Source: Flammeovirgaceae bacterium BBD 1991-12
GTDB taxonomy: Bacteria; Bacteroidota; Bacteroidia; Cytophagales; Cyclobacteriaceae
Direction of reading: 5' to 3'
Length of the DNA: 64,000 nucleotides
Assembly (NCBI GenBank): GCA_001657315.1
Contig: LYSV01000006.1
Location: forward strand, 1 to 64,000
This document shows positions 1 to 64,000 of the stretch, piece after piece. The translations under genes were made by a program, and so were the position numbers. The notes under the pieces were generated by a model. It was not told the origin of the DNA. It did not search any database and saw nothing but the letters and a program-made list of their open reading frames with translations. The stretch's first letter is position 1, and each line of letters begins with the position of its first letter.

Positions 1-374
1 AAAAAGGAATCGTTAATAAAATTCTCCGTGCTAAAATCTTTGTATTTCAACTGTTTTACCTGATTTTCCTAGAAGAGTAAAGCGGGCTGGAAATATCATC
101 AAAAAAATTATTGTTTTTTCAGAAAAAGGAATGCACGCAATTTTATGAAAATTAAGCACTTACTGTACTTTGAACAGCACGTGGAAGGTTAATAACCATG
201 ATTTTGTCTGGTTAGGAAACCGAAGATTGACACTGCCCACCAGGCTCCTCACAGAGTCCTGTGGATCCGCAGGATTCTACGAATGTGAATGCGAATGTGA
301 CCCCATCGGACTCCGTGAGAAACAGGAGATCAGAAAAATACCAACAATCAAGGTAACAGCAGGGGCAGGTATGC
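1..374. other. non-coding stretch downstream of the sigma factor gene
   Basis: No gene can be supported here. Short open frames exist on both strands (about 170-397 plus, 212-442 minus), but they overlap each other and have no recognisable family. The minus one also runs into the end of the sigma factor gene. The first 160 bases are AT-rich. If this sigma gene follows the usual Bacteroidota arrangement, an anti-sigma (FecR-type) gene could lie further left, outside the window. Confidence 0.4.
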
Positions 375-956
375 CTATCGAGGGACGATCTTCTTAAGCG
401 TGGCAATAGCCTTTGACACCAGGTTATAGGCCGATTCCACACTCAGCCCCATGATCTCGGAGATCTCCTCATAATCATAGTTATCAAAAAAACGGAGATG
501 GATCACTTCCTTTTGCCGGTTGGTAAGTTGCTCAATACTGTGGTGAAGACGTTGCTTGCTTTCTAAAGCAAACTGATGTTGTATCCATTTTTCTTCTATG
601 TTCGGAGCGTGGTCCAGCTGTTGACCCTCATCTTCCTCAAAAGTGATCATCTTATTCTTCTCCCGGGCCTTGTTCACAATACTTCTCTTGAGAGAGATGG
701 TGAGGTATAACCTGATCGTGGTCTTGATGGTTATGTTGGCCTTATACTTCCACAGGTCGACAAAAAGATCATGGATACAATCCTCCACAATATCCGTATC
801 CTGACAGATCCTCAGGCCATAGTAGTACAGGTTATTTACATAGTGATCGTAAAGCCAGGCGAATGCCAGTTTGTTTCCGGACCTCACGTCTTCCCATAAC
901 TCCTGCTCATCGGTTATCTCTTTATTGGCCTCATAATATTTAAGAGAGTGCGGCAT
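375..956 (-). CDS. ECF-type RNA polymerase sigma factor
   Basis: A 193-residue sigma-70 family factor of the short extracytoplasmic-function type. It holds only region 2 (about residues 30-78, with a helix of the FAWLYDHY type and a DLFVDLW segment that would contact core polymerase and the -10 element) and region 4 (about residues 140-190, helix-turn-helix around YEEISEIMGLS). It should direct RNA polymerase to a small set of promoters. It stands alone in the window, with topA upstream on the same strand, and no anti-sigma gene is visible. A 20-bp inverted repeat lies just upstream of the start and may take part in its control. The family call is firm; the regulon is unknown. Confidence 0.9.
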   Translation of the reverse strand: MPHSLKYYEANKEITDEQELWEDVRSGNKLAFAWLYDHYVNNLYYYGLRICQDTDIVEDCIHDLFVDLWKYKANITIKTTIRLYLTISLKRSIVNKAREKNKMITFEEDEGQQLDHAPNIEEKWIQHQFALESKQRLHHSIEQLTNRQKEVIHLRFFDNYDYEEISEIMGLSVESAYNLVSKAIATLKKIVPR

Positions 957-977
957 TCGCGATACGTTTTACACAAG

Positions 978-997
978 AAATGTAAAAATTTACATTT
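978..997 (-). promoter_or_regulatory. inverted repeat upstream of the sigma factor gene
   Basis: Two perfect 9-base arms (AAATGTAAA and TTTACATTT) separated by two bases lie about 21 bases upstream of the sigma factor start codon. The position suits an operator or a 5' untranslated hairpin. No other copy of this motif was seen. The symmetry is read directly from the sequence; the regulatory role is inference. Confidence 0.35.
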
Positions 998-1248
998 CAT
1001 ATTTCAAAGGAAAACCCCCAAAATTTTGCGACCCTGGTTCCGAAAACGATTGAAAAAATGCCGTTTCTAAAATAAATAATATTAAAAATTCATTTATTTA
1101 AGAAAAATAAATTAGCAGTATACTGGCCTTTGAAGCAAGTGTAAAGTTTTCAATATAAAAAACGCCCGGCCCAATAGGGTCATTAGTTCCTTCATGATTT
1201 AAGGTTGCGAGCGTTGGATAGCTGCACATCCCTGCGAAGTGATAGTGC

Positions 1249-3558
1249 TTATTTTTTCCTTCCCCTACCCTTTTTCTCAGGTGCCTTTTCGGCGAGCTCC
1301 AGACATTCCTCCAGCGTAAGCTCTTTAGCGTCCTTCCCTTTGGGGATCTTTACATTCTTCTTTCCCACCTTGATGTACGGTCCGAAACGGCCATTTAAGA
1401 CCTGTACATCCGGGTTTTCCTCAAATATCTTGATGAACTTGTTGGCATCAGCTTCTCTTTTTGCCTTAATGAGCTCTATAGCCCGGTCAGCTGTAATGGT
1501 GTAGGGATCATCCGTTTTAGGGATGGAAACAAATTTATTGTCATGCTTAATGTAGGGGCCAAACCGGCCAATAGCAGCCTGCATGGGTTTGTCTTCAAAT
1601 TCACCTACCTCGCGTGGCAGTTTAAACAGATCCAGTGCTTCTTCAAGTGTTATGTTCTCTATGAACTGCCCCTGCCTGAGGCTGGCAAATCTGGGCTTTT
1701 CCTCCCCGTTTTCCTCCCCAATCTGCACAAGAGGACCAAACCGCCCCAACCGGGCCACTACCTTTTTCCCTGATGCAGGATCCAGCCCCAGTTCCCTGGA
1801 ACTCTGAACAGCGGAGCGTTCCATGTTCTCCGTAGTTTCTACTTTGGAATGGAAGTCACCGTAAAAATCCTCGATCATTTTATCCCACGGTTTTTGCCCC
1901 TGGGCTATCTCATCAAACTCTTTTTCTACCTCCGCTGTAAAACCATAATTCGTTACATTGGGAAAATTGTCCACCAAAAAGTCATTGACCACCATGGCTA
2001 TGTTCGTAGGGAACAATTTATTCTTCTCTGTGCCAGTGATCTCTGTCAGCGTGTCCTTATTGATCTCTCCATTACGCAGGGTAAGCAGCTTGTATTCCCG
2101 CTCTTTTCCTTCCCTGAATTCCTTGACCACATAGTTCCTTTTCTGAATGGTAGAGATGGTCGGAGCATAGGTAGAAGGTCTGCCAATACCCATTTCCTCC
2201 AACTGCTTGACCAGACTCGCCTCGGTATACCTTGCCGGAGGCCTTGAAAAACCCTGTCTGGCCTTCATTTCCTTCAGATCCAGTATCTGCCCGATCTCCA
2301 AAGGAGGGAGCATACCCTTTTGCTCCTGCTCATCCTCATCATCTGTAGACTCCAGGTACACAGAAAGGAAACCATCAAACTTTATCACCTCACCGGTAGC
2401 AGTGAGCCGCTGATCCACAGTAGAAATTGCGATGTGTGCTGTCGTTTTCTCGATCTGAGCGTCCGCCATCTGACTCGCTATGGCTCTTTTCCATATGAGC
2501 TCGTACAGCCTCAACCCGTTCCTGTCAGCAGCAGGCTCGGTAACCGCAAAATTGGTAGGGCGTATGGCCTCATGAGCCTCCTGCGCTGATGTTGATTTTG
2601 TTTTGTAATGTCTTGTTTTCACATACTGCTCTCCATATCCGCTCCTGATCTGAGCCACGGCACCATTTACCGCCTCTTCCGAAAGGTTAACAGAGTCTGT
2701 ACGCATATAGGATATAATACCCGCCTCGTATAATTTCTGGGCCACCGTCATCGTCTGGGAAACTGAGAAACCCAGCTTCCTGCTGGCTTCCTGCTGCAGT
2801 GTAGAGGTAGTGAATGGCGGCGCCGGCGACTTTTTGGAAGGTTTCTTCTGCAGATCTTCAATGGAAAATTCCGCTCCGTTACATGCTGTCAGAAAGGCGA
2901 GGGCCTCTTCTTCCGTATCAAATCTTTTAGGTAATTCGGCCTGTAGTTCCTTTTTATTGCCCAGATCAAACACGGCTGTCACCTTATAGGATGACTTTGC
3001 CTCAAACTTGTCGATCTGTCTTTCCCGCTCTACTACCAATCGTACAGCCACAGATTGCACCCGGCCTGCCGAAAGCCCTGTCTTGATCTTTTTCCACAGA
3101 ATTGGAGAAAGCTCAAAGCCCACCAGCCGGTCCAGCACCCTTCGTGCCTGCTGTGCATTTACAAGATCCAGATCTATTCCTCTGGGGCTCCTGATGGCAT
3201 TTTCAATGGCGTTTTTAGTGATCTCCCGAAATACGATCCTTCTGGTCTTGACATCGTCAAGGTCCAGCGCCTCTTTCAGGTGCCATGAGATGGCCTCTCC
3301 CTCACGGTCATCATCACTGGCCAGATAGATCGTTTCCGATTCACCTACCAGCTTTTTCAGCTCCTTGATCACACTCTTTTTGTCGGCACTGATCTCATAG
3401 GTCGGCTTGAAACCATTCTCTTTGTCTATCGCCTTGTCTCCCTTGGGGAGGTCCCGTACATGACCATAGCTGGATGTCACCTTATAGTCTTTTCCCAGGT
3501 AGCCCTCTATGGTTTTTGCCTTTGCCGGCGACTCCACTATCACTAAGTTTTTTGCCAT
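1249..3558 (-). CDS. topA: DNA topoisomerase I (type IA)
   Basis: A 769-residue type IA topoisomerase that relaxes negatively supercoiled DNA through a 5'-phosphotyrosine intermediate. The N-terminus (KNLVIVESPAKAKTIEGYLG) starts the TOPRIM domain, which carries the metal-binding DDDREGE motif near residue 115. The catalytic tyrosine is Y284, in the motif ISYMRTDS. The C-terminal third has no four-cysteine zinc fingers. Instead it has about four short repeats with the core GRFGP(Y/L), the C-terminal repeat type known from this family. It ends in a lysine-rich tail. The gene is monocistronic as far as can be seen, with an AT-rich gap of about 140 bases to the divergent phosphatase gene. Start and length fit the family. 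Confidence 0.97.
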   Translation of the reverse strand: MAKNLVIVESPAKAKTIEGYLGKDYKVTSSYGHVRDLPKGDKAIDKENGFKPTYEISADKKSVIKELKKLVGESETIYLASDDDREGEAISWHLKEALDLDDVKTRRIVFREITKNAIENAIRSPRGIDLDLVNAQQARRVLDRLVGFELSPILWKKIKTGLSAGRVQSVAVRLVVERERQIDKFEAKSSYKVTAVFDLGNKKELQAELPKRFDTEEEALAFLTACNGAEFSIEDLQKKPSKKSPAPPFTTSTLQQEASRKLGFSVSQTMTVAQKLYEAGIISYMRTDSVNLSEEAVNGAVAQIRSGYGEQYVKTRHYKTKSTSAQEAHEAIRPTNFAVTEPAADRNGLRLYELIWKRAIASQMADAQIEKTTAHIAISTVDQRLTATGEVIKFDGFLSVYLESTDDEDEQEQKGMLPPLEIGQILDLKEMKARQGFSRPPARYTEASLVKQLEEMGIGRPSTYAPTISTIQKRNYVVKEFREGKEREYKLLTLRNGEINKDTLTEITGTEKNKLFPTNIAMVVNDFLVDNFPNVTNYGFTAEVEKEFDEIAQGQKPWDKMIEDFYGDFHSKVETTENMERSAVQSSRELGLDPASGKKVVARLGRFGPLVQIGEENGEEKPRFASLRQGQFIENITLEEALDLFKLPREVGEFEDKPMQAAIGRFGPYIKHDNKFVSIPKTDDPYTITADRAIELIKAKREADANKFIKIFEENPDVQVLNGRFGPYIKVGKKNVKIPKGKDAKELTLEECLELAEKAPEKKGRGRKK

Positions 3559-3700
3559 TATTCTGGATTAATCTCTCGGAAAAATTCAAATATCAAGAAA
3601 AATTTTAAAAACAAAATTATTCATCGACCTGAAATAATCTTTATACATTGCTTACTTTAACATGTACTTTGATAGATAACAAAGACAACTTTTGATAGTT

Positions 3701-4201
3701 ATGGCCAAAACGCTATTCCTTCTCAGGCATGCCAGATCGATGGATAAGCAGTCTGACGAACAGGATACAGACCGGGAGCTGAATCCCATAGGGCTTCAGA
3801 ATTCCACCCGCATGGGTATTAACTTCAGCAGGAACAACGTTCATTTCGATATCATCATTACCAGTCCGGCGCTCCGGGCAAGGACTACAGCTTCACTGAT
3901 TGCAGAGCAAATACGATACGATACTGGCAGGATCCATGAAAACGCAGAGATCTATGAAGCATCTATACGTACGCTACTCAAGGTGGTAAACCAGTTAAAG
4001 AACGAATGGGATTCTGTCCTGATCGTAGGACACAATCCTTCCGTGACTTACCTGGCAGAGTATCTTACCAAGGCGGAGATAGGGAATATGACCACCTGTG
4101 GAGTGGCACGGATTGAATTCACAACAGATTCATGGGCAGAGGTATCCGAAGGCACCGGCAATCTGGTGAGTTATGAGTATCCCGACCTGTTGAACTTCTG
4201 A
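3701..4201 (+). CDS. SixA-like histidine phosphatase family protein
   Basis: A protein of about 166 residues of the histidine phosphatase (phosphoglycerate mutase-like) superfamily, SixA branch. The N-terminal LFLLRHARS carries the RHG-type motif (R9, H10) whose histidine takes the phosphate. The second conserved histidine is in VLIVGHNPSV. SixA of E. coli acts on phosphohistidine in phosphotransfer proteins, but the substrate here is unknown. I start it at ATG 3701, since this gives the family's usual beginning; an in-frame TTG at 3692 would add three residues. No partner gene lies nearby. Confidence 0.88.
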   Translation: MAKTLFLLRHARSMDKQSDEQDTDRELNPIGLQNSTRMGINFSRNNVHFDIIITSPALRARTTASLIAEQIRYDTGRIHENAEIYEASIRTLLKVVNQLKNEWDSVLIVGHNPSVTYLAEYLTKAEIGNMTTCGVARIEFTTDSWAEVSEGTGNLVSYEYPDLLNF

Positions 4202-4305
4202 GGCTGAGCTGAGTCCCATCTTCCACAAACAAAAAAGCCAGCTGATATTAATCACATGGATTTGCTCCTCCCCTCTTACCATTTTTTGCTTGATTTGCAG
4301 GCATT

Positions 4306-5373
4306 ATGACCACGAGGCAAGATATTATCAACAGCTTTGATCCCAACGGTCCCGGGCTCCCAGGTAAAATATTCGGATTACCTTTTAATCAGGAAAATGC
4401 CGAACTCATAATCATACCCGTACCATGGGAGGTGACGGTATCCTACCATGCGGGTACAGCCGAGGGTCCTGAGGCAGTACTTAACGCCTCAATTCAGGTG
4501 GATCTTTTCCTGAAAGACCTTCCCGGAGCCTGGAAAATGGGTATATACATGCTGCCTGTTCAGGAAGATCTACTGGCTGAAAACTATAAATACAGAGACC
4601 TTGCCCGCAAATACATCGACTGGCTGGAACAAAATGAAGAAGAATGGATCTCCAACGAGTTAAAGGTAATCCCCCGAGAGATCGATGAAGTGTGTGAAAA
4701 GCTGAACATCTATGTCCGGTCGCAGGCCCTGAAATTTATAAAACAGGGAAAAATGGTGGGTCTGTTGGGTGGTGACCATAGTACACCTTTGGGATTGATA
4801 AAGGCAGTGGCAGAAACCTACGGAAGTGTGGGCATACTCCAGATAGACGCTCACGCAGACCTCCGAAGATCCTATGAAGATTTTAAATACTCCCATGCCT
4901 CCATCATGTACAACGCTATGCATGTAAAGGGTATAAGCAACCTCGTGCAGGTGGGTATACGGGACTTTTGCGAAGAGGAGATGCAATTTATTGAAAGCTC
5001 CGGTGGCATCATCAAAACCTTTTTTGACAGCGATCTTAAATCGGCCCTGTATGAGGGAGAAAGCTGGTCATCCCTTTGTCAGAAAATTGTTAGCCAACTT
5101 CCTGAAAAGGTTTACCTGAGCATAGACATTGACGGGCTGGATCCCAAACTCTGCCCTAATACAGGCACTCCCGTACCGGGAGGTCTCGAATTTGATGAGA
5201 TGGTCTATCTGATCAAAACGATAGTGAAAGCCCAAAAGGTGATCGTGGGTTTTGACATCAATGAGGTGGCGCCTGGCGATGATGAGTGGGATGCCAATGT
5301 GGGTGCGCGGCTCCTCTACATAGTTGGCAGTCTCATGGGAGCATCACAGGGGAAGATCCGGTTTAATGTTTGA
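4306..5373 (+). CDS. arginase/agmatinase/formimidoylglutamase family hydrolase
   Basis: A 355-residue ureohydrolase-fold enzyme. The manganese-binding motifs are in order: GGDHS (about residue 154), DAHAD (about 181) and the SIDIDGLDP block (about 275). These enzymes hydrolyse guanidino or formimidoyl groups. The form with a long N-terminal section, as here, is common in Bacteroidota and usually called agmatinase-family; the true substrate cannot be told from sequence. The last codons and the stop lie inside a short tandem repeat that continues into the intergenic DNA, so the C-terminal end may have been altered by the repeat. It appears to be transcribed alone. Confidence 0.9.
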   Translation: MTTRQDIINSFDPNGPGLPGKIFGLPFNQENAELIIIPVPWEVTVSYHAGTAEGPEAVLNASIQVDLFLKDLPGAWKMGIYMLPVQEDLLAENYKYRDLARKYIDWLEQNEEEWISNELKVIPREIDEVCEKLNIYVRSQALKFIKQGKMVGLLGGDHSTPLGLIKAVAETYGSVGILQIDAHADLRRSYEDFKYSHASIMYNAMHVKGISNLVQVGIRDFCEEEMQFIESSGGIIKTFFDSDLKSALYEGESWSSLCQKIVSQLPEKVYLSIDIDGLDPKLCPNTGTPVPGGLEFDEMVYLIKTIVKAQKVIVGFDINEVAPGDDEWDANVGARLLYIVGSLMGASQGKIRFNV

Positions 5374-5466
5374 AGTTTAATATTTGAAGTTTAATGTTTG
5401 AAGTTTGAAGTTTGAAGTTTGAAGTTCCGGGGTCAACGTTGAATTTTAAGCTTTGAACTTTGAACT
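5361..5466 (+). repeat. degenerate tandem repeat of a 7-9 base word
   Basis: The words GTTTAATGTTTGAA and GAAGTTT recur head to tail about eight times. A block of the opposite sense (CTTTGAACTTTGAAC) then follows, which could fold back on the first. The repeat starts before the stop codon of the arginase-family gene and supplies that stop. It is one of several ragged word-repeats found between genes in this window. Confidence 0.7.
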
Positions 5467-5544
5467 ACATTGATGTGCCGATTACATTAAATCTTCAGAT
5501 ATCCGCAACATTTATTTCTATATTAGCAGCTTACATCTTAAACT

Positions 5545-7230
5545 ATGAGATATCTGGAAGGCCTGATCGTAGACTTTGCGAACTGGATCTGGGGAACACC
5601 TCTTTTAATACTTTTGATGGGCGGAGGGTTGTTTTTTGTGATATATTCCCGTCTTATACCCTATAAACATTTCTTCCATGCTATAAACGTACTCAGAGGA
5701 AAGTATGACGATCCGGAGGAAAAAGGCCAGATCAATCATTATCAGGCGCTTTCAACTCAGCTGGCTTCCACCGTAGGTATGGGTAACATCAGTGGAGTAG
5801 CAGTGGCCATCGTCACCGGGGGACCGGGAGCTATCTTCTGGATGTGGGTGAGCGCCCTGGTTGGGATCGCCACAAAATACTTCACCTGCACACTTTCCAT
5901 TATGTACCGGTCCGATACGGGCGGCGGCAAGACCTATGGAGGTCCCATGTACGTGATAAGGCATGGGCTTCACAAAAACTGGAAACCTCTCGCCTACCTG
6001 TTCTGCATCGCAGGTACTATAGGCTGTCTTCCCATATTCCAGGTCAATCAACTGACGCAGGTGGTGCGTGATGTACTGCTCATTCCTAATAACCTGTCGG
6101 TCTCCCGGTTTGCATTCCTTGGCGCTGAAATAAGAGCCTCGGACCTCTATACCGGGCTTGTTCTTACGCTCATCGTATCCATAGTGATCTTTGGTGGGTT
6201 GAAAAGGATAGCTAAAGTAGCCAGTCAGACAGTACCTGTGATGGTGGTGATCTACTTCATAGTAGTTACGCTCATCCTGATCCTGAATATCACCGCAATA
6301 CCGGCTATGCTAAAGCTGATCGTTACCGATGCATTTACAGGAAAAGCCGTACTTGGTGGCTCGCTGGGAGCAATCATCATCGCAGGAGCACGAAGAGCCG
6401 CATTTTCCAATGAAGCCGGAATAGGAACGGCCCCAATTGCCCACGGGGCAGCCAAAACGGACGAGCCGGTGCGGGAAGGGCTGGTAGCCATGCTGGGTCC
6501 GTTCGTAGATACCATCGTTGTATGTACCCTTACCGCACTCACTATCATCTCCACCGGTCAGTGGGAGAAAAACATCAGTACCGAAAGGCAGCCGCGGATC
6601 GTTCTAAACTACAAACTGGATAACGGTGTGCAACGGCTGGAGGTACAGGCGCTGGAACAGGAGGAAGGCCAGGAGCTTACCACTCAAACGACCGGTCAGC
6701 CGCTTCCCCATGACATACAGCAGGACGGCGACAGTATATTGCTCAGCATTCCGGGCATTCGCTCAGGGGATAGCCTGAGCATAACCACGCTCAATCTGAT
6801 TGGCAACATCCCCATCACATTATCTGAGGCAAAAAGCAATGGCACTGTACAGGTCACCATCCGTGAAAACCAAAGCCAGGGCGTTACATTGACTGCAAGA
6901 GCTTTTGAAACAGCATTCCCCGGGTTTGGCAGCTATCTTTTGCTCATGTGCATATTCTTCTTTGCTGTTACATCGCTGTTCAGCTATTCATGGTATGGCA
7001 GCCGCTGTCTTGGCTTCATGATCGGTGAAAGTCGCGCCCACTATTATAATTACTTTTATGTGGCCACCATAGTCATCGGAGCTACCTCTTCATTGGCGGC
7101 CATTATCAGCCTGATTGACGGCGCCTTTGCAGTAATGAGCATCCCTACGATGATCTCTGCCATTCTCCTCGCTCCAAAGGTCAGTAAGGCCAGCACCGAT
7201 TACTTTTCCGGCTTAAAACAGATCAAATAG
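5545..7230 (+). CDS. alanine:sodium symporter (AGCS family) with an inserted hydrophilic domain
   Basis: A 561-residue membrane protein of the AGCS (alanine/glycine:cation symporter) family, which imports small neutral amino acids with sodium. The family hallmarks are STVGMGNISGVAVAI (near residue 75), the GGPMYVI segment and the FSNEAGIGTAPIAHG motif (near residue 290). About 110 residues (roughly 338-448) break the usual helix pattern. This stretch is hydrophilic, rich in Q, T, S and G, and looks beta-rich. After it the normal family sequence resumes at ARAFETAFPGFG. Most family members have only a short loop here. The insert probably sits outside the membrane, but its function is unknown. 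Downstream genes are on the same strand with a 59-base gap. Confidence 0.9.
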   Translation: MRYLEGLIVDFANWIWGTPLLILLMGGGLFFVIYSRLIPYKHFFHAINVLRGKYDDPEEKGQINHYQALSTQLASTVGMGNISGVAVAIVTGGPGAIFWMWVSALVGIATKYFTCTLSIMYRSDTGGGKTYGGPMYVIRHGLHKNWKPLAYLFCIAGTIGCLPIFQVNQLTQVVRDVLLIPNNLSVSRFAFLGAEIRASDLYTGLVLTLIVSIVIFGGLKRIAKVASQTVPVMVVIYFIVVTLILILNITAIPAMLKLIVTDAFTGKAVLGGSLGAIIIAGARRAAFSNEAGIGTAPIAHGAAKTDEPVREGLVAMLGPFVDTIVVCTLTALTIISTGQWEKNISTERQPRIVLNYKLDNGVQRLEVQALEQEEGQELTTQTTGQPLPHDIQQDGDSILLSIPGIRSGDSLSITTLNLIGNIPITLSEAKSNGTVQVTIRENQSQGVTLTARAFETAFPGFGSYLLLMCIFFFAVTSLFSYSWYGSRCLGFMIGESRAHYYNYFYVATIVIGATSSLAAIISLIDGAFAVMSIPTMISAILLAPKVSKASTDYFSGLKQIK

Positions 7231-7289
7231 TATCTATGATTTTCAGGAAGTTAAAATCATAATTTTTTATAAATTCGGGATGTTTTAAA

Positions 7290-8255
7290 ATGATGAGCAA
7301 ATTTTTTTACCTTTTTTCAGTCCTTTCATTTTTTATGATCACACAGACCTTCAGTCAAGGCTGCAGTGATGCGGGCTTCTGTACCATGGGAGCCATGCGG
7401 CCCAGTCAGGTCTATACGAAAAAGATCAATTTCAGGCTTCGTGAACTTGAACTGAACTATTATTCAGGATCAACAAAGCTAACTCCTACCATCAACGCCG
7501 CCACTGTGGATTTCAATTTCGGCATTAACGATAACATGTCCATGCAGGTAAAGCTACCCTACATGTGGATCGATGGTAATCTGGGCAGGACTTCCGGACT
7601 TGGGGATATTTCACTGAGTTTCACACGTAATATCTACACCACAGAAAACTATCATATCAATGCTACACTCGGAGGAAAGATACCCACCAACCGGTCAGAC
7701 ATAAAAGAGGGGGCCAATACTGATCACACCACGACAGGTGAAGAAGCTGTTTTACCCATGTACTACCAGACGAGTCTTGGCAGCTATGACATCGTGGCGG
7801 GAGGGGCTTTTATCAGCAGAAACTGGATGTTTGCCGCTGGAGTACAGATTGCCCTGAACGAGAATGAAAACACATTTGCAACTGATGATTGGGATGAATA
7901 CCCCGACCCCCATTATTTGAACAGTCACGATCTCGCCACCAATCTGAAAAGAGGTACCGATATTATGATCCGTGCTGAAAGAGCCTTTCATTTTTCCAAA
8001 TGGGACATACGATTGGGCATTTTGCCAATATGGAGGATCACCCGTGATGAAATTGAATCAGCCAGTGGAGAAAGGATCAAACCGGACAATACTACGGGAC
8101 TGGCTCTGACGGCCCTGGGCAATGTTGCATATCACTTCAGTACAACCCATAGTATCAAATTTCTCTATGGATTCAAAATTACGGATCGTGATATCAATCC
8201 CGATGGCCTCACCCGGGATGATGTGGTTTCACTGGCTTATGTTGTCCGATTCTGA
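7290..8255 (+). CDS. putative outer-membrane beta-barrel protein
   Basis: A 321-residue exported protein. Residues 1-22 form a signal peptide (hydrophobic core FYLFSVLSFFMITQ, cleavage near FSQG). The mature part alternates short amphipathic strands and turns and ends in an aromatic residue (VVRF), as outer-membrane barrels do. The sequence resembles the broad group of putative transporters/MetA-pathway barrel proteins. Two cysteines near the start of the mature chain may pair. Its stop codon overlaps the start of the TPR-CHAT gene by one base, so the two are probably translated together and may work together in the envelope. No substrate can be named. Confidence 0.65.
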   Translation: MMSKFFYLFSVLSFFMITQTFSQGCSDAGFCTMGAMRPSQVYTKKINFRLRELELNYYSGSTKLTPTINAATVDFNFGINDNMSMQVKLPYMWIDGNLGRTSGLGDISLSFTRNIYTTENYHINATLGGKIPTNRSDIKEGANTDHTTTGEEAVLPMYYQTSLGSYDIVAGGAFISRNWMFAAGVQIALNENENTFATDDWDEYPDPHYLNSHDLATNLKRGTDIMIRAERAFHFSKWDIRLGILPIWRITRDEIESASGERIKPDNTTGLALTALGNVAYHFSTTHSIKFLYGFKITDRDINPDGLTRDDVVSLAYVVRF

Positions 8256-10771
8256 TGAAGCCGGCAAGCCTTGTCATACTGCTCCTCGTGATATGTACAG
8301 TTTCCCGGGGGCAGCCCTGTCTGGAGCTCAGGCCTTTGCTCGAATCCGGTGAAATTGTGAAGGCCTATGATCTGCTGAATACAATTGCCCCTTCTGACCA
8401 GCCGGATTGCAACAATCTGATAGGCCAGGTTTACCTTCAGAAAGGCCGTTTTGATCTGGCGGAAGAATATTTTAACAAGGCTCTTGCAGTTTCCGGACAG
8501 GAGAGTGATGCCGCTGCTACCAGTTTGAATAACCTGGGCATGGTATATGCCAACACAGGCAATACGGAGAAAGCCATAGAATTTCTTAATCAGGCCTACA
8601 CCATCAGAAAAAGTTTATTTGGCGCAGAAGATGAGCACACCGCTGCTTCCCTGAACGACCTTGGTGTGGTATTGACCTCAACGGATCCTGATGCAGCACT
8701 GGATAATTATGAGGAAGCATTGAGGATCTACCGTAAGATCCACGGCGATCAGCACCAGAAAGTGGCACAATCGCTGCTGAATGCAGCTCTTATCTACATT
8801 CGTCTGGAATTCTACGGAGACGCTGTGAACAATCTCAATGAAGCGCTCGAGATATGGCAAACGTTGTATATGGAAGGGCACCCCAACGAGGGCATCATTT
8901 ACAATAACCTCGCTGAGATCAGTCTGGCCATGGGTCAAAGAACAGATGCCCTTGCTTACTACAAAAAGGCGTTGGAAACTTATCAGAAACATTATGGTGA
9001 GCGACATCCTGAAACAGCATTTGTATATTCCAGAATAGGCAACTACCACAATGCTGATGGTGATTTTAAAAAATCACTGGAATTTTACCAGAAAGCGCTG
9101 ATCTCCAACTCACCTGACTTTAACGACACGGACATTACTGTCAACCCCTCGGTAAAAAGCTTTTTCAATGCCAGCACAATGCTCAGTACGCTCTATTTCA
9201 AGGCGCGGGCGTTCATGGATAAACATTATATAAAAACGCGCAAATTCAACGATCTCAAACTCAGCTTACAAACGCTCTACTCCTGTGACAGCCTGATCGA
9301 TCATATGCGTCAGCTGCGGACCAGTGAAGGGGACAAGCTGGAGCTGGGACGCTCGGCAGCGCTCGTCTATGAAATGGGTGTGGGCCTTTGTGTAGGCATG
9401 ACGGATGTGGTGACCAAAAAGAACCAATACTATGAAGCATCGTTGTATTTTGCTGAAAAAAGCAAGTCTGCGGTACTGCTGGAGGCTATCTCGGACGCTT
9501 CGGCCAAATCGTTTGTCAACATACCTGCAGCCGAGATTGAGCGTGAAAAAAGGCTAAAGGCAGAGATCACCTACTATGAACGCCAGTTGTCTGACAAGAC
9601 TGATAACGCTGAAAGCAAGAAAAAACTATTCGGGCTCAGGCAGGAATATGAGCGCTTCGTACGTGCACTGGAGACCAACTATCCGGAGTATTACAATCTT
9701 AAGTTCAATGTAAAGATCCCTTCTGTGCAGCAAGTGGGAGCCACTTTGGATGAAAAGACCATCATCCTTAGCTATTTTATAGCGAATGAAACCCGCCGTG
9801 TATACACCTATTTAATAGACAAAAATGGCATGGAAGTATACAATATACCTCAGGGTGAAAATTTTGACCGGTATATCAACGGGCTCAGGAACAGTTTGTA
9901 CTTCAGGGAAGATGAGGTGTTCAGGCTCACTGCCTCCGAACTGTACAAAACCCTCATCCCCAAAAAGATACCCAAAGGCACGGAAAACATCCTGATCATC
10001 CCCGACGGCAGGCTGGGCACAGTACCATTCGAGACCTTGCTCGCCTCCGGCCGAAGTGAGGGGAGCTATGCGGCTTTGCCCTATCTAATCAATGATTATT
10101 CCATAAGCTACCAATATGCACTTGCCCTGCACTACCAGAATGCAACTACCCCGGCATCCGGCAAACAGCCTACGGGCGCCTTACTCTGTGCCCCTGTAAT
10201 CTTTGAAGAACTACCCGCGCTGCCCGGTACCAGCAGGGAGGTACAGGAACTGAAAGACATACTATCTGACAGGGGCATGACCCCCGAAGTGCTGCTGGAA
10301 ACCAGCGCCAGCGAACGATCGATCAAAAATCAGTCGCTGACTAAATACAAATATGTACATCTGGCCACACATGGCGTAGTGGATGAACTCAATCCAAAAG
10401 AATCCCGCATATTTCTGAAGAGTGACCAAAAAGAAGATGGCTACCTCTATTCGGGTGAGATCTACAACCTAAACCTGAATGCCGAACTCGTTACACTCTC
10501 TGCCTGCGAAACCGGGCTGGGGAAGATCTCCAGAGGAGAAGGTATCATAGGATTGAGCAGGGCACTGCTCTATGCAGGGGCAAACAACCTGATGGTCTCA
10601 TTGTGGAGCGTTTCTGATGAATCCACCACAGGGCTCATGGTCGATTTTTACGGACAGATGACCAGCGACCAATTCGGTCCCGCCCTGAGAACCGCAAAGC
10701 TCAATATGATCCGCGGTGGCCAGTATTCCCCTCCCTATTACTGGGCTCCTTTTATTCTGATAGGACAGTGA
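8255..10771 (+). CDS. exported TPR-CHAT domain protein (caspase-like peptidase)
   Basis: An 838-residue protein with an N-terminal signal peptide (about residues 1-20). About seven tetratricopeptide repeats follow (residues 35-290), then a helical linker and a C-terminal CHAT domain (about 560-838). The catalytic pair of the caspase-like fold is present: H706 in LATHG and C751 in SACETG. CHAT proteins are cysteine peptidases related to separase and caspases, and TPR-CHAT proteins are known partners in bacterial immune complexes. Here the signal peptide places it in the periplasm or at the cell surface rather than the cytoplasm. Coupling to the upstream barrel gene suggests a shared task. The substrate is unknown. 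Confidence 0.88.
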   Translation: MKPASLVILLLVICTVSRGQPCLELRPLLESGEIVKAYDLLNTIAPSDQPDCNNLIGQVYLQKGRFDLAEEYFNKALAVSGQESDAAATSLNNLGMVYANTGNTEKAIEFLNQAYTIRKSLFGAEDEHTAASLNDLGVVLTSTDPDAALDNYEEALRIYRKIHGDQHQKVAQSLLNAALIYIRLEFYGDAVNNLNEALEIWQTLYMEGHPNEGIIYNNLAEISLAMGQRTDALAYYKKALETYQKHYGERHPETAFVYSRIGNYHNADGDFKKSLEFYQKALISNSPDFNDTDITVNPSVKSFFNASTMLSTLYFKARAFMDKHYIKTRKFNDLKLSLQTLYSCDSLIDHMRQLRTSEGDKLELGRSAALVYEMGVGLCVGMTDVVTKKNQYYEASLYFAEKSKSAVLLEAISDASAKSFVNIPAAEIEREKRLKAEITYYERQLSDKTDNAESKKKLFGLRQEYERFVRALETNYPEYYNLKFNVKIPSVQQVGATLDEKTIILSYFIANETRRVYTYLIDKNGMEVYNIPQGENFDRYINGLRNSLYFREDEVFRLTASELYKTLIPKKIPKGTENILIIPDGRLGTVPFETLLASGRSEGSYAALPYLINDYSISYQYALALHYQNATTPASGKQPTGALLCAPVIFEELPALPGTSREVQELKDILSDRGMTPEVLLETSASERSIKNQSLTKYKYVHLATHGVVDELNPKESRIFLKSDQKEDGYLYSGEIYNLNLNAELVTLSACETGLGKISRGEGIIGLSRALLYAGANNLMVSLWSVSDESTTGLMVDFYGQMTSDQFGPALRTAKLNMIRGGQYSPPYYWAPFILIGQ

Positions 10772-10904
10772 TGGTAAATCGTTGTTGGTTGTTGGTGGAT
10801 AGTTGATTGCTGATTGCCGACTGCCATTTGACTGCTAAAGCAGAGCAACATGTCTACCTAAAGCTAAAGACGAAGGACTCAAGACTTACTACTTTACTAC
10901 TACC

Positions 10905-13370
10905 TTATTCATACCTCAAACTATCTACCGGATTCACACGGGCTGCCTTGAGTGACTGGAAGCTGACGGTAACCAGAGCTATGATCAATACTGCTCCTCC
11001 GGCTATGGCAAAAACCTGTGCGTGTACGCTGATCCTGTAGGCAAAGGTATCCAGCCACTGGCTCATAACATACCATGTGAGGGGTATGGCCACCACTGTA
11101 GCGATAAGGATCAGTCTGATGAAGTCTTTCGATAACAATACAAAAATGGAATTAACAGACGAGCCCAGCACCTTACGTATCCCGATCTCCCGTGTCTTCT
11201 GCTGTGCTGTGTAAGCGGATAGTCCAAATAATCCCAGACAGCCCAGTACAATAGCAATTATGGCAAAGAAGGTAAACAGATCCCCAAATTTTCTTTCATA
11301 CTGATACTGACGGTTGAAGTAGTCATCAAGGAAAAAGTACTCGAATGGATTCCCTGGAAAAGCCTTGTCCCAGCTTTCATTCACATGACTGATCACCTTC
11401 GTCAGTCGTTCTCCGGATGTTTTCATGGAGTAAAATTCACCTCCGTAATAGGAGCAATAGAACACGATGGGATCAAGCGCTTTTTGAAGGGCTTCCTGAT
11501 GGTAATCATTGACCACACCTACTATGATCGGGCTCCATTGAAAATCCGGAACATGTAGTGTCTGACCTACCGCTTCATCTGCGCTATCGAAGCCGAGGAG
11601 TTCAACCGCTGACGCCGTGATCACAACAGAAGTATCGGGGTCGTTGGGATAGTCCTGGGAAAATACCCGGCCTGCCAGCAGTTTCATCTCAAATACATTG
11701 GCGAACTCATAATCCATGCTATTGATCCTCACGGTTACAGCATTATTATCAGCATCCCCGTATTTTTTTACTCCCATTTTGTATTCTCTCTTCTTTCCAG
11801 GAACCGTGAGAGAAGAAGACAAAGCGCTGATATCAGTGTTTTTTAGCACCTCATCCCTGAATACATCCACGCTGGACTGAAAACTTTGCCGGTCATTGGA
11901 TGCAACTCCGGGTCGCTCCACCACCAGCACTCTTTCTATATTCATACCAATATCCTGATCCATCATGTAATGAAGCTGATCATACACGACAAGCGTGCCG
12001 GCTATAAGCGCTACCGACATGGTGAATTGAAATATCACCAGCACCTTTCGCAACAGGACACCTCCCCGGGACCTGCCCAGCTTTCCTTTCAGCACGGTCA
12101 CAGGTTTAAAAGATGAAAGTACAAATGCGGGATAAAGACCGGACAAAACAGTCCCTCCTATCCAAAGTAATGTTATCAATAGGACAAAGCGGGGTGTCAA
12201 CAGACTGTTGAGATCAACGTTCATCCCACTCAGGTTGTTGAACAACGGAAGCGCTAAAGTCACCAGCAGCAGTGACAAAAGTACCGATGCGAAATTAATA
12301 ATAGCTGATTCCGCTAAAAACTGTCCGATAAGCTGATGTTTGAAGGCCCCCATGACTTTCCTTACACCTACCTCACTGGCCCGCTCCATCGCTTTTGCGG
12401 TAGACAGATTGATGTAATTGACCCATGCAATGATCAGAATAAAAACGGCGATCAAGGCAAGTGTATAGACTGTGCGGGCGGTTCCGTTGGGTTCGGCTTC
12501 CTCTGCCAGATTGGAATAGAGATGAATGCTTTCCAGTGGCTGTAATGCCAGCTCATCACGTCGGTTCCTCTCTGCCAGATCAGGTGAGTACTTCTGTACA
12601 ATATCCGGAAGCTTACTTTCCAGCTTCTTTGGGTCAGTGTCTTCTTCTACTTCAATATAGGTATACATATCCTTTCTTCGCCACGACTGATCATACCGCC
12701 CGGGAGCCCAGTCACCACGGGCATACAGTGTTTTATATGAAAAGAGCACATCAAATTTCAGGTGAGTATTGTGAGGCAGGTCTTTAAAAACACCGGTGAC
12801 TTTTGCCAGCTCATTGTTGCCATCATCATCCCTCAGTCTCAGCATCTTGCCCATCGGATCCTCATCACCAAAATACTTTGCGGCATACTCTTCCGATATC
12901 ACGGCAGAAAAAGGCTCTTTCAAAGCCTGTTCGGCCTGCCCGTACTTCATGGAATAGCCGAACATGGGTAAAAAAGAAGAATCGGCGTAAAGGAATTTCC
13001 GGTGTTTAAACTGTACGGGACCATTGGGAGCATCTTCGTAGGTAATGACCAGGTTGTTCTTATACCCCATATTATAAAGCCGGGCAAAGCTCCTGACCTC
13101 CGGAAACTCAGTGGTCATGGCAGGTCCCACGCCAGGATAGTTTTCAGCGCTGGTCAGGATGAGCTCATTGTTCAGGTACTGGTCCAGCGTTACACGATAG
13201 ATGTTGGATGAATTGCGATGGAACTTATCATAGTCGAGCTCGGAGCTAACATATACGATGATAAGGAGAAAGGCCGCTACTCCTATGGAAAGGCCTGTGA
13301 CATTGATAATTGAGAATGACTTGCTCCTGAGAATGTTTCTCAAAGCAGTTTTCAGATAGCTTTTGACCAT
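10905..13370 (-). CDS. FtsX/MacB-type ABC transporter permease
   Basis: An 821-residue permease with the duplicated layout of Bacteroidota FtsX-like proteins. There is one membrane helix near residues 20-42, a large periplasmic MacB-type domain, and three helices around 290-420 ending in the RASEVGVRKVMGA coupling region. A second periplasmic domain and a second FtsX block (about 690-815, with TREIGIRKVLGSS) follow. Such proteins work with a separate ATPase in export or envelope stress functions (MacB/Lol-like). No ATPase gene is adjacent, so the partner must be encoded elsewhere. The gene converges on the CHAT gene with a short repeat-like intergenic stretch between them. Confidence 0.93.
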   Translation of the reverse strand: MVKSYLKTALRNILRSKSFSIINVTGLSIGVAAFLLIIVYVSSELDYDKFHRNSSNIYRVTLDQYLNNELILTSAENYPGVGPAMTTEFPEVRSFARLYNMGYKNNLVITYEDAPNGPVQFKHRKFLYADSSFLPMFGYSMKYGQAEQALKEPFSAVISEEYAAKYFGDEDPMGKMLRLRDDDGNNELAKVTGVFKDLPHNTHLKFDVLFSYKTLYARGDWAPGRYDQSWRRKDMYTYIEVEEDTDPKKLESKLPDIVQKYSPDLAERNRRDELALQPLESIHLYSNLAEEAEPNGTARTVYTLALIAVFILIIAWVNYINLSTAKAMERASEVGVRKVMGAFKHQLIGQFLAESAIINFASVLLSLLLVTLALPLFNNLSGMNVDLNSLLTPRFVLLITLLWIGGTVLSGLYPAFVLSSFKPVTVLKGKLGRSRGGVLLRKVLVIFQFTMSVALIAGTLVVYDQLHYMMDQDIGMNIERVLVVERPGVASNDRQSFQSSVDVFRDEVLKNTDISALSSSLTVPGKKREYKMGVKKYGDADNNAVTVRINSMDYEFANVFEMKLLAGRVFSQDYPNDPDTSVVITASAVELLGFDSADEAVGQTLHVPDFQWSPIIVGVVNDYHQEALQKALDPIVFYCSYYGGEFYSMKTSGERLTKVISHVNESWDKAFPGNPFEYFFLDDYFNRQYQYERKFGDLFTFFAIIAIVLGCLGLFGLSAYTAQQKTREIGIRKVLGSSVNSIFVLLSKDFIRLILIATVVAIPLTWYVMSQWLDTFAYRISVHAQVFAIAGGAVLIIALVTVSFQSLKAARVNPVDSLRYE

Positions 13371-13533
13371 GGTTGTTATGAGTTTTTAGGCACCTTGTAC
13401 TGGAAGACCTAAAAAAATAAAAAAGGTTACGTAATTAAAGAAATATTTTTGAATCCGGTCGGAAAGCAGATCTTTCTGTTGTTGGAAACAACCCGGGGCC
13501 CTCACGAAGATCCGGGACAGAAGTTGTACCCGA

Positions 13534-14268
13534 TCATAAAAGATAGGCAGCCAGCACATCTCCGGCAAGGTAGGCCAGAAAGGCAGCCAGCCCTCCCAGC
13601 AAAAGTGTTTCCAGAATACCCTTGAAATGAGAGGTCTGTGTCACTTCACTTTTCAGGTAACCCACGATCATCAAGGCAATGCCTGTGGCTATACAGGAGA
13701 TTAGGAAAAGATCACCCTGAAAATCGAACAGCGCAGACATCACATAGGACAAAAGCGGAATAATCCCAATGACATTAAAGGACAAAAATGTGGCAAATGC
13801 GGTTTTGACCGGAGCCTTCTGGTCTTTGGTCATTTCGAGTTCTTCCTTCATCATGGTATCCACCCATACATCATTGTTCGAGGTGATGACCTCCACTACC
13901 TGTTCCAACAGCTCTCCCTTGAATCCTTTGGCTTCATAGATCTCCCTTATCTCTTCCACTTCCTTCTCACGGAGGTTTTCTATCTCCCAGTATTCTATCT
14001 TCTTGTGTTTTTCAAAATTATCACGCTCTGCCTTCACTGAAAAGTAGTTGCCCACGGACATGGAAAACCCATCGGCGATCAGGTTGGCAAATCCAAAGAT
14101 CAGCACCCAGATGATGTCCGCATTGGCTCCGGCTGCCCCGGCTACCACAGCAAAAGTGGTAACGGCACCGTCAATACCCCCGTAAACAAATTCGGAGATA
14201 TATTCCTTATCGAATATCCAGATCTGACGGCCTGAGTGTAAAGAATCTTCAGTGAAGGCTTTGGTCAT
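13534..14268 (-). CDS. VIT1/CCC1 family metal transporter
   Basis: A 244-residue membrane protein of the VIT1/CCC1 family, known for iron and manganese transport. The first helix carries the typical YGGIDGAVTTFAVVAGA motif, followed by ADGFSMSVGNYFSVKAERD. A charged cytoplasmic stretch (about residues 95-150, rich in E, K and M) matches the family's metal-binding region. Three C-terminal helices complete the five-helix pattern. Its ATG overlaps the menC stop by four bases (ATGA), so it is co-transcribed and probably translationally coupled with menC, although no functional link between the two is obvious. Confidence 0.9.
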   Translation of the reverse strand: MTKAFTEDSLHSGRQIWIFDKEYISEFVYGGIDGAVTTFAVVAGAAGANADIIWVLIFGFANLIADGFSMSVGNYFSVKAERDNFEKHKKIEYWEIENLREKEVEEIREIYEAKGFKGELLEQVVEVITSNNDVWVDTMMKEELEMTKDQKAPVKTAFATFLSFNVIGIIPLLSYVMSALFDFQGDLFLISCIATGIALMIVGYLKSEVTQTSHFKGILETLLLGGLAAFLAYLAGDVLAAYLL

Positions 14269-15350
14269 GGCGAAAGTGATGAAAAATCCCAGTTTTGCGA
14301 AGGTCTGTAGGAGATATGCCCCTGAGCAATTTCCAGCGGGGAATCAATGTTATTGTGATAAAGCTGACCTGTACCCAATCCCTGGTGTCCCTGAGCTCCT
14401 ACCTCACAGGTAAACTGTGCTATGGCATTGAGGCCAATGTTCGATTCCAGTGCAGAGGTTATCCACCAGCCAATTTCCAGTGCCTCAGCAACGGCGATCC
14501 ATTCCAGACTCGACTGTATACCCCCTATCAGTGTAGGTTTGAGAATAATAAACTGTGGCCTTATATCCTTCAGCAGATCTCGCTTTTCCTGAGGACTATG
14601 GACGCCTATGAGCTCTTCATCCAGTGCTATCGGTATGGGTGTATTGGCACATAATTCTTTCATGAACTCCCTTTGACCGGCCTTCACAGGCTGCTCTATG
14701 GAATGCAACCCGTACCTGGCCAATTGGTTTAGTTTACCCAATGTCTCATCCGGACTGAACGCACCGTTGGCATCCACCCTTAGAATAAGGTCATTTCTGT
14801 AGTACTTCCGGCGTACAAAATCGAGGATATCACATTCCTTTTCAAAATCCAGTGATCCCACTTTCATTTTTATACAGTCAAACCCTGCTTCTACCTTATC
14901 GGAGATCTGTAACAGCATAGACTCCATATGTCCCATCCATATTAAACCATTGACCGGTAGTGGTTTTTGATCATTAAAGAAGGAATTGTCAAAGATCTGC
15001 CTTTTACCACCATGAAGCAGGTCGAGTAAGGCTGTTTCAACAGCGAAACGAATGGAAGGGAATTCATCACCGGCAAGGTCATGCGCCAGTGTATATATCG
15101 CTTTCTGATCGACGGGCGGCTTCTGCTGTTCAAGCCGCTCCAATACGTTTTTCAGATTATCTTCAAAATCTTCACGATCATCAATGCTCAATTGCCTCAG
15201 AGGGCCTGCTTCGCCAAGCCCAAAAACATCAGGAACATTATGATCACAAACCCTGATAAACCAGGTCTCTTTTTCCTTTAGAACACCACGGGAGGTACCT
15301 GCATCAAACTTAAAATCAAGAATGTATTTTTGGTATGAAGTCTTTAGCAT
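14265..15350 (-). CDS. menC: o-succinylbenzoate synthase-like enolase superfamily enzyme
   Basis: A 361-residue enolase-superfamily protein of the muconate-lactonizing/OSBS type. The expected residues are visible: KMK near residue 160, LRVDANGAF (metal-binding D), HSIEQPV (metal-binding E), IALDEEL and FIILKPTLIGG (catalytic K). MenC dehydrates SHCHC to o-succinylbenzoate in menaquinone synthesis, the quinone used by most Bacteroidota. No other men genes lie nearby; instead it is followed by a VIT-family gene with ATGA overlap. A related activity, such as dipeptide epimerase, cannot be fully excluded by sequence, but length and motifs favour MenC. Confidence 0.82.
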   Translation of the reverse strand: MLKTSYQKYILDFKFDAGTSRGVLKEKETWFIRVCDHNVPDVFGLGEAGPLRQLSIDDREDFEDNLKNVLERLEQQKPPVDQKAIYTLAHDLAGDEFPSIRFAVETALLDLLHGGKRQIFDNSFFNDQKPLPVNGLIWMGHMESMLLQISDKVEAGFDCIKMKVGSLDFEKECDILDFVRRKYYRNDLILRVDANGAFSPDETLGKLNQLARYGLHSIEQPVKAGQREFMKELCANTPIPIALDEELIGVHSPQEKRDLLKDIRPQFIILKPTLIGGIQSSLEWIAVAEALEIGWWITSALESNIGLNAIAQFTCEVGAQGHQGLGTGQLYHNNIDSPLEIAQGHISYRPSQNWDFSSLSP

Positions 15351-15382
15351 TCAGGATCATATTGCCCGGGCAAAGATAGGAA

Positions 15383-15515
15383 TTAGTAATGAGTCGTAAG
15401 TCCTGAGTATTGAGTAATGAGTACCTGAAGAAAGCGGGGCTACCTGCATCACATGCACCTAAAGACTTCAGACTATCTACTCATTACTTTAGACTCATTA
15501 CTCAGTACTATCCAC
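15383..15515. repeat. degenerate direct and inverted word repeat
   Basis: Words such as GAGTAATGAGTA, AGTATTGAGT and their complements (ACTCATTACT, seen twice, and GACTCATTACTCAGTACT) fill this stretch between menC and the AraC gene. The left half can pair with the right half to form a long imperfect hairpin. An open frame runs through it, which would add 39 residues to the AraC protein, but those residues look like translated repeat. Confidence 0.6.
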
Positions 15516-15526
15516 TATATTTGTCT

Positions 15527-16570
15527 ATGGTTGAAAGGTTCAGGCCGGTCATTGACCAGGTATATTTCATTAACGAGCACACGCTTTTTCTGATCCGGGC
15601 TGGCAGCGGAACTATTCAGATTGATTTTCAGAATTATGCCGACTGGCAGGACAGGGCGATCTACTTGTCAAAAGGACAGTACATCCGGTTCTTTTCTGAT
15701 GATTTTGAAGTCATGAAGGTGATCTTTCCTGATGAGGCCCTGTTCCACTCGCCCGATGTCCGGGTGTTATTCAATCACCTCATTTCGCTGGGCTACATCG
15801 ACCTTAAAGATTGCCGGGAGTGTAGCAGGTTTTTATCGGACACTCTATTTGATGAAAAACCGGAAGGCATTCTGGATATTTCAGCCGGGCAGTGGTACTG
15901 GCAAAACCCTTTCAATGCCAACCAGGAGGAGTACAGGATCATTTTTGATCTGAAGGACATCATTGATATGGAATACGGCAGCATAGCCAATCCACAGGGA
16001 CTGGCAGCATTACTTGACTCCAGAGGATTCCACGCAAATCAGCTTGTCAAAGATAAGCTGGGCCTTACCGTGAGTGATATGCTGATCCGCAAAAAGGCCC
16101 TGGAGGGAAAAAGAGGAGTGGCCTTTACCGACAAAAGCGTTCAGCAGGTCGCCTTTGACGCAGGTTTCAAGGATCCGGCATATTTTAACCGAGCCTTCAA
16201 ACGCAGTACCGGACAGACACCGGTCGAATTTAGAGAAGGCTTTGGTTATCCTGACAGGGACACCTTCGTGCAGAACATCATGGAGTTGTTGAAGGACTTT
16301 CACCATAAACAGCATAAGATGGAGTTTTATGCTGATAAAATGAATATGACCGTTCAGACACTTTCCAAAAAGGTGAGGAAAAAAATGAACAGTTCACTTG
16401 GGCAACTGATCAGAAATGAACTCATAGGATCAGCCAAAGAGATGCTCAGGGAGAAGGCACCAATTGCAGACGTCGCCTACCGACTGGGGTTTGAAGAGCC
16501 ACATCATTTCTCTGCATTCTTTAAGCATTACACCGGCAAAACCCCTTCCGAATTCAGCACGGGTCACTGA
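15527..16570 (+). CDS. AraC-family regulator with two tandem DNA-binding domains
   Basis: About 347 residues. The N-terminal part (1-145) looks like an AraC-type ligand/cupin-like region (IRAGSGTIQIDFQNY, then an FFSDDFEVMKVIF segment). Two complete AraC-type helix-turn-helix domains follow. The first is at about 150-245, with the signature QQVAFDAGFKDPAYFNRAFK and TGQTPVEFR. The second is at about 250-345, with ADVAYRLGFEEPHHFSAFFK and TGKTPSEF. Family members normally have one such domain. I choose ATG 15527 because the upstream in-frame start at 15410 lies in repeat DNA. A short hairpin with a T-run follows the gene. Targets are unknown. Confidence 0.82.
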   Translation: MVERFRPVIDQVYFINEHTLFLIRAGSGTIQIDFQNYADWQDRAIYLSKGQYIRFFSDDFEVMKVIFPDEALFHSPDVRVLFNHLISLGYIDLKDCRECSRFLSDTLFDEKPEGILDISAGQWYWQNPFNANQEEYRIIFDLKDIIDMEYGSIANPQGLAALLDSRGFHANQLVKDKLGLTVSDMLIRKKALEGKRGVAFTDKSVQQVAFDAGFKDPAYFNRAFKRSTGQTPVEFREGFGYPDRDTFVQNIMELLKDFHHKQHKMEFYADKMNMTVQTLSKKVRKKMNSSLGQLIRNELIGSAKEMLREKAPIADVAYRLGFEEPHHFSAFFKHYTGKTPSEFSTGH

Positions 16571-16592
16571 CACCCGCAGTAAACCTGTGTTC

Positions 16593-16617
16593 CTTTCAAA
16601 ACCTGAAAGTTTTTTTT
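16593..16617 (+). terminator. probable intrinsic terminator after the AraC-family gene
   Basis: A six-base stem (CTTTCA/TGAAAG, loop of five) is followed directly by eight T residues, 23 bases after the stop codon. The stem is AT-rich and short, so its strength is uncertain, but the position and T-run fit. Confidence 0.5.
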
Positions 16618-16765
16618 GGCCCCTGTCTCTTGTGAAACACAGATACCCTTTACCCAGAGTTCACAGTGAGTACAATTCTTCTACCGTTTTTTGTATCCTC
16701 TCACATCATCTGGTACGTCACCTTTGTACTGTCAATATTTAATGTGTAACAAAAATGAAAAAATT

Positions 16766-17113
16766 ATGGATGTAAGAACATTAGCCACGGAAATGGACAG
16801 CAGGGTATCCAGAGGAGAAATTGTGGAGGCAGTGAGAACGTATTTCTCAGATAGCGCTGTCACATCGGATTATCAAGGGGTTAAAACCCAGGGCAAAGAG
16901 CAGATGATTGGAAAAATGGAAGGTTTTGTAAACGCCATTGCGGAAGTCAGGGATATCACCCATCATCATACCATTGTGGATGGCAACCTGTCTGCCTCAG
17001 AATTCACCTTTGACTTCGCCATGAAAGACGGTTCAGATATTCTCTGGCATGAGATCATACGCAGACAATGGAAAGACGGTAAGGTAGTAAATGAAGAATA
17101 CTTCAATGCCTGA
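16766..17113 (+). CDS. NTF2-like (SnoaL-type) small protein
   Basis: About 115 residues with the NTF2/SnoaL-like fold pattern: N-terminal helices (ATEMDSRVSRGEIVEAVRTYF), then YFSDSAVTSDYQG, and a C-terminal sheet (EIIRRQWKDGKVVNEEYF). Proteins of this fold range from isomerases to stress proteins with small hydrophobic pockets; no catalytic set can be identified. I use ATG 16766 (MDVRTL), though an in-frame ATG at 16742 would add eight residues. The YHS-domain gene follows after 31 bases, so the two may form an operon. Confidence 0.72.
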   Translation: MDVRTLATEMDSRVSRGEIVEAVRTYFSDSAVTSDYQGVKTQGKEQMIGKMEGFVNAIAEVRDITHHHTIVDGNLSASEFTFDFAMKDGSDILWHEIIRRQWKDGKVVNEEYFNA

Positions 17114-17144
17114 AAAGGACGGTAAATCAAAATTGATAAATAAA

Positions 17145-17615
17145 ATGAAAACAGTTAGATCAATAACAATGGCCCTGGCCCTCTTTTTCATCAGCGGGCA
17201 CATCATGGCCCAGGTAGACAAAAAAGCACTAAACGTAGACGACAGTAAAATTGCCCTGCAGGGATACAGCCCGGTCTCCTATCTTGACCTGGGACTGGCC
17301 CAGCGCGGGAATAAAGACTTCAAAAGCGAGCACAAGGGTGCAGTATATTATTTCACTTCGTCCGAACAAAAGAAGAGGTTTAACAAAGATCCTGAGAAAT
17401 ACCTGCCACAATACGGCGGTTTCTGTGCCTTCGGTATCTATGCAGGTGCCAAATTCAGAGTGGATCCAAACAAATTCATCGTGAGCAATGGCAGGTTGTA
17501 CCTGTTCCTCAACGACATTGAAGTGGACGCCAAACAACTCTGGCAGGCAGAAAATGAGTATGCTTTGATCAAAAAGGCCGATACCAACTGGAGGAAGCTA
17601 AGTAAAGCCGAGTGA
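17145..17615 (+). CDS. exported YHS-domain protein
   Basis: About 156 residues. The N-terminus (MKTVRSITMALALFFISG) is a signal peptide with cleavage near MAQ. The mature part holds a YHS-type domain, with the phrase ALQGYSPVSYL near its start and VYYFTSSEQKKRFNKDPEKYLPQYGGFCAFG in the middle. YHS domains are small, often linked to metal-handling proteins; a single cysteine (in GGFCAFG) and several acidic residues are present. The start is placed at 17145 since the upstream in-frame codons precede the signal peptide. A hairpin terminator follows. Confidence 0.85.
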   Translation: MKTVRSITMALALFFISGHIMAQVDKKALNVDDSKIALQGYSPVSYLDLGLAQRGNKDFKSEHKGAVYYFTSSEQKKRFNKDPEKYLPQYGGFCAFGIYAGAKFRVDPNKFIVSNGRLYLFLNDIEVDAKQLWQAENEYALIKKADTNWRKLSKAE

Positions 17616-17646
17616 TCACAGGTATGACCTGGTCCGGTGTTGTACG

Positions 17647-17685
17647 GAAAGAATGACTTTGTTTTGTCATTCTTTCTTTTCTATT
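17647..17685 (+). terminator. hairpin terminator after the YHS gene
   Basis: An 11-base perfect stem (GAAAGAATGAC pairing with GTCATTCTTTC, loop TTTGTTTT) is followed by a T-rich run. It lies about 30 bases after the YHS stop codon. The stem is AT-rich, so it may also work on the opposite strand. Confidence 0.65.
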
Positions 17686-17848
17686 TATGTAATCAACATT
17701 GGGCAGAGAGCATGGAGCAGAGAGTGTCTGACGGTACATATCTTTATCAAAACAATAACACACACAATTCAATCATCAAGGATACTTTCGCCATGCGCTT
17801 TGCTCTATGCGCTATGCGTACCGTGAGTTGTGTAATTCAAATTGAACA

Positions 17849-18421
17849 GTGGAAAATCTTCTAAAACAAATCAGCAACTGCACGGAGTGCGCCAGGTTCC
17901 TCGAGTTGGGTCCCCGACCGGTGATGGCTGCCCATCCGGAAAGCAGGATCATGATCATAGGTCAGGCACCTGGCCTGGCAGTGCACAAAAGTGGTGTCCC
18001 GTGGGATGATAAGAGCGGTGATAACCTGAGAGGCTGGCTGGGCATAACAAAACAGGACTTCTATAACCCGGCCAAAGTGGGCATCCTTCCTATGGGCTTT
18101 TGCTACCCGGGCAAGGGAAGCTCTGGGGATCTGCCTCCCCGTAAAGAATGCGCACCGTTATGGCATGACAAGGTGTGGGACCATGTGAAGGAAGTAAGAC
18201 TAACCCTGTTGATCGGCAAATATGCTCAGGACTATTACCTTCAGGGAAGGATAAGATCCAGCCTCACAGATACTGTAAGAAATTACAGAGAATACCTGCC
18301 ACACTATTTCGTGCTGCCACACCCTTCCCCCAGGAATAACATCTGGCAGGCGAAAAATCCATGGTTCAGGGAAGAGCTGATCCCTGAGCTGCAGGGAATG
18401 GTCCGTGAGATACTGAAATGA
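17849..18421 (+). CDS. uracil-DNA glycosylase family protein
   Basis: A 190-residue protein of the uracil-DNA glycosylase superfamily. Motif A is IIGQAPG (near residue 37) and motif B is LPHPSPRNN (near residue 153), whose histidine contacts uracil. The N-terminal cysteines (CTECARF) recall the families that carry an iron-sulfur cluster, but the rest of a four-cysteine set is not evident. The enzyme should remove uracil from DNA in base excision repair. The start codon is GTG. The upstream gap contains short word repeats. Confidence 0.83.
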   Translation: MENLLKQISNCTECARFLELGPRPVMAAHPESRIMIIGQAPGLAVHKSGVPWDDKSGDNLRGWLGITKQDFYNPAKVGILPMGFCYPGKGSSGDLPPRKECAPLWHDKVWDHVKEVRLTLLIGKYAQDYYLQGRIRSSLTDTVRNYREYLPHYFVLPHPSPRNNIWQAKNPWFREELIPELQGMVREILK

Positions 18422-18423
18422 TC

Positions 18424-18454
18424 GGGACATGAAAAAGCTTTTCACAATGGTCCC
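18424..18454. other. nested inverted repeat after the glycosylase gene
   Basis: Outer arms GGGAC/GTCCC enclose an inner near-palindrome (TGAAAAAGCTTTTCA) right after the stop of the glycosylase gene. It could form a stable hairpin but lacks a clear T-run, so its role as a terminator is uncertain. Confidence 0.35.
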
Positions 18455-18528
18455 GGGCAATAGAATTTTTGGTGTTGCTATGGATATTCGAACAAATTGG
18501 TTTAATATGCTGACCGAATTTTATTGAT

Positions 18529-18891
18529 ATGGAGAATACCCCAACCAGTGAAAGAACAAGAGGTGGTTGTATTACTGCCTTCTTAATTGTTATGTTCATA
18601 GTAAATCCATTGATGTCCATCTACTATTTGGTGGCTGGAGATACTATTCAACATACTATGCCTGATTGGTCAATTCCCGTGTTTGCTCTCTTTGGATTGA
18701 TCAATCTTGGATTGGCCATTGCCGTTTGGAACTGGAAAAGGATCGGGGTTTACGGATTCTGGGTGAGTGCCATAATTGTTATGGGGATCAACCTGTCCAT
18801 TGGGCTTTCTTTGGTCCAATCATTACCCGGGTTGGTCGGACCGTTAATATTAACACTTCTTGTGCGACCTAAATGGAACGATTTTACATAA
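18529..18891 (+). CDS. small four-helix membrane protein of unknown function
   Basis: A 120-residue protein with about four hydrophobic helices (residues 14-38, 47-66, 73-93 and 95-113) and short polar loops. I do not recognise the family. Its base composition looks more AT-rich than the neighbouring enzymes, and it stands alone between a DNA repair gene and an isoaspartyl peptidase gene, which may point to recent gain. The open frame and membrane pattern support a real gene. Confidence 0.65.
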   Translation: MENTPTSERTRGGCITAFLIVMFIVNPLMSIYYLVAGDTIQHTMPDWSIPVFALFGLINLGLAIAVWNWKRIGVYGFWVSAIIVMGINLSIGLSLVQSLPGLVGPLILTLLVRPKWNDFT

Positions 18892-19103
18892 TATCATGCT
18901 CAAAAGACACAAGCCGAAGTGACCCTGTGGGCTACTGTATCTCCCTATTCCCAAAATCCCCATACTGAAACATTTGTTTTCTACAGGATTCTAATCGATT
19001 TTAATGTTATAATTTAGTCAATATTCGGACTATACATGAGCTAATTGGAGGGTACAGGCTCTCTACATGACATAAAAAGAGCCAGACGCTGTAAAACAGA
19101 CTT

Positions 19104-20033
19104 ATGAAGAGGTATGGCATTGTAATACATGGAGGGGCAGGAACAATATCAAAAAAGTCCATGACCAAATGGAAGGAAAAAGCCTACAAGGAAGCCATAA
19201 CAAGAGCATATACGGTAGGCTATCTTACTCTGCATAAGGGTGGCACCTCCATCGATGCGGTTCTGGAAGCCGTTACTATTCTGGAAGATACTTCCCTTTT
19301 CAATGCTGGTAAAGGTTCCGTATTTACGAATAGTGGTGAGCACGAAATGGATGCAGCGATCATGGAAGGTAAATCGCTAAAAGCCGGAGCAGTAGCAGGC
19401 GTGAGCCTGGTACAAAACCCTATTCTGCTGGCTCATACTGTTATGAAAAAATCAAAACATGTGCTGATCAGCGGTGAGGGCGCTCTCGAATTTGCCAGAC
19501 TTAATGGGCTTTCCATTAAACCCGAATCATACTTCTTTGATGAATTCCGGTACAGGCAATGGCAAAGATCCTTCTCAAGGGACAAAGTACAACTCGATCA
19601 TGATGAGGAGGTAAATGAAAAGTACGGCACGGTGGGAGCCGTAGCGCTGGATAAAAACGGCAACCTGGCAGCAGGCACCTCCACCGGAGGCATGGTGAAT
19701 AAGAGGTACGGGCGTATCGGGGACAGCCCATTGCCCGGCGCCGGCACGTATGCCAACAACGAAAGCTGCGCCATTTCATGTACCGGACATGGAGAATATT
19801 TTATGCGCTCAGTAACTGCCTACGATGTTTCAGCTCGCATGCTTTATAAGGAACAAACACTAAAGGAAGCCGCTGAAGAAGTGATTTTCAATGTACTACC
19901 GGATATGGGCGGTAAGGGCGGTCTCATAGGCATAGACCGACAGGGAAACATGGTTATGCCATTCAACACCAAAGGCATGTACCGCGGGTTTAAGAACTCT
20001 AGCAATGAAGAATTTACAGGGATCTTTCGTTGA
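19104..20033 (+). CDS. isoaspartyl peptidase / plant-type L-asparaginase
   Basis: A 309-residue Ntn-hydrolase of the Taspase/IaaA family. It begins with IVIHGGAGT. The precursor would cut itself before T176, in KYGTVGAVALD, making that threonine the catalytic nucleophile. The substrate-binding blocks GTSTGGM and GRIGDSPLPGAGTYA follow, as does the late HGEYF motif. These enzymes hydrolyse beta-aspartyl dipeptides and asparagine. All expected parts are present, and the length fits. It is followed after about 100 bases by a HAD phosphatase gene. Confidence 0.92.
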   Translation: MKRYGIVIHGGAGTISKKSMTKWKEKAYKEAITRAYTVGYLTLHKGGTSIDAVLEAVTILEDTSLFNAGKGSVFTNSGEHEMDAAIMEGKSLKAGAVAGVSLVQNPILLAHTVMKKSKHVLISGEGALEFARLNGLSIKPESYFFDEFRYRQWQRSFSRDKVQLDHDEEVNEKYGTVGAVALDKNGNLAAGTSTGGMVNKRYGRIGDSPLPGAGTYANNESCAISCTGHGEYFMRSVTAYDVSARMLYKEQTLKEAAEEVIFNVLPDMGGKGGLIGIDRQGNMVMPFNTKGMYRGFKNSSNEEFTGIFR

Positions 20034-20139
20034 CCCGTACTATATGAGGGTTTGTACACATACAATTCCATCTTTGGAAACAACCCACCACAATTGGTTG
20101 CGTACTATCCGATTGATGTTGTTCCACTAAAACCATCTC

Positions 20140-20802
20140 ATGAAAAACGCTGTGATCTTTGACATGGACGGTGTCATTATAGATTCCGAACCTCTCTGGA
20201 AAAAGGCTGAAAAAGAAGTGTTCAGCTCAGTGGGTGTTGATGTCAGGGAGGAGCTTACCACCATAACGGCATCCATGACTACCGGACAGGTAACGGAGTA
20301 CTGGTACAATCATATGTCATGGGAAGGTAAAACCATGAAGGAAGTGGAAAATGAAGTGATCGATCTGGTAGGCAAGCTCATTACGAGCGAAGGGCAGGCT
20401 ATTGAAGGAATAACCGAACTCCTCGGATTTTTCAGTAAAAGAGGGTTCAGGATTGGGCTGGCCACCAATTCTCCCTCCAGACTTATTCCGGTTGTACTGG
20501 ACAAAGTAGGGATAAGGAAATATTTCGATGCCGTCTCCTCTGCTGAATTTGAAAAAGAGGGGAAGCCCGATCCGGCAGTCTATCTGTCAACCTCTGAAAA
20601 GCTGAATGTTTTGCCTGGAAAGTGTCTGGTATTTGAAGATTCCGTCTCAGGGGTAAGAGCCGCAAAACAGGCTAACATGAAGGTGGTGGCTATCTGTTCA
20701 CCGAGCAACTGGGAAAGTGACGGATTTAGACTGGCTGACCTAAGGCTCAAAGGGCTACCGCATTTTCAGACAAGTCATCTGAAACATCTCTTGAATGTAT
20801 GA
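20140..20802 (+). CDS. HAD-superfamily sugar-phosphatase-like hydrolase
   Basis: A 220-residue HAD hydrolase with a helical cap (subfamily I). The motifs are: FDMDGVIIDSEPLW (motif I, two catalytic aspartates), LATNSPS (motif II), GKPDPAVYL (motif III) and VFEDSVSGV (motif IV). It resembles the YniC/2-deoxyglucose-6-phosphatase group (hexitol phosphatase), which cleaves sugar phosphates, but specificity cannot be settled from sequence. A methyltransferase gene follows after 31 bases. Confidence 0.9.
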   Translation: MKNAVIFDMDGVIIDSEPLWKKAEKEVFSSVGVDVREELTTITASMTTGQVTEYWYNHMSWEGKTMKEVENEVIDLVGKLITSEGQAIEGITELLGFFSKRGFRIGLATNSPSRLIPVVLDKVGIRKYFDAVSSAEFEKEGKPDPAVYLSTSEKLNVLPGKCLVFEDSVSGVRAAKQANMKVVAICSPSNWESDGFRLADLRLKGLPHFQTSHLKHLLNV

Positions 20803-20833
20803 ACTTTGATCTCTGCTAAAACTTCAGATAACC

Positions 20834-21415
20834 ATGGATGACACTGACATCCGGGATTTACCCAAAATGTGGCGGGACCTACGAGCCCGCTCGGAAGAGA
20901 TCGGCTTTACCATGCCTTCAGATATCTGTATCGGCCCTTTTTTAAAAACATTGGTCACATCAAAGCCAAAGTCCAATCTGTTGGAACTGGGAACCGGAAC
21001 AGGACTGGCGTTGTCCTGGATGATCGATGGTATGGATGCTGCCTCCAAACTCATCACCATTGACAATGATCCGAATTACGTTGCCATAGCCAAAAACCAT
21101 TTTGGAAGCGACAAAAGGGTGACTATGATATGTACGGATGCAGCAGAATGGATCAGAAGCTATCAGGGAGAAAAATTTGACCTGATCTTCGCAGATGCAT
21201 GGCCTGGTAAATACAGTGAAACAGACAAAGCTCTTTCACTGCTTAAAGCCGGAGGATTCTATGTGATCGATGATATGACCCCCCACCCCAACTGGCCAGA
21301 CGGGCATCATAAAAAGGTCAGCCAACTTATTGAGTACCTGGAAAAAAGGGAAGATCTTAACCTTACCAAAATGAACTGGTCTACGGGACTGATCATGTGT
21401 GCTAAAACATTGTGA
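20834..21415 (+). CDS. O-methyltransferase-like SAM-dependent enzyme
   Basis: A 193-residue class I methyltransferase. The SAM-binding glycine loop is LLELGTGTGLALSW (about residues 54-67), followed by an acidic ITIDNDP strand. The motif FDLIFADAWPGKY and the phrase GGFYVIDDMTPHPNW match the catechol-O-methyltransferase-like group, where the aspartates bind a metal ion. The substrate is unknown. It lies close behind the HAD gene and may share its transcript. Confidence 0.86.
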   Translation: MDDTDIRDLPKMWRDLRARSEEIGFTMPSDICIGPFLKTLVTSKPKSNLLELGTGTGLALSWMIDGMDAASKLITIDNDPNYVAIAKNHFGSDKRVTMICTDAAEWIRSYQGEKFDLIFADAWPGKYSETDKALSLLKAGGFYVIDDMTPHPNWPDGHHKKVSQLIEYLEKREDLNLTKMNWSTGLIMCAKTL

Positions 21416-21482
21416 AAGTAACCTGCAGTCCAACGCTTTTAGACCAGAGTGTGTCTTGTATGCAGATCAATAGACATAGGCT

Positions 21483-21917
21483 ATGAACAAATTAATGGCT
21501 GGTATTTTACTGACAACATTGGCCCTAACCAGTGCATGCCACAGCGACGACGAGATATGCACATGTCTTCCTCCATGTGAGGAAACTGTGATCGTAGATG
21601 CAGATCTGTACAAGAATGCACCTTCAGACTTCCTTACGATTACCGATGCCAGTATCCACAATGATTGCCTTTATGTAGAATTTTCAGCTTCTGGTTGTGA
21701 CGGTGACAGTTGGGAGGTAAAGCTCATCGATGCCAATGTGATCAAGGAATCCAACCCAATACAAAGAGATATACGGCTCTCACTAAAAAATGAAGAAGAA
21801 TGCCTTGCCGTTTTCACCAGGGCCCTAACATTTGATCTTACTCCAGTAAGGACCGATGACAATGAGATACTATTGAATTTATCCGGCTGGGATGAACAGC
21901 TGTTGTACAATTATTGA
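21483..21917 (+). CDS. small predicted lipoprotein of unknown function
   Basis: A 144-residue protein with a lipoprotein signal peptide: LTTLALTSAC, with the lipobox cysteine near residue 19. The mature part is acidic and contains several cysteines (CTCLPPC, then two more), which could form disulfides. It is predicted to be mostly beta. I do not recognise a family; similar small Cys-rich lipoproteins are common in Bacteroidota. Confidence 0.7.
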   Translation: MNKLMAGILLTTLALTSACHSDDEICTCLPPCEETVIVDADLYKNAPSDFLTITDASIHNDCLYVEFSASGCDGDSWEVKLIDANVIKESNPIQRDIRLSLKNEEECLAVFTRALTFDLTPVRTDDNEILLNLSGWDEQLLYNY

Positions 21918-22345
21918 ATATTTCGCCTTGCAATAGCATAATAAGGCAACCTGATCATCATCCCAATCCTTAATCCAAACAAAACAATACCTTTCGGTTC
22001 AGTTAACAGTTAACTGCTACCTTGTATATGCCAAGAGAGAGGTGCATTCTGCAAATAACAGTATCTTTTAGGGGGTAGTTTTGTTATCAATGCTCTCTTT
22101 GCTGCCTGAAACCACTCTTTCGTCTGTCAAGTAGGAGCTGCAGGTCATCAAAAGAATCCATACACTGACTAAAAGCATATGTCTGGTTGAATTGGAAGGA
22201 GTGTTTCATCATGAAGTGCCCCTTTCTGTATTATATTCCCATGCTAAAGGCCAGGGCAGCATACGTAATTAATCCGCTGTGTCAAACTATGTATTGTGTA
22301 TCTTGTATGTTCATCTTTTTCCCTTTAGCTTTACTTCAATAAAAA
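21918..22345. other. non-coding stretch ahead of the TPP riboswitch
   Basis: No gene can be supported here. The stretch is AT-rich and holds stop codons in all frames. It should contain the promoter for the riboswitch-controlled operon, but I could not place a convincing one. Confidence 0.5.
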
Positions 22346-22420
22346 CACGGGGTGCTTGAGTAATGCTCAGGCTGAGATTAGACCCGAAAACCTGATCTGG
22401 ATAATACCAGCGGAGGGATT
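22346..22420 (+). promoter_or_regulatory. TPP (thiamine pyrophosphate) riboswitch
   Basis: The conserved THI-box segments appear in the right order and spacing. They are GGGGTGC (P1/P2 side), GGCTGAGA (pyrimidine-sensing T-loop strand), ACCC (P2 return), ACCTGATCTGGATAATACCAG (pyrophosphate-sensing P4/P5 arm; two bases differ from the usual text) and GCGGAGGGA closing P1. A variable P3 hairpin (GCTTGAG/CTCAG) lies between. The element ends about 84 bases before the first gene of the downstream operon on the same strand, so TPP should lower expression of that operon. The off-state structure in the expression platform was not resolved. Confidence 0.95.
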
Positions 22421-22503
22421 GTTCGTCATTTCACATCGTTATATCATCCCCACCACTTTCAGTATTGTTGCCAGTATCAGGTGAGTTCAAAGCTTTACTG
22501 ATT

Positions 22504-23229
22504 ATGGGTAATATAACAAAACAAAAATTTGATCTGGCTACCGGGGAGCTGAGGAACTGGCAGGGCCGAAAGGAGTGGTTCTTCAACCGCGACCATACCG
22601 ACACTTATGAACTATGGTACGAAGGCCGGTATAAGCGTGCTGAGATCTGGCAAAAGAAAATAATCGGTGACCTTGTGAGGCCTGATCCCCGGGTGAAAAC
22701 CCTGCTGGAATTTGGCTGCGGTACCACCCGTTTCACCCGCTGGTGGCATGAAATAGGCATACAGGCCAGCGGCGGCGACATATCTCCTTTTATGCTGGGG
22801 CAGGGCGTCCACCTGTTCGATGGTGACCTTGTGCTGGCAGACTCGCATCATATGCCTTTCAGGGATCATACCTTCGATGCGCTGGCATTTATCACCACCT
22901 TCGAGTACTACAGAGATCCGGTAAAGGTGATACGTGAGGCAGTCAGGGTGGGTAAATATGGCGTTGTATTTGGTATGATGAACAGAAATTCACCCAAGGT
23001 GGTCCGGAGAAGGGTTCAGCAGGTATTTGGTAAAAATCCGTTCTACATCACAGCTACCTTTTATACACCTAAAAAGCTGATCGCTATCATAGATGAGGCG
23101 CTGGCCGGAAGGGATTATGACATTCGATGGAGAGCCACAGGATTGCCGAAATGGTTTCCCCAACAGGAATGGAACCAACCATACGGAGATTTTTTTGGAC
23201 TGTACGTTCAATTAAGGGATACGGAATGA
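22504..23229 (+). CDS. SAM-dependent methyltransferase, first gene of the TPP-riboswitch operon
   Basis: About 241 residues, class I methyltransferase fold. Motif I is TLLEFGCGTTRFTRWW (about 66-81). The SGGDISPFML strand holds the ribose-binding acidic residue, and ADSHHMPFRDHTFDAL is motif III/IV. The C-terminal half has an unusual basic and aromatic stretch (PKVVRRRVQQVFG, LPKWFPQQEW). The start is placed at ATG 22504; an in-frame start at 22465 would add 13 poorly coding residues. It overlaps the next gene by four bases (ATGA). A Trm112-like protein, a known type of methyltransferase activator, is encoded at the end of the same operon. The substrate is unknown but, given TPP control, may be a thiamine-related compound (inference). 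Confidence 0.86.
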   Translation: MGNITKQKFDLATGELRNWQGRKEWFFNRDHTDTYELWYEGRYKRAEIWQKKIIGDLVRPDPRVKTLLEFGCGTTRFTRWWHEIGIQASGGDISPFMLGQGVHLFDGDLVLADSHHMPFRDHTFDALAFITTFEYYRDPVKVIREAVRVGKYGVVFGMMNRNSPKVVRRRVQQVFGKNPFYITATFYTPKKLIAIIDEALAGRDYDIRWRATGLPKWFPQQEWNQPYGDFFGLYVQLRDTE

Positions 23230-24290
23230 GCGCTTTTGAAGATAATACGGGTAAGGTCTCAGTGTCAACGTTCAAGGATATTCTGTTGCCTAACTGCGGT
23301 CATGAACGGCAAGAAGTGCTTACAGGCCCTTCCTTTGGGGTAGACACCTCTGTGATCGCCCTTGGAAACGGAAAGGCTATGGCCGTCTCCAGCGATCCGC
23401 TTACGTTGATCTCTTCTATTGGCATGGAGGCTTCGGCATGGCTGTCGGTCCAACTGACGGTCAATGATATGGCTACGACAGGCATGGCACCGCAATACGC
23501 CCAGTTTGTACTCAATCTGCCTTCAACATTATCACTGGCATCGTTCAGGGAATATTGGGAACATATCCATCGACTTTGCAAAACGCTGGGTATAGCTATT
23601 ACAGGGGGACACACCGGGCAAATTGAGGGGCAAAACTCAACGATATCCGGAGCAGCCACGATGTTTCTCACAGGCCCTGAGACAGATATGATCACCAGTG
23701 ATCATGCTCGCCCTGGAGATGTGATCGTGGTCACGAAAGAGGCCGCGCTTACGGCTACAGCCATTCTGGCCATGTGTTATCCTGAAACCGTTAAAAACGG
23801 ATGTGGTACAGAAGTTTACCGGGAAGCATGCGAGAATTTCTATCGTACCTCTTCCCTTCAGGATGCACTCCTTGCCACAGAAGTGCTTACACCCAATGTA
23901 GAGCTAAGCGCCATGCATGATGTGACCGAAGGAGGACTGCTTGGAGCAATCAGCGAAATGGCTATAGCTTCAGGCTGCGGTTTCCTGGTCAACACTGATC
24001 TTCTACCCGTGGGCCCGGCGGTGTGTGAAGTAGCCCGTATTTTTGAAATTGATCCGCACCTCTGTGTAGGAGCGGGCGCCATGATCATGGCGGTAAAGGA
24101 AGGTGAAGAGCAGCGGCTCATCAATCATCTGACGGCACATAACATAGATGCCACAGTGGTTGGGAAATTCCAGCATCCCGAAGAAGGCTGCAGGATACTT
24201 GAAGGTGACAGGGGAAAATCCTTTACCTTCGATGGCAGGGACCCTTACTGGGAGGCATTTTTCAGGGCCTTTAACCAGGGGCTGAAATGA
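23226..24290 (+). CDS. AIR-synthase-related (PurM/HypE/ThiL fold) protein
   Basis: About 354 residues with the two-domain PurM-like fold. An early GVDTSVIALGNGKAMAVSSD segment corresponds to the phosphate/metal-binding part of AIR synthase, HypE and ThiL. VQLTVNDMATTGMAPQYA then matches the dimer core, and HDVTEGGLLGA is the C-terminal domain hallmark. ThiL (thiamine-monophosphate kinase) has the same fold, but its N-terminal DDAA-type motif is not seen; the sequence is nearer the HypE-like 'AIR synthase-related' group. Under a TPP riboswitch and next to a ThiE-like gene, an ATP-dependent step on a thiamine-related compound is plausible. ATGA overlaps join it to both neighbours. Confidence 0.85.
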   Translation: MSAFEDNTGKVSVSTFKDILLPNCGHERQEVLTGPSFGVDTSVIALGNGKAMAVSSDPLTLISSIGMEASAWLSVQLTVNDMATTGMAPQYAQFVLNLPSTLSLASFREYWEHIHRLCKTLGIAITGGHTGQIEGQNSTISGAATMFLTGPETDMITSDHARPGDVIVVTKEAALTATAILAMCYPETVKNGCGTEVYREACENFYRTSSLQDALLATEVLTPNVELSAMHDVTEGGLLGAISEMAIASGCGFLVNTDLLPVGPAVCEVARIFEIDPHLCVGAGAMIMAVKEGEEQRLINHLTAHNIDATVVGKFQHPEEGCRILEGDRGKSFTFDGRDPYWEAFFRAFNQGLK

Positions 24291-24937
24291 AAGAACAAAA
24301 GATCAAACTCCATGGGGTCTACATGGTATTGGACTCCTCTACAGAACGGGGTACATTACTCACCAGACTCGAAGAGGCACTGCAGGCCGGAACAGGTATT
24401 GTGCAGGTATGGAATAACTGGCGCCCGGGGTCTAAACCAGAGGAAAAAAAAGAACTGATCGGGGAAATACTCTCCGTGGCGCTGCCCTTCGACATACCGG
24501 TGCTGATCAATGAGGAGTGGCAATGGCTCATCCAGACGAACCTTCACGGTGTGCATTTTGACAACATACCGGACAATTTTAACGAGATCCGGGAACAGGT
24601 CGGTCCTGACTGCCTGATCGGACTCACCTGCGGGAATGACATGGCAAAGGTCCGGTGGGCTGAGCAAAACTCTCTGAGCTATGTGTCTTTCTGCTCCATG
24701 TTCCCTTCCCGCTCAGTAGATAGCTGTGAAATTGTGAGTCCCGGTTCGGTCAGGAAGGCGCGGGAGATCACACAAATGCCTGTATTCCTATCCGGTGGCA
24801 TTCTGCCTGAAAATCTGGACAGCTTCGGTGAGCTGGATTTTCAGGGGGTAGCCGTCATCTCCGGGATCATGGATTCAGGATCAGTAACCAAAAGTGTATT
24901 GGCGTACCACGAAGCGCTTGAAAAAATAAAGAAATAA
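24287..24937 (+). CDS. divergent thiamine-phosphate synthase-like (ThiE/TenI fold) protein
   Basis: A 216-residue TIM-barrel protein of the ThiE/TenI superfamily. The phosphate-binding end is kept (FLSGGILPENLDSF, then GVAVISGI), and NLHGVHF and SYVSFCSMFPSRS stand where ThiE has its GVHLGQ and GPIFPTxTK motifs. The HMP-pyrophosphate-binding motif QLR(E/D)K near the N-terminus reads QVWNNW (40-45), losing both the arginine and the lysine, and the NDR motif reads NEE. ThiE couples HMP-PP with thiazole phosphate; with these changes this protein may use another substrate or be a TenI-like relative. The start overlaps the previous stop, and the next gene begins three bases after its end. Confidence 0.82.
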   Translation: MKEQKIKLHGVYMVLDSSTERGTLLTRLEEALQAGTGIVQVWNNWRPGSKPEEKKELIGEILSVALPFDIPVLINEEWQWLIQTNLHGVHFDNIPDNFNEIREQVGPDCLIGLTCGNDMAKVRWAEQNSLSYVSFCSMFPSRSVDSCEIVSPGSVRKAREITQMPVFLSGGILPENLDSFGELDFQGVAVISGIMDSGSVTKSVLAYHEALEKIKK

Positions 24938-24940
24938 GTC

Positions 24941-25207
24941 ATGAAAAGATCATTGATCCATAAACTGTGTTGTCCGGTGGACAAAAGTGAGCTGGAACTA
25001 CAGGTATTCAAGGAAGACAAAAACGGGGAGATCACCGATGGGCTGTTCACCTGCCCAAAATGCCGGCGATATTATCCGATCATTTATGGGTTGCCGATTA
25101 TGACCCCTGACGAATACCGGGAAAAATCGCTTGAGACGCCTATTCTGAAAAAGTGGGGCTTAACCCTGGATCAAAATGATCCGGAAAGGTTTTTATTGGA
25201 GGAATAA
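24941..25207 (+). CDS. Trm112-like small zinc-ribbon protein
   Basis: An 88-residue protein of the Trm112 type. It has LCCPVDKSELEL at the start (C10, C11), CPKC (C38, C41), then the typical RYYPIIYGLPIMTPDE ending of the zinc ribbon and a C-terminal extension of about 30 residues. Trm112 proteins stabilise and activate SAM-dependent methyltransferases in eukaryotes and archaea. Its place at the end of an operon that starts with a methyltransferase suggests that the two form a pair (inference). Confidence 0.85.
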   Translation: MKRSLIHKLCCPVDKSELELQVFKEDKNGEITDGLFTCPKCRRYYPIIYGLPIMTPDEYREKSLETPILKKWGLTLDQNDPERFLLEE

Positions 25208-25345
25208 TACGGTCTGGATGCTGGATGCTGGAAACAGGGTAGTGACAGGTTTTAGTCTTGAGTTTACGGATGCCCAGGATAAGGAGTTTTAAATATTCCG
25301 GTAAAATAGTGGACAAAGATGACACTACTGCGTATAATTAGGTCG

Positions 25346-25371
25346 TAGGTACGATTCATGAATCGTACCTA
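25346..25371. promoter_or_regulatory. perfect 26-bp palindrome upstream of map
   Basis: The sequence reads identically on both strands over 26 bases, with the half-site TAGGTACGATTCA. It ends 27 bases before the map start codon and about 140 bases after the Trm112-like gene. A chance perfect palindrome of this length is very unlikely. It could be an operator, a 5' hairpin, or a terminator of the upstream operon, though no T-run follows on the plus strand (the next bases are TGGAAAAAT). Confidence 0.5.
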
Positions 25372-25398
25372 TGGAAAAATCACTAAAAAGCCTGTCCT

Positions 25399-26163
25399 AT
25401 GTCCATAACCAAAGTATCAGAACTATCCGGTATGCAAAAAGTAAGCGCTGTAGTAGGTACAACGCTTAAAAAGATGAGACAATACGCCCGGCCCGGCATG
25501 ACCACAAGCGAGCTGGATGATTATGGTGCCGGGTTACTGAAGGATGCCGGTGCAAGACCCGCCCCCCGGTTGGCCTACGGTTTTCCCGGCTGGACATGTA
25601 TAAGTGTCAATAACGAAATCGCTCATGGCATTCCATCTGAGTACAAAACCCTGAAGGAAGGAGATCTGGTGAACATAGACGTTTCCGCTGAATTGGACGG
25701 GTTCTGGTCTGACAATGGCGGTTCATTCGTACTGGGAAAGGATATCCATCAGCACCAACCTCTGGTGGATGCCTCAAGGAGGATACTGTTCAAGGCTATC
25801 TATTCCATAAGAGGTGGTGTCAGGATCGCGGATATTGGCCATCTCATTGAAAAGGAAGCAAAAAAAGCCGGATACAGGGTGATCAGAAACCTTGCAGGGC
25901 ATGGCGTGGGCAGAAGCCTTCATGAAGAGCCCACGAGCATTTTGAACTATCGTGACCGGGCTGTGAGGCAGAGATTCAGGAAAAACTCAGTGGTAGCTGT
26001 CGAAACCTTCATTTCAACACAGTCCGATATGGCGGTAGAGCTCAATGACGGATGGACATTGGTGGGAAACAAGGGAGGTTTCATCACACAGCATGAGCAC
26101 ACTATCGTGGTTACGGACGGACGACCCATCATTCTTACGGCTGAAAATGAGATATGGAAATAA
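25399..26163 (+). CDS. map: methionine aminopeptidase, type I
   Basis: A 254-residue type I methionine aminopeptidase, which removes the N-terminal methionine from new proteins. The five metal ligands are in place: D in NIDVSAELDGFWSDNG (two aspartates), H in GHGVGRSLHEEP, E in VAVETF and E in QHEHTI. It lacks the N-terminal zinc-finger extension, as is usual in bacteria. The usual gene context (secY, infA, ribosomal proteins) is absent, so this may be a second copy in the genome. A perfect palindrome stands just upstream. Confidence 0.93.
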   Translation: MSITKVSELSGMQKVSAVVGTTLKKMRQYARPGMTTSELDDYGAGLLKDAGARPAPRLAYGFPGWTCISVNNEIAHGIPSEYKTLKEGDLVNIDVSAELDGFWSDNGGSFVLGKDIHQHQPLVDASRRILFKAIYSIRGGVRIADIGHLIEKEAKKAGYRVIRNLAGHGVGRSLHEEPTSILNYRDRAVRQRFRKNSVVAVETFISTQSDMAVELNDGWTLVGNKGGFITQHEHTIVVTDGRPIILTAENEIWK

Positions 26164-26272
26164 GTACCCGTATTGTTATTGTTGAAAAGTTTGCAACCTG
26201 CGATTCATCCATTTCAAATCATAGTTTCGCTTACCATAAACGCCAGTTCTTTGTTAGACCAAGACCAAAAAT

Positions 26273-26710
26273 ATGCTTCAACCAGGTCTTCCCTATTGGT
26301 TAGAGAAGTTTTTGAAAACCAATTTTCTTAAAATAGAATTGATCCTTGTCCTGTTGAGTACCGGAGGTGCTCTGGTGTCAATTACTGATCTGACTCTTAT
26401 TTCAATGACCACCCTGGCATGTATTTACTTTTTATCCGGATTCTTTAAAACAACTTCAAACCCTTGGTTTGATAAGCTTATGGGAAGAGCACTGCCGATT
26501 TCATGGGCTGTGATAGTGATGGGGATATTGTTTTGGTTTTTCAAATTTGAAGGGTATGATCAACAACTTTTAATCGGTATGACTGCTGGTATAGTGATGA
26601 TGGTTCTTATGCTGGTAGAAGCAATAATCAAGTCTGTTTTTCAAAGAACTGAACAAATGATCCGTACAGCAACCCTATGTGGAACCACGATCATTATTCC
26701 TGGGCTGTGA
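26273..26710 (+). CDS. small membrane protein of unknown function
   Basis: A 145-residue protein with about four hydrophobic helices (residues 20-38, 42-58, 73-90 and 97-116), then a short polar tail with a further hydrophobic end. I do not recognise the family. It stands alone, is AT-richer than its neighbours and has no operon partner. The reading frame and the membrane pattern support it. Confidence 0.62.
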   Translation: MLQPGLPYWLEKFLKTNFLKIELILVLLSTGGALVSITDLTLISMTTLACIYFLSGFFKTTSNPWFDKLMGRALPISWAVIVMGILFWFFKFEGYDQQLLIGMTAGIVMMVLMLVEAIIKSVFQRTEQMIRTATLCGTTIIIPGL

Positions 26711-26955
26711 AGTCTTGGCAAATGATCTTATGCTATGATTATTTTGTTATGGTAAGTATCTGGTGACAACCCGACTGATCCTGTTTTTCAGAGAAAAAAT
26801 TAACTACTCAAAGTTGTAAGATCCATCGTTGATGACGCTAAAAGCCTGACGCAGATCTTCTGATTCATCTGAATAGTTTCCCGACCTGTTTTTAAATTTT
26901 AGTAGGGTCAATTAAACCTTTTCTGTATTATAGGTCTAAGGTAGATACAACCGAT

Positions 26956-28293
26956 ATGGCTATGGTCACAACTCAAAGAAAAATCCAGCATCTCTTTCTC
27001 AGGGCAGGATTTGGTGAAAGTCCTGAAACCATCCGGTCCTTTGCTGAAAGGAACATTCCGGATCTTGTGGACGAACTTCTTGAACGATCCTCACAGTCCA
27101 GTGAACTTCATACACTCAAAAATCCGGTAAGAGGTGAAGAGGCCTCCAACCTGAGAATAGCGCTGATGATCCTCCGTTCAAAAAAGCAGGTGAAAGAGTT
27201 GAACCTGGCCTGGCTTGAAAAAATGGCAGAAGAGTCCGCCCAGCTACGAGAGAAAATGACACTCTTCTGGCATGGTCATTTTGCCACCCGAGTGCCCTTT
27301 GCATACCTGATGCAGGTACAAAACAATACGCTGCGACAACATGCCCTTGGCAGCTTCCGCGACCTGCTACACGCTGTGGCCAGGGATCCCGCCATGCTGA
27401 TCTTCCTGAATAACCAGCAGAACAAAAAGGGCTCCCCCAACGAAAACTTTGCTCGTGAGTTGATGGAATTATTCACCCTGGGAGAAGGACATTATACTGA
27501 ACAGGATATCAGGGAAGCCGCGCGGGCATTCACCGGATGGCAAGTGAATAAAGGAGGAAAATTTGAGTTCAACGCGAAACGACACGACTTTGGCGACAAA
27601 ACCGTATTCGGTCAGACCGGCGACTGGAACGGAGATGATGTGATCGATATTATTCTTGACAAGCCACGAACTGCAGAATTTATTACTGAAAAGGTCTACA
27701 CCTATTTCGTGAATGAGCAGACTGATCCGCAGCGTATTAAGGAACTCGGCGAGCAATTCTTTGCCAGCGATTATGACATCAGTGCACTTTTGGCCGGCAT
27801 ATTCAAATCAGACTGGTTTTATGATGAGGGAAACAGAGGTAACAAAATTGCTTCCCCTATTGAGCTTTTGGTGCGGTATCGCCGCTTGTTCCATTTGAAA
27901 CTTAGTGATGATGAGCTATGGCTTGGCAGCCAGCGTATACTCGGACAGATGCTGTTCAACCCTCCCAATGTAGCCGGGTGGCCGGGAGGTAGAAACTGGA
28001 TAGACAGTTCATCGCTAATGTTCCGGTTAAATCTGGCGCCGCTCTTTTTTGAATACCAGAAGGTGGATAAATGGTCCGGCACCCGAGCCGACTGGACAGT
28101 ATTGTACAATACTTTTGAGAACCTGGAACCTGAAGAGTTGGTATCTGAAGTTACCCACGCCTTGTTACAGACGGATATTAGTGACAAACATACCCTTATC
28201 ACCCGTCAGCTATTACCACATACGGACTCGAAGGAAAGGATAAAAAGCGCTGTGGTCCGTACAATGATGCTCCCTGAATTTCAACTGATCTGA
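26956..28293 (+). CDS. DUF1800 domain-containing protein
   Basis: A 445-residue protein of the DUF1800 family. The typical segments are LFLRAGFGESPE at the start, MTLFWHGHFATR (near residue 105), NQQNKKGSPNENFARELMELFTLGEGHYTEQDI (near 155-187) and NPPNVAGWPGGRNWID (near 335). The biochemical role is not known. DUF1800 genes nearly always precede a DUF1501 gene, as here, with a gap of two bases. No classical signal peptide is evident. Confidence 0.92.
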   Translation: MAMVTTQRKIQHLFLRAGFGESPETIRSFAERNIPDLVDELLERSSQSSELHTLKNPVRGEEASNLRIALMILRSKKQVKELNLAWLEKMAEESAQLREKMTLFWHGHFATRVPFAYLMQVQNNTLRQHALGSFRDLLHAVARDPAMLIFLNNQQNKKGSPNENFARELMELFTLGEGHYTEQDIREAARAFTGWQVNKGGKFEFNAKRHDFGDKTVFGQTGDWNGDDVIDIILDKPRTAEFITEKVYTYFVNEQTDPQRIKELGEQFFASDYDISALLAGIFKSDWFYDEGNRGNKIASPIELLVRYRRLFHLKLSDDELWLGSQRILGQMLFNPPNVAGWPGGRNWIDSSSLMFRLNLAPLFFEYQKVDKWSGTRADWTVLYNTFENLEPEELVSEVTHALLQTDISDKHTLITRQLLPHTDSKERIKSAVVRTMMLPEFQLI

Positions 28294-28295
28294 TC

Positions 28296-29489
28296 ATGCA
28301 AGTAAACAGAAGAGAATTCCTGAAAAGCAGTTCACTGGCCTCTACCGCCTTGTTTATACCACGTTTCATACAGGCCTTTGACCATCAATCCTCCAGTCAT
28401 AATGGTAAAGTGCTGGTAGTAATACAGCTCTCCGGGGGCAACGATGGTCTGAATACGATCATACCGTATCAGAATGATCTTTACTATCAGTCACGGCCAG
28501 CCCTCGGACTTAAGGGCAATGACCTGATCACCATGACGGACGAAGTAGCCTTTCATAAAAACATGGGTGATTTTGCTTCTTTGTTTGATAATGGTGAGGT
28601 GAGCATTCTGAACAGTGTGGGATATCCCAATCCCAACCGTTCCCACTTCCGGTCGATGGATATCTGGCAAAGTGCCAGCGATGCCGATAAATACATTCCC
28701 ACAGGCTGGGTGGGCAGATTACTGGACAACAACTGCCAGGATATCCCTTATGCCAATGCACAGGCACTCGAGATCAATGATACGCTCAGCCTTGCAATGA
28801 AAGGCCGTGAAGTTAAGGGACTGGCGCTGCAAAACCCTAAAAGGCTGTACCGTACTACACAACATCCATGGCTGAAAACACTGGCGACGGAAACTGATCA
28901 CCCTCATGACCAGGCCGCATACCTGTACAAAACCCTCACAGAGACCACATCTTCTGCAGAATATCTCTTCGAGAAGTCGAAGACCTACAGGAACAAGGTG
29001 AGTTATCCGGATCATGAGCTGGGTAAGCAACTGCATCAGGTAGCACAGTTGATCAATTCCGGGATCTCCACACGGATCTATTATGTTTCACTATCCGGTT
29101 TTGATACCCATGCAGGCCAGAAATGGCAGCAGGCCCGGCTACTGAAGCAATACAGTGAAGCGTTGAAAGCGTTTACCAGTGACCTGAAAGCTGCCGGCCG
29201 GTTTGATGATACCCTTATTATGACGTTTTCAGAGTTTGGCAGAAGGGTGAAACAGAATGCAAGCGGTGGCACGGACCATGGAGCTGCCAACAACCTTTTT
29301 CTGGTAAGTGGCCAACTTAAAAAGCCCGGGTTGTTCAATGCTCTGCCGGACCTGTCCGATCTGGACAACGGAGATCTGAGGTATACGATCGACTTCCGTC
29401 AGGTATACGCTACCATCATTAAAAAGTGGCTGGGGTACGATCCGGTGAGTGTACTTGGGAAAGGATTCAGCACCCTTGACATTGTGTAA
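28296..29489 (+). CDS. DUF1501 domain-containing protein, predicted Tat export
   Basis: A 397-residue protein of the DUF1501 family, related to the sulfatase/alkaline phosphatase-like fold. The N-terminus has a twin-arginine signal (NRREFLKSSSLASTALFI). It then has VVIQLSGGNDGLNTIIPY, the family's opening motif, LNSVGYPNPNRSHFRSMDIW, and later SGFDTHAGQ and FSEFGRRVKQNASGGTDHG, the conserved histidine and aspartate motifs. It is probably folded in the cytoplasm, perhaps with a metal, and exported. It is paired with the DUF1800 gene just upstream; the joint function is unknown. Confidence 0.93.
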   Translation: MQVNRREFLKSSSLASTALFIPRFIQAFDHQSSSHNGKVLVVIQLSGGNDGLNTIIPYQNDLYYQSRPALGLKGNDLITMTDEVAFHKNMGDFASLFDNGEVSILNSVGYPNPNRSHFRSMDIWQSASDADKYIPTGWVGRLLDNNCQDIPYANAQALEINDTLSLAMKGREVKGLALQNPKRLYRTTQHPWLKTLATETDHPHDQAAYLYKTLTETTSSAEYLFEKSKTYRNKVSYPDHELGKQLHQVAQLINSGISTRIYYVSLSGFDTHAGQKWQQARLLKQYSEALKAFTSDLKAAGRFDDTLIMTFSEFGRRVKQNASGGTDHGAANNLFLVSGQLKKPGLFNALPDLSDLDNGDLRYTIDFRQVYATIIKKWLGYDPVSVLGKGFSTLDIV

Positions 29490-29521
29490 CCTTTATGATC
29501 CGGACAAGATCAGCGATCCGG

Positions 29522-29968
29522 TCATGAATTTCGCATCATTTCACTGATCTTGTTAAATTTCTCCTTCATTTTGGTATTACTGTCGGATAGCTCCCCCAGC
29601 TTTCCAATGAGCAAGGTAAACTGCTCCCTGAGCAGGTCAAAGCCTGCTTCAGGATCTTTTTTGAAGGTAGTTTCGGCTTTTTTCAGCGCCTTCTCAAAAG
29701 CCTTTATGTCCTGGTGATAGATAATACCCTCTTCATTCAGCACTGACTTTTCATAGAGATCGTCCACCTGAACATAAAGGATCTTTGCCAGTGCCTGCAT
29801 GATCTTCATGGCAGGGGTGGAATGCCCCTTTTCCCAGGCAGAAACAGTGGCCTGTCTGAACTTTCTCCCCGTCTCCTGGAAGATCTTTTCGCTCAGGTCA
29901 TTTTGGGTCAGCCCTAATTTTTTCCTGAAATACGAAATTTTATTTGCTGTACGAATTGTATCAGTCAA
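29522..29968 (-). CDS. XRE-family helix-turn-helix regulator
   Basis: A 148-residue protein with an N-terminal XRE/Cro-type helix-turn-helix (residues 8-70: KISYFRKKLGLTQNDLSEKI, then the recognition region FRQATVSAWEKGHSTP). A helical C-terminal half (residues 80-148) is rich in K and E and probably a coiled coil for dimerisation. It is transcribed divergently from a run of three small genes and may control them. An AT-rich inverted repeat lies just upstream of its start. Confidence 0.88.
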   Translation of the reverse strand: MTDTIRTANKISYFRKKLGLTQNDLSEKIFQETGRKFRQATVSAWEKGHSTPAMKIMQALAKILYVQVDDLYEKSVLNEEGIIYHQDIKAFEKALKKAETTFKKDPEAGFDLLREQFTLLIGKLGELSDSNTKMKEKFNKISEMMRNS

Positions 29969-29978
29969 TTATTTTTAT

Positions 29979-29996
29979 TATTTATGCGTATAAATA
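29979..29996. promoter_or_regulatory. inverted repeat in the XRE/small-gene divergent region
   Basis: Seven-base arms TATTTAT and ATAAATA with a GCGT centre lie 10 bases upstream of the XRE regulator's start. The spot suits an autoregulatory operator, but in AT-rich DNA such symmetry can occur by chance. Confidence 0.3.
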
Positions 29997-30109
29997 CAAA
30001 TATAAACGAATAACCATTCCTTGAGTTAGTTTTTAAAGATATAAAAACTATTCATTAGTGTCCCAATGGTTCACGTAATAAAAGTTCACCATTAAACAAT
30101 TGACTAACT

Positions 30110-30301
30110 ATGCCCGAAAAAACGATGAAATATCCTGTTGCAAAGGCACTGGACCCTTCTCTTCAGGATCAACGCATCCAGGCCGATTATTGTTTTCTGC
30201 AAAAACCAATGGTCTCCCGGACGCCTGCCAGGGATAAGAATACCAAAATATCTTCGGCACAGCACTCAGCACTGCCTGAATCTTTTAACCAAATCAAATA
30301 A
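30110..30301 (+). CDS. short hypothetical protein
   Basis: A 63-residue polar open frame, 18 bases before the small HTH gene and on the same strand. No known family, membrane segment or signal can be seen. Its place at the head of a run of small genes, divergent from the XRE regulator, makes it plausible as a small product, but it could equally be non-coding leader sequence. Confidence 0.35.
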   Translation: MPEKTMKYPVAKALDPSLQDQRIQADYCFLQKPMVSRTPARDKNTKISSAQHSALPESFNQIK

Positions 30302-30319
30302 CCTTTAAACAAATTAATT

Positions 30320-30538
30320 GTGGCTTTGGAAAATATACTAAGAAGGGCCTTCACCCTCGACCAACTGATCCGGCAAAAAAACACCGGTACAGTAGATGAA
30401 ATTGCAATCAAGTTACAGGTCTCACGGCGTCAGGTATTCAATTACCTCAAGGTGATAAGAAAGATAGGTAAATCCTGCAGGTTCGACCCCGAGTTGCAAA
30501 GTTATGTTTATCTGGAGGATCAAAATCAGGAGGATTGA
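30320..30538 (+). CDS. small helix-turn-helix protein
   Basis: A 72-residue protein with an HTH_11-like winged-helix core: TLDQLIRQKNTGTVDEIAIK followed by LQVSRRQVFNYLKVIRKIG. This resembles the DNA-binding end of DeoR/WYL-type regulators without their sensor domain. The start is GTG. Its stop overlaps the TTG start of the next gene. Small proteins of this type occur in regulatory loci of Bacteroidota; the target is unknown. Confidence 0.72.
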   Translation: MALENILRRAFTLDQLIRQKNTGTVDEIAIKLQVSRRQVFNYLKVIRKIGKSCRFDPELQSYVYLEDQNQED

Positions 30539-30795
30539 TCGCGGAAGAAGATGGATCAACAAACCGGGCCGGTGCCCGGGAAGATCTTGTTTTCCTGCTG
30601 AGCTTTCTTCAACTCAATACACTTCGGTTTGACAAATACTTTGACAAGCTGCAGGACGCTTTGGACCACGAAAGCCGGGGCGAGCCGGCTACACTGGCAG
30701 ACACCACTAAAGAGTGCCTGAAACATGTAGTCAGGATGCAAAAAAACCTGCAGGACATACTCAGACTGCTATCGGATAGTGAGTCAAAAGGATAA
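30535..30795 (+). CDS. small helical hypothetical protein
   Basis: An 86-residue mostly helical protein (LVFLLSFLQLNTLRFDKYFDKLQDAL, then ECLKHVVRMQKNLQDILRLL). I do not recognise a family. The likely start is TTG 30535, overlapping the stop of the HTH gene; an AGGAGG sequence is just upstream but too close to that start, so the true start may differ slightly. Close coupling to the HTH gene suggests they act together. Confidence 0.5.
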   Translation: MIAEEDGSTNRAGAREDLVFLLSFLQLNTLRFDKYFDKLQDALDHESRGEPATLADTTKECLKHVVRMQKNLQDILRLLSDSESKG

Positions 30796-31224
30796 AAGGA
30801 TGGATCAAAGCGGTTAGGACATAACGATAAGATGGGGGTAAGCAAAGGTCGCAAGGCGCTCACGTGATTTCACGCGGGATGTTTTGACGGCCTTTGCGCT
30901 TTTGAGCTCGGTATATAAGTTTTTGAGCAGTCACTTAAATCATGTGGCGGTATTCTGCATCATAGGAATATCATTCTCAACACTGACCTGATTTTTTCAT
31001 CATTTTCATCAGCATAATCACGGATATGTAAAGAGTATTCTACTTGCTGCGACAGGGCGGACGGGGGTACACACACCCAACAAATACTCCAGCACTCTTC
31101 AAGGTACCCCTCATACTCAACGAGGCAATAGATTCCAGATATTTTTTTCATTCCATTACAAAAATTCTGGAATGATGACCTATTTAAAATTCGTTTGCGT
31201 GCTTTAAACCCAGCAACTTATATA
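30796..31224. other. intergenic stretch with a CCTTTGCG-type repeat
   Basis: No well-supported gene is seen. At 30841-30900 the words GCAAAGG and CCTTTGCGC lie about 40 bases apart and can pair. This resembles the CTTTGCG word repeats often found between Bacteroidota genes. A 63-codon minus-strand frame at 30960-31151 has no family and was not accepted. Confidence 0.4.
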
Positions 31225-31902
31225 CTAGCTCCTCACAATCAACCACCTAAATCCCTTATAAAGACCTACTCCCACATAACCCAACAAGCCCATTTTACGC
31301 TTTTCCTCAATGTTTATCTCTATTGTGGAAAAGTCAGCCAGGTGCTTGAGACGTCCTGATTTACCCTTGAGTAGCTCAATCTCACTGTTCAAACGTTCCA
31401 GCTCCTTTTCAACTTTTAAGGCAGCCTCCACATTTTCCGCTTTGGAGAGCAGTTCAAGGTATCGCTGGCGGGCCTTATTGGCATTTTCAAGGCGGATCTC
31501 ATAATCCCTGTACTCTTCTGTAACATCATCACCGCGAAGGATTTTGCTTTTTACCTTACCCAGTCCGGAAATGGCCTTCAGCGCCGTATCCAAATGCTTT
31601 GCCCCCACCCTGATAGTTGACCTTCTGTTACCGAGCGTTACGGCGTAACCATCGTATTTTTTGGCAATTTCTATCAAACGACGATTCAGGGTATCATAGC
31701 TATCCACTGAGATGTTGATAACAGCATTGAAGATAACGATCCTGCCCTCGTCCCGGGCAAAACCGCTTCGTTCAAATTCCGGGATTGAAGCTGCATTGCC
31801 ATAGCGGTATCGAGGTTTTTTGGCAAATTCATTGACAGAGCAAGCCGATATTAAAATGGATGATAAAAGAATAAAAAAACCGGTTTTAATGGACATTTTC
31901 AT
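31225..31902 (-). CDS. DUF4349 domain lipoprotein
   Basis: A 225-residue protein with a lipoprotein signal (FILLSSILISAC, lipobox cysteine near residue 21). The body matches DUF4349. A beta-rich N-terminal half (IVIFNAVINISVDSYDTLNRRL; later AVTLGNRRSTIRVGAKHLDTAL) is followed by a long coiled coil (about 145-190, RQRYLELLSKAENVEAALKV). The usual SDFSTIEINIE-type strand follows, then a hydrophobic C-terminal segment. The role is unknown; the family sits at the membrane. It stands alone on this strand. Confidence 0.88.
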   Translation of the reverse strand: MKMSIKTGFFILLSSILISACSVNEFAKKPRYRYGNAASIPEFERSGFARDEGRIVIFNAVINISVDSYDTLNRRLIEIAKKYDGYAVTLGNRRSTIRVGAKHLDTALKAISGLGKVKSKILRGDDVTEEYRDYEIRLENANKARQRYLELLSKAENVEAALKVEKELERLNSEIELLKGKSGRLKHLADFSTIEINIEEKRKMGLLGYVGVGLYKGFRWLIVRS

Positions 31903-32132
31903 AGTTATCGTATTTTGAAATAATGATGATTCAACGGTATTATGTTATCAAAAATGCTGCCGTCAATGGTCAGCATCTCCCATATCCTGTGGATGGTTAT
32001 TCGGAATAACCCTGGCAGTTTGAAAAAGTCACTGAAACTGAAGGGTAGTACGAGTGTGATCCTTTTTTATTATGCAGGCACCAAGAGAATGATTTTCAAT
32101 TGAAACCTTTGAAATGTAGTTCACGTACATTT

Positions 32133-32149
32133 ACTTTGAATTTCAAAGT
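32133..32149 (+). promoter_or_regulatory. palindromic operator, copy 1 (ACTTTGAA-type)
   Basis: ACTTTGAATTTCAAAGT is a perfect inverted repeat (8-base arms, one central base) ending nine bases before the start codon of the membrane protein gene. The same element, with the same following bases (ACTTTTAAAATG, shared from the site to the start codon), precedes the radical SAM gene at 33152. It is probably bound by the winged-helix regulator encoded in between. Confidence 0.7.
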
Positions 32150-32158
32150 ACTTTTAAA

Positions 32159-32782
32159 ATGAGTTCAAAAGAGCAGTATCTCAGCGAGATCTCGGAGATA
32201 AAAAACATGATGGAGCGTTCATCGCGCTTTATTTCCCTTAGTGGTTTGTCCGGGGTTTTTGCCGGTATATATGCACTGATCGGTGCATGGTTGGTGTTTG
32301 ATCGTATGTACGCTACTGATGGCTTCCTGTACAACCGCACCTACCATAACTCATATAACAGTGATGTCCTTTTCATGATCGCGGTAGCTTCGGGGGTATT
32401 GGTACTGGCACTAACAACCGGTGTGTTTTTCACCACGAGGAAGGCCAAAAGACATGGTCTGAAAATATGGGACAATACCACAAAACGGCTGTTGATCAAT
32501 TTACTGATTCCCCTGGCTACCGGTGGCATCATTTGCTTGATCCTGCTGAATAAGCAATATTATACCATGGTGGCTCCGGTTACGCTGGTCTTTTACGGAC
32601 TCTCCCTGGTCAATGCCAGCCATCACACCTATCGGGATATTCGCTTCCTTGGGTTAACAGAGATCGTATTGGGGCTTATCGCCCTCGTGTATATAGGATA
32701 TGGCCTGTTGTTCTGGGCCATTGGATTTGGTGTGTTGCATATTTTATATGGCGCACTGATGTATTTCAAATACGAACGGTGA
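32159..32782 (+). CDS. integral membrane protein, partner of a winged-helix regulator
   Basis: A 207-residue protein with a short amphipathic N-terminus (residues 1-25, EISEIKNMMERSSRFISLSG) and about six membrane helices in residues 27-200. I do not recognise a characterised family. It overlaps the downstream regulator gene by four bases, so it is surely co-expressed with it. A membrane protein next to a small regulator of this type is a common pair in Bacteroidota. A palindromic operator immediately precedes the start. It could sense or export something at the membrane (inference). Confidence 0.75.
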   Translation: MSSKEQYLSEISEIKNMMERSSRFISLSGLSGVFAGIYALIGAWLVFDRMYATDGFLYNRTYHNSYNSDVLFMIAVASGVLVLALTTGVFFTTRKAKRHGLKIWDNTTKRLLINLLIPLATGGIICLILLNKQYYTMVAPVTLVFYGLSLVNASHHTYRDIRFLGLTEIVLGLIALVYIGYGLLFWAIGFGVLHILYGALMYFKYER

Positions 32783-33078
32783 AGAATTTAATCGATAAAC
32801 TGGATAAGGCATTTGAAAACCGTGTGCGCCTGGGTATAATGTCAGCTTTGATGGTCAACAGCTACCTTGATTTCAACACATTGAAGGAATTGCTTCAGGT
32901 AACGGACGGCAACCTGGCCAGTCACCTGAAGGCACTGGAGCAGGTAGAGTATATCGCCATGCGCAAGGAATTTATTGGACGCAAGCCCAATACCAAATAC
33001 AACGTAACCGAAAAGGGCAAAACAGCTTTCAGCCGGCACATTGCCGCGCTTGAGGAACTGATCAGGGGTAGCTCATGA
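32779..33078 (+). CDS. winged-helix transcriptional regulator (MarR/ArsR-like, HTH_34 type)
   Basis: A 99-residue winged-helix protein. Its helix-turn-helix is FNTLKELLQVTDGNLASHLKALEQVEYI, followed by the wing KEFIGRKPNTKYNVTEKGKTAF. This is the small single-domain 'transcriptional regulator' family with no separate ligand domain. The start is GTG, overlapping the stop of the membrane protein gene. Two identical-type palindromes near the starts of this operon and the radical SAM gene are its likely binding sites. Confidence 0.87.
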   Translation: MKNLIDKLDKAFENRVRLGIMSALMVNSYLDFNTLKELLQVTDGNLASHLKALEQVEYIAMRKEFIGRKPNTKYNVTEKGKTAFSRHIAALEELIRGSS

Positions 33079-33151
33079 AATTTATGATCTGGAAATTAAA
33101 AGTTAAGGCCTAAAGACTCAGGACTTAATACCAAGGATTTAATACTATTTC

Positions 33152-33168
33152 ACTTTGAAATACAAAGT
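33152..33168 (+). promoter_or_regulatory. palindromic operator, copy 2 (ACTTTGAA-type)
   Basis: ACTTTGAAATACAAAGT carries six-base outer arms identical to copy 1 (ACTTTG/CAAAGT). It ends nine bases before the radical SAM start codon, the same distance as in copy 1, and the bases between are the same. The identity beyond the palindrome suggests a duplicated promoter-operator unit. Confidence 0.7.
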
Positions 33169-33177
33169 ACTTTTAAA

Positions 33178-34497
33178 ATGAAAATAAAATTTATCCTTCC
33201 CGCACTCAAGGAAGCGGAAAGCCCGTTTTGGAGGCCCATTAAGTATTCACTCTTCCCTCCTCTCGGGCTGGCTACCCTTGCAGCATACATAAGCCCGGAA
33301 GATGAGGCGGTGATCGTTGATCAGCATGTTGAAAGGCTTTCTCTCGATGATGAGCCTGATCTTGTTGTGATCCAGGTATACATTACCAATGCCTACCGGG
33401 CGTATAAAATTGCGGATCACTACCGGTCACGCGGGGTGTATGTAATCCTGGGTGGGCTGCACGTAACCTCACTACCGGAAGAGGCTGCGGCTCATGCCGA
33501 CAGTATATTCCTGGGGCCGGGAGAGGACACCTTTCCTCAATTTCTCAGAGACTTCCGAACCAACAGAAAGTCTGTCAGGCGCAGGTATGTATCCACTGTG
33601 AGAACCCTTCAGGGTATTCCTCCAGTACGCAGGGACCTTATCAAACGACGCCTTTACCTTGTTCCCAATTCGATTGTGGTCAGCCGGGGCTGCCCTTTTC
33701 ACTGTGATTTTTGCTACAAGGATGCGTTTTTTGAAGGCGGCCGGTCATTTTATACGCAGCAGGTTGATGATGCATTGGCGGAAATTGACCGGCTACCCGG
33801 CAGACATCTTTATTTCCTTGATGACCATCTGCTGGGCCATCAGCCTTTTGCCCACTCACTCTTCGAGGGCATGAAAGGCATGGATCGTGTGTTCCAGGGC
33901 GCTGCTACGGTGGATTCCATACTGCGTGGTGATCTGATCGAACACGCGGCAGCGGCTGGTTTGCGTAGTGTTTTCATAGGCTTTGAAACGCTGGACAGTC
34001 ACAATCTGAAGCAAAGCAATAAAAAGCAAAACCTTGGCCGGAGCTACGACCAGGCCATTGCACGGCTCAATGACCTGGGGATCATGATCAACGGCAGCTT
34101 CGTATTCGGTCTTGACAGTGATACCAAAGATGTTTTCAAAAAGACTGTAGACTGGGCTATAGAAAGGGGGATCACCACCAGCACCTATCACATCCTTACC
34201 CCCTACCCGGGCACCAAACTTTTTCTGGATCTCGAAAAGGAAGGAAGGGTCCTCACCCGTAACTGGGACCGGTATGATACACGCAATGTAGTATACAAAA
34301 CCAAAGGGCTTACCGCTGAAGAGCTGAAAACAGGTTATGACTGGTCCTATCAGGAATTTTACAAGTTGGAGGTCCATTGCCAGGGCAAGTCTGCAACACG
34401 ACACCCTGAAGCACATGGTAAAGCATTTCATGTATGCAGGTGGCTGGAAGAAATTCGAACCCCTTTGGAATTTCCTGATCAAAGCCAAAGAACTTAA
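33178..34497 (+). CDS. B12-binding-type radical SAM protein, C-terminus frameshifted
   Basis: The open frame gives 439 residues. An N-terminal cobalamin-binding-like domain (about 1-140) contains FPPLGLATLAAYI and VILGGLHVTSLPEEA. The radical SAM core has the 4Fe-4S motif CPFHCDFC (C172, C176, C179), LYFLDDHLLG and GSFVFGLDSD. The frame is normal to about residue 396 (SYQEFYK) and then becomes nonsense. In the next frame the expected C-terminus continues (WRSIARASLQHDTLKHMVKH). One extra T in AAGTTGG at 34364-34369 explains the shift. Enzymes of this group often do methylations or ring rearrangements; the substrate is unknown. The gene may still produce a protein shortened at the tail, or the shift may be a sequencing error. 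Confidence 0.85.
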   Translation: MKIKFILPALKEAESPFWRPIKYSLFPPLGLATLAAYISPEDEAVIVDQHVERLSLDDEPDLVVIQVYITNAYRAYKIADHYRSRGVYVILGGLHVTSLPEEAAAHADSIFLGPGEDTFPQFLRDFRTNRKSVRRRYVSTVRTLQGIPPVRRDLIKRRLYLVPNSIVVSRGCPFHCDFCYKDAFFEGGRSFYTQQVDDALAEIDRLPGRHLYFLDDHLLGHQPFAHSLFEGMKGMDRVFQGAATVDSILRGDLIEHAAAAGLRSVFIGFETLDSHNLKQSNKKQNLGRSYDQAIARLNDLGIMINGSFVFGLDSDTKDVFKKTVDWAIERGITTSTYHILTPYPGTKLFLDLEKEGRVLTRNWDRYDTRNVVYKTKGLTAEELKTGYDWSYQEFYKLEVHCQGKSATRHPEAHGKAFHVCRWLEEIRTPLEFPDQSQRT

Positions 34498-34615
34498 TAA
34501 TATGCTTCCCCTGCTGGAAGCGATCTTGTCACGGGCAGGAAAACCAGAAACCAGAAGTATGTCACGGGAATTTGAAAAACCTGCCCTGAATCCTCTTAAA
34601 ATAAATCAGATATGA
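34366..34615 (+). pseudogene. displaced C-terminal part of the radical SAM gene
   Basis: In the +1 frame relative to the radical SAM gene, about 82 codons read WRSIARASLQHDTLKH, then FMYAGGWKKFEPLWNFLIKA and so on to a TGA at 34613-34615. This is the natural ending of the radical SAM protein. Its stop overlaps the start of the next gene (ATGA), as expected for an intact coupled gene of 478 residues. Confidence 0.8.
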
Positions 34616-36060
34616 ACATCAAATTCAAAAAACAGGACGGACTGCTTCTGGCAGTCATTATGACCTACAGCTATCTGTTCTATGAACAACATCCGGGCAT
34701 TAATGTACTAATATTTAACCTGATAGTTATCGGCGCCCTGGTCATAAGTCGTCCAATAAAAGCAGTCAGTCCGGCTCTTTGGGTGACTGCCTTAGGGTGC
34801 CTGTTGTCCTCCGTAGGTGTGGTAGTGGTGAATACCGATCTGGCAGTATTCGCCAGCTTTCTGTCACTTATTCTGCTACTGGGTTATGTGCTGGATAAAG
34901 AATCATCACTGTTCGTATCTCTCCTGAATGCTACATATTCCATGCTGGCTGCACCTTTTGTTTATAGTGTCCGGTATTTTCACCGAAGGCCTGATGAAAC
35001 ATCAGCAAGACCATCACTTAGCCAACGACTCAGACTATTACGCTTTGGCAGTCTTGCCCTACCGGTTCTCATCGCCCTGATCTTTTTAAGCCTTTATGCC
35101 AGTGCCAATCCGGTATTTTCCAGCCTGTTGGAACAGATCCGTTTTGATTTTATATCGTGGGAATGGGTACGCTTTACGCTGATCGGCACCTTCATACTGT
35201 TTGGGTTTTTCTATACCACTCAAATGGAAAGTCTTACACAATGGGACGACAAACAGATCAATGACATAGTACGTACCAGAAGAACAAAAACCCAAGATTT
35301 TCACCCTCTGGCACTGAAGTTTGAATTAAAAACAGGGGTCATACTGCTACTGCTTTTGAACCTGCTACTACTGGTTTTTAACCTTGCTGACATTTCCTAC
35401 ATTTCAGGTTCACGATTACCGGAGGGACTCACCTATTCCCAGTATGTGCATCAGGGGGTGTATACACTCATCGTTTCCATCATACTCGCCATTCTGATCA
35501 TTGTATATTTCCTGAGAGGCAATCTTAACTTTCACTCCCGAAACCGGCTACTAATCCTGCTGACGTATGCATGGATCGTTCAGAATATAATACTGGCGCT
35601 GGGGATAGCATACAAAAACGGGTTATACATTGAAGAATACAGCCTTACCTATAAAAGGATCGGAGTATTTGTCTACCTGTTCCTTGCTCTCGCCGGCCTG
35701 CTGACTACCTATACAAAGACCGGCAGCCTGAAAAATCACTGGTACCTGCTCCGAAGAAACGCATGGATCGCCTATGTACTCCTGCTGGTGATGAGTCTTT
35801 TCAACTGGGACAGGATCATTACTAACACCAATCTTAAAAAAACGGACAATACTGACTTTAAGTACCTGACGGGCCTTTCCGATGCCAATCTACCCGAACT
35901 TCAGTTATTGGAGAATGATAACCGGCTTCCTTTAACACTTACCGCCGACCTCACCCACAAGCGTCAGGCCTTTTTTGAAAGGACCCGCTCCACTGGCTGG
36001 CAGTCATGGAATTACCGTGACCATAAGATCACTTATCAGCTCAATGACTTACTTCCATGA
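34612..36060 (+). CDS. DUF4173/DUF4153-type multi-pass membrane protein
   Basis: A 482-residue protein with about twelve membrane helices and a soluble C-terminal section (about 405-482). The pattern and length match the DUF4153/DUF4173 family of Bacteroidota, whose function is not known. ATG overlaps the displaced radical SAM stop, and its own stop overlaps the next start (ATGA), so it belongs to one transcript with both. Confidence 0.83.
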   Translation: MNIKFKKQDGLLLAVIMTYSYLFYEQHPGINVLIFNLIVIGALVISRPIKAVSPALWVTALGCLLSSVGVVVVNTDLAVFASFLSLILLLGYVLDKESSLFVSLLNATYSMLAAPFVYSVRYFHRRPDETSARPSLSQRLRLLRFGSLALPVLIALIFLSLYASANPVFSSLLEQIRFDFISWEWVRFTLIGTFILFGFFYTTQMESLTQWDDKQINDIVRTRRTKTQDFHPLALKFELKTGVILLLLLNLLLLVFNLADISYISGSRLPEGLTYSQYVHQGVYTLIVSIILAILIIVYFLRGNLNFHSRNRLLILLTYAWIVQNIILALGIAYKNGLYIEEYSLTYKRIGVFVYLFLALAGLLTTYTKTGSLKNHWYLLRRNAWIAYVLLLVMSLFNWDRIITNTNLKKTDNTDFKYLTGLSDANLPELQLLENDNRLPLTLTADLTHKRQAFFERTRSTGWQSWNYRDHKITYQLNDLLP

Positions 36061-36728
36061 ATGCCCCGTTTTCCATTGTGAGAACTGCCTTCAGGCTCGG
36101 GCCTGTCGCTATCACATGGTTCATCGTGATGATATATCTGATGGATGGCGGTCTTGAGGTAGGTGTAGTGCTCCCGGTTTTCTTCTTTGGTACGGTTATA
36201 TGCTGGATCATATCCTTTTTCGCCGGACTGATCTTTTTTGGCGCTTTGGCTGCGCTGCATCAGGTACGGCCTATGGGCACCAACCAGATCCAAATATTTG
36301 AGAGGGGATTGCCTCTGTTCATTTTTGGCTTTGGCAGCCTAGTGGCGTGGTCCTGCTCAAATGATCGCCGGATCATCGATAATCTTTCCGAAGATGCATC
36401 CGTCAGGATCTACGACCGACACGGAACAATCATTTTTAGTTCCGATGATGGATATGCCCATCCCAGGGATGGGCACCTACCGTGGCAGTTCACTGCCCGT
36501 CGGATCCTAATTATATCTGATCCAGGATGGACCGCATACATACGGGGGTACCGTACTCCAATAGGAAAAATGCATATTCATCCGTCCGAAGACGGACTCA
36601 ATCAAGGAAAATCAGCTTCGAATCACTTATTGGACGTTTCTCGCATAGATTTTAGTGTTTTTCGCATAGGCTCACAGGTACCTATGCTCACATCTTTGAT
36701 GCAAAGTTTTAACGTAACGTATTTATAA
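36057..36728 (+). CDS. membrane protein of unknown function
   Basis: A 223-residue protein. Two to three hydrophobic helices (about residues 15-35, 40-68 and 88-102) are followed by a soluble domain of about 120 residues with RIYDRHGTIIFSSDDGYAH and a late SRIDFSVFRIGSQVPMLTSL. I do not recognise a family. The four-base overlap with the previous gene shows that it belongs to the same operon. A decayed gene follows. Confidence 0.6.
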   Translation: MNAPFSIVRTAFRLGPVAITWFIVMIYLMDGGLEVGVVLPVFFFGTVICWIISFFAGLIFFGALAALHQVRPMGTNQIQIFERGLPLFIFGFGSLVAWSCSNDRRIIDNLSEDASVRIYDRHGTIIFSSDDGYAHPRDGHLPWQFTARRILIISDPGWTAYIRGYRTPIGKMHIHPSEDGLNQGKSASNHLLDVSRIDFSVFRIGSQVPMLTSLMQSFNVTYL

Positions 36729-36739
36729 ACACAATCCCT

Positions 36740-37056
36740 ATGGCAAGTAAAACATTCACAGATAAACTTAAATCAGTCAGATTAGATTACTCATCTTCAA
36801 TAGCAAAGACTCTCAGGTGGCTCCCCTACTCAAAACGATAGGCATCGATGCGGCATACATAGATAAGGGTGAAGCGCTTTTCAATGAAGTCACTCAGTTG
36901 GTAGATGATCAAAAGAAAGAATACCAGGAACAGAACCTTGCATATGACAAGTTTTACCTGGAAAAAGATGATGCCTAAGCAGACTTTAATCGCACATTGA
37001 AATTAGTAAGAGTGCTATCCAGAAATGACAAAGACTTGCAAAACAGATTATCATGA
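36740..37056 (+). pseudogene. decayed gene of unknown function
   Basis: An ATG at 36740 opens 33 codons (MASKTFTDKL... ending in LRW... and a TAG). From about 36814 a second frame continues as QVAPLLKTIGIDAAYIDKGE, EALFNEVTQLVDDQKKEYQ and so on to TAA at 36976. After that stop the same frame goes on as ADFNRTLKLVRVLSRNDKDLQ to TGA at 37054. The coding-like text on both sides of the frameshift and in-frame stop shows a broken gene for a helical protein of 110 residues or more. The family is not named. Confidence 0.65.
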
Positions 37057-37180
37057 TCATAAGGACAGCATGGTCATCAGCCTGACCCTAAGTGCATGGC
37101 TGTCAGCCATTACAGGCTGGTACCTGTATGCTCTGGACTATTTTAAATCAAATGAGAAAAGTAAAATCAAGATAAAATGA
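37025..37180 (+). CDS. small single-helix membrane peptide
   Basis: A 51-codon gene, too short for routine calling. ATG at 37025 (or 37070 for a 36-residue form) leads to a hydrophobic helix (MVISLTLSAWLSAITGWYLY) and a basic tail (FKSNEKSKIKIK). Its stop overlaps the start of the DUF1361 gene by four bases (ATGA), the same coupling used by real genes nearby. The first 10 codons overlap the decayed gene in another frame. It may be a helper of the DUF1361 membrane protein (inference). Confidence 0.55.
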   Translation: MTKTCKTDYHDHKDSMVISLTLSAWLSAITGWYLYALDYFKSNEKSKIKIK

Positions 37181-37854
37181 AAAAAGTATTTGATCCAACT
37201 TTCGGACGAGCTGTGATCAGCAGTCCTTTGGGTGTATTGTTCCAGTTAACCTTATTTTGTTTACTGCTGATCTTTCTGAGCTACTTCAGATCTTCAAATA
37301 TCACCTATTTTTTCCTGGCGCGGAATCTCTTTCTGGCGTGGGTCCCTTTGATCTTTGCCGTCATCTGGGCAAACCGGCTCAGGTACGGATCACTGAAAAT
37401 ATGGAAGACGGTTGTACTGTTCTGCCTGTGGCTTTTGTTCTTCCCCAATGCACCCTACCTGATCACTGACCTTGTACACTTAAATAATCGTTTCAACCCG
37501 GCCATATGGGCGGACACCCTGCAGCTGTTTTCCTGTGCTTTCACAGGCCTGATCCTGGGCATCTATTCTCTGCATATTGTTCATCGGTCACTCAGTAGCC
37601 GTATGAACTCCATGTCATCATGGAGTATCATAGTGGCCAGCCTGGTGCTCTCGGGCTTTGGCATCTATCTGGGACGTGTACAGCGGTGGAACAGCTGGGA
37701 CCTTTTCACCAACCCCATTGCACTGCTGGTAGATTCCGTTGAGCAGTTTACCAATCCTCAGGCTTTGAAAATGACGCTGAGTTTCTCAGTATTGCTGTTC
37801 ATAACCTATTTCATGTTAAAAACCATTATCCGTCATGAGCGTATTGGGCGATAG
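37177..37854 (+). CDS. DUF1361 family membrane protein
   Basis: A 225-residue protein with about six to seven membrane helices. The family signature LFFPNAPYLITDLVHL lies near residue 86, and GRVQRWNSWD near residue 168. DUF1361 proteins are widespread in Bacteroidota and Firmicutes with no settled function. It overlaps the small peptide upstream (4 bases) and the diacylglycerol kinase gene downstream (20 bases), so the three are co-transcribed. Confidence 0.88.
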   Translation: MKKVFDPTFGRAVISSPLGVLFQLTLFCLLLIFLSYFRSSNITYFFLARNLFLAWVPLIFAVIWANRLRYGSLKIWKTVVLFCLWLLFFPNAPYLITDLVHLNNRFNPAIWADTLQLFSCAFTGLILGIYSLHIVHRSLSSRMNSMSSWSIIVASLVLSGFGIYLGRVQRWNSWDLFTNPIALLVDSVEQFTNPQALKMTLSFSVLLFITYFMLKTIIRHERIGR

Positions 37855-38203
37855 CTTAAAGAAGAATCTGATAAGCTACAGGCATGCTTTCAATGGAGTA
37901 AAGTATGTGCTGGGCCATGAGAACAATATTTTTTATCAGGTCATAGCGGCCATTGCCACTATTCTGATCAGTTACGCCCTCGAGCTGAACAGAATGGAAT
38001 GGATCATTATTTGTATCATGATCGGTCTTGTGCTCATGGCTGAGACGTTCAATTCAGCCATCGAAAAGCTGGCCGATCACCTGCACCCGCAAAAACATCC
38101 GGCTATCGGGCTGGTCAAGGATATTGCTGCAGGAGCAGTACTGATCATAGCTACGACAGCCGCCGTTGTCGGGATGATCATTTTCATCGGAAAACTGTAT
38201 TAA
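37835..38203 (+). CDS. dgkA: diacylglycerol kinase-family membrane enzyme
   Basis: A 122-residue membrane protein of the prokaryotic diacylglycerol/undecaprenol kinase family. It keeps the active-site block AETFNSAIEKLADHL (near residue 70) and the final KDIAAGAVLI segment, with three membrane helices. In Gram-positive bacteria and Bacteroidota this form often phosphorylates undecaprenol, recycling the lipid carrier; which lipid is used here cannot be told. The start overlaps the DUF1361 gene by 20 bases. Confidence 0.92.
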   Translation: MSVLGDSLKKNLISYRHAFNGVKYVLGHENNIFYQVIAAIATILISYALELNRMEWIIICIMIGLVLMAETFNSAIEKLADHLHPQKHPAIGLVKDIAAGAVLIIATTAAVVGMIIFIGKLY

Positions 38204-38263
38204 GGGATCGTCTATCGTAATCGTAGATGGGAAAACCAATTCTCTCCGATGGACCTGATCACA

Positions 38264-38569
38264 TCAAAGGGAATCATTCCATGCGCGTATCCCACCATCC
38301 AGGTTATACAGTGAAGTAAACCCTTTTGAGCCCATGTAACCACAGGCTTTACCGCTGCGGTTGCCACTGCGGCAATACACAAGATAGGTTTTGTCCTTAT
38401 CCAGTTTGTCTATTTCCGCCGGAAAGGAAGGGTCCATAATGTTGATCAGTACAGCCCCTGGTATGGTACCTTCCACTTCTTCTTCCGGTGCCCTTACATC
38501 CAAAACTGTAGTATTTTCGTTCTCCATTAGCTCCTTGAACTTTTCTGGAGAGATGTTTTCGAAACTCAT
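38264..38569 (-). CDS. single-domain rhodanese-like protein
   Basis: A 101-residue rhodanese domain. The active-site loop is YCRSGNRSG with catalytic C66, preceded by the usual VLDVRAPEE and DKDKTYLVY strands. Such small rhodaneses carry sulfur as a persulfide and donate it, or transfer sulfur from thiosulfate. It is not exported. It stands alone, convergent with the diacylglycerol kinase gene. Confidence 0.93.
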   Translation of the reverse strand: MSFENISPEKFKELMENENTTVLDVRAPEEEVEGTIPGAVLINIMDPSFPAEIDKLDKDKTYLVYCRSGNRSGKACGYMGSKGFTSLYNLDGGIRAWNDSL

Positions 38570-38725
38570 TTGATCTTATGCTTGTTGCCTGCCGCTATGT
38601 CTGTCCTGTGATAAAGGACTGCTCCGTTGAGCAGGTCATTTGTATCCAACAAATTATATCCTGCTAAGTTTCACATAGCAACTCATATTGTCAAGCCTCC
38701 GGATAGTAATCTGCTTCCCGGATTT

Positions 38726-40018
38726 CTATTTATGCATGGATGAAAGTACCTGAAAGTTGACTTCAATAATACGGTCTGCAATATCATCAGTAATAGCATG
38801 GGAGATGAACAAGGCCTCAAACTGTGACGGTGCCAGGTAAATCCCTTTTTCCAGCATTTTTTTAAAATAGTCGGCAAACAGGTAAGTGTCCGACATTCTG
38901 GCCGATTCAAAATCACGAACTTTCTCATCCGTAAAGAAAAGGCTGAACATGGAGCCAATATGATTTATGGTATAATTCAGTCCAAGCGCCTGCAGGTTTT
39001 TTCTGATACCCTCCACAATTCTCGTGGAGACGGCATCTGCTTCCTGGTAGATCTGCTGATTTTTATGAAGATGGTCCAGTATAGCAAAACCAGCCGCCAT
39101 GGCCACCGGATTTCCTGACAGCGTACCGGCCTGATAAACGGGGCCCTCTGGTGATACAAAATCCATGATCTCCTTTTTGCCACCATACGCACCAACGGGC
39201 ATGCCTCCCCCGATGATCTTACCTAATGTGGTCATATCCGGCGTTACGCCCAGCACCTGCTGAGCGCCACCTGGCGCCAGACGAAAGCCTGTCATCACTT
39301 CATCAAAGATCAAAACAATATTTTCGTCGTCACAAAGGGTCCTTAATCCTTCCAGAAAACCAGCGTCAGGAAGCACACAGCCCATATTCCCCGCTACCGG
39401 CTCTATGATAATAGCTGCAATCTCATCCCTGTTTGCCGAAGCAAGTTGTTTAACGGTTTCCAGGTCATTGAACGGTGCAGTCAGTGTGTCCCGGGCAGTA
39501 CCTTCTGTAACGCCGGGACTATCCGGCACACCCATAGTAGCAGCACCGCTGCCCGCAGCGATCAAAAAGGAGTCACCATGTCCATGATAGCAACCTTCAA
39601 ATTTTATGATCTTGTCTTTACCGGTATATCCCCGGGCCAGACGTACGGCCGACATAGTAGCTTCAGTACCGCTGTTGACCATCCTCACCTTGTCTATGGA
39701 AGGCACAATTGAGGTGATCAGCTCTGCCATCTCTACCTCCCTCCGTGTAGGTGCGCCGAATGACAGCGAGCTTCCGATGGCCTTTGCCACAGCCTCTTCA
39801 ATGATCTCATGGGCATGCCCCAGAAACATAGGGCCCCACGAATTGATCAGTTCTATGTATTCATTGCCATCTTCATCATACAAGAAGGCACCCTTGGCAG
39901 ATTTTATAAAAACAGGATCACCACCTACCGCTTTGAATGCTCTTACCGGTGAGTTTACCCCGCCTGGAATGAAATGTTTGGCTTTCGAAAAGAGTTCCTT
40001 ACTGTTTTTCAATTGCAT
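38726..40018 (-). CDS. hemL: glutamate-1-semialdehyde 2,1-aminomutase
   Basis: A 430-residue PLP-dependent aminotransferase-fold enzyme that makes 5-aminolevulinate in the C5 heme pathway. Visible features are PGGVNSPVRAFKAVGG at the start, MVNSGTEATMSAVRLARGYTG, FDEVMTGFR and the PLP lysine in TTLGKIIGGGMPVGAYGG. The length fits the family. Its start overlaps the end of the upstream TPR/periplasmic-binding gene by 20 bases, so it is last in a guaA-to-hemL transcript. No other heme genes lie nearby. Confidence 0.96.
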   Translation of the reverse strand: MQLKNSKELFSKAKHFIPGGVNSPVRAFKAVGGDPVFIKSAKGAFLYDEDGNEYIELINSWGPMFLGHAHEIIEEAVAKAIGSSLSFGAPTRREVEMAELITSIVPSIDKVRMVNSGTEATMSAVRLARGYTGKDKIIKFEGCYHGHGDSFLIAAGSGAATMGVPDSPGVTEGTARDTLTAPFNDLETVKQLASANRDEIAAIIIEPVAGNMGCVLPDAGFLEGLRTLCDDENIVLIFDEVMTGFRLAPGGAQQVLGVTPDMTTLGKIIGGGMPVGAYGGKKEIMDFVSPEGPVYQAGTLSGNPVAMAAGFAILDHLHKNQQIYQEADAVSTRIVEGIRKNLQALGLNYTINHIGSMFSLFFTDEKVRDFESARMSDTYLFADYFKKMLEKGIYLAPSQFEALFISHAITDDIADRIIEVNFQVLSSMHK

Positions 40019-41765
40019 ACTGATCGTCCTCCGTCTTATAGGATATCTTCACCCCTTCATCCTCAAAAGTCAGAATAGGTACAATATTGTTATCGTTGGT
40101 ATTTTTGTAACGATGGCCAACGGTGAGGCAACCATCGAGCATTTCTTCCTCATTCCACCCTATCTGAAAATATTTACCATACTTGTTGAGGCCAGCGCCC
40201 ACCATCATCATCAGATCGTATCCTACCTCTACATATTTGCCTGGAACAGTCTTATGCTTCTTTATATAAGCCTCGCGGAAAGCTGCGTAGTCCTCCGAAT
40301 CCTTCACTTTGTAAACCGGCGCATAAAGTGTAACTCCAAGCCTGCGGTAGACTTCATAGTCAATGGCAGTCAGCTCCAGCCAGTTGGCTGATCCTATCAC
40401 GCTGATGGAATCTCCACGTGTCTCCACGGAGCTGAGCACTTTGGATGAGATGAGATCATTTCCCGAGGCTACAAATATATGGCCCACACTGTCCGGAGCG
40501 ATCTGATATCTTTCCTTTGCTTCATCGGTAGATGCTTCCGTGATCTTTTTATCAGTGATCAGCAGAAGGTCCAGTATCTGACGGGTGGAGTCTTTCCTGA
40601 TCTTTTTTGTGATAATAATTTCAAATCCTTCCTTCTCGATCCTTTGTTTATAGGCATAGGCAAGCGCCGAATCACTTTTGCTTTCACCATAGAATATTAT
40701 CCCAGGCTTTTTTTCCATGCGTTCCGCCGCAAAGTCCGCTGTCCTACGGCCTATCGTCTCGTTGCTGGGGTGGTAAAGAAATGAATAGGGATTGTTTCCG
40801 ATCACCTCAGCATCAGTCCTTAACGGGTTGATCACATTTATTTTATGGGCAAAGGAGAACTCGTTTACCATTTCCGTCAGTCTGGATGAAAACGGACCTA
40901 TGATCAGGTCCATCCCTCTCAGCTCCTCCTGAGCCAGTATATCCTCGGTCACTGCTTCGTTCCTTTTGGTATCGTATGAGAACAGCTTCAGGGCCACTCC
41001 CTGCCTTTCAAGGGTATCCACAGCCAATTGTATCCCCTGGTAAATGTCCAGTACAAACTGATTGAATTTTCTCCGCTCGTTCGGCTCCAGGTCCCGTACC
41101 ATAAAAGGATAGAGCATAGCCACCCGGTATTCATCTCTGAACACGGGTTGCTGAGCGGCGAGCATGTTAAATCTGGCAGGATCCAGCTTAAAACGGTCGA
41201 TGATCTCGTTCAAAAGATAATGATCCTGATTGACCAACGGTTGGGAAGTTATGTTTTGGGCCAACGCTCTGCCCAACTGTTTTTCTGCCGGATAGGTCTG
41301 GTAGAGCTCCACCAGTTTTTCATGATCTTCAATATGCGAAAAGTAAAAATACTTGAGGTTTTCAGCATCCTTACGGACCTCTTTATTCTTAATATCCTGA
41401 AGAACAGTTATGGCAAGGTCATAGCTTCCGGACTCCATATGGACCTGGCCCAGCCAGTAATTCACTTCATCGATCCGGCTCCACTTGCCATAAAGCTGCT
41501 TGACCTGTAAGAACATATCCCTGGCCAGGGCCGGGTATTCCTCGCGATAGGCAGATACAGCGTAGTAAAAGCTGGCATAAGCTGAAAAAGGATTGTTCTC
41601 ATCCTTCGCAATCAATGGTTTAAAGGCCTCGCGGGCCAAGTTGTATTTACCTTCATTGAAAAAGGCCTTAGCCGCAAGGTAGTCTTTCTGAAAGCTTTGC
41701 TGCCCCTGAACGGCACCTGAAAAAAACAAAAGCCAGACAAATCCGATTTTTACAAAATATTTCAT
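39999..41765 (-). CDS. exported TPR plus periplasmic-binding-protein-like protein
   Basis: About 588 residues. The signal peptide (MKYFVKIGFVWLLFFSGAVQ) ends near residue 22. Helical repeats (about 25-200) of TPR type follow (AKAFFNEGKYNLAREAFKPL). A type 1 periplasmic-binding domain (about 215-560) has EELRGMDLIIGPFSSRL and INPLRTDAEVIGNNPYSFLY, like LivJ-type amino acid receptors. Similar TPR-PBP proteins (LpoA-like) regulate cell-wall synthases in other bacteria, so an envelope role is plausible. The start is set at 41765, where the signal peptide begins; an upstream in-frame start would overlap guaA. It lies between guaA and hemL. Confidence 0.83.
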   Translation of the reverse strand: MKYFVKIGFVWLLFFSGAVQGQQSFQKDYLAAKAFFNEGKYNLAREAFKPLIAKDENNPFSAYASFYYAVSAYREEYPALARDMFLQVKQLYGKWSRIDEVNYWLGQVHMESGSYDLAITVLQDIKNKEVRKDAENLKYFYFSHIEDHEKLVELYQTYPAEKQLGRALAQNITSQPLVNQDHYLLNEIIDRFKLDPARFNMLAAQQPVFRDEYRVAMLYPFMVRDLEPNERRKFNQFVLDIYQGIQLAVDTLERQGVALKLFSYDTKRNEAVTEDILAQEELRGMDLIIGPFSSRLTEMVNEFSFAHKINVINPLRTDAEVIGNNPYSFLYHPSNETIGRRTADFAAERMEKKPGIIFYGESKSDSALAYAYKQRIEKEGFEIIITKKIRKDSTRQILDLLLITDKKITEASTDEAKERYQIAPDSVGHIFVASGNDLISSKVLSSVETRGDSISVIGSANWLELTAIDYEVYRRLGVTLYAPVYKVKDSEDYAAFREAYIKKHKTVPGKYVEVGYDLMMMVGAGLNKYGKYFQIGWNEEEMLDGCLTVGHRYKNTNDNNIVPILTFEDEGVKISYKTEDDQYAIEKQ

Positions 41766-41775
41766 GTATTGCACT

Positions 41776-43305
41776 TTATTCCCACTCAATGGTGGCCGGT
41801 GGTTTGGAACTGATATCATACACCACCCTGTTCACACCTTTTACCGTATTGATTATTTCATTGGAAATATCCGCCAGGAACTCATAGGGCAGATGACACC
41901 AGTCGGCGGTCATACCGTCAACACTGGTCACTGCCCTGAGGCTGACCACCCGTTCATAGGTACGTTCATCGCCCATCACTCCCACGGATTGTATCGGCAG
42001 CAGCATGGCTCCTGCCTGCCATACGTCATCATAAAGGCCGGCTTCTTTCAGCCCCCTGATAAAAATATGATCCACGTCCTGAAGGATACGTACTTTTTCG
42101 GAAGTTATATCCCCCAGTATCCTTATTCCCAGCCCGGGCCCGGGAAAAGGATGACGACCAAGAATCTTTTGATCAATTTCCAGCGTTTTCCCAACCCTGC
42201 GTACCTCATCCTTGAATAACGTATTCAGGGGCTCTACTACCTTAAGCTTCATAAAATCCGGCAGCCCACCCACATTGTGATGTGACTTGATCGTGGCCGA
42301 TGGACCTTTAACAGAAACAGATTCAATCACATCAGGGTAGATCGTCCCCTGTCCCAGCCACTTCACATTTTGGATCTTGTGCGCCTCTTCATCAAATACC
42401 TCAATGAATGTCCTGCCGATAGCCTTGCGTTTGGCCTCAGGGTCTGTTACGCCTTCCAACGCTGCATAGAATTTATTTTTGGCATCCACACCTGTGACAT
42501 TAAGCCCCATATCCTCGTAGGAATGTAATACCTCTTCAAATTCGTGTTTCCTCAGCAGGCCGTTATCAACAAAAATACAATGTAACTGGCCCCCTATGGC
42601 ACGGTGGATCAATGTAGCCGCCACCGACGAATCCACTCCACCGGAAAGCCCCATCACTACCTGATCACCTCCCAGCTTGTCCCTGAGGGCATCTACCGTG
42701 GTTTCCACAAAAATATCCGGGGTCCAGTCCTGCGCACAGCCGCAGATATGGACCACGAAATTCCTCAACAAGGTTTTCCCCTGAAGCGTGTGAGTAACCT
42801 CTGGGTGGAACTGAATACCGTAGGTCTCCTCATCGTGGATCTTGTATGCAGCAACGTCCACAGTGGCCGTACTGGCAATAATATCAAAGTTTTCCGGCAG
42901 GGAAGAGATGGTATCCCCATGAGACATCCATACCTGTGAATCAATGGTGATCTCCTTCATCAGCTCATTATGCTGGTCTACCCGCGATAGTTTGGCCCTG
43001 CCAAATTCACGGATCTCAGAAGGAAGTACGTTACCCCCATCCCTGTGTGCCATCAACTGCGCTCCGTAACAGACTCCCAAAACGGGTATTTTTTTTCGAA
43101 ACGAATCTATGGGTATTTCAGGGGCGTCCTCCTGCCGCACCGAACACGGACTTCCTGAGAAGATCACACCTTTAATGTTATCTGTAATTTCGGGAATATG
43201 ATTGTAAGGATGGATCTCACAATAAACATTCAGCTCCCGTACTCGCCTGGCAATCAATTGGGTGTATTGGGAACCAAAGTCCAGGATCAAGATCTGTTCT
43301 GCCAT
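41776..43305 (-). CDS. guaA: GMP synthase (glutamine-hydrolysing)
   Basis: A 509-residue enzyme converting XMP to GMP. The N-terminal glutamine amidotransferase has C79 in GVCYGAQ and a FHPEVTHT histidine/glutamate. The ATP-pyrophosphatase domain has the P-loop [10 protein letters not shown] (near residue 220). The C-terminal dimerisation domain ends with the usual KPPATIEWE. It is the first gene of a minus-strand group that continues with the TPR/periplasmic-binding gene after a 10-base gap. Only the substrate channel order and length were checked, and both fit. Confidence 0.97.
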
Positions 43306-43788
43306 GGCTGCAAAAATAGTATGAGCCTTTTGGAAATGCTATAAAAAGTAACAAAGATAGTTTCTAATGCACAATAACACTTTCTGTACGCCTTAAAGCT
43401 GCCTGCTTATCTTAAAATCAGTAATTAATATGGGTAAAATCGCGTAAAAACAGAGTAGCATCCCAGTCAAAACAAAGGACCGGGCTTTATTAAAACAGGC
43501 ATTGGAAAAACTGTAAGGTACCTGTGGTTGAAAGCACCAAATATTATTTACTCGCCCGGCCGGCCTTATGTTACTGCTTATCACATCTAAACTATAGTGT
43601 AACCACCAACCCATCAGTAAAAGTATATAACACGATGGGAAATGTTGTCTTAACTGAAAAAGGCGTTTTGAGTGCAGGAACAGATTTTCATTGGGATTAA
43701 TAAAGCCCGGCATGTATATTGTGAATATTTTTGTTAATAATGTACACCCCCCCGCACGCACGCAGGATTATCAAGCAATAGAGTATTT
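43306..43788. other. non-coding stretch between guaA and the TIGR03032 gene
   Basis: No gene is supported. A minus-strand frame (43393-43761) has no recognisable family and odd composition. A run of C residues and CGCACG words occurs at about 43748-43763, just before the next gene's start. Both promoters for the divergent genes should lie here, but I could not place them. Confidence 0.4.
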
Positions 43789-44850
43789 ATGAGCAAAAAC
43801 ATACCGGCTCCCTTCAGTTGCCAGAGCACGCCGCAAGTCCCTGAACTGTTGAACAGCCTTAACTGTACCCTTGCTATCACCACTTTTCAGGCAGGAAAGG
43901 TAATTTTCATAAGCGCCAAAAATGATCACGAGATCATACAGCTCCCACGGACTTTTCATAAGCCTATGGGACTTGCTGTTAAGGAAGATAAAATTGCACT
44001 GGCCTCCAAAGATGAATTAATATTGTTCAAGGGTTCAACTACTCTGGCCAGCAGCTATCCAAAAAAAACCGGTATCTATGATATGCTGTATGTTCCCACT
44101 GCTGTATATCAGACGGGAGAGATCGATATTCATGATATTGCATGGGTGGGAGATGACCTTTACGCCGTAAACACCTCTTTTTCCTGCCTTGTCCAATTGG
44201 ATGAATACCATCATTTTTCCCCTGTCTGGCAGCCATCCTTTGTGTCTGCATTGGCTTCCGAAGACCGGTGTCACTTAAATGGAATGGCTACTGAAGATAA
44301 TAAGATCAAATATACAACGGCTTTTGGTACGGGAGATACTCCTCAAAGCTGGAAAGCTCATATTCCAAATGGAGGGATCATCATTGATGTAGAGCAAAAC
44401 GAAATCCTGAGCTCCGACCTGGCCATGCCGCACTCGCCAAGGATATTTGACGGTGATCTTTTTGTATTACTATCGGCAACGGGTGAATTAGTACAAATTG
44501 ATAGAGAAAACGGGAAGCGGGAAGTTATTTACCAAAAGGATGGATTTGTAAGGGGCCTGGCAAAATATGACGACTATATGTTCATAGGCTTTTCAAGATT
44601 GCGTAAGAACAGCTCCAGCTTTTCAAAACTGGGATTCTCTGAGAAAGCACTGCATTCCGGCATAGCCATAATTCATGCCAAAACCAGGGCTTTGGTTGGG
44701 GAAATAAGATATCTTGCCTCAGTAGATGAGATCTATGATATTCAGATAATCCCAAATTATAACAGACCCAACATCCTGAATACAATAAGTCAGGACTACA
44801 AATCAGCATTAATAACCCCACAAAGCACCTATTGGGGAAAATCACAGTAA
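43789..44850 (+). CDS. TIGR03032 family protein
   Basis: A 353-residue protein of the TIGR03032/DUF4915 group, a beta-propeller-like family. Typical segments are LAITTFQAGKVIFISAKND, FHKPMGLAV, HDIAWVGDDLYAVNTSFSCL, RCHLNGMA and MPHSPRIFDGDLFVLLSATGEL. The family's function is not established; it often appears near secretion or sulfated-carbohydrate genes in other organisms, neither of which is seen here. No signal peptide is visible. Confidence 0.9.
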   Translation: MSKNIPAPFSCQSTPQVPELLNSLNCTLAITTFQAGKVIFISAKNDHEIIQLPRTFHKPMGLAVKEDKIALASKDELILFKGSTTLASSYPKKTGIYDMLYVPTAVYQTGEIDIHDIAWVGDDLYAVNTSFSCLVQLDEYHHFSPVWQPSFVSALASEDRCHLNGMATEDNKIKYTTAFGTGDTPQSWKAHIPNGGIIIDVEQNEILSSDLAMPHSPRIFDGDLFVLLSATGELVQIDRENGKREVIYQKDGFVRGLAKYDDYMFIGFSRLRKNSSSFSKLGFSEKALHSGIAIIHAKTRALVGEIRYLASVDEIYDIQIIPNYNRPNILNTISQDYKSALITPQSTYWGKSQ

Positions 44851-44988
44851 CACATATGAAACGATCAGAATAGTTTTCGTGGCACAACCACATTAGCGAA
44901 CTTTCCGTACCAGATATGTGCCGTGGACGTTGCAGGTCATAACAACGTAGACGACGTTTAACAGCTAAAAAGAATAACAGACAAACCC

Positions 44989-45660
44989 ATGATCCTACCA
45001 GAATTCCAAAACATACTTTTGTTCCTTACTGCGGCATCCATTCTGATCATCATTCCTGGCCCGGCGGTGCTGTATATTGTAGCCAGAAGCATGGAACAGG
45101 GGTACCGCGCGGGTATGGTATCCGTGCTGGGTATAGGTGCCGGAGGGCTGGTACATGTTTTTGCGGCTGGTATAGGTATTTCCTCATTGTTTGTGGCCTC
45201 TGCAGCGGCATTTTCAGTACTAAAATATCTGGGTGGGTTATACCTGATCTATCTGGGCATAAGAAAACTACTGGACAAGGCCACTTTCACCCATGACGTG
45301 CAGATCGATAAAAAGAAAAAGCTGCGTAAAATATTTTATGAGGGGGTAGTGGTCAACGTATTTAATCCAAAAGCCGCCATTTTTTTCTTTGCTTTTTTGC
45401 CTCAGTTCATCTCCATTGAAAAAGGTGGTGTTACTTCACAGATCATCTTTCCAGGCATGTTATTCATTCTTATTGCCATTGTAAGCGACACTCTTTACGT
45501 GCTGGTTTCAGGAAAGTTTGCGTCCTGGATCAAGACCCATCCCATGTACCTCAGGCTGCACAAGTATGTGATCGGATCAATTTATATTTTTCTCGGTGCC
45601 CTCACCCTGGCTGCCAATCCACCATCCACGCAGAATGCATCTGCCAAGTCATCTCTATAG
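44989..45660 (+). CDS. LysE/RhtB family amino acid exporter
   Basis: A 223-residue membrane protein of the LysE/RhtB family, which exports amino acids such as lysine, homoserine or threonine. The signature is IIIPGPAVLYIVARSMEQGYRAGMVSVLGIGAGGLVH near residue 20-55, then VVVNVFNPKAAIFFFAFLPQF (near residue 125). About six helices are present. Substrate cannot be predicted. An alpha/beta hydrolase gene follows five bases later and is likely co-transcribed. Confidence 0.93.
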   Translation: MILPEFQNILLFLTAASILIIIPGPAVLYIVARSMEQGYRAGMVSVLGIGAGGLVHVFAAGIGISSLFVASAAAFSVLKYLGGLYLIYLGIRKLLDKATFTHDVQIDKKKKLRKIFYEGVVVNVFNPKAAIFFFAFLPQFISIEKGGVTSQIIFPGMLFILIAIVSDTLYVLVSGKFASWIKTHPMYLRLHKYVIGSIYIFLGALTLAANPPSTQNASAKSSL

Positions 45661-45665
45661 GATCT

Positions 45666-46364
45666 ATGGAAACTAATAAACCTACACTCATCCTTTTACA
45701 TGGCGCACTGGGTTCCGGAAAACAACTGGTTAGTATAAAGGAGCAACTGACAGGTAATTACAACCTGATAGTGCCTGATCTTTCCGGGCACGGAGGCAGA
45801 CCCTTCAACCCCAATGGCTTTTCCATTGATATTTTTGTAAACGAAGTGGCTGACCTTATGCAAAGTGAAGGTATTGAAAAGGCTCACTTCTTTGGATACA
45901 GCATGGGCGGATACATCGCTTTGAAAATGGCCCTGACTTACCCGCGGAAGGTGGATAGAATATTCACATTAGGTACCAAGTTTGACTGGACTCCTGACAC
46001 TGCCGCACATGAGATCAAAAATCTTGATCCCGAAAAAATTGAGGAAAAGGTACCCCGGTTTGCTGAAGCCTTGAGGGAAAGGCATGCCCCTCTCAACTGG
46101 AAGGATGTGGTAAAAAGAACCGCCGGTCTGATGTCAGACCTGGGCAATGGGCAGGCGCTGAGCATCAATGACTTCGTCAGTCTTACACAAAGCGTTAAGA
46201 TAGGCATAGGTACGCAGGACAACATGGTTTCAATTGATGAATCTGAAAAGGTGGCCACGGCTTTGCCAAATGGTTCATTACATGTGTTCGAAGGCTTTAA
46301 ACATCCTATTGAGCTGGCAGATACCGGTATCCTTGGCAGGGAGATTGCAGAATTTTTACAATGA
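45666..46364 (+). CDS. alpha/beta-hydrolase fold protein
   Basis: A 232-residue hydrolase. It has the oxyanion-hole motif LLHGALGS near the start, the nucleophile in GYSMGGY (serine near residue 80) and a histidine in FEGFKHPIELAD near the end. A lid is present at about 115-180. Esterase, lipase or C-C hydrolase activity cannot be separated by sequence. It is the second gene after the LysE exporter, with a five-base gap. Confidence 0.88.
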   Translation: METNKPTLILLHGALGSGKQLVSIKEQLTGNYNLIVPDLSGHGGRPFNPNGFSIDIFVNEVADLMQSEGIEKAHFFGYSMGGYIALKMALTYPRKVDRIFTLGTKFDWTPDTAAHEIKNLDPEKIEEKVPRFAEALRERHAPLNWKDVVKRTAGLMSDLGNGQALSINDFVSLTQSVKIGIGTQDNMVSIDESEKVATALPNGSLHVFEGFKHPIELADTGILGREIAEFLQ

Positions 46365-46389
46365 TAGGAGTTGCTGGTACTCCATGCCG

Positions 46390-46557
46390 TTATTCATTCA
46401 TCACCGCGTGATTCTCCTGGTAGCTTTTATCTTCGAGATACAACAGTATAACGCCACGGTCTGTCTCCTTTAGCCTTCGGATGGCGCTGTACAACTCTTC
46501 CATGTGATGTGGCTTTATCTCCGGTTTATGTAGCTTGCGCTTTTGATTTCTCACCAT
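46390..46557 (-). pseudogene. remnant of an ECF sigma factor (region 4)
   Basis: A 55-codon minus-strand frame reads EELYSAIRRLKETDRGVILLYLEDKSYQE. This matches the start of sigma-factor region 4, where (L)xxAIxxLxxxDRxxxxLxLEGKSYxEIA is standard. It then breaks at NHAVMNE and stops where the helix-turn-helix should continue. Regions 2 and the recognition helix are missing. It is therefore a decayed fragment rather than a working factor. Confidence 0.75.
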
Positions 46558-46635
46558 AGTCAGGCACACATTTTTATGAGGTTAATAGCACACATTACCA
46601 ATTTCTTACAGTTTTGGTGATTTTTTTCTGACATT

Positions 46636-46668
46636 AAAAAAGCAGAGGCGATCCATGGATCGCCTCTG
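46636..46668 (-). terminator. intrinsic terminator of the amidohydrolase operon
   Basis: Two perfect 13-base halves form a 26-base palindrome (46643-46668; stem CAGAGGCGATC, loop CATG). On the minus strand it is followed by one C and six T residues. It lies 25 bases after the stop of the last amidohydrolase gene and is the strongest terminator in the window. Confidence 0.92.
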
Positions 46669-46693
46669 TATTGTTTGTCAACCTGCAAAAGGA

Positions 46694-48001
46694 TTATTTC
46701 TTCGCCCCGGGACTCCGTTCCAGAAATTCATCATACAGCAGGGTATGCCTGCTCACCATAGGTATCTGCCAACCGGTGATGAACACGTGTTTCACCTGGG
46801 TCTTTGTCTCAAAAATATCACCATTCGCTACTACCAGATTAGCTGTTTTTCCCACTTCAAGCGATCCGAGGGATCCGTCCACCCCGAATATTTCTGCTGG
46901 TACAATGGTGATGGCCTTAAGGGCTTCTTCTCTTCCCATTCCATAGGTAGCGGCAAAACCGGCATTGTAGGGTAGGTTTCTGACATTCTCCGCATTGGAA
47001 GTTCTTATAGCCACCTTCACTCCGGCCTTCTTCATAATTCCGGCATTGGCATAGGGCCGGTCATATCTATCGTATTGCCGGGTAGGTGTACTCAGCACCG
47101 GGCCGGTGATCACGGGTATACCTGCTTTGGACAGCTCTTCGGCTACCCGCCAGCCCTCAGCTACTCCGGTAAAAACCACCCTCAGCTTTTTATCCTTTAC
47201 CCACTCCAGCGCTGATTTGATGTCCTTCGCTGCATTGACCTCCAGTAGCAAGGTCATTTCACCTTTGACCACGGGCAGCAGGGCCTCCATTTCAGGATAG
47301 TAGTCGAGTCTTTCCTTACTTCCGGAAGCTTTTATGGCTGAATCGATCTTATGATACTGCACAGCCTTGTCCCAGGCCTCATTTAAATTCTTCAACGCTT
47401 TTTCCGACTCCTTTTTGATGTCCTCGTCAGATCTGCGATCAAAGCGTCCTCTTTTACCGGTGGTCGGATAATTGAGTATCAGTGCCTGAAAGCCCGCAAA
47501 CATCTGGTCCGGGGTATAGCCATGCAGGTTGATCAAAGCCGCCGTACCCGGAAAAAGGCCTCCGGAGGGAACGGCCAGTGACGTGGTTACCCCACTCACT
47601 CTTGTCACAGGGATCAGCGCAGAGTTGGGATTCACTGCCGTTAGTGCATGTACCTGGGGAATTACCTCTCCCCTTTCACTGTAATCGCGCGTTCTGGGGT
47701 CTGAGTTGACCTCCACCAGCCCCAGACGTGTACCTGAATCGATCATGCCCGGATAGATAGTATGTCCGGAACAATCGATGGTTTCAGCCCCCTGAGGGAT
47801 ACTGACATTTGTACCCAGCGCAGTGATCTTTCCTTCGCTGATCACAATGGTTCCGTTCTGTATAGTGCCGTTGGTGATGGTTTCCAGTGTAGCATTGGTC
47901 AGTGCAAATGTACCGGTCTTTCCCTTAGGGTTTTGCCCCAGGGAATAGTCTGCTGAAACTGTCAAAAGAGCTGCTATGAATATCTTTGCAATACTTTTCA
48001 T
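46694..48001 (-). CDS. amidohydrolase-family protein lacking the metal-binding HxH
   Basis: A 435-residue exported protein (signal peptide MKSIAKIFIAALLTVSADYS). The N-terminal composite beta-sandwich is kept (ITNGTIQNGTIVISEGKITALG, then GHTIYPGMIDSG), as is the C-terminal part (LGSLEVGKTANLVVANGDIFET). Where active enzymes have PGxIDxHxH, this one reads PGMIDSGTRLGL, so both metal-binding histidines are missing, and the later histidine motifs are also weak. It is probably inactive or uses other residues. Last gene of a three-gene operon; a terminator follows. Confidence 0.85.
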   Translation of the reverse strand: MKSIAKIFIAALLTVSADYSLGQNPKGKTGTFALTNATLETITNGTIQNGTIVISEGKITALGTNVSIPQGAETIDCSGHTIYPGMIDSGTRLGLVEVNSDPRTRDYSERGEVIPQVHALTAVNPNSALIPVTRVSGVTTSLAVPSGGLFPGTAALINLHGYTPDQMFAGFQALILNYPTTGKRGRFDRRSDEDIKKESEKALKNLNEAWDKAVQYHKIDSAIKASGSKERLDYYPEMEALLPVVKGEMTLLLEVNAAKDIKSALEWVKDKKLRVVFTGVAEGWRVAEELSKAGIPVITGPVLSTPTRQYDRYDRPYANAGIMKKAGVKVAIRTSNAENVRNLPYNAGFAATYGMGREEALKAITIVPAEIFGVDGSLGSLEVGKTANLVVANGDIFETKTQVKHVFITGWQIPMVSRHTLLYDEFLERSPGAKK

Positions 48002-48010
48002 AAGTACCTG

Positions 48011-49357
48011 TTAATGGTTAAAAAGAAACTCCGTATCCTGCATGCACCGGTCCATCTCGTGCTCCGAAACGGACAGTGTAACATCAATTTTTTCTTCAGG
48101 ATCCACATAGATCCGCATATCATGAGGATCATTCTGACGGTCGAACTTCACCACGCCATCCACAATGGTATACATAGGTATAGTATAAATGGACAATGGG
48201 TGATTTTTGAAGATGGCAACATCTCCGTCTTTTCCGGGTTCCAGTGAACCCACCCGCTCTTCGATACCGAGCTGACGTGCAGGGTTTATGGTGATCAAGG
48301 CCAGGGCTTCATCATCGGAAAGTTCACCGTATTTTTGTGTTTTGGCAGCCTCATGATACAGGTGGCGGATCAGCTCACCTGAATCGGAATTGATCGAGGT
48401 GACCACACCATTTTTGGTGAGGATAGTGGCATTATAAGCCGTAGAATAATAAACTTCAAATTTGTACGCCCACCAATCTGAAAATACTGAGGCCATGGCG
48501 CCAAACTCAGCCAGCTCAGGTGCCACCTTAAATCCTTCGTTCACATGCTGAAACACCAGCCTCCTGATGCCGAAATCACGGCATACGTTCATCAGCATGT
48601 AAATCTCATCCGACCGGTAGGAGTGACAGTGAATGATGATATTACCTTTCAAAATATCAGCCAGTGTCTCCAGTCTGAGGTCGTATTCGGGAGGCATTCC
48701 CTTAAAACCCTTCTGATCCTTTTTGGCTTTGTATTCCTCCCAGTCACTCAAGTATTGCTTCGCCTGAGAAAATGACCTGCGGAATACTTCTTCTACTCCC
48801 ATTCGGGTTCTGGGCAACTTACGTGAGCCATGAACGCGGGTTGGATTCTCACCCAGGGCAAATTTGATAGTACGGGGTGCGCCAGCCATTTTCATCTCCT
48901 CCGGATCTACGGTACCAAACCGGTGCTTGATAGTTTCACACTGCCCTCCGATAGCGTTGGCTGAGCCGTGCATGGCATGGGAGATCGTCACGCCGCCGGC
49001 AAGTGCTCTGTAAATGGATATATCCAGAGGATCCACTGCATCACCGGTCCACACCTCTGCGGTTACCGGGTTGGTTGCCTCATTGATGGCATCCAGGGCT
49101 ATATGAGAGTGAGCGTCAATAATACCCGGCATCACGAACATACCCGCTGCATCGATCTCCCTGGTACCGGACGGCGCCGAAAGCCCTGACCCGATCCTTC
49201 TGATCTTCCCATCCTGAATGTAGACATCCGTATTTTCCTTTATACCCTGTGTAATAGTGATCACCGTACTGTTCTTGATCAAAATACTACCCTTCTGCTG
49301 GCCATAAAGGTCTGCCATACAGAAGAGCAAAAGAATTATGAATATATTTCGTGTCAT
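48011..49357 (-). CDS. amidohydrolase with intact metal-binding site
   Basis: About 448 residues, exported (MTRNIFIILLLFCMADLYG). It has the complete set for a metal-dependent amidohydrolase: PGIIDAHSHIAL (HxH), IIIHCHSYRSDE, RLVFQHVNEG and a late SINSDSGEL aspartate. These enzymes hydrolyse amide or related bonds in periplasmic substrates; the substrate is unknown. The start is at 49357, since the earlier in-frame ATG would lie inside the upstream gene. It stands between two relatives that lack the histidines, with gaps of 7 and 9 bases. Confidence 0.88.
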   Translation of the reverse strand: MTRNIFIILLLFCMADLYGQQKGSILIKNSTVITITQGIKENTDVYIQDGKIRRIGSGLSAPSGTREIDAAGMFVMPGIIDAHSHIALDAINEATNPVTAEVWTGDAVDPLDISIYRALAGGVTISHAMHGSANAIGGQCETIKHRFGTVDPEEMKMAGAPRTIKFALGENPTRVHGSRKLPRTRMGVEEVFRRSFSQAKQYLSDWEEYKAKKDQKGFKGMPPEYDLRLETLADILKGNIIIHCHSYRSDEIYMLMNVCRDFGIRRLVFQHVNEGFKVAPELAEFGAMASVFSDWWAYKFEVYYSTAYNATILTKNGVVTSINSDSGELIRHLYHEAAKTQKYGELSDDEALALITINPARQLGIEERVGSLEPGKDGDVAIFKNHPLSIYTIPMYTIVDGVVKFDRQNDPHDMRIYVDPEEKIDVTLSVSEHEMDRCMQDTEFLFNH

Positions 49358-49364
49358 AATTGGT

Positions 49365-51050
49365 TCATTTTTGGTTTTTGCTGTCCGGATCCTTTTCGCC
49401 TTCCACCGGGAAGCTGCCAAACTGCCCTGCTGACATGGTTCCTTCAAAAGTGTCACCGTCAATGGTTACATCTATCTCAACGGTCATCCTGTTCGATTCA
49501 ACATTCAACATGTAGGTAATGATCATTTGATTGTTTTCCAGTGAGATACTGGAAGCATTTGCTGTCTGACCATTGAAGCTATTGCTTACCGTACCATTGT
49601 AGCTCCCGGGATCACCCTTTATGGATATTTTACCCGTTACCGTTCCGTTTGGAGTTTCCGCCGAGTACGACCAAGTGCCTTGCACTGCTATTGCACCGCC
49701 GTTGGATTTTTTCTTCTTTTTCTTTTCGTAGGAATAGAGCCTGCCATCGACAAACACATATTTTACATTGGATTTTTCAGCAAAGTAGGAAGTATCTGTC
49801 ACCACCAGATTAGCCATTTTACCCGGCTCAATAGTACCCATAGTACCTGACACACCCAGTAACTCTGCCGGATGGACCGTCAGTGCCGCAATGAGATCAT
49901 CCTCCGTCATACCATACTCGAGAAACTTTCTCAGGTTTCCCTTCAATTCAGCGTTTTTGGCCTCCATTGTTGAAAAGCCAAATCGTATGCCATTGTTCTT
50001 AAAAGCAGCCGGCTGTTGATAATATTTCAGCAGCATTTCCTGTTTCCTTTTTTCCAGTGCTTCCTGTTCGGGGTTCGTATCCGTATCGGTAGAGTCCTTT
50101 TTCTCTTCCTTCTTTTCAGGGAGATCGAGGGAAAGGAAGACCTTCGCACCGGATGATTTTATCTTGGCGGTAACGTCCCACCCCTGCTTCACTTCGGCCA
50201 GCAGGAGTTGAAAACCCAGATCGCGCTGTAATGTCAGAACACGCTGTACATCCATCACATTCTCAGCAAAAAAGGCTACCGGCTGCTGCCGGTCAATGAT
50301 CGGATAAAAAGCCTCCTCCACACTGTTTTGTTCTGGCCGTACCATGCCTGAGGGGTTACGGCGATACCGGGCCCGGTAGTCTTTACTCTGCATTGCTTTT
50401 CTGTAGAGATCACGGTATTTGGCCATCACTCCAATGACTGTGCTGGGGTACATGCGCTGTGCACCCTTTAACCGGGAGAAAAGTGAAACATTATCCTTGT
50501 AGATCATTTCGTCACCGGTTTTGCCGGTAAGCAACACTATCGCCCCGTTGCCGGGAAGCATACCCCCGTGAGGTACGGCGTGCACCGTGGTGAATCCCAT
50601 CTTTCTCAACTCATCCACTGATTTGTCAGAAGGGCTAAGCAGGGTGCGTACCTGCCGCTGTGGTTGAATACCTGCCAGTTCATCGGGTGGGGCGCCTACG
50701 TCCCTGATCTTGTTCCTGTCTATGCGTTCCTCTTTTGGCTTTGGGACACCGGTATGTGAAAGACCGTCAATGAAGCCCGGATACATAAACATGGAATCAG
50801 CCCTGACAAGCTGAGCATCAGCGGGAATGGAAACACTCTTGCCCACCGATTGGATCAGCCCGTCCTTTATGACTACTGTACCCAGCTCTATCCTGCGGCC
50901 CGGTGCCTGGATAATGTTAACATTTTGAATGGCATAGGTGCCTGAAACCGGGGCCAGTTCAATATCCTGTGCATAGGCTGTTGGGAAGAGCAGTAGTAGC
51001 AGCAATATTATCCCCGGAGACTTTTTAAGTAATTGTACAAGTTCCGTCAT
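49365..51050 (-). CDS. amidohydrolase-family protein with degenerate metal site and extra C-terminal domain
   Basis: A 561-residue exported protein, first gene of the operon. The amidohydrolase core keeps QSVGKSVSIPADAQLV and a MYPGFIDGLSHTG motif, which lacks the first histidine of HxH and has only one histidine. Later motifs (LGVSGTMGTIEPGKMANLVV) are normal. Beyond the core, from about residue 430, is a separate beta-rich domain (GTWSYSAETPNGTVTGKISI, then NQMIITYMLN), of the type often found in exported hydrolases. It is probably a partner of the intact enzyme encoded next (inference). Confidence 0.86.
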   Translation of the reverse strand: MTELVQLLKKSPGIILLLLLLFPTAYAQDIELAPVSGTYAIQNVNIIQAPGRRIELGTVVIKDGLIQSVGKSVSIPADAQLVRADSMFMYPGFIDGLSHTGVPKPKEERIDRNKIRDVGAPPDELAGIQPQRQVRTLLSPSDKSVDELRKMGFTTVHAVPHGGMLPGNGAIVLLTGKTGDEMIYKDNVSLFSRLKGAQRMYPSTVIGVMAKYRDLYRKAMQSKDYRARYRRNPSGMVRPEQNSVEEAFYPIIDRQQPVAFFAENVMDVQRVLTLQRDLGFQLLLAEVKQGWDVTAKIKSSGAKVFLSLDLPEKKEEKKDSTDTDTNPEQEALEKRKQEMLLKYYQQPAAFKNNGIRFGFSTMEAKNAELKGNLRKFLEYGMTEDDLIAALTVHPAELLGVSGTMGTIEPGKMANLVVTDTSYFAEKSNVKYVFVDGRLYSYEKKKKKKSNGGAIAVQGTWSYSAETPNGTVTGKISIKGDPGSYNGTVSNSFNGQTANASSISLENNQMIITYMLNVESNRMTVEIDVTIDGDTFEGTMSAGQFGSFPVEGEKDPDSKNQK

Positions 51051-51289
51051 TAAATCTGAATTAAATGATAACTGTAAGACCTGTGAAGATAAATAAAGGA
51101 AACAGCCAAAGGAAAGATGGAATATATGAACGGTAGTTTATAAGGAGTTGGTTGGTTGTTGCTTGCTGTTCGTCATTGATAAGCGAACGCTGATAACGGG
51201 TTCATGGGCTCCGGAACTGCGATTACCAGATCAGCAACCGGTCACCGGTATACAGTCCCCGGAACCCTGGAATGCTCTATATTTGCGCC

Positions 51290-52489
51290 ATGATAAGGAC
51301 CTCGCAGCACATCAATCTAAAAGATTACCATTACGACCTGCCCGAAGAAAGGATAGCGAAATTCCCGTTACCGCAGCGGAGCCAGTCAAAGCTTTTGGTC
51401 TATAACAAGGCAGCAATTACACACCAGACCTTTTCTGAAATAGACCAGTATCTGCCTCAAAAAGGTGTACTGTTTTTCAATGACACGCGTGTCATACCGG
51501 CGCGTTTGCACTTTTACAAGGAAACAGGAGCGCATATTGAAGTATTCCTACTGGAGCCATACGCTCCTACCAGGGATATCCCCTCGGCGATGCTGATAAA
51601 AAAAAACTGCCAATGGAGGTGCATGATAGGCAATTTAAAAAAATGGAAAGACGATCAGACGCTCTCTTTATCGCTCAATGATACTATTCAAATCTCAGTA
51701 AGGATCATTCACCGGGAGGAACAGATTGTGGAACTGGACTGGAACAGCGATCACTCATTTGTGGATATCCTTGAGCTTGCAGGTAAGATCCCACTGCCTC
51801 CCTACATAAAAAGAAACCTCACGGAGCAGGACAAGGAGCGATATCAGACAGTATATTCTGAAAAGGAAGGGGCCGTGGCCGCTCCCACTGCCGGGCTGCA
51901 TTTCGATGAGCCTGCCCTCAATAAAATCAAAAGGAGAGGCATCACCCTGGATTATCTCACGCTTCATGTAAGCGCAGGCACCTTCCAGCCTGTTAAAGTG
52001 GATAATGTCATCGAACATCCGATGCACTATGAACAGGTAGTGGTCTCCAGACAAAATATAGAAAGCCTGCTGATGAATGAACAGGTAACAGCAGTGGGAA
52101 CTACTTCAATGAGGACCCTGGAAAGTCTGTACTGGTACGGCGCTGATCTTATGTTGAAGGGTAAAACGGATTTCAATATTGAAAAACTAAGGCCCTACGC
52201 TCAGGATACCGGCCTACCTACCCCAAAAGAGGCAATGGCAGCGATAGCGAACCATATGGACCGAAATCAATTGGATAAACTAAGCGGTATAACTGAGATC
52301 TTTATCTTTCCCGGCTATCCGTTCAAAGTATGTAAGGGACTCATTACCAACTACCACCTGCCCGGCTCGACACTGATGCTGCTTGTAGCTGCATTCATCG
52401 GCGAAGACTGGAAAAAGGTCTATCGGCAGGCGCTGGACAATGACTACCGGTTCCTAAGCTATGGAGACAGCTCCCTGCTTATTCCCTGA
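51290..52489 (+). CDS. queA: S-adenosylmethionine:tRNA ribosyltransferase-isomerase
   Basis: About 399 residues. QueA adds the epoxyqueuosine ring to tRNA in queuosine synthesis, using SAM as ribosyl donor. The opening reads LKDYHYDLPEERIAKFPLPQR, and the typical segments FNDTRVIPARL, AAPTAGLHF, LHVSAGTFQPV, GTTSMRTLES and TNYHLPGSTLMLL follow in order. I start it at ATG 51290 rather than 51272 because this fits the family's N-terminus. Its length is above the shortest forms but within range. No other queuosine genes are close. Confidence 0.95.
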   Translation: MIRTSQHINLKDYHYDLPEERIAKFPLPQRSQSKLLVYNKAAITHQTFSEIDQYLPQKGVLFFNDTRVIPARLHFYKETGAHIEVFLLEPYAPTRDIPSAMLIKKNCQWRCMIGNLKKWKDDQTLSLSLNDTIQISVRIIHREEQIVELDWNSDHSFVDILELAGKIPLPPYIKRNLTEQDKERYQTVYSEKEGAVAAPTAGLHFDEPALNKIKRRGITLDYLTLHVSAGTFQPVKVDNVIEHPMHYEQVVVSRQNIESLLMNEQVTAVGTTSMRTLESLYWYGADLMLKGKTDFNIEKLRPYAQDTGLPTPKEAMAAIANHMDRNQLDKLSGITEIFIFPGYPFKVCKGLITNYHLPGSTLMLLVAAFIGEDWKKVYRQALDNDYRFLSYGDSSLLIP

Positions 52490-52631
52490 TGTACTTTAAG
52501 AGTTAAAAAGTAAAAAAAATAGCTTTGGGCATGGTTTTAGCGAAAAGGAACTCTACAGGAAGCCCGGAGTCCCGGATCATGTTGCTGGGATGAAAAAGAA
52601 CCTTTTGCAAAAAACCCATGTTCTTTTGGGT

Positions 52632-52663
52632 AGGTGGTATAATTGACTAAATTTATACCACCT
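52632..52663 (+). promoter_or_regulatory. operator palindrome of the toxin-antitoxin pair
   Basis: Eleven-base arms (AGGTGGTATAA and TTATACCACCT) with a ten-base centre lie 19 bases upstream of the antitoxin start. Antitoxins of the ribbon-helix-helix type bind such repeats to repress their own operon; this is the likely site (inference). Confidence 0.6.
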
Positions 52664-52682
52664 CAATATAACACAGTCAGAA

Positions 52683-52937
52683 ATGTCATCCACGCAAAAA
52701 GTCACGCTTTCATTGAATCGTAAAATTCTCGAAACACTTTCAAAAAAGAGTGGAAAGTCCATGTCAGAATTTGTAAGGGACCTGATCATGCGCGAGAAGG
52801 AACTGACGGATGATGAGTTTAGTATTTCTGAAGAGATAAACGAACTCAGAGGATCTCTACCGGCTAGAAGAAGCTCCTCAAAAGACCGTATTCATAGGTC
52901 AGCAGCTTCAAAAATAAGAAACTATGAACGTTCGTAA
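52683..52937 (+). CDS. antitoxin (ribbon-helix-helix, DUF6364 type)
   Basis: An 84-residue protein. The N-terminal strand KVTLSLNRKILETLSKKSG and helices (MSEFVRDLIMREKEL) fit a ribbon-helix-helix DNA-binding domain of DUF6364 type. The C-terminal part, SEEINELRGSLP and a basic tail, would wrap the toxin. Its end overlaps the toxin gene by 14 bases. The palindrome upstream is its likely operator. Confidence 0.83.
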   Translation: MSSTQKVTLSLNRKILETLSKKSGKSMSEFVRDLIMREKELTDDEFSISEEINELRGSLPARRSSSKDRIHRSAASKIRNYERS

Positions 52938-53355
52938 GGTATTTATCGATACGAACGTCTTTGATGATTTTTTTGTAAACGGGCCTGCTGCCAGCGAAAC
53001 AGAAATCATTCTTGAATTCATTAGGAGGAAAATGATAATGGGGTGTACAAGCCCTAAAACCCTCATGGATGTATACTATTTATTTCATTCTGAAAAAGGA
53101 CAGGCGGAGGCCAATAAGCATATCAGACGTATTTACGGTTTAATGGAATTAACCTCGCAGGGGCCTGCAGAAGTGCGGGATGCCTTTGCATTGGGATGGT
53201 CTGATTTTGAAGATGCAATGCAAATGGCTTCTGCAAAAAACTCCCATGCGGATAAGATCATTACGCTGGACAAAAAATTCAGGAATAAGGACAGCTCCTA
53301 CATATGGACACCCTCCGACCTGAAAAGCTTTCTGGTACAGAACATGAAGAAATAA
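52924..53355 (+). CDS. PIN-domain toxin (ribonuclease)
   Basis: A 143-residue PIN-domain protein, a VapC-like RNase of a type II toxin-antitoxin pair. Acidic metal-binding residues are visible at D9 in VFIDTNVFDDFF, in WSDFEDAMQMASA and in IITLDKKF. PIN toxins cut RNA, often tRNA or rRNA. It overlaps the antitoxin gene upstream and is followed by the convergent OmpA-family gene. Confidence 0.87.
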   Translation: MNVRKVFIDTNVFDDFFVNGPAASETEIILEFIRRKMIMGCTSPKTLMDVYYLFHSEKGQAEANKHIRRIYGLMELTSQGPAEVRDAFALGWSDFEDAMQMASAKNSHADKIITLDKKFRNKDSSYIWTPSDLKSFLVQNMKK

Positions 53356-53404
53356 AATCAGTACGGCACTTGTAGAAAACTCAGGACCGTAAGAGCCAAA
53401 ACTA

Positions 53405-55720
53405 CTATCTTGCCATCCTGTCATGCTCTCCCAGGTCCACCAGCCTGATCTCCACCCTGCGGCTTTCAGTGGCTCCGGACTTTTCATCTTTGGTTGCACC
53501 ATACCCACGGGCAATGATCCTCCTGCGTACAATTCCCTTTTGATTGATGTAATCCAGAACGGCACGGGCTCTTTTATTGGAAAGATCCCTGTTAAATTCT
53601 TCATTGCCCTCAGCAGAGGCATATCCTGAGATCTGCACGCCTAACTGCTGGTTTTCCTTAAGTTTGGAGAGCACGGTGTTCAGCGGATCATGATAAGCCT
53701 GCGTCAGGTCACTTTTACCAACTTCAAAGTAAACCTTCACTATACCTTCGAGCAGTGATTTGTCCACCACAGCTGCTTTTGATGCCTGCTTCTGCCGGGA
53801 TGCCTCCTCTGTCACAAACATAGTAGGCAGGGAAAAAATGGTTTTACCATCTATTACCTTTTTCTCAAATTTACTTTCGTCGCTTTCATCATAATAGTAC
53901 ACCCGTGTGGCCTGCTCCAAGTTGCCATTGTCTGAGAAGCTTACCTCATCAATAGGGTTGTTCCTGTAAATCAGGTTGGTGAGATATTCTATTCCTTTTC
54001 GGTCTTCAGCGGCTATAAGATCATTCATTAGATCATAGACATCTATACTGTCATTTTTGACCAGAGCAGCCTCATGTATTTGCCGCATGTCTGTCACTGC
54101 TTCTTCATGTGTGTCATAAAAGGCATTTTTCACCTCTACAGACTGTCCTACGGTGATATCAAATTGTTTGATCGTTTTCAGATATATACGCTGATACAAC
54201 TCATAGAAATAGGTTTGCCCCGGAACGTTGATATTCAGGGTATAAGGAAGGAACCCTTCCGATTCAATGATCATGTCATAGTTTTTGGCAGGGGGAAGTA
54301 TGATGAGGTAATTCCCCGTTTTAGGGTCCGGTTGATATACAAAATCCAGTTTTTTTCCTGACTCATTGTCGATCATGTAGATGGTAGTGGGCAGGGGCTG
54401 GTTGGTTTCGCCATCAAGAATCTGGCCTTTAACCATGGTAAGGGGAATATTGGCCTCTTCCTCCGGCATATCCAGCATGTATATATCCTGTCCACCTTTA
54501 CCTCCCTTTCTATCAGATGAAAAATAGGCTTTTCTGCCATCCGCGGTCAGTGTGAAGTAATTATCATTAGCCGTTGTATTGATGGGGTAGCCCATGTTTT
54601 CAGGTTGGGTCCATTCTCCATTGAAGAGGCGGGTAACAAATATGTCCCTCCCTCCTATGGTGTTATGCCCATTGGATGTAAAGAATAATGTCCACTGATC
54701 AGGATGAATGAACGGTGCATCTTCGTCGTATTTGGAATTGACCTTAGCGCCCAGATTCACAGGATCCTCCCATTCACCAGACTCAAGTCGTTTAGCCATA
54801 TAGATGTCCATACCCCCGTAACCACCGGGTCTGTTGCTGGCAAAATATATGGTTTTGCCATCCGGCGTGATACTTGCGGTAGTCTCAAGACTTCTGGAAT
54901 TGATTTTGCTGCCTAATGTAACCGGCTTTGACCAGTCTGTGCCTGATTTACTGATAGAGTAAAGGTTGCCTGTATTTTCAGCTCCTCCAATAAATATCAA
55001 CATCTTCTGTCCGTCCGGTGAGAGCCCGGCGGTACCTACATTGTAATTGGACACAATATCTATCTTACCAGGCTGAGCCCATACTCCTGAGCTGTTATAG
55101 GCAATATTGATCTCTTCAATGAACTTTTCGTTAGACCGGGTCTTACCGGTATTGGGCCTTAGTGCTGTAAAGGCAAGAACACTTTCATCAGCAGAAACCA
55201 CAGGATTATATTCAGTATATTCGGTGTTGATCATAGTACCCAGGCTCAATATTTTTACATTTCTGGGACTACCCATAAGCGCCAGTGCACTTGTTGCCTC
55301 CTGCAGTGCCTTGTCCACCTCCGCCTGTGCTCTGGAGTCATTCTTCAAGGTAGCCTTGTGCTTTCCGTAAAACTCCAGGGCCTTCTGGATCTGTTCATTT
55401 TTATGATAAGCTTTGGCAAGATCATAATATATGGTAGGTGGCAGTTGATCAATACCTGCTTTAATGGCTTTTTCAAAATAGGGGATGGACTTTACCTGTT
55501 CGTCTATTTCATGAGCGCTTTCGTAGCATATGGCTGTCCTGTAAAGAACAACCGGGTCATTTATACCAGCTGCGAGACCTTCAAGATACAGTGGTAAAGC
55601 GGCCCCATAATTTCTTATTTTGAAGTACTTATCCGCGTTGTAGATCTTCTTGTTAACGTCCTGACCCGACGCAAAAAATGAAACAAAAACCAATAAAATT
55701 ACAGGGACCTTACGTCCCAT
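53405..55720 (-). CDS. TPR-PD40-OmpA outer-membrane protein
   Basis: About 771 residues. The signal peptide MGRKVPVILLVFVSFFASG begins at 55720 (an upstream in-frame ATG at 55741 would add seven residues). TPR-like helices follow (about 25-140), then a PD40 beta-propeller (about 155-405, with TPDGKTIYFASNRPGGYGGMDIY and TADGRKAYFSSDRKGGKGGQDIY). A CarboxypepD_reg-like sheet (GQILDGETNQPLPTTIYM) and a C-terminal OmpA domain that binds peptidoglycan (GVQISGYASAEGNEEFNRDLS) complete it. The architecture matches PorE-like proteins of Bacteroidota linked to the type IX secretion and gliding machinery; that role is inferred. A toxin gene is convergent with it. Confidence 0.9.
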   Translation of the reverse strand: MGRKVPVILLVFVSFFASGQDVNKKIYNADKYFKIRNYGAALPLYLEGLAAGINDPVVLYRTAICYESAHEIDEQVKSIPYFEKAIKAGIDQLPPTIYYDLAKAYHKNEQIQKALEFYGKHKATLKNDSRAQAEVDKALQEATSALALMGSPRNVKILSLGTMINTEYTEYNPVVSADESVLAFTALRPNTGKTRSNEKFIEEINIAYNSSGVWAQPGKIDIVSNYNVGTAGLSPDGQKMLIFIGGAENTGNLYSISKSGTDWSKPVTLGSKINSRSLETTASITPDGKTIYFASNRPGGYGGMDIYMAKRLESGEWEDPVNLGAKVNSKYDEDAPFIHPDQWTLFFTSNGHNTIGGRDIFVTRLFNGEWTQPENMGYPINTTANDNYFTLTADGRKAYFSSDRKGGKGGQDIYMLDMPEEEANIPLTMVKGQILDGETNQPLPTTIYMIDNESGKKLDFVYQPDPKTGNYLIILPPAKNYDMIIESEGFLPYTLNINVPGQTYFYELYQRIYLKTIKQFDITVGQSVEVKNAFYDTHEEAVTDMRQIHEAALVKNDSIDVYDLMNDLIAAEDRKGIEYLTNLIYRNNPIDEVSFSDNGNLEQATRVYYYDESDESKFEKKVIDGKTIFSLPTMFVTEEASRQKQASKAAVVDKSLLEGIVKVYFEVGKSDLTQAYHDPLNTVLSKLKENQQLGVQISGYASAEGNEEFNRDLSNKRARAVLDYINQKGIVRRRIIARGYGATKDEKSGATESRRVEIRLVDLGEHDRMAR

Positions 55721-55741
55721 AGTTAAAAAAATAGGTGCCAT

Positions 55742-56441
55742 GTTATTTTCAAATTAACACTTCAAGTTAAAAAATATTGCAAATCTAAGAAAAATAACAG
55801 ACAGGATTTTACCCTATCCGCCTAATACCAGGCTGCAAATAAACTGCAAAAATAATATTTTGAGATACAAAAACAGGCCCACAGATATGGACAAATGCCT
55901 GACAGGCAGTACAAAATTTCGCCTTTTTCTGCCCCTTTCTCTGGCATATCCCGCTCGTCATCCTCTTTGCAAATCCGGCTTTTTTTGTACATGAATGCGT
56001 TTCGGGCTGATTTGGTAATCAATTTCGTAAGTCTGCCGGTTATTTGGTTACCTCTTCATTGTCCTGTTTTAGACAGTCAATCAGCTGGCTGTTAAAACTA
56101 TTACACTGCTGTAGTCTGGGAACAAGCATTTTAAAGAATCACTAATATTCATTATTTTGCCGGCTTATTATGTAAACGCTGTAGTTCATCAACCCATATT
56201 GCCAATTAACCTGAACCCACGACTTAAATCGGCGATGCCCTCATTTTTATACAGTGATCGCAATGAAAGGTATTCCGAATAATAATTTTAAAGGAAAAGA
56301 TTGAGTCATTAGCGCGGAACCTGATGCAGTACAACAAGTGAATAACTGTGTACATTGCTGCCATGTCATAGACAGGTTTTGACAAGTTGGTGACCTAATT
56401 AGAGTTTTTAATATTAACTTGAACTTTGTTTATGGTGTATC
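55742..56441. other. non-coding stretch ahead of the translocase/TIR/STAND unit
   Basis: About 700 bases without a supported gene. Short frames on both strands (55822-56022 minus, 55895-56095 plus) overlap each other and resemble nothing known. The DNA is AT-rich near the right end, where the operon's promoter should be. The length of the gap sets this unit apart from its left neighbours. Confidence 0.5.
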
Positions 56442-59400
56442 ATGGGCTTTAAGACTACAGCTTTAAAAGTACTTGACATCGAGGCCAGTGAGGCGTCCAG
56501 GGTATTCCTTCTGCTGGGGATGGGATTCTTCATGGGGATCTTTCTGGCTACCCTTGATGTAGGGGCTTCCAGTCTTTTCCTGAACAACCTTGAAGAAGCC
56601 GAAATCGAAAAGCAACTACCTCTGGCCATCATTACCGCAGGGGTACTTGGGATCATTTTCACAGCGGTATACAGTTTTCTGCAGGGACGCATTCCGTTTA
56701 TTTATCTCGCCCCAGGTGCCATCCTTATCATCACCCTGGTACTTTTCGGCATTGAATGGGCCTTCAGGACCTATGCAGACCTGAGTCAGGTGTATTTTTT
56801 CGCCTTTACATTCATAGTTCCGTCAAATTTCATAGTCCTGCTTGTCTTTTGGGGAGCGTTCGGAAGGATGTTCAACCTAAGACAATCGAAAAGGATCATT
56901 GGCAGTATTGATACAGGGCAACTGGTAGCTTCCATAATTGCACTGTTCTCTATTCCGGTGCTGCTTAATTATATAACTACCGAGAATCTGCTCATGGTGA
57001 GTCTCATAAGCACCTTCGGTCTGCAGTTTGTTCTGTTCGTTATCATAAACAAGGGACTTTTTGTAAAGGGGATACAGAGTGGAACAAGCCGGATTAACTA
57101 TTCAGCTATTTTCAAAAATAAATACATAGCCCTGATGGCCATATTTGTGACAGTATCCATGATCGCTGTTAACTTCGTGGATTACTCTTTCCTGAATATG
57201 ACTAAACTTCAGTTTGATGAAAACAGCCTGCCTAATTTTTTAAGCTACTTTGAGGCCACAGTGGTTATTTTCAGTTTTCTGTTCCAGACTTTTGTAACCG
57301 ATAGAATTATAGCCATTTATGGCCTGAAGGTATCGCTTCTGATCAATCCTATTCTTATCGGCCTGTTTACAGCCATTGCCATTCCTATAGGATTTGCCTT
57401 CGGTTATACGCCAGACAGTGGCTCCATGATTTTCTTCTTCATTATTATCTCTATGAGCAAGCTATTCAATGCTTCCCTTAAGGATGCACTGGATGGCCCT
57501 GCATTCAAGCTTTATTTTCTCCCTATCGACGGAGCCATCCGGTTTGACGTTCAAACTAAAATTGAAGGAGTGGTTACGGCATTTGCCGGATTGCTGGCAG
57601 GTGCGCTTTTGATCATTATTGAAAATATCAGGGGGCTGGACCTGATCTATATATCCGTATTCACACTGCCTTTGCTGGCGCTGTGGTATATAGTAACTCA
57701 AAAAATGCATAATAATTACCGTTTTACGCTGCAGGACTCCCTTGTCAAAAACAAAAGTAATCTCAGCGAAACCTCAGAGCAGGAATTCGGGGTGGACAGG
57801 ATCCTGAAAAACGAACTGGAGAGTCCTGCTGATGAAAAGGTGATTTACGGACTCAAGCTTATGGAAAAGCTTGAGCCCTCCCTGTATGAATTATCCATTG
57901 TAGAGATGCTGGATAGCCAGTCGGCCCGGGTAAGAGCTTATGCCAAAGATCAGGTACAGAAGCTGGACCTGGAGCTGAACCGTGAATCTGAGGTGGGTCA
58001 GCTGGCAAGAAAGGCAGCGGAGCATGCCGAAGACAGTGACTATATTTCTATAAGCATGGATAAGCTTGAAAAGCTGAGCAAATCCATAGCGAGTGATGAC
58101 CGGTTTCTGGCTGCCAAACTGATCCGCCGTACGTCAGATCAGAAAAGTATATTCATTTTACTGGAGCTGCTGCGGGATATCGACCCTAAAGTGAAAACAG
58201 AGGCCATAGCCACCGCCCGCAAATTGCAGCTTAAGGAAACATGGGGAGTGCTGATCGAACTACTGGACTCTCCTACCTACTGCAACGCTGCAGCAGCGGC
58301 ACTGACAGAATGTGGCGAGAGTGTACTTTTCAGTCTTGAAACCGCTTTCCATAAATCAGGGCAAAGTGACATGGTCATGATCCGGATAGTTCAGATCATT
58401 GGCAGAATAGGCGGCCCTGCTGCTATGGAACTGTTGTGGAAGAAAATTGAATTCCCGGACCGCCGGATCGTCAGGCAGATATTGTTATCGCTACGATACT
58501 ATAACTATCAGGCCAGAGAAAGGGAGATCACGCTGATCACTACCCTGCTGGAAAACGAAATTGGCAAAGCCATCTGGAATATGGCCGCATTACAGGAACT
58601 GTCAAATGTAAAGCACTTTGTATTTCTGAGAAATGCCCTGAAGGAAGAGGTGAATGATAATTTTGATATGATCTATATCCTTCTGTCCATTTTGTACGAT
58701 CCTCAATCGGTACAACTGGTACGTGAAAATGTGGAAAGCGGAACACCTGATGGCATTGCCTATGCCATTGAGCTACTGGACCTGTTTGTGACTCCTGATC
58801 TTAAACAGAAGCTCTTTCCACTGGTAGATGATATAGATGTTAATGACAAGCTGAATCAGTTGCAGATCCATTTTCCCAGAGAAAAATATACCGAGATACA
58901 GGTGCTCAATTATATTCTGAACCGGAACTATAACCAGACCAACCGCTGGACAAAAGCCTGTGCCCTTCACAGTGTGGCCTTTATGGAAGATTTCAGGATA
59001 AGCCGGGGGCTGGTGGCCCAGCTTTTCAATAGTGACGAAATGCTACAGGAAGCCGCAGCGTGGGTGATCTATCACAAAGACAGTCAGGCATTTGAAAGCA
59101 TAGCTGACCGGCTCACTCCGGAAGTAAGACGAAACCTGGAAGAAGCGATAAAAAAGAACAGATTGCATGAAGGCCTTAAAGATGGTTTCTTTCTGGGAAT
59201 AGAAATGGTAATGTTCCTGAAAAAAGTGCCCGAATTCAGAAATATCAAAGGTCTGATACTGGCTAATATGGTTGATAAAATGCATAACATTAACCTTGCT
59301 GAAAATCAGGCCATCCGGATAAACCAGGCTGAAGAAGATGAACAGATATTCATTGTGGCTGAAGGAACAGTATCCGCGAAAAACGATGGATCCGAAGTTA

Positions 59401-59603
59401 TGCAACTAAAAAAGGGAGAAGTATTTGGGTATGTCTTCAGGACAGGCGAAAGAATACCCGCCACTCATATAGAAGCTTTGAGCACTTCCGTGGTATTTGT
59501 TCTTTCAGTATTTGATTTTTACAATATTATGGCGCATCATCATGAGTTGGCGCAGGCTTTTCTTAAGAACATAGGAAAGAAGCTCATGAAAAACGCCGGA
59601 TAA
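56442..59603 (+). CDS. ADP/ATP-translocase-like membrane protein with HEAT repeats and a cNMP-binding-like end
   Basis: A 1053-residue protein in three parts. Residues 1-430 have about twelve membrane helices like the bacterial nucleotide (ATP/ADP) translocase group within the MFS, with DVGASSLFLNN, GSIDTGQLVASI and SKLFNASLKDALDGPAFKLYFLP. Residues 480-880 are a helical repeat array of HEAT type (IFILLELLRDIDPKVKTEAI and related). Residues about 940-1053 look like a cyclic-nucleotide-binding jelly roll (EDEQIFIVAEGTVSAKNDG, LKKGEVFGYV), but the usual phosphate-binding arginine motif is not evident. A sensory transporter or receptor is likely. It is 22 bases ahead of the TIR gene. Confidence 0.83.
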   Translation: MGFKTTALKVLDIEASEASRVFLLLGMGFFMGIFLATLDVGASSLFLNNLEEAEIEKQLPLAIITAGVLGIIFTAVYSFLQGRIPFIYLAPGAILIITLVLFGIEWAFRTYADLSQVYFFAFTFIVPSNFIVLLVFWGAFGRMFNLRQSKRIIGSIDTGQLVASIIALFSIPVLLNYITTENLLMVSLISTFGLQFVLFVIINKGLFVKGIQSGTSRINYSAIFKNKYIALMAIFVTVSMIAVNFVDYSFLNMTKLQFDENSLPNFLSYFEATVVIFSFLFQTFVTDRIIAIYGLKVSLLINPILIGLFTAIAIPIGFAFGYTPDSGSMIFFFIIISMSKLFNASLKDALDGPAFKLYFLPIDGAIRFDVQTKIEGVVTAFAGLLAGALLIIIENIRGLDLIYISVFTLPLLALWYIVTQKMHNNYRFTLQDSLVKNKSNLSETSEQEFGVDRILKNELESPADEKVIYGLKLMEKLEPSLYELSIVEMLDSQSARVRAYAKDQVQKLDLELNRESEVGQLARKAAEHAEDSDYISISMDKLEKLSKSIASDDRFLAAKLIRRTSDQKSIFILLELLRDIDPKVKTEAIATARKLQLKETWGVLIELLDSPTYCNAAAAALTECGESVLFSLETAFHKSGQSDMVMIRIVQIIGRIGGPAAMELLWKKIEFPDRRIVRQILLSLRYYNYQAREREITLITTLLENEIGKAIWNMAALQELSNVKHFVFLRNALKEEVNDNFDMIYILLSILYDPQSVQLVRENVESGTPDGIAYAIELLDLFVTPDLKQKLFPLVDDIDVNDKLNQLQIHFPREKYTEIQVLNYILNRNYNQTNRWTKACALHSVAFMEDFRISRGLVAQLFNSDEMLQEAAAWVIYHKDSQAFESIADRLTPEVRRNLEEAIKKNRLHEGLKDGFFLGIEMVMFLKKVPEFRNIKGLILANMVDKMHNINLAENQAIRINQAEEDEQIFIVAEGTVSAKNDGSEVMQLKKGEVFGYVFRTGERIPATHIEALSTSVVFVLSVFDFYNIMAHHHELAQAFLKNIGKKLMKNAG

Positions 59604-59625
59604 ATTATAAAACAGGTCCTTAAAA

Positions 59626-61089
59626 ATGGCTTACGAAATTGACGTTTTAATTGCTTATGCCGATGCGGATAACCATTCCACAGATTCCAACCGGGGGTGG
59701 GTAGAGGATTTCAGAAAATTCCTGGAATTGATGCTGGTACAGGTATTGGGCAGTAAAACCAATATTCTTCTCAAATCTGAACATGACAGTATCGCAGGGG
59801 CCAACCTTGAGAAAGCAGTTGTACTTGTACCTGTGCTCTCCCCTGCATTCATTGAGTCGGGTGAATGTCTCGATACGCTGGAGGATTTTTTCAAAACCCT
59901 GGGGCAGGATGATCCTATCAGGGTTTTTAAAGTGCTGAAAAGGCCTCTCTCATTATCTGAGCAACCCACTAAACTCCGGGAACTCCTGGGCTATGAGCTG
60001 TTTAACATGAATATTGATACCGGTGAGGTGACCGACTACACAAATTTCTTTACGGCCGAAGCAGAAAGGGACTTCTGGATGAAAATGGTAGACCTTGCCT
60101 ATGACGTACATGAGAGCCTGATGGCTGTAAAATACAAAGACAAAAGAAGTGATGTCAAATCGATCTACTCAAGAAGATCCATTTACCTGGCTGAAACCGG
60201 TCATGATCTGGTGATACAGAAAAACATTATCAAACGGGAGCTTCAGCGGCATGGCTATCGCGTTCTGCCTGACCATACATTACCGGCTGATGCGAACGCA
60301 CTCAGTAACATTGTAACAAAAGAAATAGAGGAGTGCAGTTTTTCTATTCATCTGGTGGGCAGTTCCTATGGTGAGATCCCGGAAGGTTCCGATCAGTCAG
60401 TAGTAGATATTCAGAATCAGATAGCCACTGAAAAAAGTGGCCGGCTACAGAACAAGGCTGAATTTACCCGGCTTATATGGATCTCTCCATACCTGGATCA
60501 TGCCAGTGAAAAACAACTGGCCTTTATTGAAAGCATTAAAAGGGATATGTCTTCTTCGGAAGGAGCAGAAATTCTTCAGACCCCTTTGGAGGATTTCAAA
60601 AACATTGTTCGTGGAGAATTAATTGAAGGAGGCATGGAAAAGCACCTCATCAGCCGGACAGGAACAATGGACAATGATACCACTTCAGTATATATTTTGC
60701 ACGACAAGGTAGATCAGCAGGATGTGAAGAGCATTAAAAGCTATCTCGAAAAAGCCGGTTATAATGTTTTGACACCCATGTTTGAAGGCGAGCTGCTGGA
60801 GCTGCGAAGACACCACATAGAAAATCTGAGAGAGTTTAATGTTGCCATTATCTACCAGAGCAGGGTAAATGATCAATGGGTACGAATGAAGACGCTGGAC
60901 CTGCTGAAGGCGCCGGGTTTTGGACGTAAAAAACCCATAGAGGGCAAGGCTATCATCAGTACAAAACAAACGAAGTTAAAATCTGACATCTATGAGAATT
61001 CCGATATCACACTAATCCAAAGTACCGAAAAGAAGGTTGTCAATGATCAATTGAAATCATTTCTGGAAGACCTTAACGTAACATCCTGA
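59626..61089 (+). CDS. protein with three TIR-like modules
   Basis: A 487-residue protein. The first module (1-150) is TIR-like: IDVLIAYADADNHSTDSNRGW, then VVLVPVLSPAFIESGECLDTL. At the place of the usual catalytic glutamate (WCxxE) there is T84, so NAD-cleaving activity is doubtful. The second module (about 175-330) shows SIYLAETGHDLVIQKNIIKREL and FSIHLVGSSYGEIPE. The third (about 345-470) has SVYILHDKVDQQDVKSIKSYLE and FNVAIIYQSRVNDQWVRMKTL. Both look like further TIR/flavodoxin-like folds. It overlaps the STAND gene by one base. A scaffold for signalling is more likely than an enzyme (inference). Confidence 0.8.
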   Translation: MAYEIDVLIAYADADNHSTDSNRGWVEDFRKFLELMLVQVLGSKTNILLKSEHDSIAGANLEKAVVLVPVLSPAFIESGECLDTLEDFFKTLGQDDPIRVFKVLKRPLSLSEQPTKLRELLGYELFNMNIDTGEVTDYTNFFTAEAERDFWMKMVDLAYDVHESLMAVKYKDKRSDVKSIYSRRSIYLAETGHDLVIQKNIIKRELQRHGYRVLPDHTLPADANALSNIVTKEIEECSFSIHLVGSSYGEIPEGSDQSVVDIQNQIATEKSGRLQNKAEFTRLIWISPYLDHASEKQLAFIESIKRDMSSSEGAEILQTPLEDFKNIVRGELIEGGMEKHLISRTGTMDNDTTSVYILHDKVDQQDVKSIKSYLEKAGYNVLTPMFEGELLELRRHHIENLREFNVAIIYQSRVNDQWVRMKTLDLLKAPGFGRKKPIEGKAIISTKQTKLKSDIYENSDITLIQSTEKKVVNDQLKSFLEDLNVTS

Positions 61090-64000
61090 TGAGCGTCGTG
61101 ACAACCCATAGTGATATCAGTGTTGCCAGCAACCCGTTTCCGGGACTCAGGCCCTTCAAGATCAACGAAAGTCATCTCTTCTTTGGTCGTGAAGGTCAGA
61201 GCGATGAGGTATTGATTAAGCTCTCCAAAAGCCGCTTTGTGGGTGTGATCGGTCCCTCAGGCAGTGGTAAATCGTCCTTTGTATATTGTGGCGTACTCCC
61301 CATTTTGTATGGCGGTTTTCTGACCGACACCAGTCCCAACTGGGAAGTAGTGGTCACCAGGCCCGGCGCAGGTCCGATCGACAACATGGCCCAGTCGCTA
61401 CTTGAAAAGGACGTTTCCTATCTGGCTTCGGATGCTGATGAACAAAAAATAAAAAGAACGATCATCACCACTCTGCTGAGGAGCAGCTCGCTGGGGCTCG
61501 TAGAAGCAGTCATGCAGTCCCGGCGGTCGGAAGATAAGAACTACCTGATCCTGGTGGACCAGTTTGAGGAACTTTTCCGCTTCAAAAACAGCACCAATGC
61601 CGGCAGTGTCAATGAAACGCTGGCATTTGTAAATCTGCTCATGGAAGCAGTGAACTATGCAGACGTTCCCATCTATGTTGGCATCACCATGCGCTCCGAT
61701 TTTATTGGTGATTGTGCCCAGTTTCCCGAGCTGACCAAAAAGCTCAATGACAGTCACTACCTCATCCCTCAAATGACCCGCGAGCAAAAACGTCGCGCTA
61801 TTGAAGGGCCCGTAGCTGTAGGGGGAGGACGGATCACACAAAGGCTGACCCAGCAATTACTTAATGACCTGGGAGACAATCCCGATCAGTTGCCTATTCT
61901 GCAACACGCCCTAATGCGTACGTGGAGCTACTGGACACGGCAACAGGACCTTGGGGGTGAGGAACTGGATATAAAACACTACGAGGCCATCGGCACTATG
62001 TCCGAGGCACTCTCTTTACATGCCAATGAAGCCTTCGAGGAGCTCGATGACGATCAGAAAAAGATCTGTGAGTCCCTGTTCAAGGCCATCACCGAAAAAA
62101 GAGGTGAAAACTTTGGTATCAGGCGGCCTACCCAATTGGGAGAGGTAGCGGCGATAGCGAGTGTGTCCGAGGATGAGGTCATAGGAGTGATCGATCTTTT
62201 CCGTGAACCCAGCCGGTCTCTGCTCACCCCGGCACATAATGTCAACCTGGATTCGAATTCCATGATCGATATCTCGCATGAGAGCCTGATGAGGATCTGG
62301 GTAAGGTTGAAAAACTGGGTGGACGACGAAGCAGACGCTGTTCAGATGTACATGCGCCTGTCAGAAGCCGCAGCAATGTACCAGGTGGGCAAGGCAGGAC
62401 TTTGGCGCCCGCCGGACCTGCAGCTCGCCCTGAACTGGGAAGCCAAGCACAAGCCTACGCTGATCTGGGGGCAGCGCTATCATCCGGCCTTTGAGCGGAC
62501 CATGGTCTTTCTGGAATACTCCAGAAAAGAGTTTGAGACCGAGCAGCGGATCAAGGAGCTACAGGCCAAAAGACGCCTGCGCATAGCCCGTATTACGGCC
62601 CTGGTCATGGGGTCGTTGTGTATTGTAGCGCTCGGCTTCCTGGTCTTTGCCTTTATCCAGAAAACGGAAGCGGACCGTCAGGCCAACATAGCCGAAGAAC
62701 GAAGGGTGGAAGCAGAGGCCCAAAGGGACAGAGCCACGGAGAATGAAAACCTGGCCAAGAAAAACGAGCGACAGGCGCTGGCGAACTTTGAACGTGCCAC
62801 CGTTGCCGAACAGCTTGCAGAAGAAAAAAGGCAGGAGGCGGAGGATGCTCTGGACATTGCGAATGAACAGAGAGCACGTGCCGAAAGAGGTGAAGACCTG
62901 GCTAAGCAGCAAACGGACATCGCCGTTAAGGAAAAGGAAAGAGCTGATGAAAATGCCCGTGAAGCCCGTGAAAACGAAAAACGGGCTGTGGCTGAAAAGG
63001 AAAGGGCAGATAAGCTTCGCTTTCAGGCTATTGCCAAGGCCATGGCCGTAAAATCCACCCAATTCAGAAAAGCACAGGGAGAGGAGCAGGTAGTGCTGAA
63101 AGGTTTGCTGGCACAACAGGCTTACAATTACAACACCCGGTATGAAGGCAATAAATATGACAATGATGTGTATTACGGACTCTATGAAGCCTTACGCGAT
63201 CTGGAAGACCCCATGGCCAAAAGCCTGGGCGGCCACGAGAAATCAATCCGGGCTCTGGCATCCAGCCCGTCTGGGAATCATGTATACTCAGCGGGTACAT
63301 TGGGAAAAATACTCAGATGGTCCGTAAAGGGTGCCGAGCGCGTGGCAGATACCCTGGCTCCGGCCCGTGGTGAAACCTATCTGTTCCGGTCGCTGGCCAT
63401 CAGCACAGATGATAACATACTGGTAGCAGGAGGTAATCTGCCCGTAGATAAGGAGGGTAAATCCTTCGTAGAGATATATGAACTGGGAGGTGAGGTAAGC
63501 AGCCGTCAGCTCAATGGATTTGATAAACAGGTATGGAAGCTGGTTTTCCAGCCAGGCTTATCCGTATTTTACGCTTTGGACAACGATGGATTAAGTGTTA
63601 AAAGAGCTGATCTCAACACAGTGACCGAGGTTATCAGCAGTGAAACTCGTCTCAATGATATTGCTATTAGCGCAGACGGCAAGTGGCTTGTGGGTGTATC
63701 ACGTAACGGAGAGGTACTTCTTTTCGATACAGATAACGGTTACAATCCCAATGTGATCCATAAGCATAACAAAAGTCTCCAGGCTGTAGGGCTAAGCGCT
63801 GACAATTTCATTGCCATCGGCGACATCGACGGTCTGATAAAGGTGTTCAGGTTATTTGATAACGATAACGTTAATGAGCTCATCGGTCATACCTCCGAAA
63901 TAGATGAGATAGAATTCAGCACTGACGGCAGGTTTATAGCCACAGCCTCCAAGGACAAGACCGTCAAGCTATGGAACCGAAGCGATGTGAATACCCAACC
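61089..64000 (+). CDS. STAND-type NTPase with membrane helix, coiled coil and WD40 repeats (runs off the window)
   Basis: An open frame of at least 970 codons continues past the window end. It begins NPFPGLRPFKINESHLFFGRE, the usual entry of nSTAND1 proteins. The P-loop GPSGSGKS is at 55-62 and Walker B LILVDQFEELF at about 153-163, followed by a winged-helix-like section to about 440. A membrane helix at about 499-523 and a long E/R/A-rich coiled coil (about 525-665) come next. From about 715 WD40 repeats start (HEKSIRALASSPSGNHVYSA) and continue to the edge (DKTVKLWN). It begins in the stop of the TIR gene (TGATGA). It is probably a membrane-anchored sensor that assembles on signal. Confidence 0.9.
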   Translation, partial: MSVVTTHSDISVASNPFPGLRPFKINESHLFFGREGQSDEVLIKLSKSRFVGVIGPSGSGKSSFVYCGVLPILYGGFLTDTSPNWEVVVTRPGAGPIDNMAQSLLEKDVSYLASDADEQKIKRTIITTLLRSSSLGLVEAVMQSRRSEDKNYLILVDQFEELFRFKNSTNAGSVNETLAFVNLLMEAVNYADVPIYVGITMRSDFIGDCAQFPELTKKLNDSHYLIPQMTREQKRRAIEGPVAVGGGRITQRLTQQLLNDLGDNPDQLPILQHALMRTWSYWTRQQDLGGEELDIKHYEAIGTMSEALSLHANEAFEELDDDQKKICESLFKAITEKRGENFGIRRPTQLGEVAAIASVSEDEVIGVIDLFREPSRSLLTPAHNVNLDSNSMIDISHESLMRIWVRLKNWVDDEADAVQMYMRLSEAAAMYQVGKAGLWRPPDLQLALNWEAKHKPTLIWGQRYHPAFERTMVFLEYSRKEFETEQRIKELQAKRRLRIARITALVMGSLCIVALGFLVFAFIQKTEADRQANIAEERRVEAEAQRDRATENENLAKKNERQALANFERATVAEQLAEEKRQEAEDALDIANEQRARAERGEDLAKQQTDIAVKEKERADENAREARENEKRAVAEKERADKLRFQAIAKAMAVKSTQFRKAQGEEQVVLKGLLAQQAYNYNTRYEGNKYDNDVYYGLYEALRDLEDPMAKSLGGHEKSIRALASSPSGNHVYSAGTLGKILRWSVKGAERVADTLAPARGETYLFRSLAISTDDNILVAGGNLPVDKEGKSFVEIYELGGEVSSRQLNGFDKQVWKLVFQPGLSVFYALDNDGLSVKRADLNTVTEVISSETRLNDIAISADGKWLVGVSRNGEVLLFDTDNGYNPNVIHKHNKSLQAVGLSADNFIAIGDIDGLIKVFRLFDNDNVNELIGHTSEIDEIEFSTDGRFIATASKDKTVKLWNRSDVNTQ

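Follow-up and report, generated by a model that had tools for sequence, protein, structure and literature searches.

A TPP-riboswitch-linked four-gene operon conserved across Bacteroidota is a candidate module for thiamine acquisition

A TPP riboswitch followed by genes for a methyltransferase (MT), an AIR-synthase-like protein, a ThiE-like protein and a Trm112-like protein recurs in constant order across Bacteroidota. We give a slightly better than even chance to the reading that these four genes form a thiamine-acquisition module, which would make TMP or a nearly identical compound from an imported thiamine-related compound, with ThiL then yielding TPP and TPP repressing the operon via the riboswitch. 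Since the operon is conserved and most of its bearers seem to lack the textbook synthesis enzymes, it probably represents an undescribed way of obtaining vitamin B1.

The operon and its TPP riboswitch

Within the window, that is, the whole 64-kb stretch of DNA analysed, cmscan against Rfam returned a single match at or above the gathering threshold, a TPP riboswitch (THI element, RF00059). It covers the complete model (1-105) and exceeds the gathering score of 54.3 bits, by which we assigned membership of this class. Four genes follow on the same strand:

22338..22436, + strand: TPP riboswitch, THI element (RF00059, 68.8 bits)
22504..23229, + strand: SAM-dependent methyltransferase (MT), 241 aa (Pfam Methyltransf_11, 3.4e-14)
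23226..24290, + strand: AIR-synthase/ThiL/HypE/SelD-superfamily protein, 354 aa, presumed ATP-dependent (Pfam AIRS, 8.8e-12; AIRS_C, 2.5e-20)
24287..24937, + strand: ThiE/TenI-fold protein, 216 aa (Pfam TMP-TENI, 1.3e-28)
24941..25207, + strand: Trm112-like zinc-ribbon protein, 88 aa (Pfam Trm112p, 5.8e-7)

The riboswitch score and the Pfam matches confirm the arrangement given in the preliminary description, and the gene coordinates reproduce its two ATGA overlaps and 3-base gap. The MT start was taken as the ATG at 22504; the ORF list has a TTG at 22465 instead. Single-sequence folding of 22338-22520 (z -1.95, 7 of 200 shuffles equally good) indicated nothing firm on control, nor did a promoter and terminator scan of the expression platform. 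No tRNA was found within the 64-kb window.

Conservation of the operon

The preliminary description named confinement of the cluster to the source genome as a finding that would refute its reading; the cluster is not so confined. Among 27 operon loci taken from named Bacteroidota records, 26 match it, with the complete gene order and a TPP riboswitch directly 5' of MT; the record of the 27th begins within the second gene and holds no upstream DNA. Because riboswitch and four ordered genes recur in 26/27 loci, the layout is more than chance. Seven further bearers from a phylum sample all carry the riboswitch before MT (7/7), that of G069 with 47.8 bits, under the gathering score. A thiamine-related operon linked to a TPP riboswitch is therefore kept across Bacteroidota, in 34/34 cases with upstream DNA visible (the window, 26 loci and seven sampled genomes).

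At one locus (L007) a thiL gene (290.7 bits) begins 22 bases past the Trm112 gene. When plasmid records were searched at the protein level with the ThiE-like protein as query, 14 came up, each below 60% identity and several of them annotated thiE. The portions of the literature searched contain no account of the four-gene operon, which seems undescribed so far.

Thiamine genes in operon-bearing genomes

Gene content was compared in 33 operon-bearing genomes. ThiG is present in 0/33, while ThiC, ThiD above cut-off and canonical ThiE each occur in 1/33, the source genome every time; the last three were counted in bearers only. This bears out the suggestion that bearers lack the standard thiamine pathway. 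Five weak ThiG matches (26.7-34.4 bits, Pfam cut-off 23; spanning 48-113 of 247 positions, with frame lengths of 264-318 aa) were not called ThiG, full-length matches scoring 216-384 bits for comparison. In G203 a partial ThiD-family match of 59.7 bits fell below cut-off and was left out of the ThiD count. In 247 sampled genomes operon and ThiG never occur together (0/8 vs 97/239, Fisher p 0.017, relatedness ignored). ThiG is also missing from 142/239 sampled non-bearers, a loss common enough to count against the acquisition-module reading.

ThiL was found above cut-off in 33/33 bearers. It is likewise common without the operon (177/239 sampled genomes), which also speaks against an acquisition module, and ThiL was rejected as an operon-specific partner for this reason. 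Six genomes of the source genome's family (G049, G076, G111, G146, G186 and G194) have ThiL and lack ThiG, TPK and the operon; they may have canonical ThiE.

Classical thi genes had been described as absent, which holds for the operon but not for the genome: on contig C21 of the source genome a second TPP riboswitch is followed by thiC-thiM-thiE-thiD. A search of this genome found no ThiG. This set without thiG suggested that the operon supplies thiazole alone, replacing ThiG, an idea rejected on the evidence that ThiC, ThiD and canonical ThiE are missing as well from 32/33 bearers. GC content is 0.46 in the window and 0.45 in the thiC contig, and tetranucleotide r is 0.897-0.912 between the two and 0.935-0.950 within the window, a weak test because L006, a locus that belongs to another species, reached 0.85-0.89. 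With composition similar by this weak test and the operon conserved elsewhere, an assembly artefact was dismissed; contamination makes up 2.31% of the assembly, and the thiC contig may be part of it.

The ThiE-like and AIR-synthase-like proteins

The ThiE-like protein scores below the NCBIfam cut-offs of both ThiE (84.5 vs 145.1 bits, TIGR00693; 47.6-127.2 bits in the 32 other bearers, all below) and TenI (35.4 vs 251 bits, NF005819). Its model (pLDDT 93.8) has B. subtilis ThiE as best fold match (2tps, TM 0.86; TenI about 0.75). Residues of B. subtilis ThiE which we take to bind HMP-PP and Mg are replaced: R59 by W/Y, K61 by N/H/S/T and K159 by V/A/S/I/T in 28/28 sequences, and D112 by P in 27/28 with a gap in the remaining one. 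Shared with the ThiE/TenI proteins are the fold, Q57, presumably the pyrimidine-binding Gln, and the GG and S of what we take to be the phosphate loops; across the 28/28 sequences Q57 and these loop residues are kept and S130 is T. Unlike ThiE, the protein also has two invariant cysteines, Cys136 and Cys147. The canonical ThiE of the source genome retains all compared residues.

The AIR-synthase-like protein scores 77.0 bits against the ThiL model TIGR01379 (cut-off 184.15), and 74.7, 56.3 and 18.6 bits against the NCBIfam models of HypE, SelD and PurM (cut-offs 251.6, 125 and 236.35), all below. It shares its fold with these four families, and Foldseek with the AlphaFold structure (pLDDT 92.2) ranked ThiL first (2.2e-22; HypE 9.7e-22). 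ND and GGHTG motifs are conserved. Compared with ThiL, the window protein has GVD for GDD and GGHT for GGDT, and no equivalent of the GGEDYELL of the source genome's ThiL.

That the two proteins resemble ThiE and ThiL in fold and family would also suit an ordinary explanation, in which divergent versions of both enzymes perform the classical reactions beside a generic methyltransferase. We regard this as highly improbable: both proteins fall under the NCBIfam cut-offs, the R59, K61 and K159 equivalents are replaced throughout, and a canonical ThiL stands alongside in every bearer.

The methyltransferase and the Trm112-like protein

A Methyltransf_11 score of 53.7 bits (gathering 21.2) and a glycine-rich motif I (G-C-G-T; G70, C71, G72 and T73 invariant in the alignment) identify MT as a class I SAM methyltransferase. 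It is the most conserved of the four proteins, with a mean column identity of 79% (27 sequences) and a mean pairwise identity of 74% vs 44-55% for the other three. The Trm112-like protein lies above the Pfam Trm112p gathering score (29.8 vs 22 bits) and below the NCBIfam Trm112_arch cut-off (64.7 bits, 6.5e-18, vs 77), and C11, C38 and C41 are invariant. Profile searches matched MT to several PDB SAM methyltransferases, BUD23 included, and the Trm112-like protein to TRM112-like chains, best to 6zxw chain H (5.8e-14); some of the matched BUD23-type and TRM112-like chains sit in one PDB entry, 6g4w. From sequence, the pairing of the two proteins put forward in the preliminary description is plausible.

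The conservation of MT, together with the presence of methyltransferases in bacimethrin clusters, could instead point to an operon that modifies thiamine or TPP, for example by methylation, into a derived cofactor, a storage form or an antivitamin. This is very unlikely in our judgement, as TPP-riboswitch control and the pathway loss in 32/33 bearers suit supply over consumption, and the commonest additional gene family near the operon occurs in only 10/28 clustered loci. The acquisition module, for its part, leaves MT without a clear part in TMP formation.

Uptake genes and thiamine kinase

In 31/33 bearers a TonB receptor lies behind an additional TPP riboswitch match, 7 of these 31 matches being sub-threshold. 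Because of this linkage uptake is indicated, against a de novo or semi-de novo route in which the thiazolium ring or whole TMP would be built from common metabolites by new chemistry. Such a route would agree with the missing ThiC, ThiD and canonical ThiE (32/33) and ThiG (33/33), with azole-ring closure as performed by AIR-synthase relatives, and with a possible sulfur-carrying role of the two invariant cysteines in the ThiE-like protein. Four proteins are, however, few for two rings and include no known pyrimidine-forming enzyme, which makes the route distinctly unlikely.

Three bearers without TPK (G256, G259 and G267) have a sub-threshold TPP riboswitch match (46-48.5 bits) before a PnuC-family-like gene, as tested with Pfam for two of them. 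The thiamine importer PnuT belongs to the PnuC family (PMC5613172), whereas NCBIfam labels the two PnuC-family proteins nicotinamide riboside transporters. These genes could fit a thiamine kinase substitute, in which TMP arises from imported thiamine through phosphorylation by the AIR-synthase-like protein, ThiL completes the path and TPK is replaced; so could the 20/33 bearers with ThiL and without TPK, and ThiL as best fold match by E-value. TPK is nevertheless kept in 13/33 bearers, where the operon would be redundant, and the transporter label and the constant order of ThiE-like, MT and Trm112 genes, left unexplained, also count against this substitution, which we consider unlikely. As TPK shows no association with the operon (13/33 bearers vs 17/47 others, p 0.82), the operon is not simply a TPK substitute, and this was dropped as the main reading.

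In the bearer JC749, the riboswitch-linked receptor is followed by two NMT1/THI5-like genes, which resemble the FAMP-binding chain 3ix1 (PDB search on one). HMP supply by a THI5-like enzyme was rejected, THI5/ThiY-like relatives occurring in 2/33 bearers.

A proposed route to TMP

Under the acquisition-module reading, the TonB receptor observed behind a TPP riboswitch would import the compound. MT would act in complex with the Trm112-like protein, as the pairing of their families suggests. PurM and HypE, relatives of the AIR-synthase-like protein, use ATP to activate a carbonyl or amide oxygen; the operon protein would spend ATP either in this way, for azole closure, or to phosphorylate the compound. 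With its residue losses, the ThiE-like protein would bind a thiamine-type pyrimidine with a phosphate tail and no HMP-PP, and would therefore not perform the ThiE reaction; Cys136 and Cys147 may be catalytic or sulfur carriers. ThiL would turn the product into TPP, which would close the operon through the riboswitch.

The most likely substrate would be damaged or partly degraded thiamine with the pyrimidine still on its nitrogen. A specific chemistry, which we hold to be rather unlikely, would have the AIR-synthase-like protein spend ATP on closing or rebuilding the thiazolium ring on such a nitrogen-retaining pyrimidine (for instance N-formylaminomethylpyrimidine or ring-opened thiamine), aided by the cysteines of the ThiE-like protein (sulfur or acid-base) and the Trm112-activated MT. 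TMP would then arise without HMP-PP or separate thiazole, bypassing ThiC, ThiD, ThiG and ThiE.

Microbial communities are shaped by the exchange of vitamin B1, and a genome is usually scored as auxotrophic when thiC, thiG and thiE are missing. If the operon supplies TMP, such scores may be wrong or incomplete for a range of Bacteroidota, among them Pontibacter, Algoriphagus, Cyclobacterium and Balneolales, and there would be new enzymology to study, either at the thiazolium ring or in thiamine repair. The operon is compact, riboswitch-labelled and open to tests in cultured strains.

Comparison with known systems

FAMP salvage (ThiXYZ-YlmB-TenA) of Bacillus recovers degraded thiamine, the theme it has in common with the route proposed here and with the NMT1/THI5-like genes of JC749, but relatives of these genes occur in only 2/33 bearers. 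Trm112-activated methyltransferases such as BUD23 resemble the operon pair at family level; in contrast to them, this pair lies in a TPP-riboswitch operon, with no RNA or protein substrate indicated.

The classical thiamine system of Bacteroidota combines the operon thiSEGCHF-tenI with uptake through OMthi/PnuT/Tnr3 (Costliow and Degnan 2017, PMC5613172), and the word 'methyltransferase' occurs 0 times in the main text of that source. The four-gene operon holds no ThiC, ThiG, ThiH, ThiS, ThiF or ThiD. OMthi of B. thetaiotaomicron is a TonB receptor that a TPP riboswitch precedes, and in this genomic context it is like the receptors of the bearers. Both systems have an upstream TPP riboswitch and ThiL as the final step.

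The TPP riboswitch operon in the window

The cluster of four genes that the preliminary description had placed behind a TPP riboswitch was recovered: the riboswitch is the sole Rfam match at gathering threshold in the window, and four plus-strand genes follow, the first three joined by ATGA overlaps and the fourth three bases from the third, both as claimed.

22338-22436, TPP riboswitch (Rfam match at gathering threshold)
22504-23229, + strand, methyltransferase, first gene after the riboswitch
23226-24290, + strand, AIR-synthase-superfamily protein, second gene
24287-24937, + strand, ThiE/TenI-family protein, third gene
24941-25207, + strand, Trm112-like protein, fourth gene
from 25399, type I methionyl aminopeptidase, next gene, 191-base gap after the operon

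Elsewhere in the window, two adjoining genes of 445 and 397 aa (26956-29489) form a pair which we take to resemble the common DUF1800-DUF1501 pair.

Conservation of the operon across Bacteroidota

Scanning genome contigs with the AIR-synthase-like protein, a search that requires exact short peptides and that distant relatives and other phyla could escape, yielded 34 stretches, 27 of which encode a relative. By record title all 27 loci are from Bacteroidota, Balneolales included, among them Pontibacter, Algoriphagus, Cyclobacterium, Rhodocytophaga, Nafulsella, Emticicia, Aquirufa, Psychroflexus, Marixanthomonas, Riemerella and others. The same order of all four genes was found in 26 (the 27th opens within the second gene), each with an over-threshold TPP riboswitch immediately upstream; co-occurrence of the four genes with the THI element is not confined to the window. 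Gene spacings, with starts chosen by script, are mostly overlapping or near-overlapping, with one gap of 78 to 254 bases in each of the loci L007, L008, L018 and L027. The commonest non-operon gene family within 5 kb occurs at 10 of 28 clustered loci, five of them Pontibacter, and in one Balneolales bearer canonical thiL directly follows the Trm112 gene.

At E 1e-60 or better, a limit that would miss more divergent forms, the methyltransferase was detected in 8 of 247 sampled genomes of the phylum. The seven besides the window's genome all have a TPP riboswitch match just upstream of it (in G069 at 47.8 bits, below the gathering score) and adjoining AIR-synthase-like and ThiE-like genes. Pairwise identities of the four proteins correlate (r 0.76-0.91), which is consistent with inheritance of the genes as a unit.

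Thiamine genes in operon-bearing genomes

Thiamine genes were searched in 33 bearers, comprising the window's genome, the 7 sampled genomes and 25 reached via the loci; the genomes of loci L016 and L017 lie outside this set. ThiG was found in none of the 33, five weak partial matches being judged other proteins, and ThiC was found, and ThiD and ThiE exceeded the cut-off, in one bearer each, every time the window's genome (ThiD gave one additional weak partial match). In the other 32, the operon's ThiE-like protein was the sole ThiE match at E 1e-8. ThiL was over cut-off in 33/33 and thiamine pyrophosphokinase (TPK) in 13/33. Absence of parts of the standard pathway, raised in the preliminary description, is general among bearers. 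The preliminary statement that classical thi genes are absent holds for the operon itself; the window's genome has thiC-thiM-thiE-thiD behind a TPP riboswitch on another contig (C21, L004:7900-13700), and the search found no ThiG in it. By gene content this genome looks able to make the pyrimidine and reliant on thiazole from salvage. A de novo route by the operon is improbable in our estimate. Operon and ThiG never occur together in the sample (0/8 vs 97/239, p 0.017, relatedness ignored), and ThiG is absent from 142 of the 239 non-bearers too.

ThiL is the sole TPP-forming enzyme found in the 20 bearers lacking TPK (of the two searched, ThiL and TPK), and canonical ThiE is absent from 19 of these, the window's genome being the exception. 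Since ThiL needs thiamine monophosphate (TMP), the operon is the best candidate for its source. Another, operon-independent route to TMP may exist; ThiL also occurs in 177 of the 239 sampled non-bearers, and its association with the operon is weak (8/8 vs 177/239, one-sided p 0.095). Two thiL matches were present in each of G092, G211, G227 and G270, the better scoring about 297-306 bits and the second, in G092 and G270, about 246 bits; in G227 roughly 6 kb separate the better match from thiG. A different role is possible for the second thiL type.

Predicted properties of the operon proteins

The predicted structure of the ThiE-like protein (pLDDT 93.8) is closest to B. subtilis ThiE (TM 0.86; TenI about 0.75). 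On B. subtilis numbering, transferred to 28 sequences via PDB alignments, the positive residues equivalent to R59, K61 and K159, which hold the diphosphate of HMP-PP, are lost in 28/28, and D112 is replaced by Pro in 27 with a gap in one, while Gln57 and the phosphate loops are kept; the canonical ThiE of the window's genome retains all these residues. Two cysteines (136 and 147, window numbering) are invariant in all 28. From this pattern the protein should bind pyrimidine and phosphate, and usual use of HMP-PP is unlikely; we consider a classical function of the operon highly improbable.

The AIR-synthase-like prediction (pLDDT 92.2) matches ThiL and HypE about equally, the protein falls below the cut-offs of both, and its signature motifs differ from those of ThiL. 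Its relatives include enzymes that phosphorylate TMP and others that activate an amide oxygen, so by analogy it could act as a kinase or close a ring. A thiamine-kinase role appears unlikely, though the least so of the alternatives; TPK is not associated with the operon (13/33 vs 17/47, p 0.82).

The methyltransferase is the most conserved operon protein (mean pairwise identity 74%, 27 sequences), and its profile matches several SAM methyltransferases, BUD23 among them; C11, C38 and C41 of the Trm112-like protein are invariant. A thiamine-modifying role seems doubtful, somewhat more so than de novo synthesis. We judge it somewhat more likely than not that the operon is a route to TMP that salvages or rebuilds an imported compound related to thiamine. 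Riboswitch family, gene order, conservation, genome context and residue losses were observed directly; the substrate, reaction order, complex formation and product of the route are inferred, and the role of the methyltransferase is its largest gap. The component families are already known. In the searched literature, which covered few subscription papers, we found no description of the operon, its Bacteroidota-wide TPP riboswitch or its occurrence in genomes that lack the standard pathway.

Other riboswitch-linked genes in bearers

All 33 bearers have an over-threshold TPP riboswitch, and in 31 (20/20 regions and 11 further genomes, including the window's) a TonB-dependent receptor lies behind a non-operon match; four receptors were assigned by Pfam and the remainder by mutual similarity. 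No riboswitch-linked receptor was found in G248, which has a single riboswitch, or at the weak match of G260. Of the 31 receptor-linked matches, seven fall short of the gathering score at 34.3-51.5 bits, namely those in G000 (the window's genome), G249, G255, G263, G265, G266 and G268. The receptor of the window's genome, directly after a 39-bit match, is 46% identical to another riboswitch-linked receptor, indicating that sub-threshold matches in Bacteroidota can be real. Tandem matches precede the Agaribacillus receptor (G257:C32:376118-376239, sub-threshold at 40.3 bits, and 376275-376373, 55.2 bits).

Three bearers without TPK have a third, sub-threshold match (46-48.5 bits), followed by one gene of PnuC-family-like type and one for a relative of flavin monooxygenases; the monooxygenase may be part of the operon's pathway. 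In Catalimonadaceae JC749, two NMT1/THI5-like proteins follow the riboswitch-linked receptor; the closest PDB entries to the first are 4nmy and FAMP-binding 3ix1, and visual inspection showed no evident signal peptide.

L110:231-2699 (G000 contig C17), 822-aa TonB receptor
L104:286-2002, PnuC-family transporter and flavin monooxygenase relative (Pfam)
L106:246-1923, PnuC-family transporter and flavin monooxygenase relative (Pfam; closest PDB match of the monooxygenase, Rv3094c)
L105, 245-1922 on the reversed strand, PnuC-like and monooxygenase-like pair (alike by ORFs)
L078:2633-4548, two tandem NMT1/THI5-like proteins

By type of gene, the riboswitch-linked receptors are comparable to OMthi of B. 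thetaiotaomicron, a putative TonB-dependent thiamine transporter (PMC5613172).
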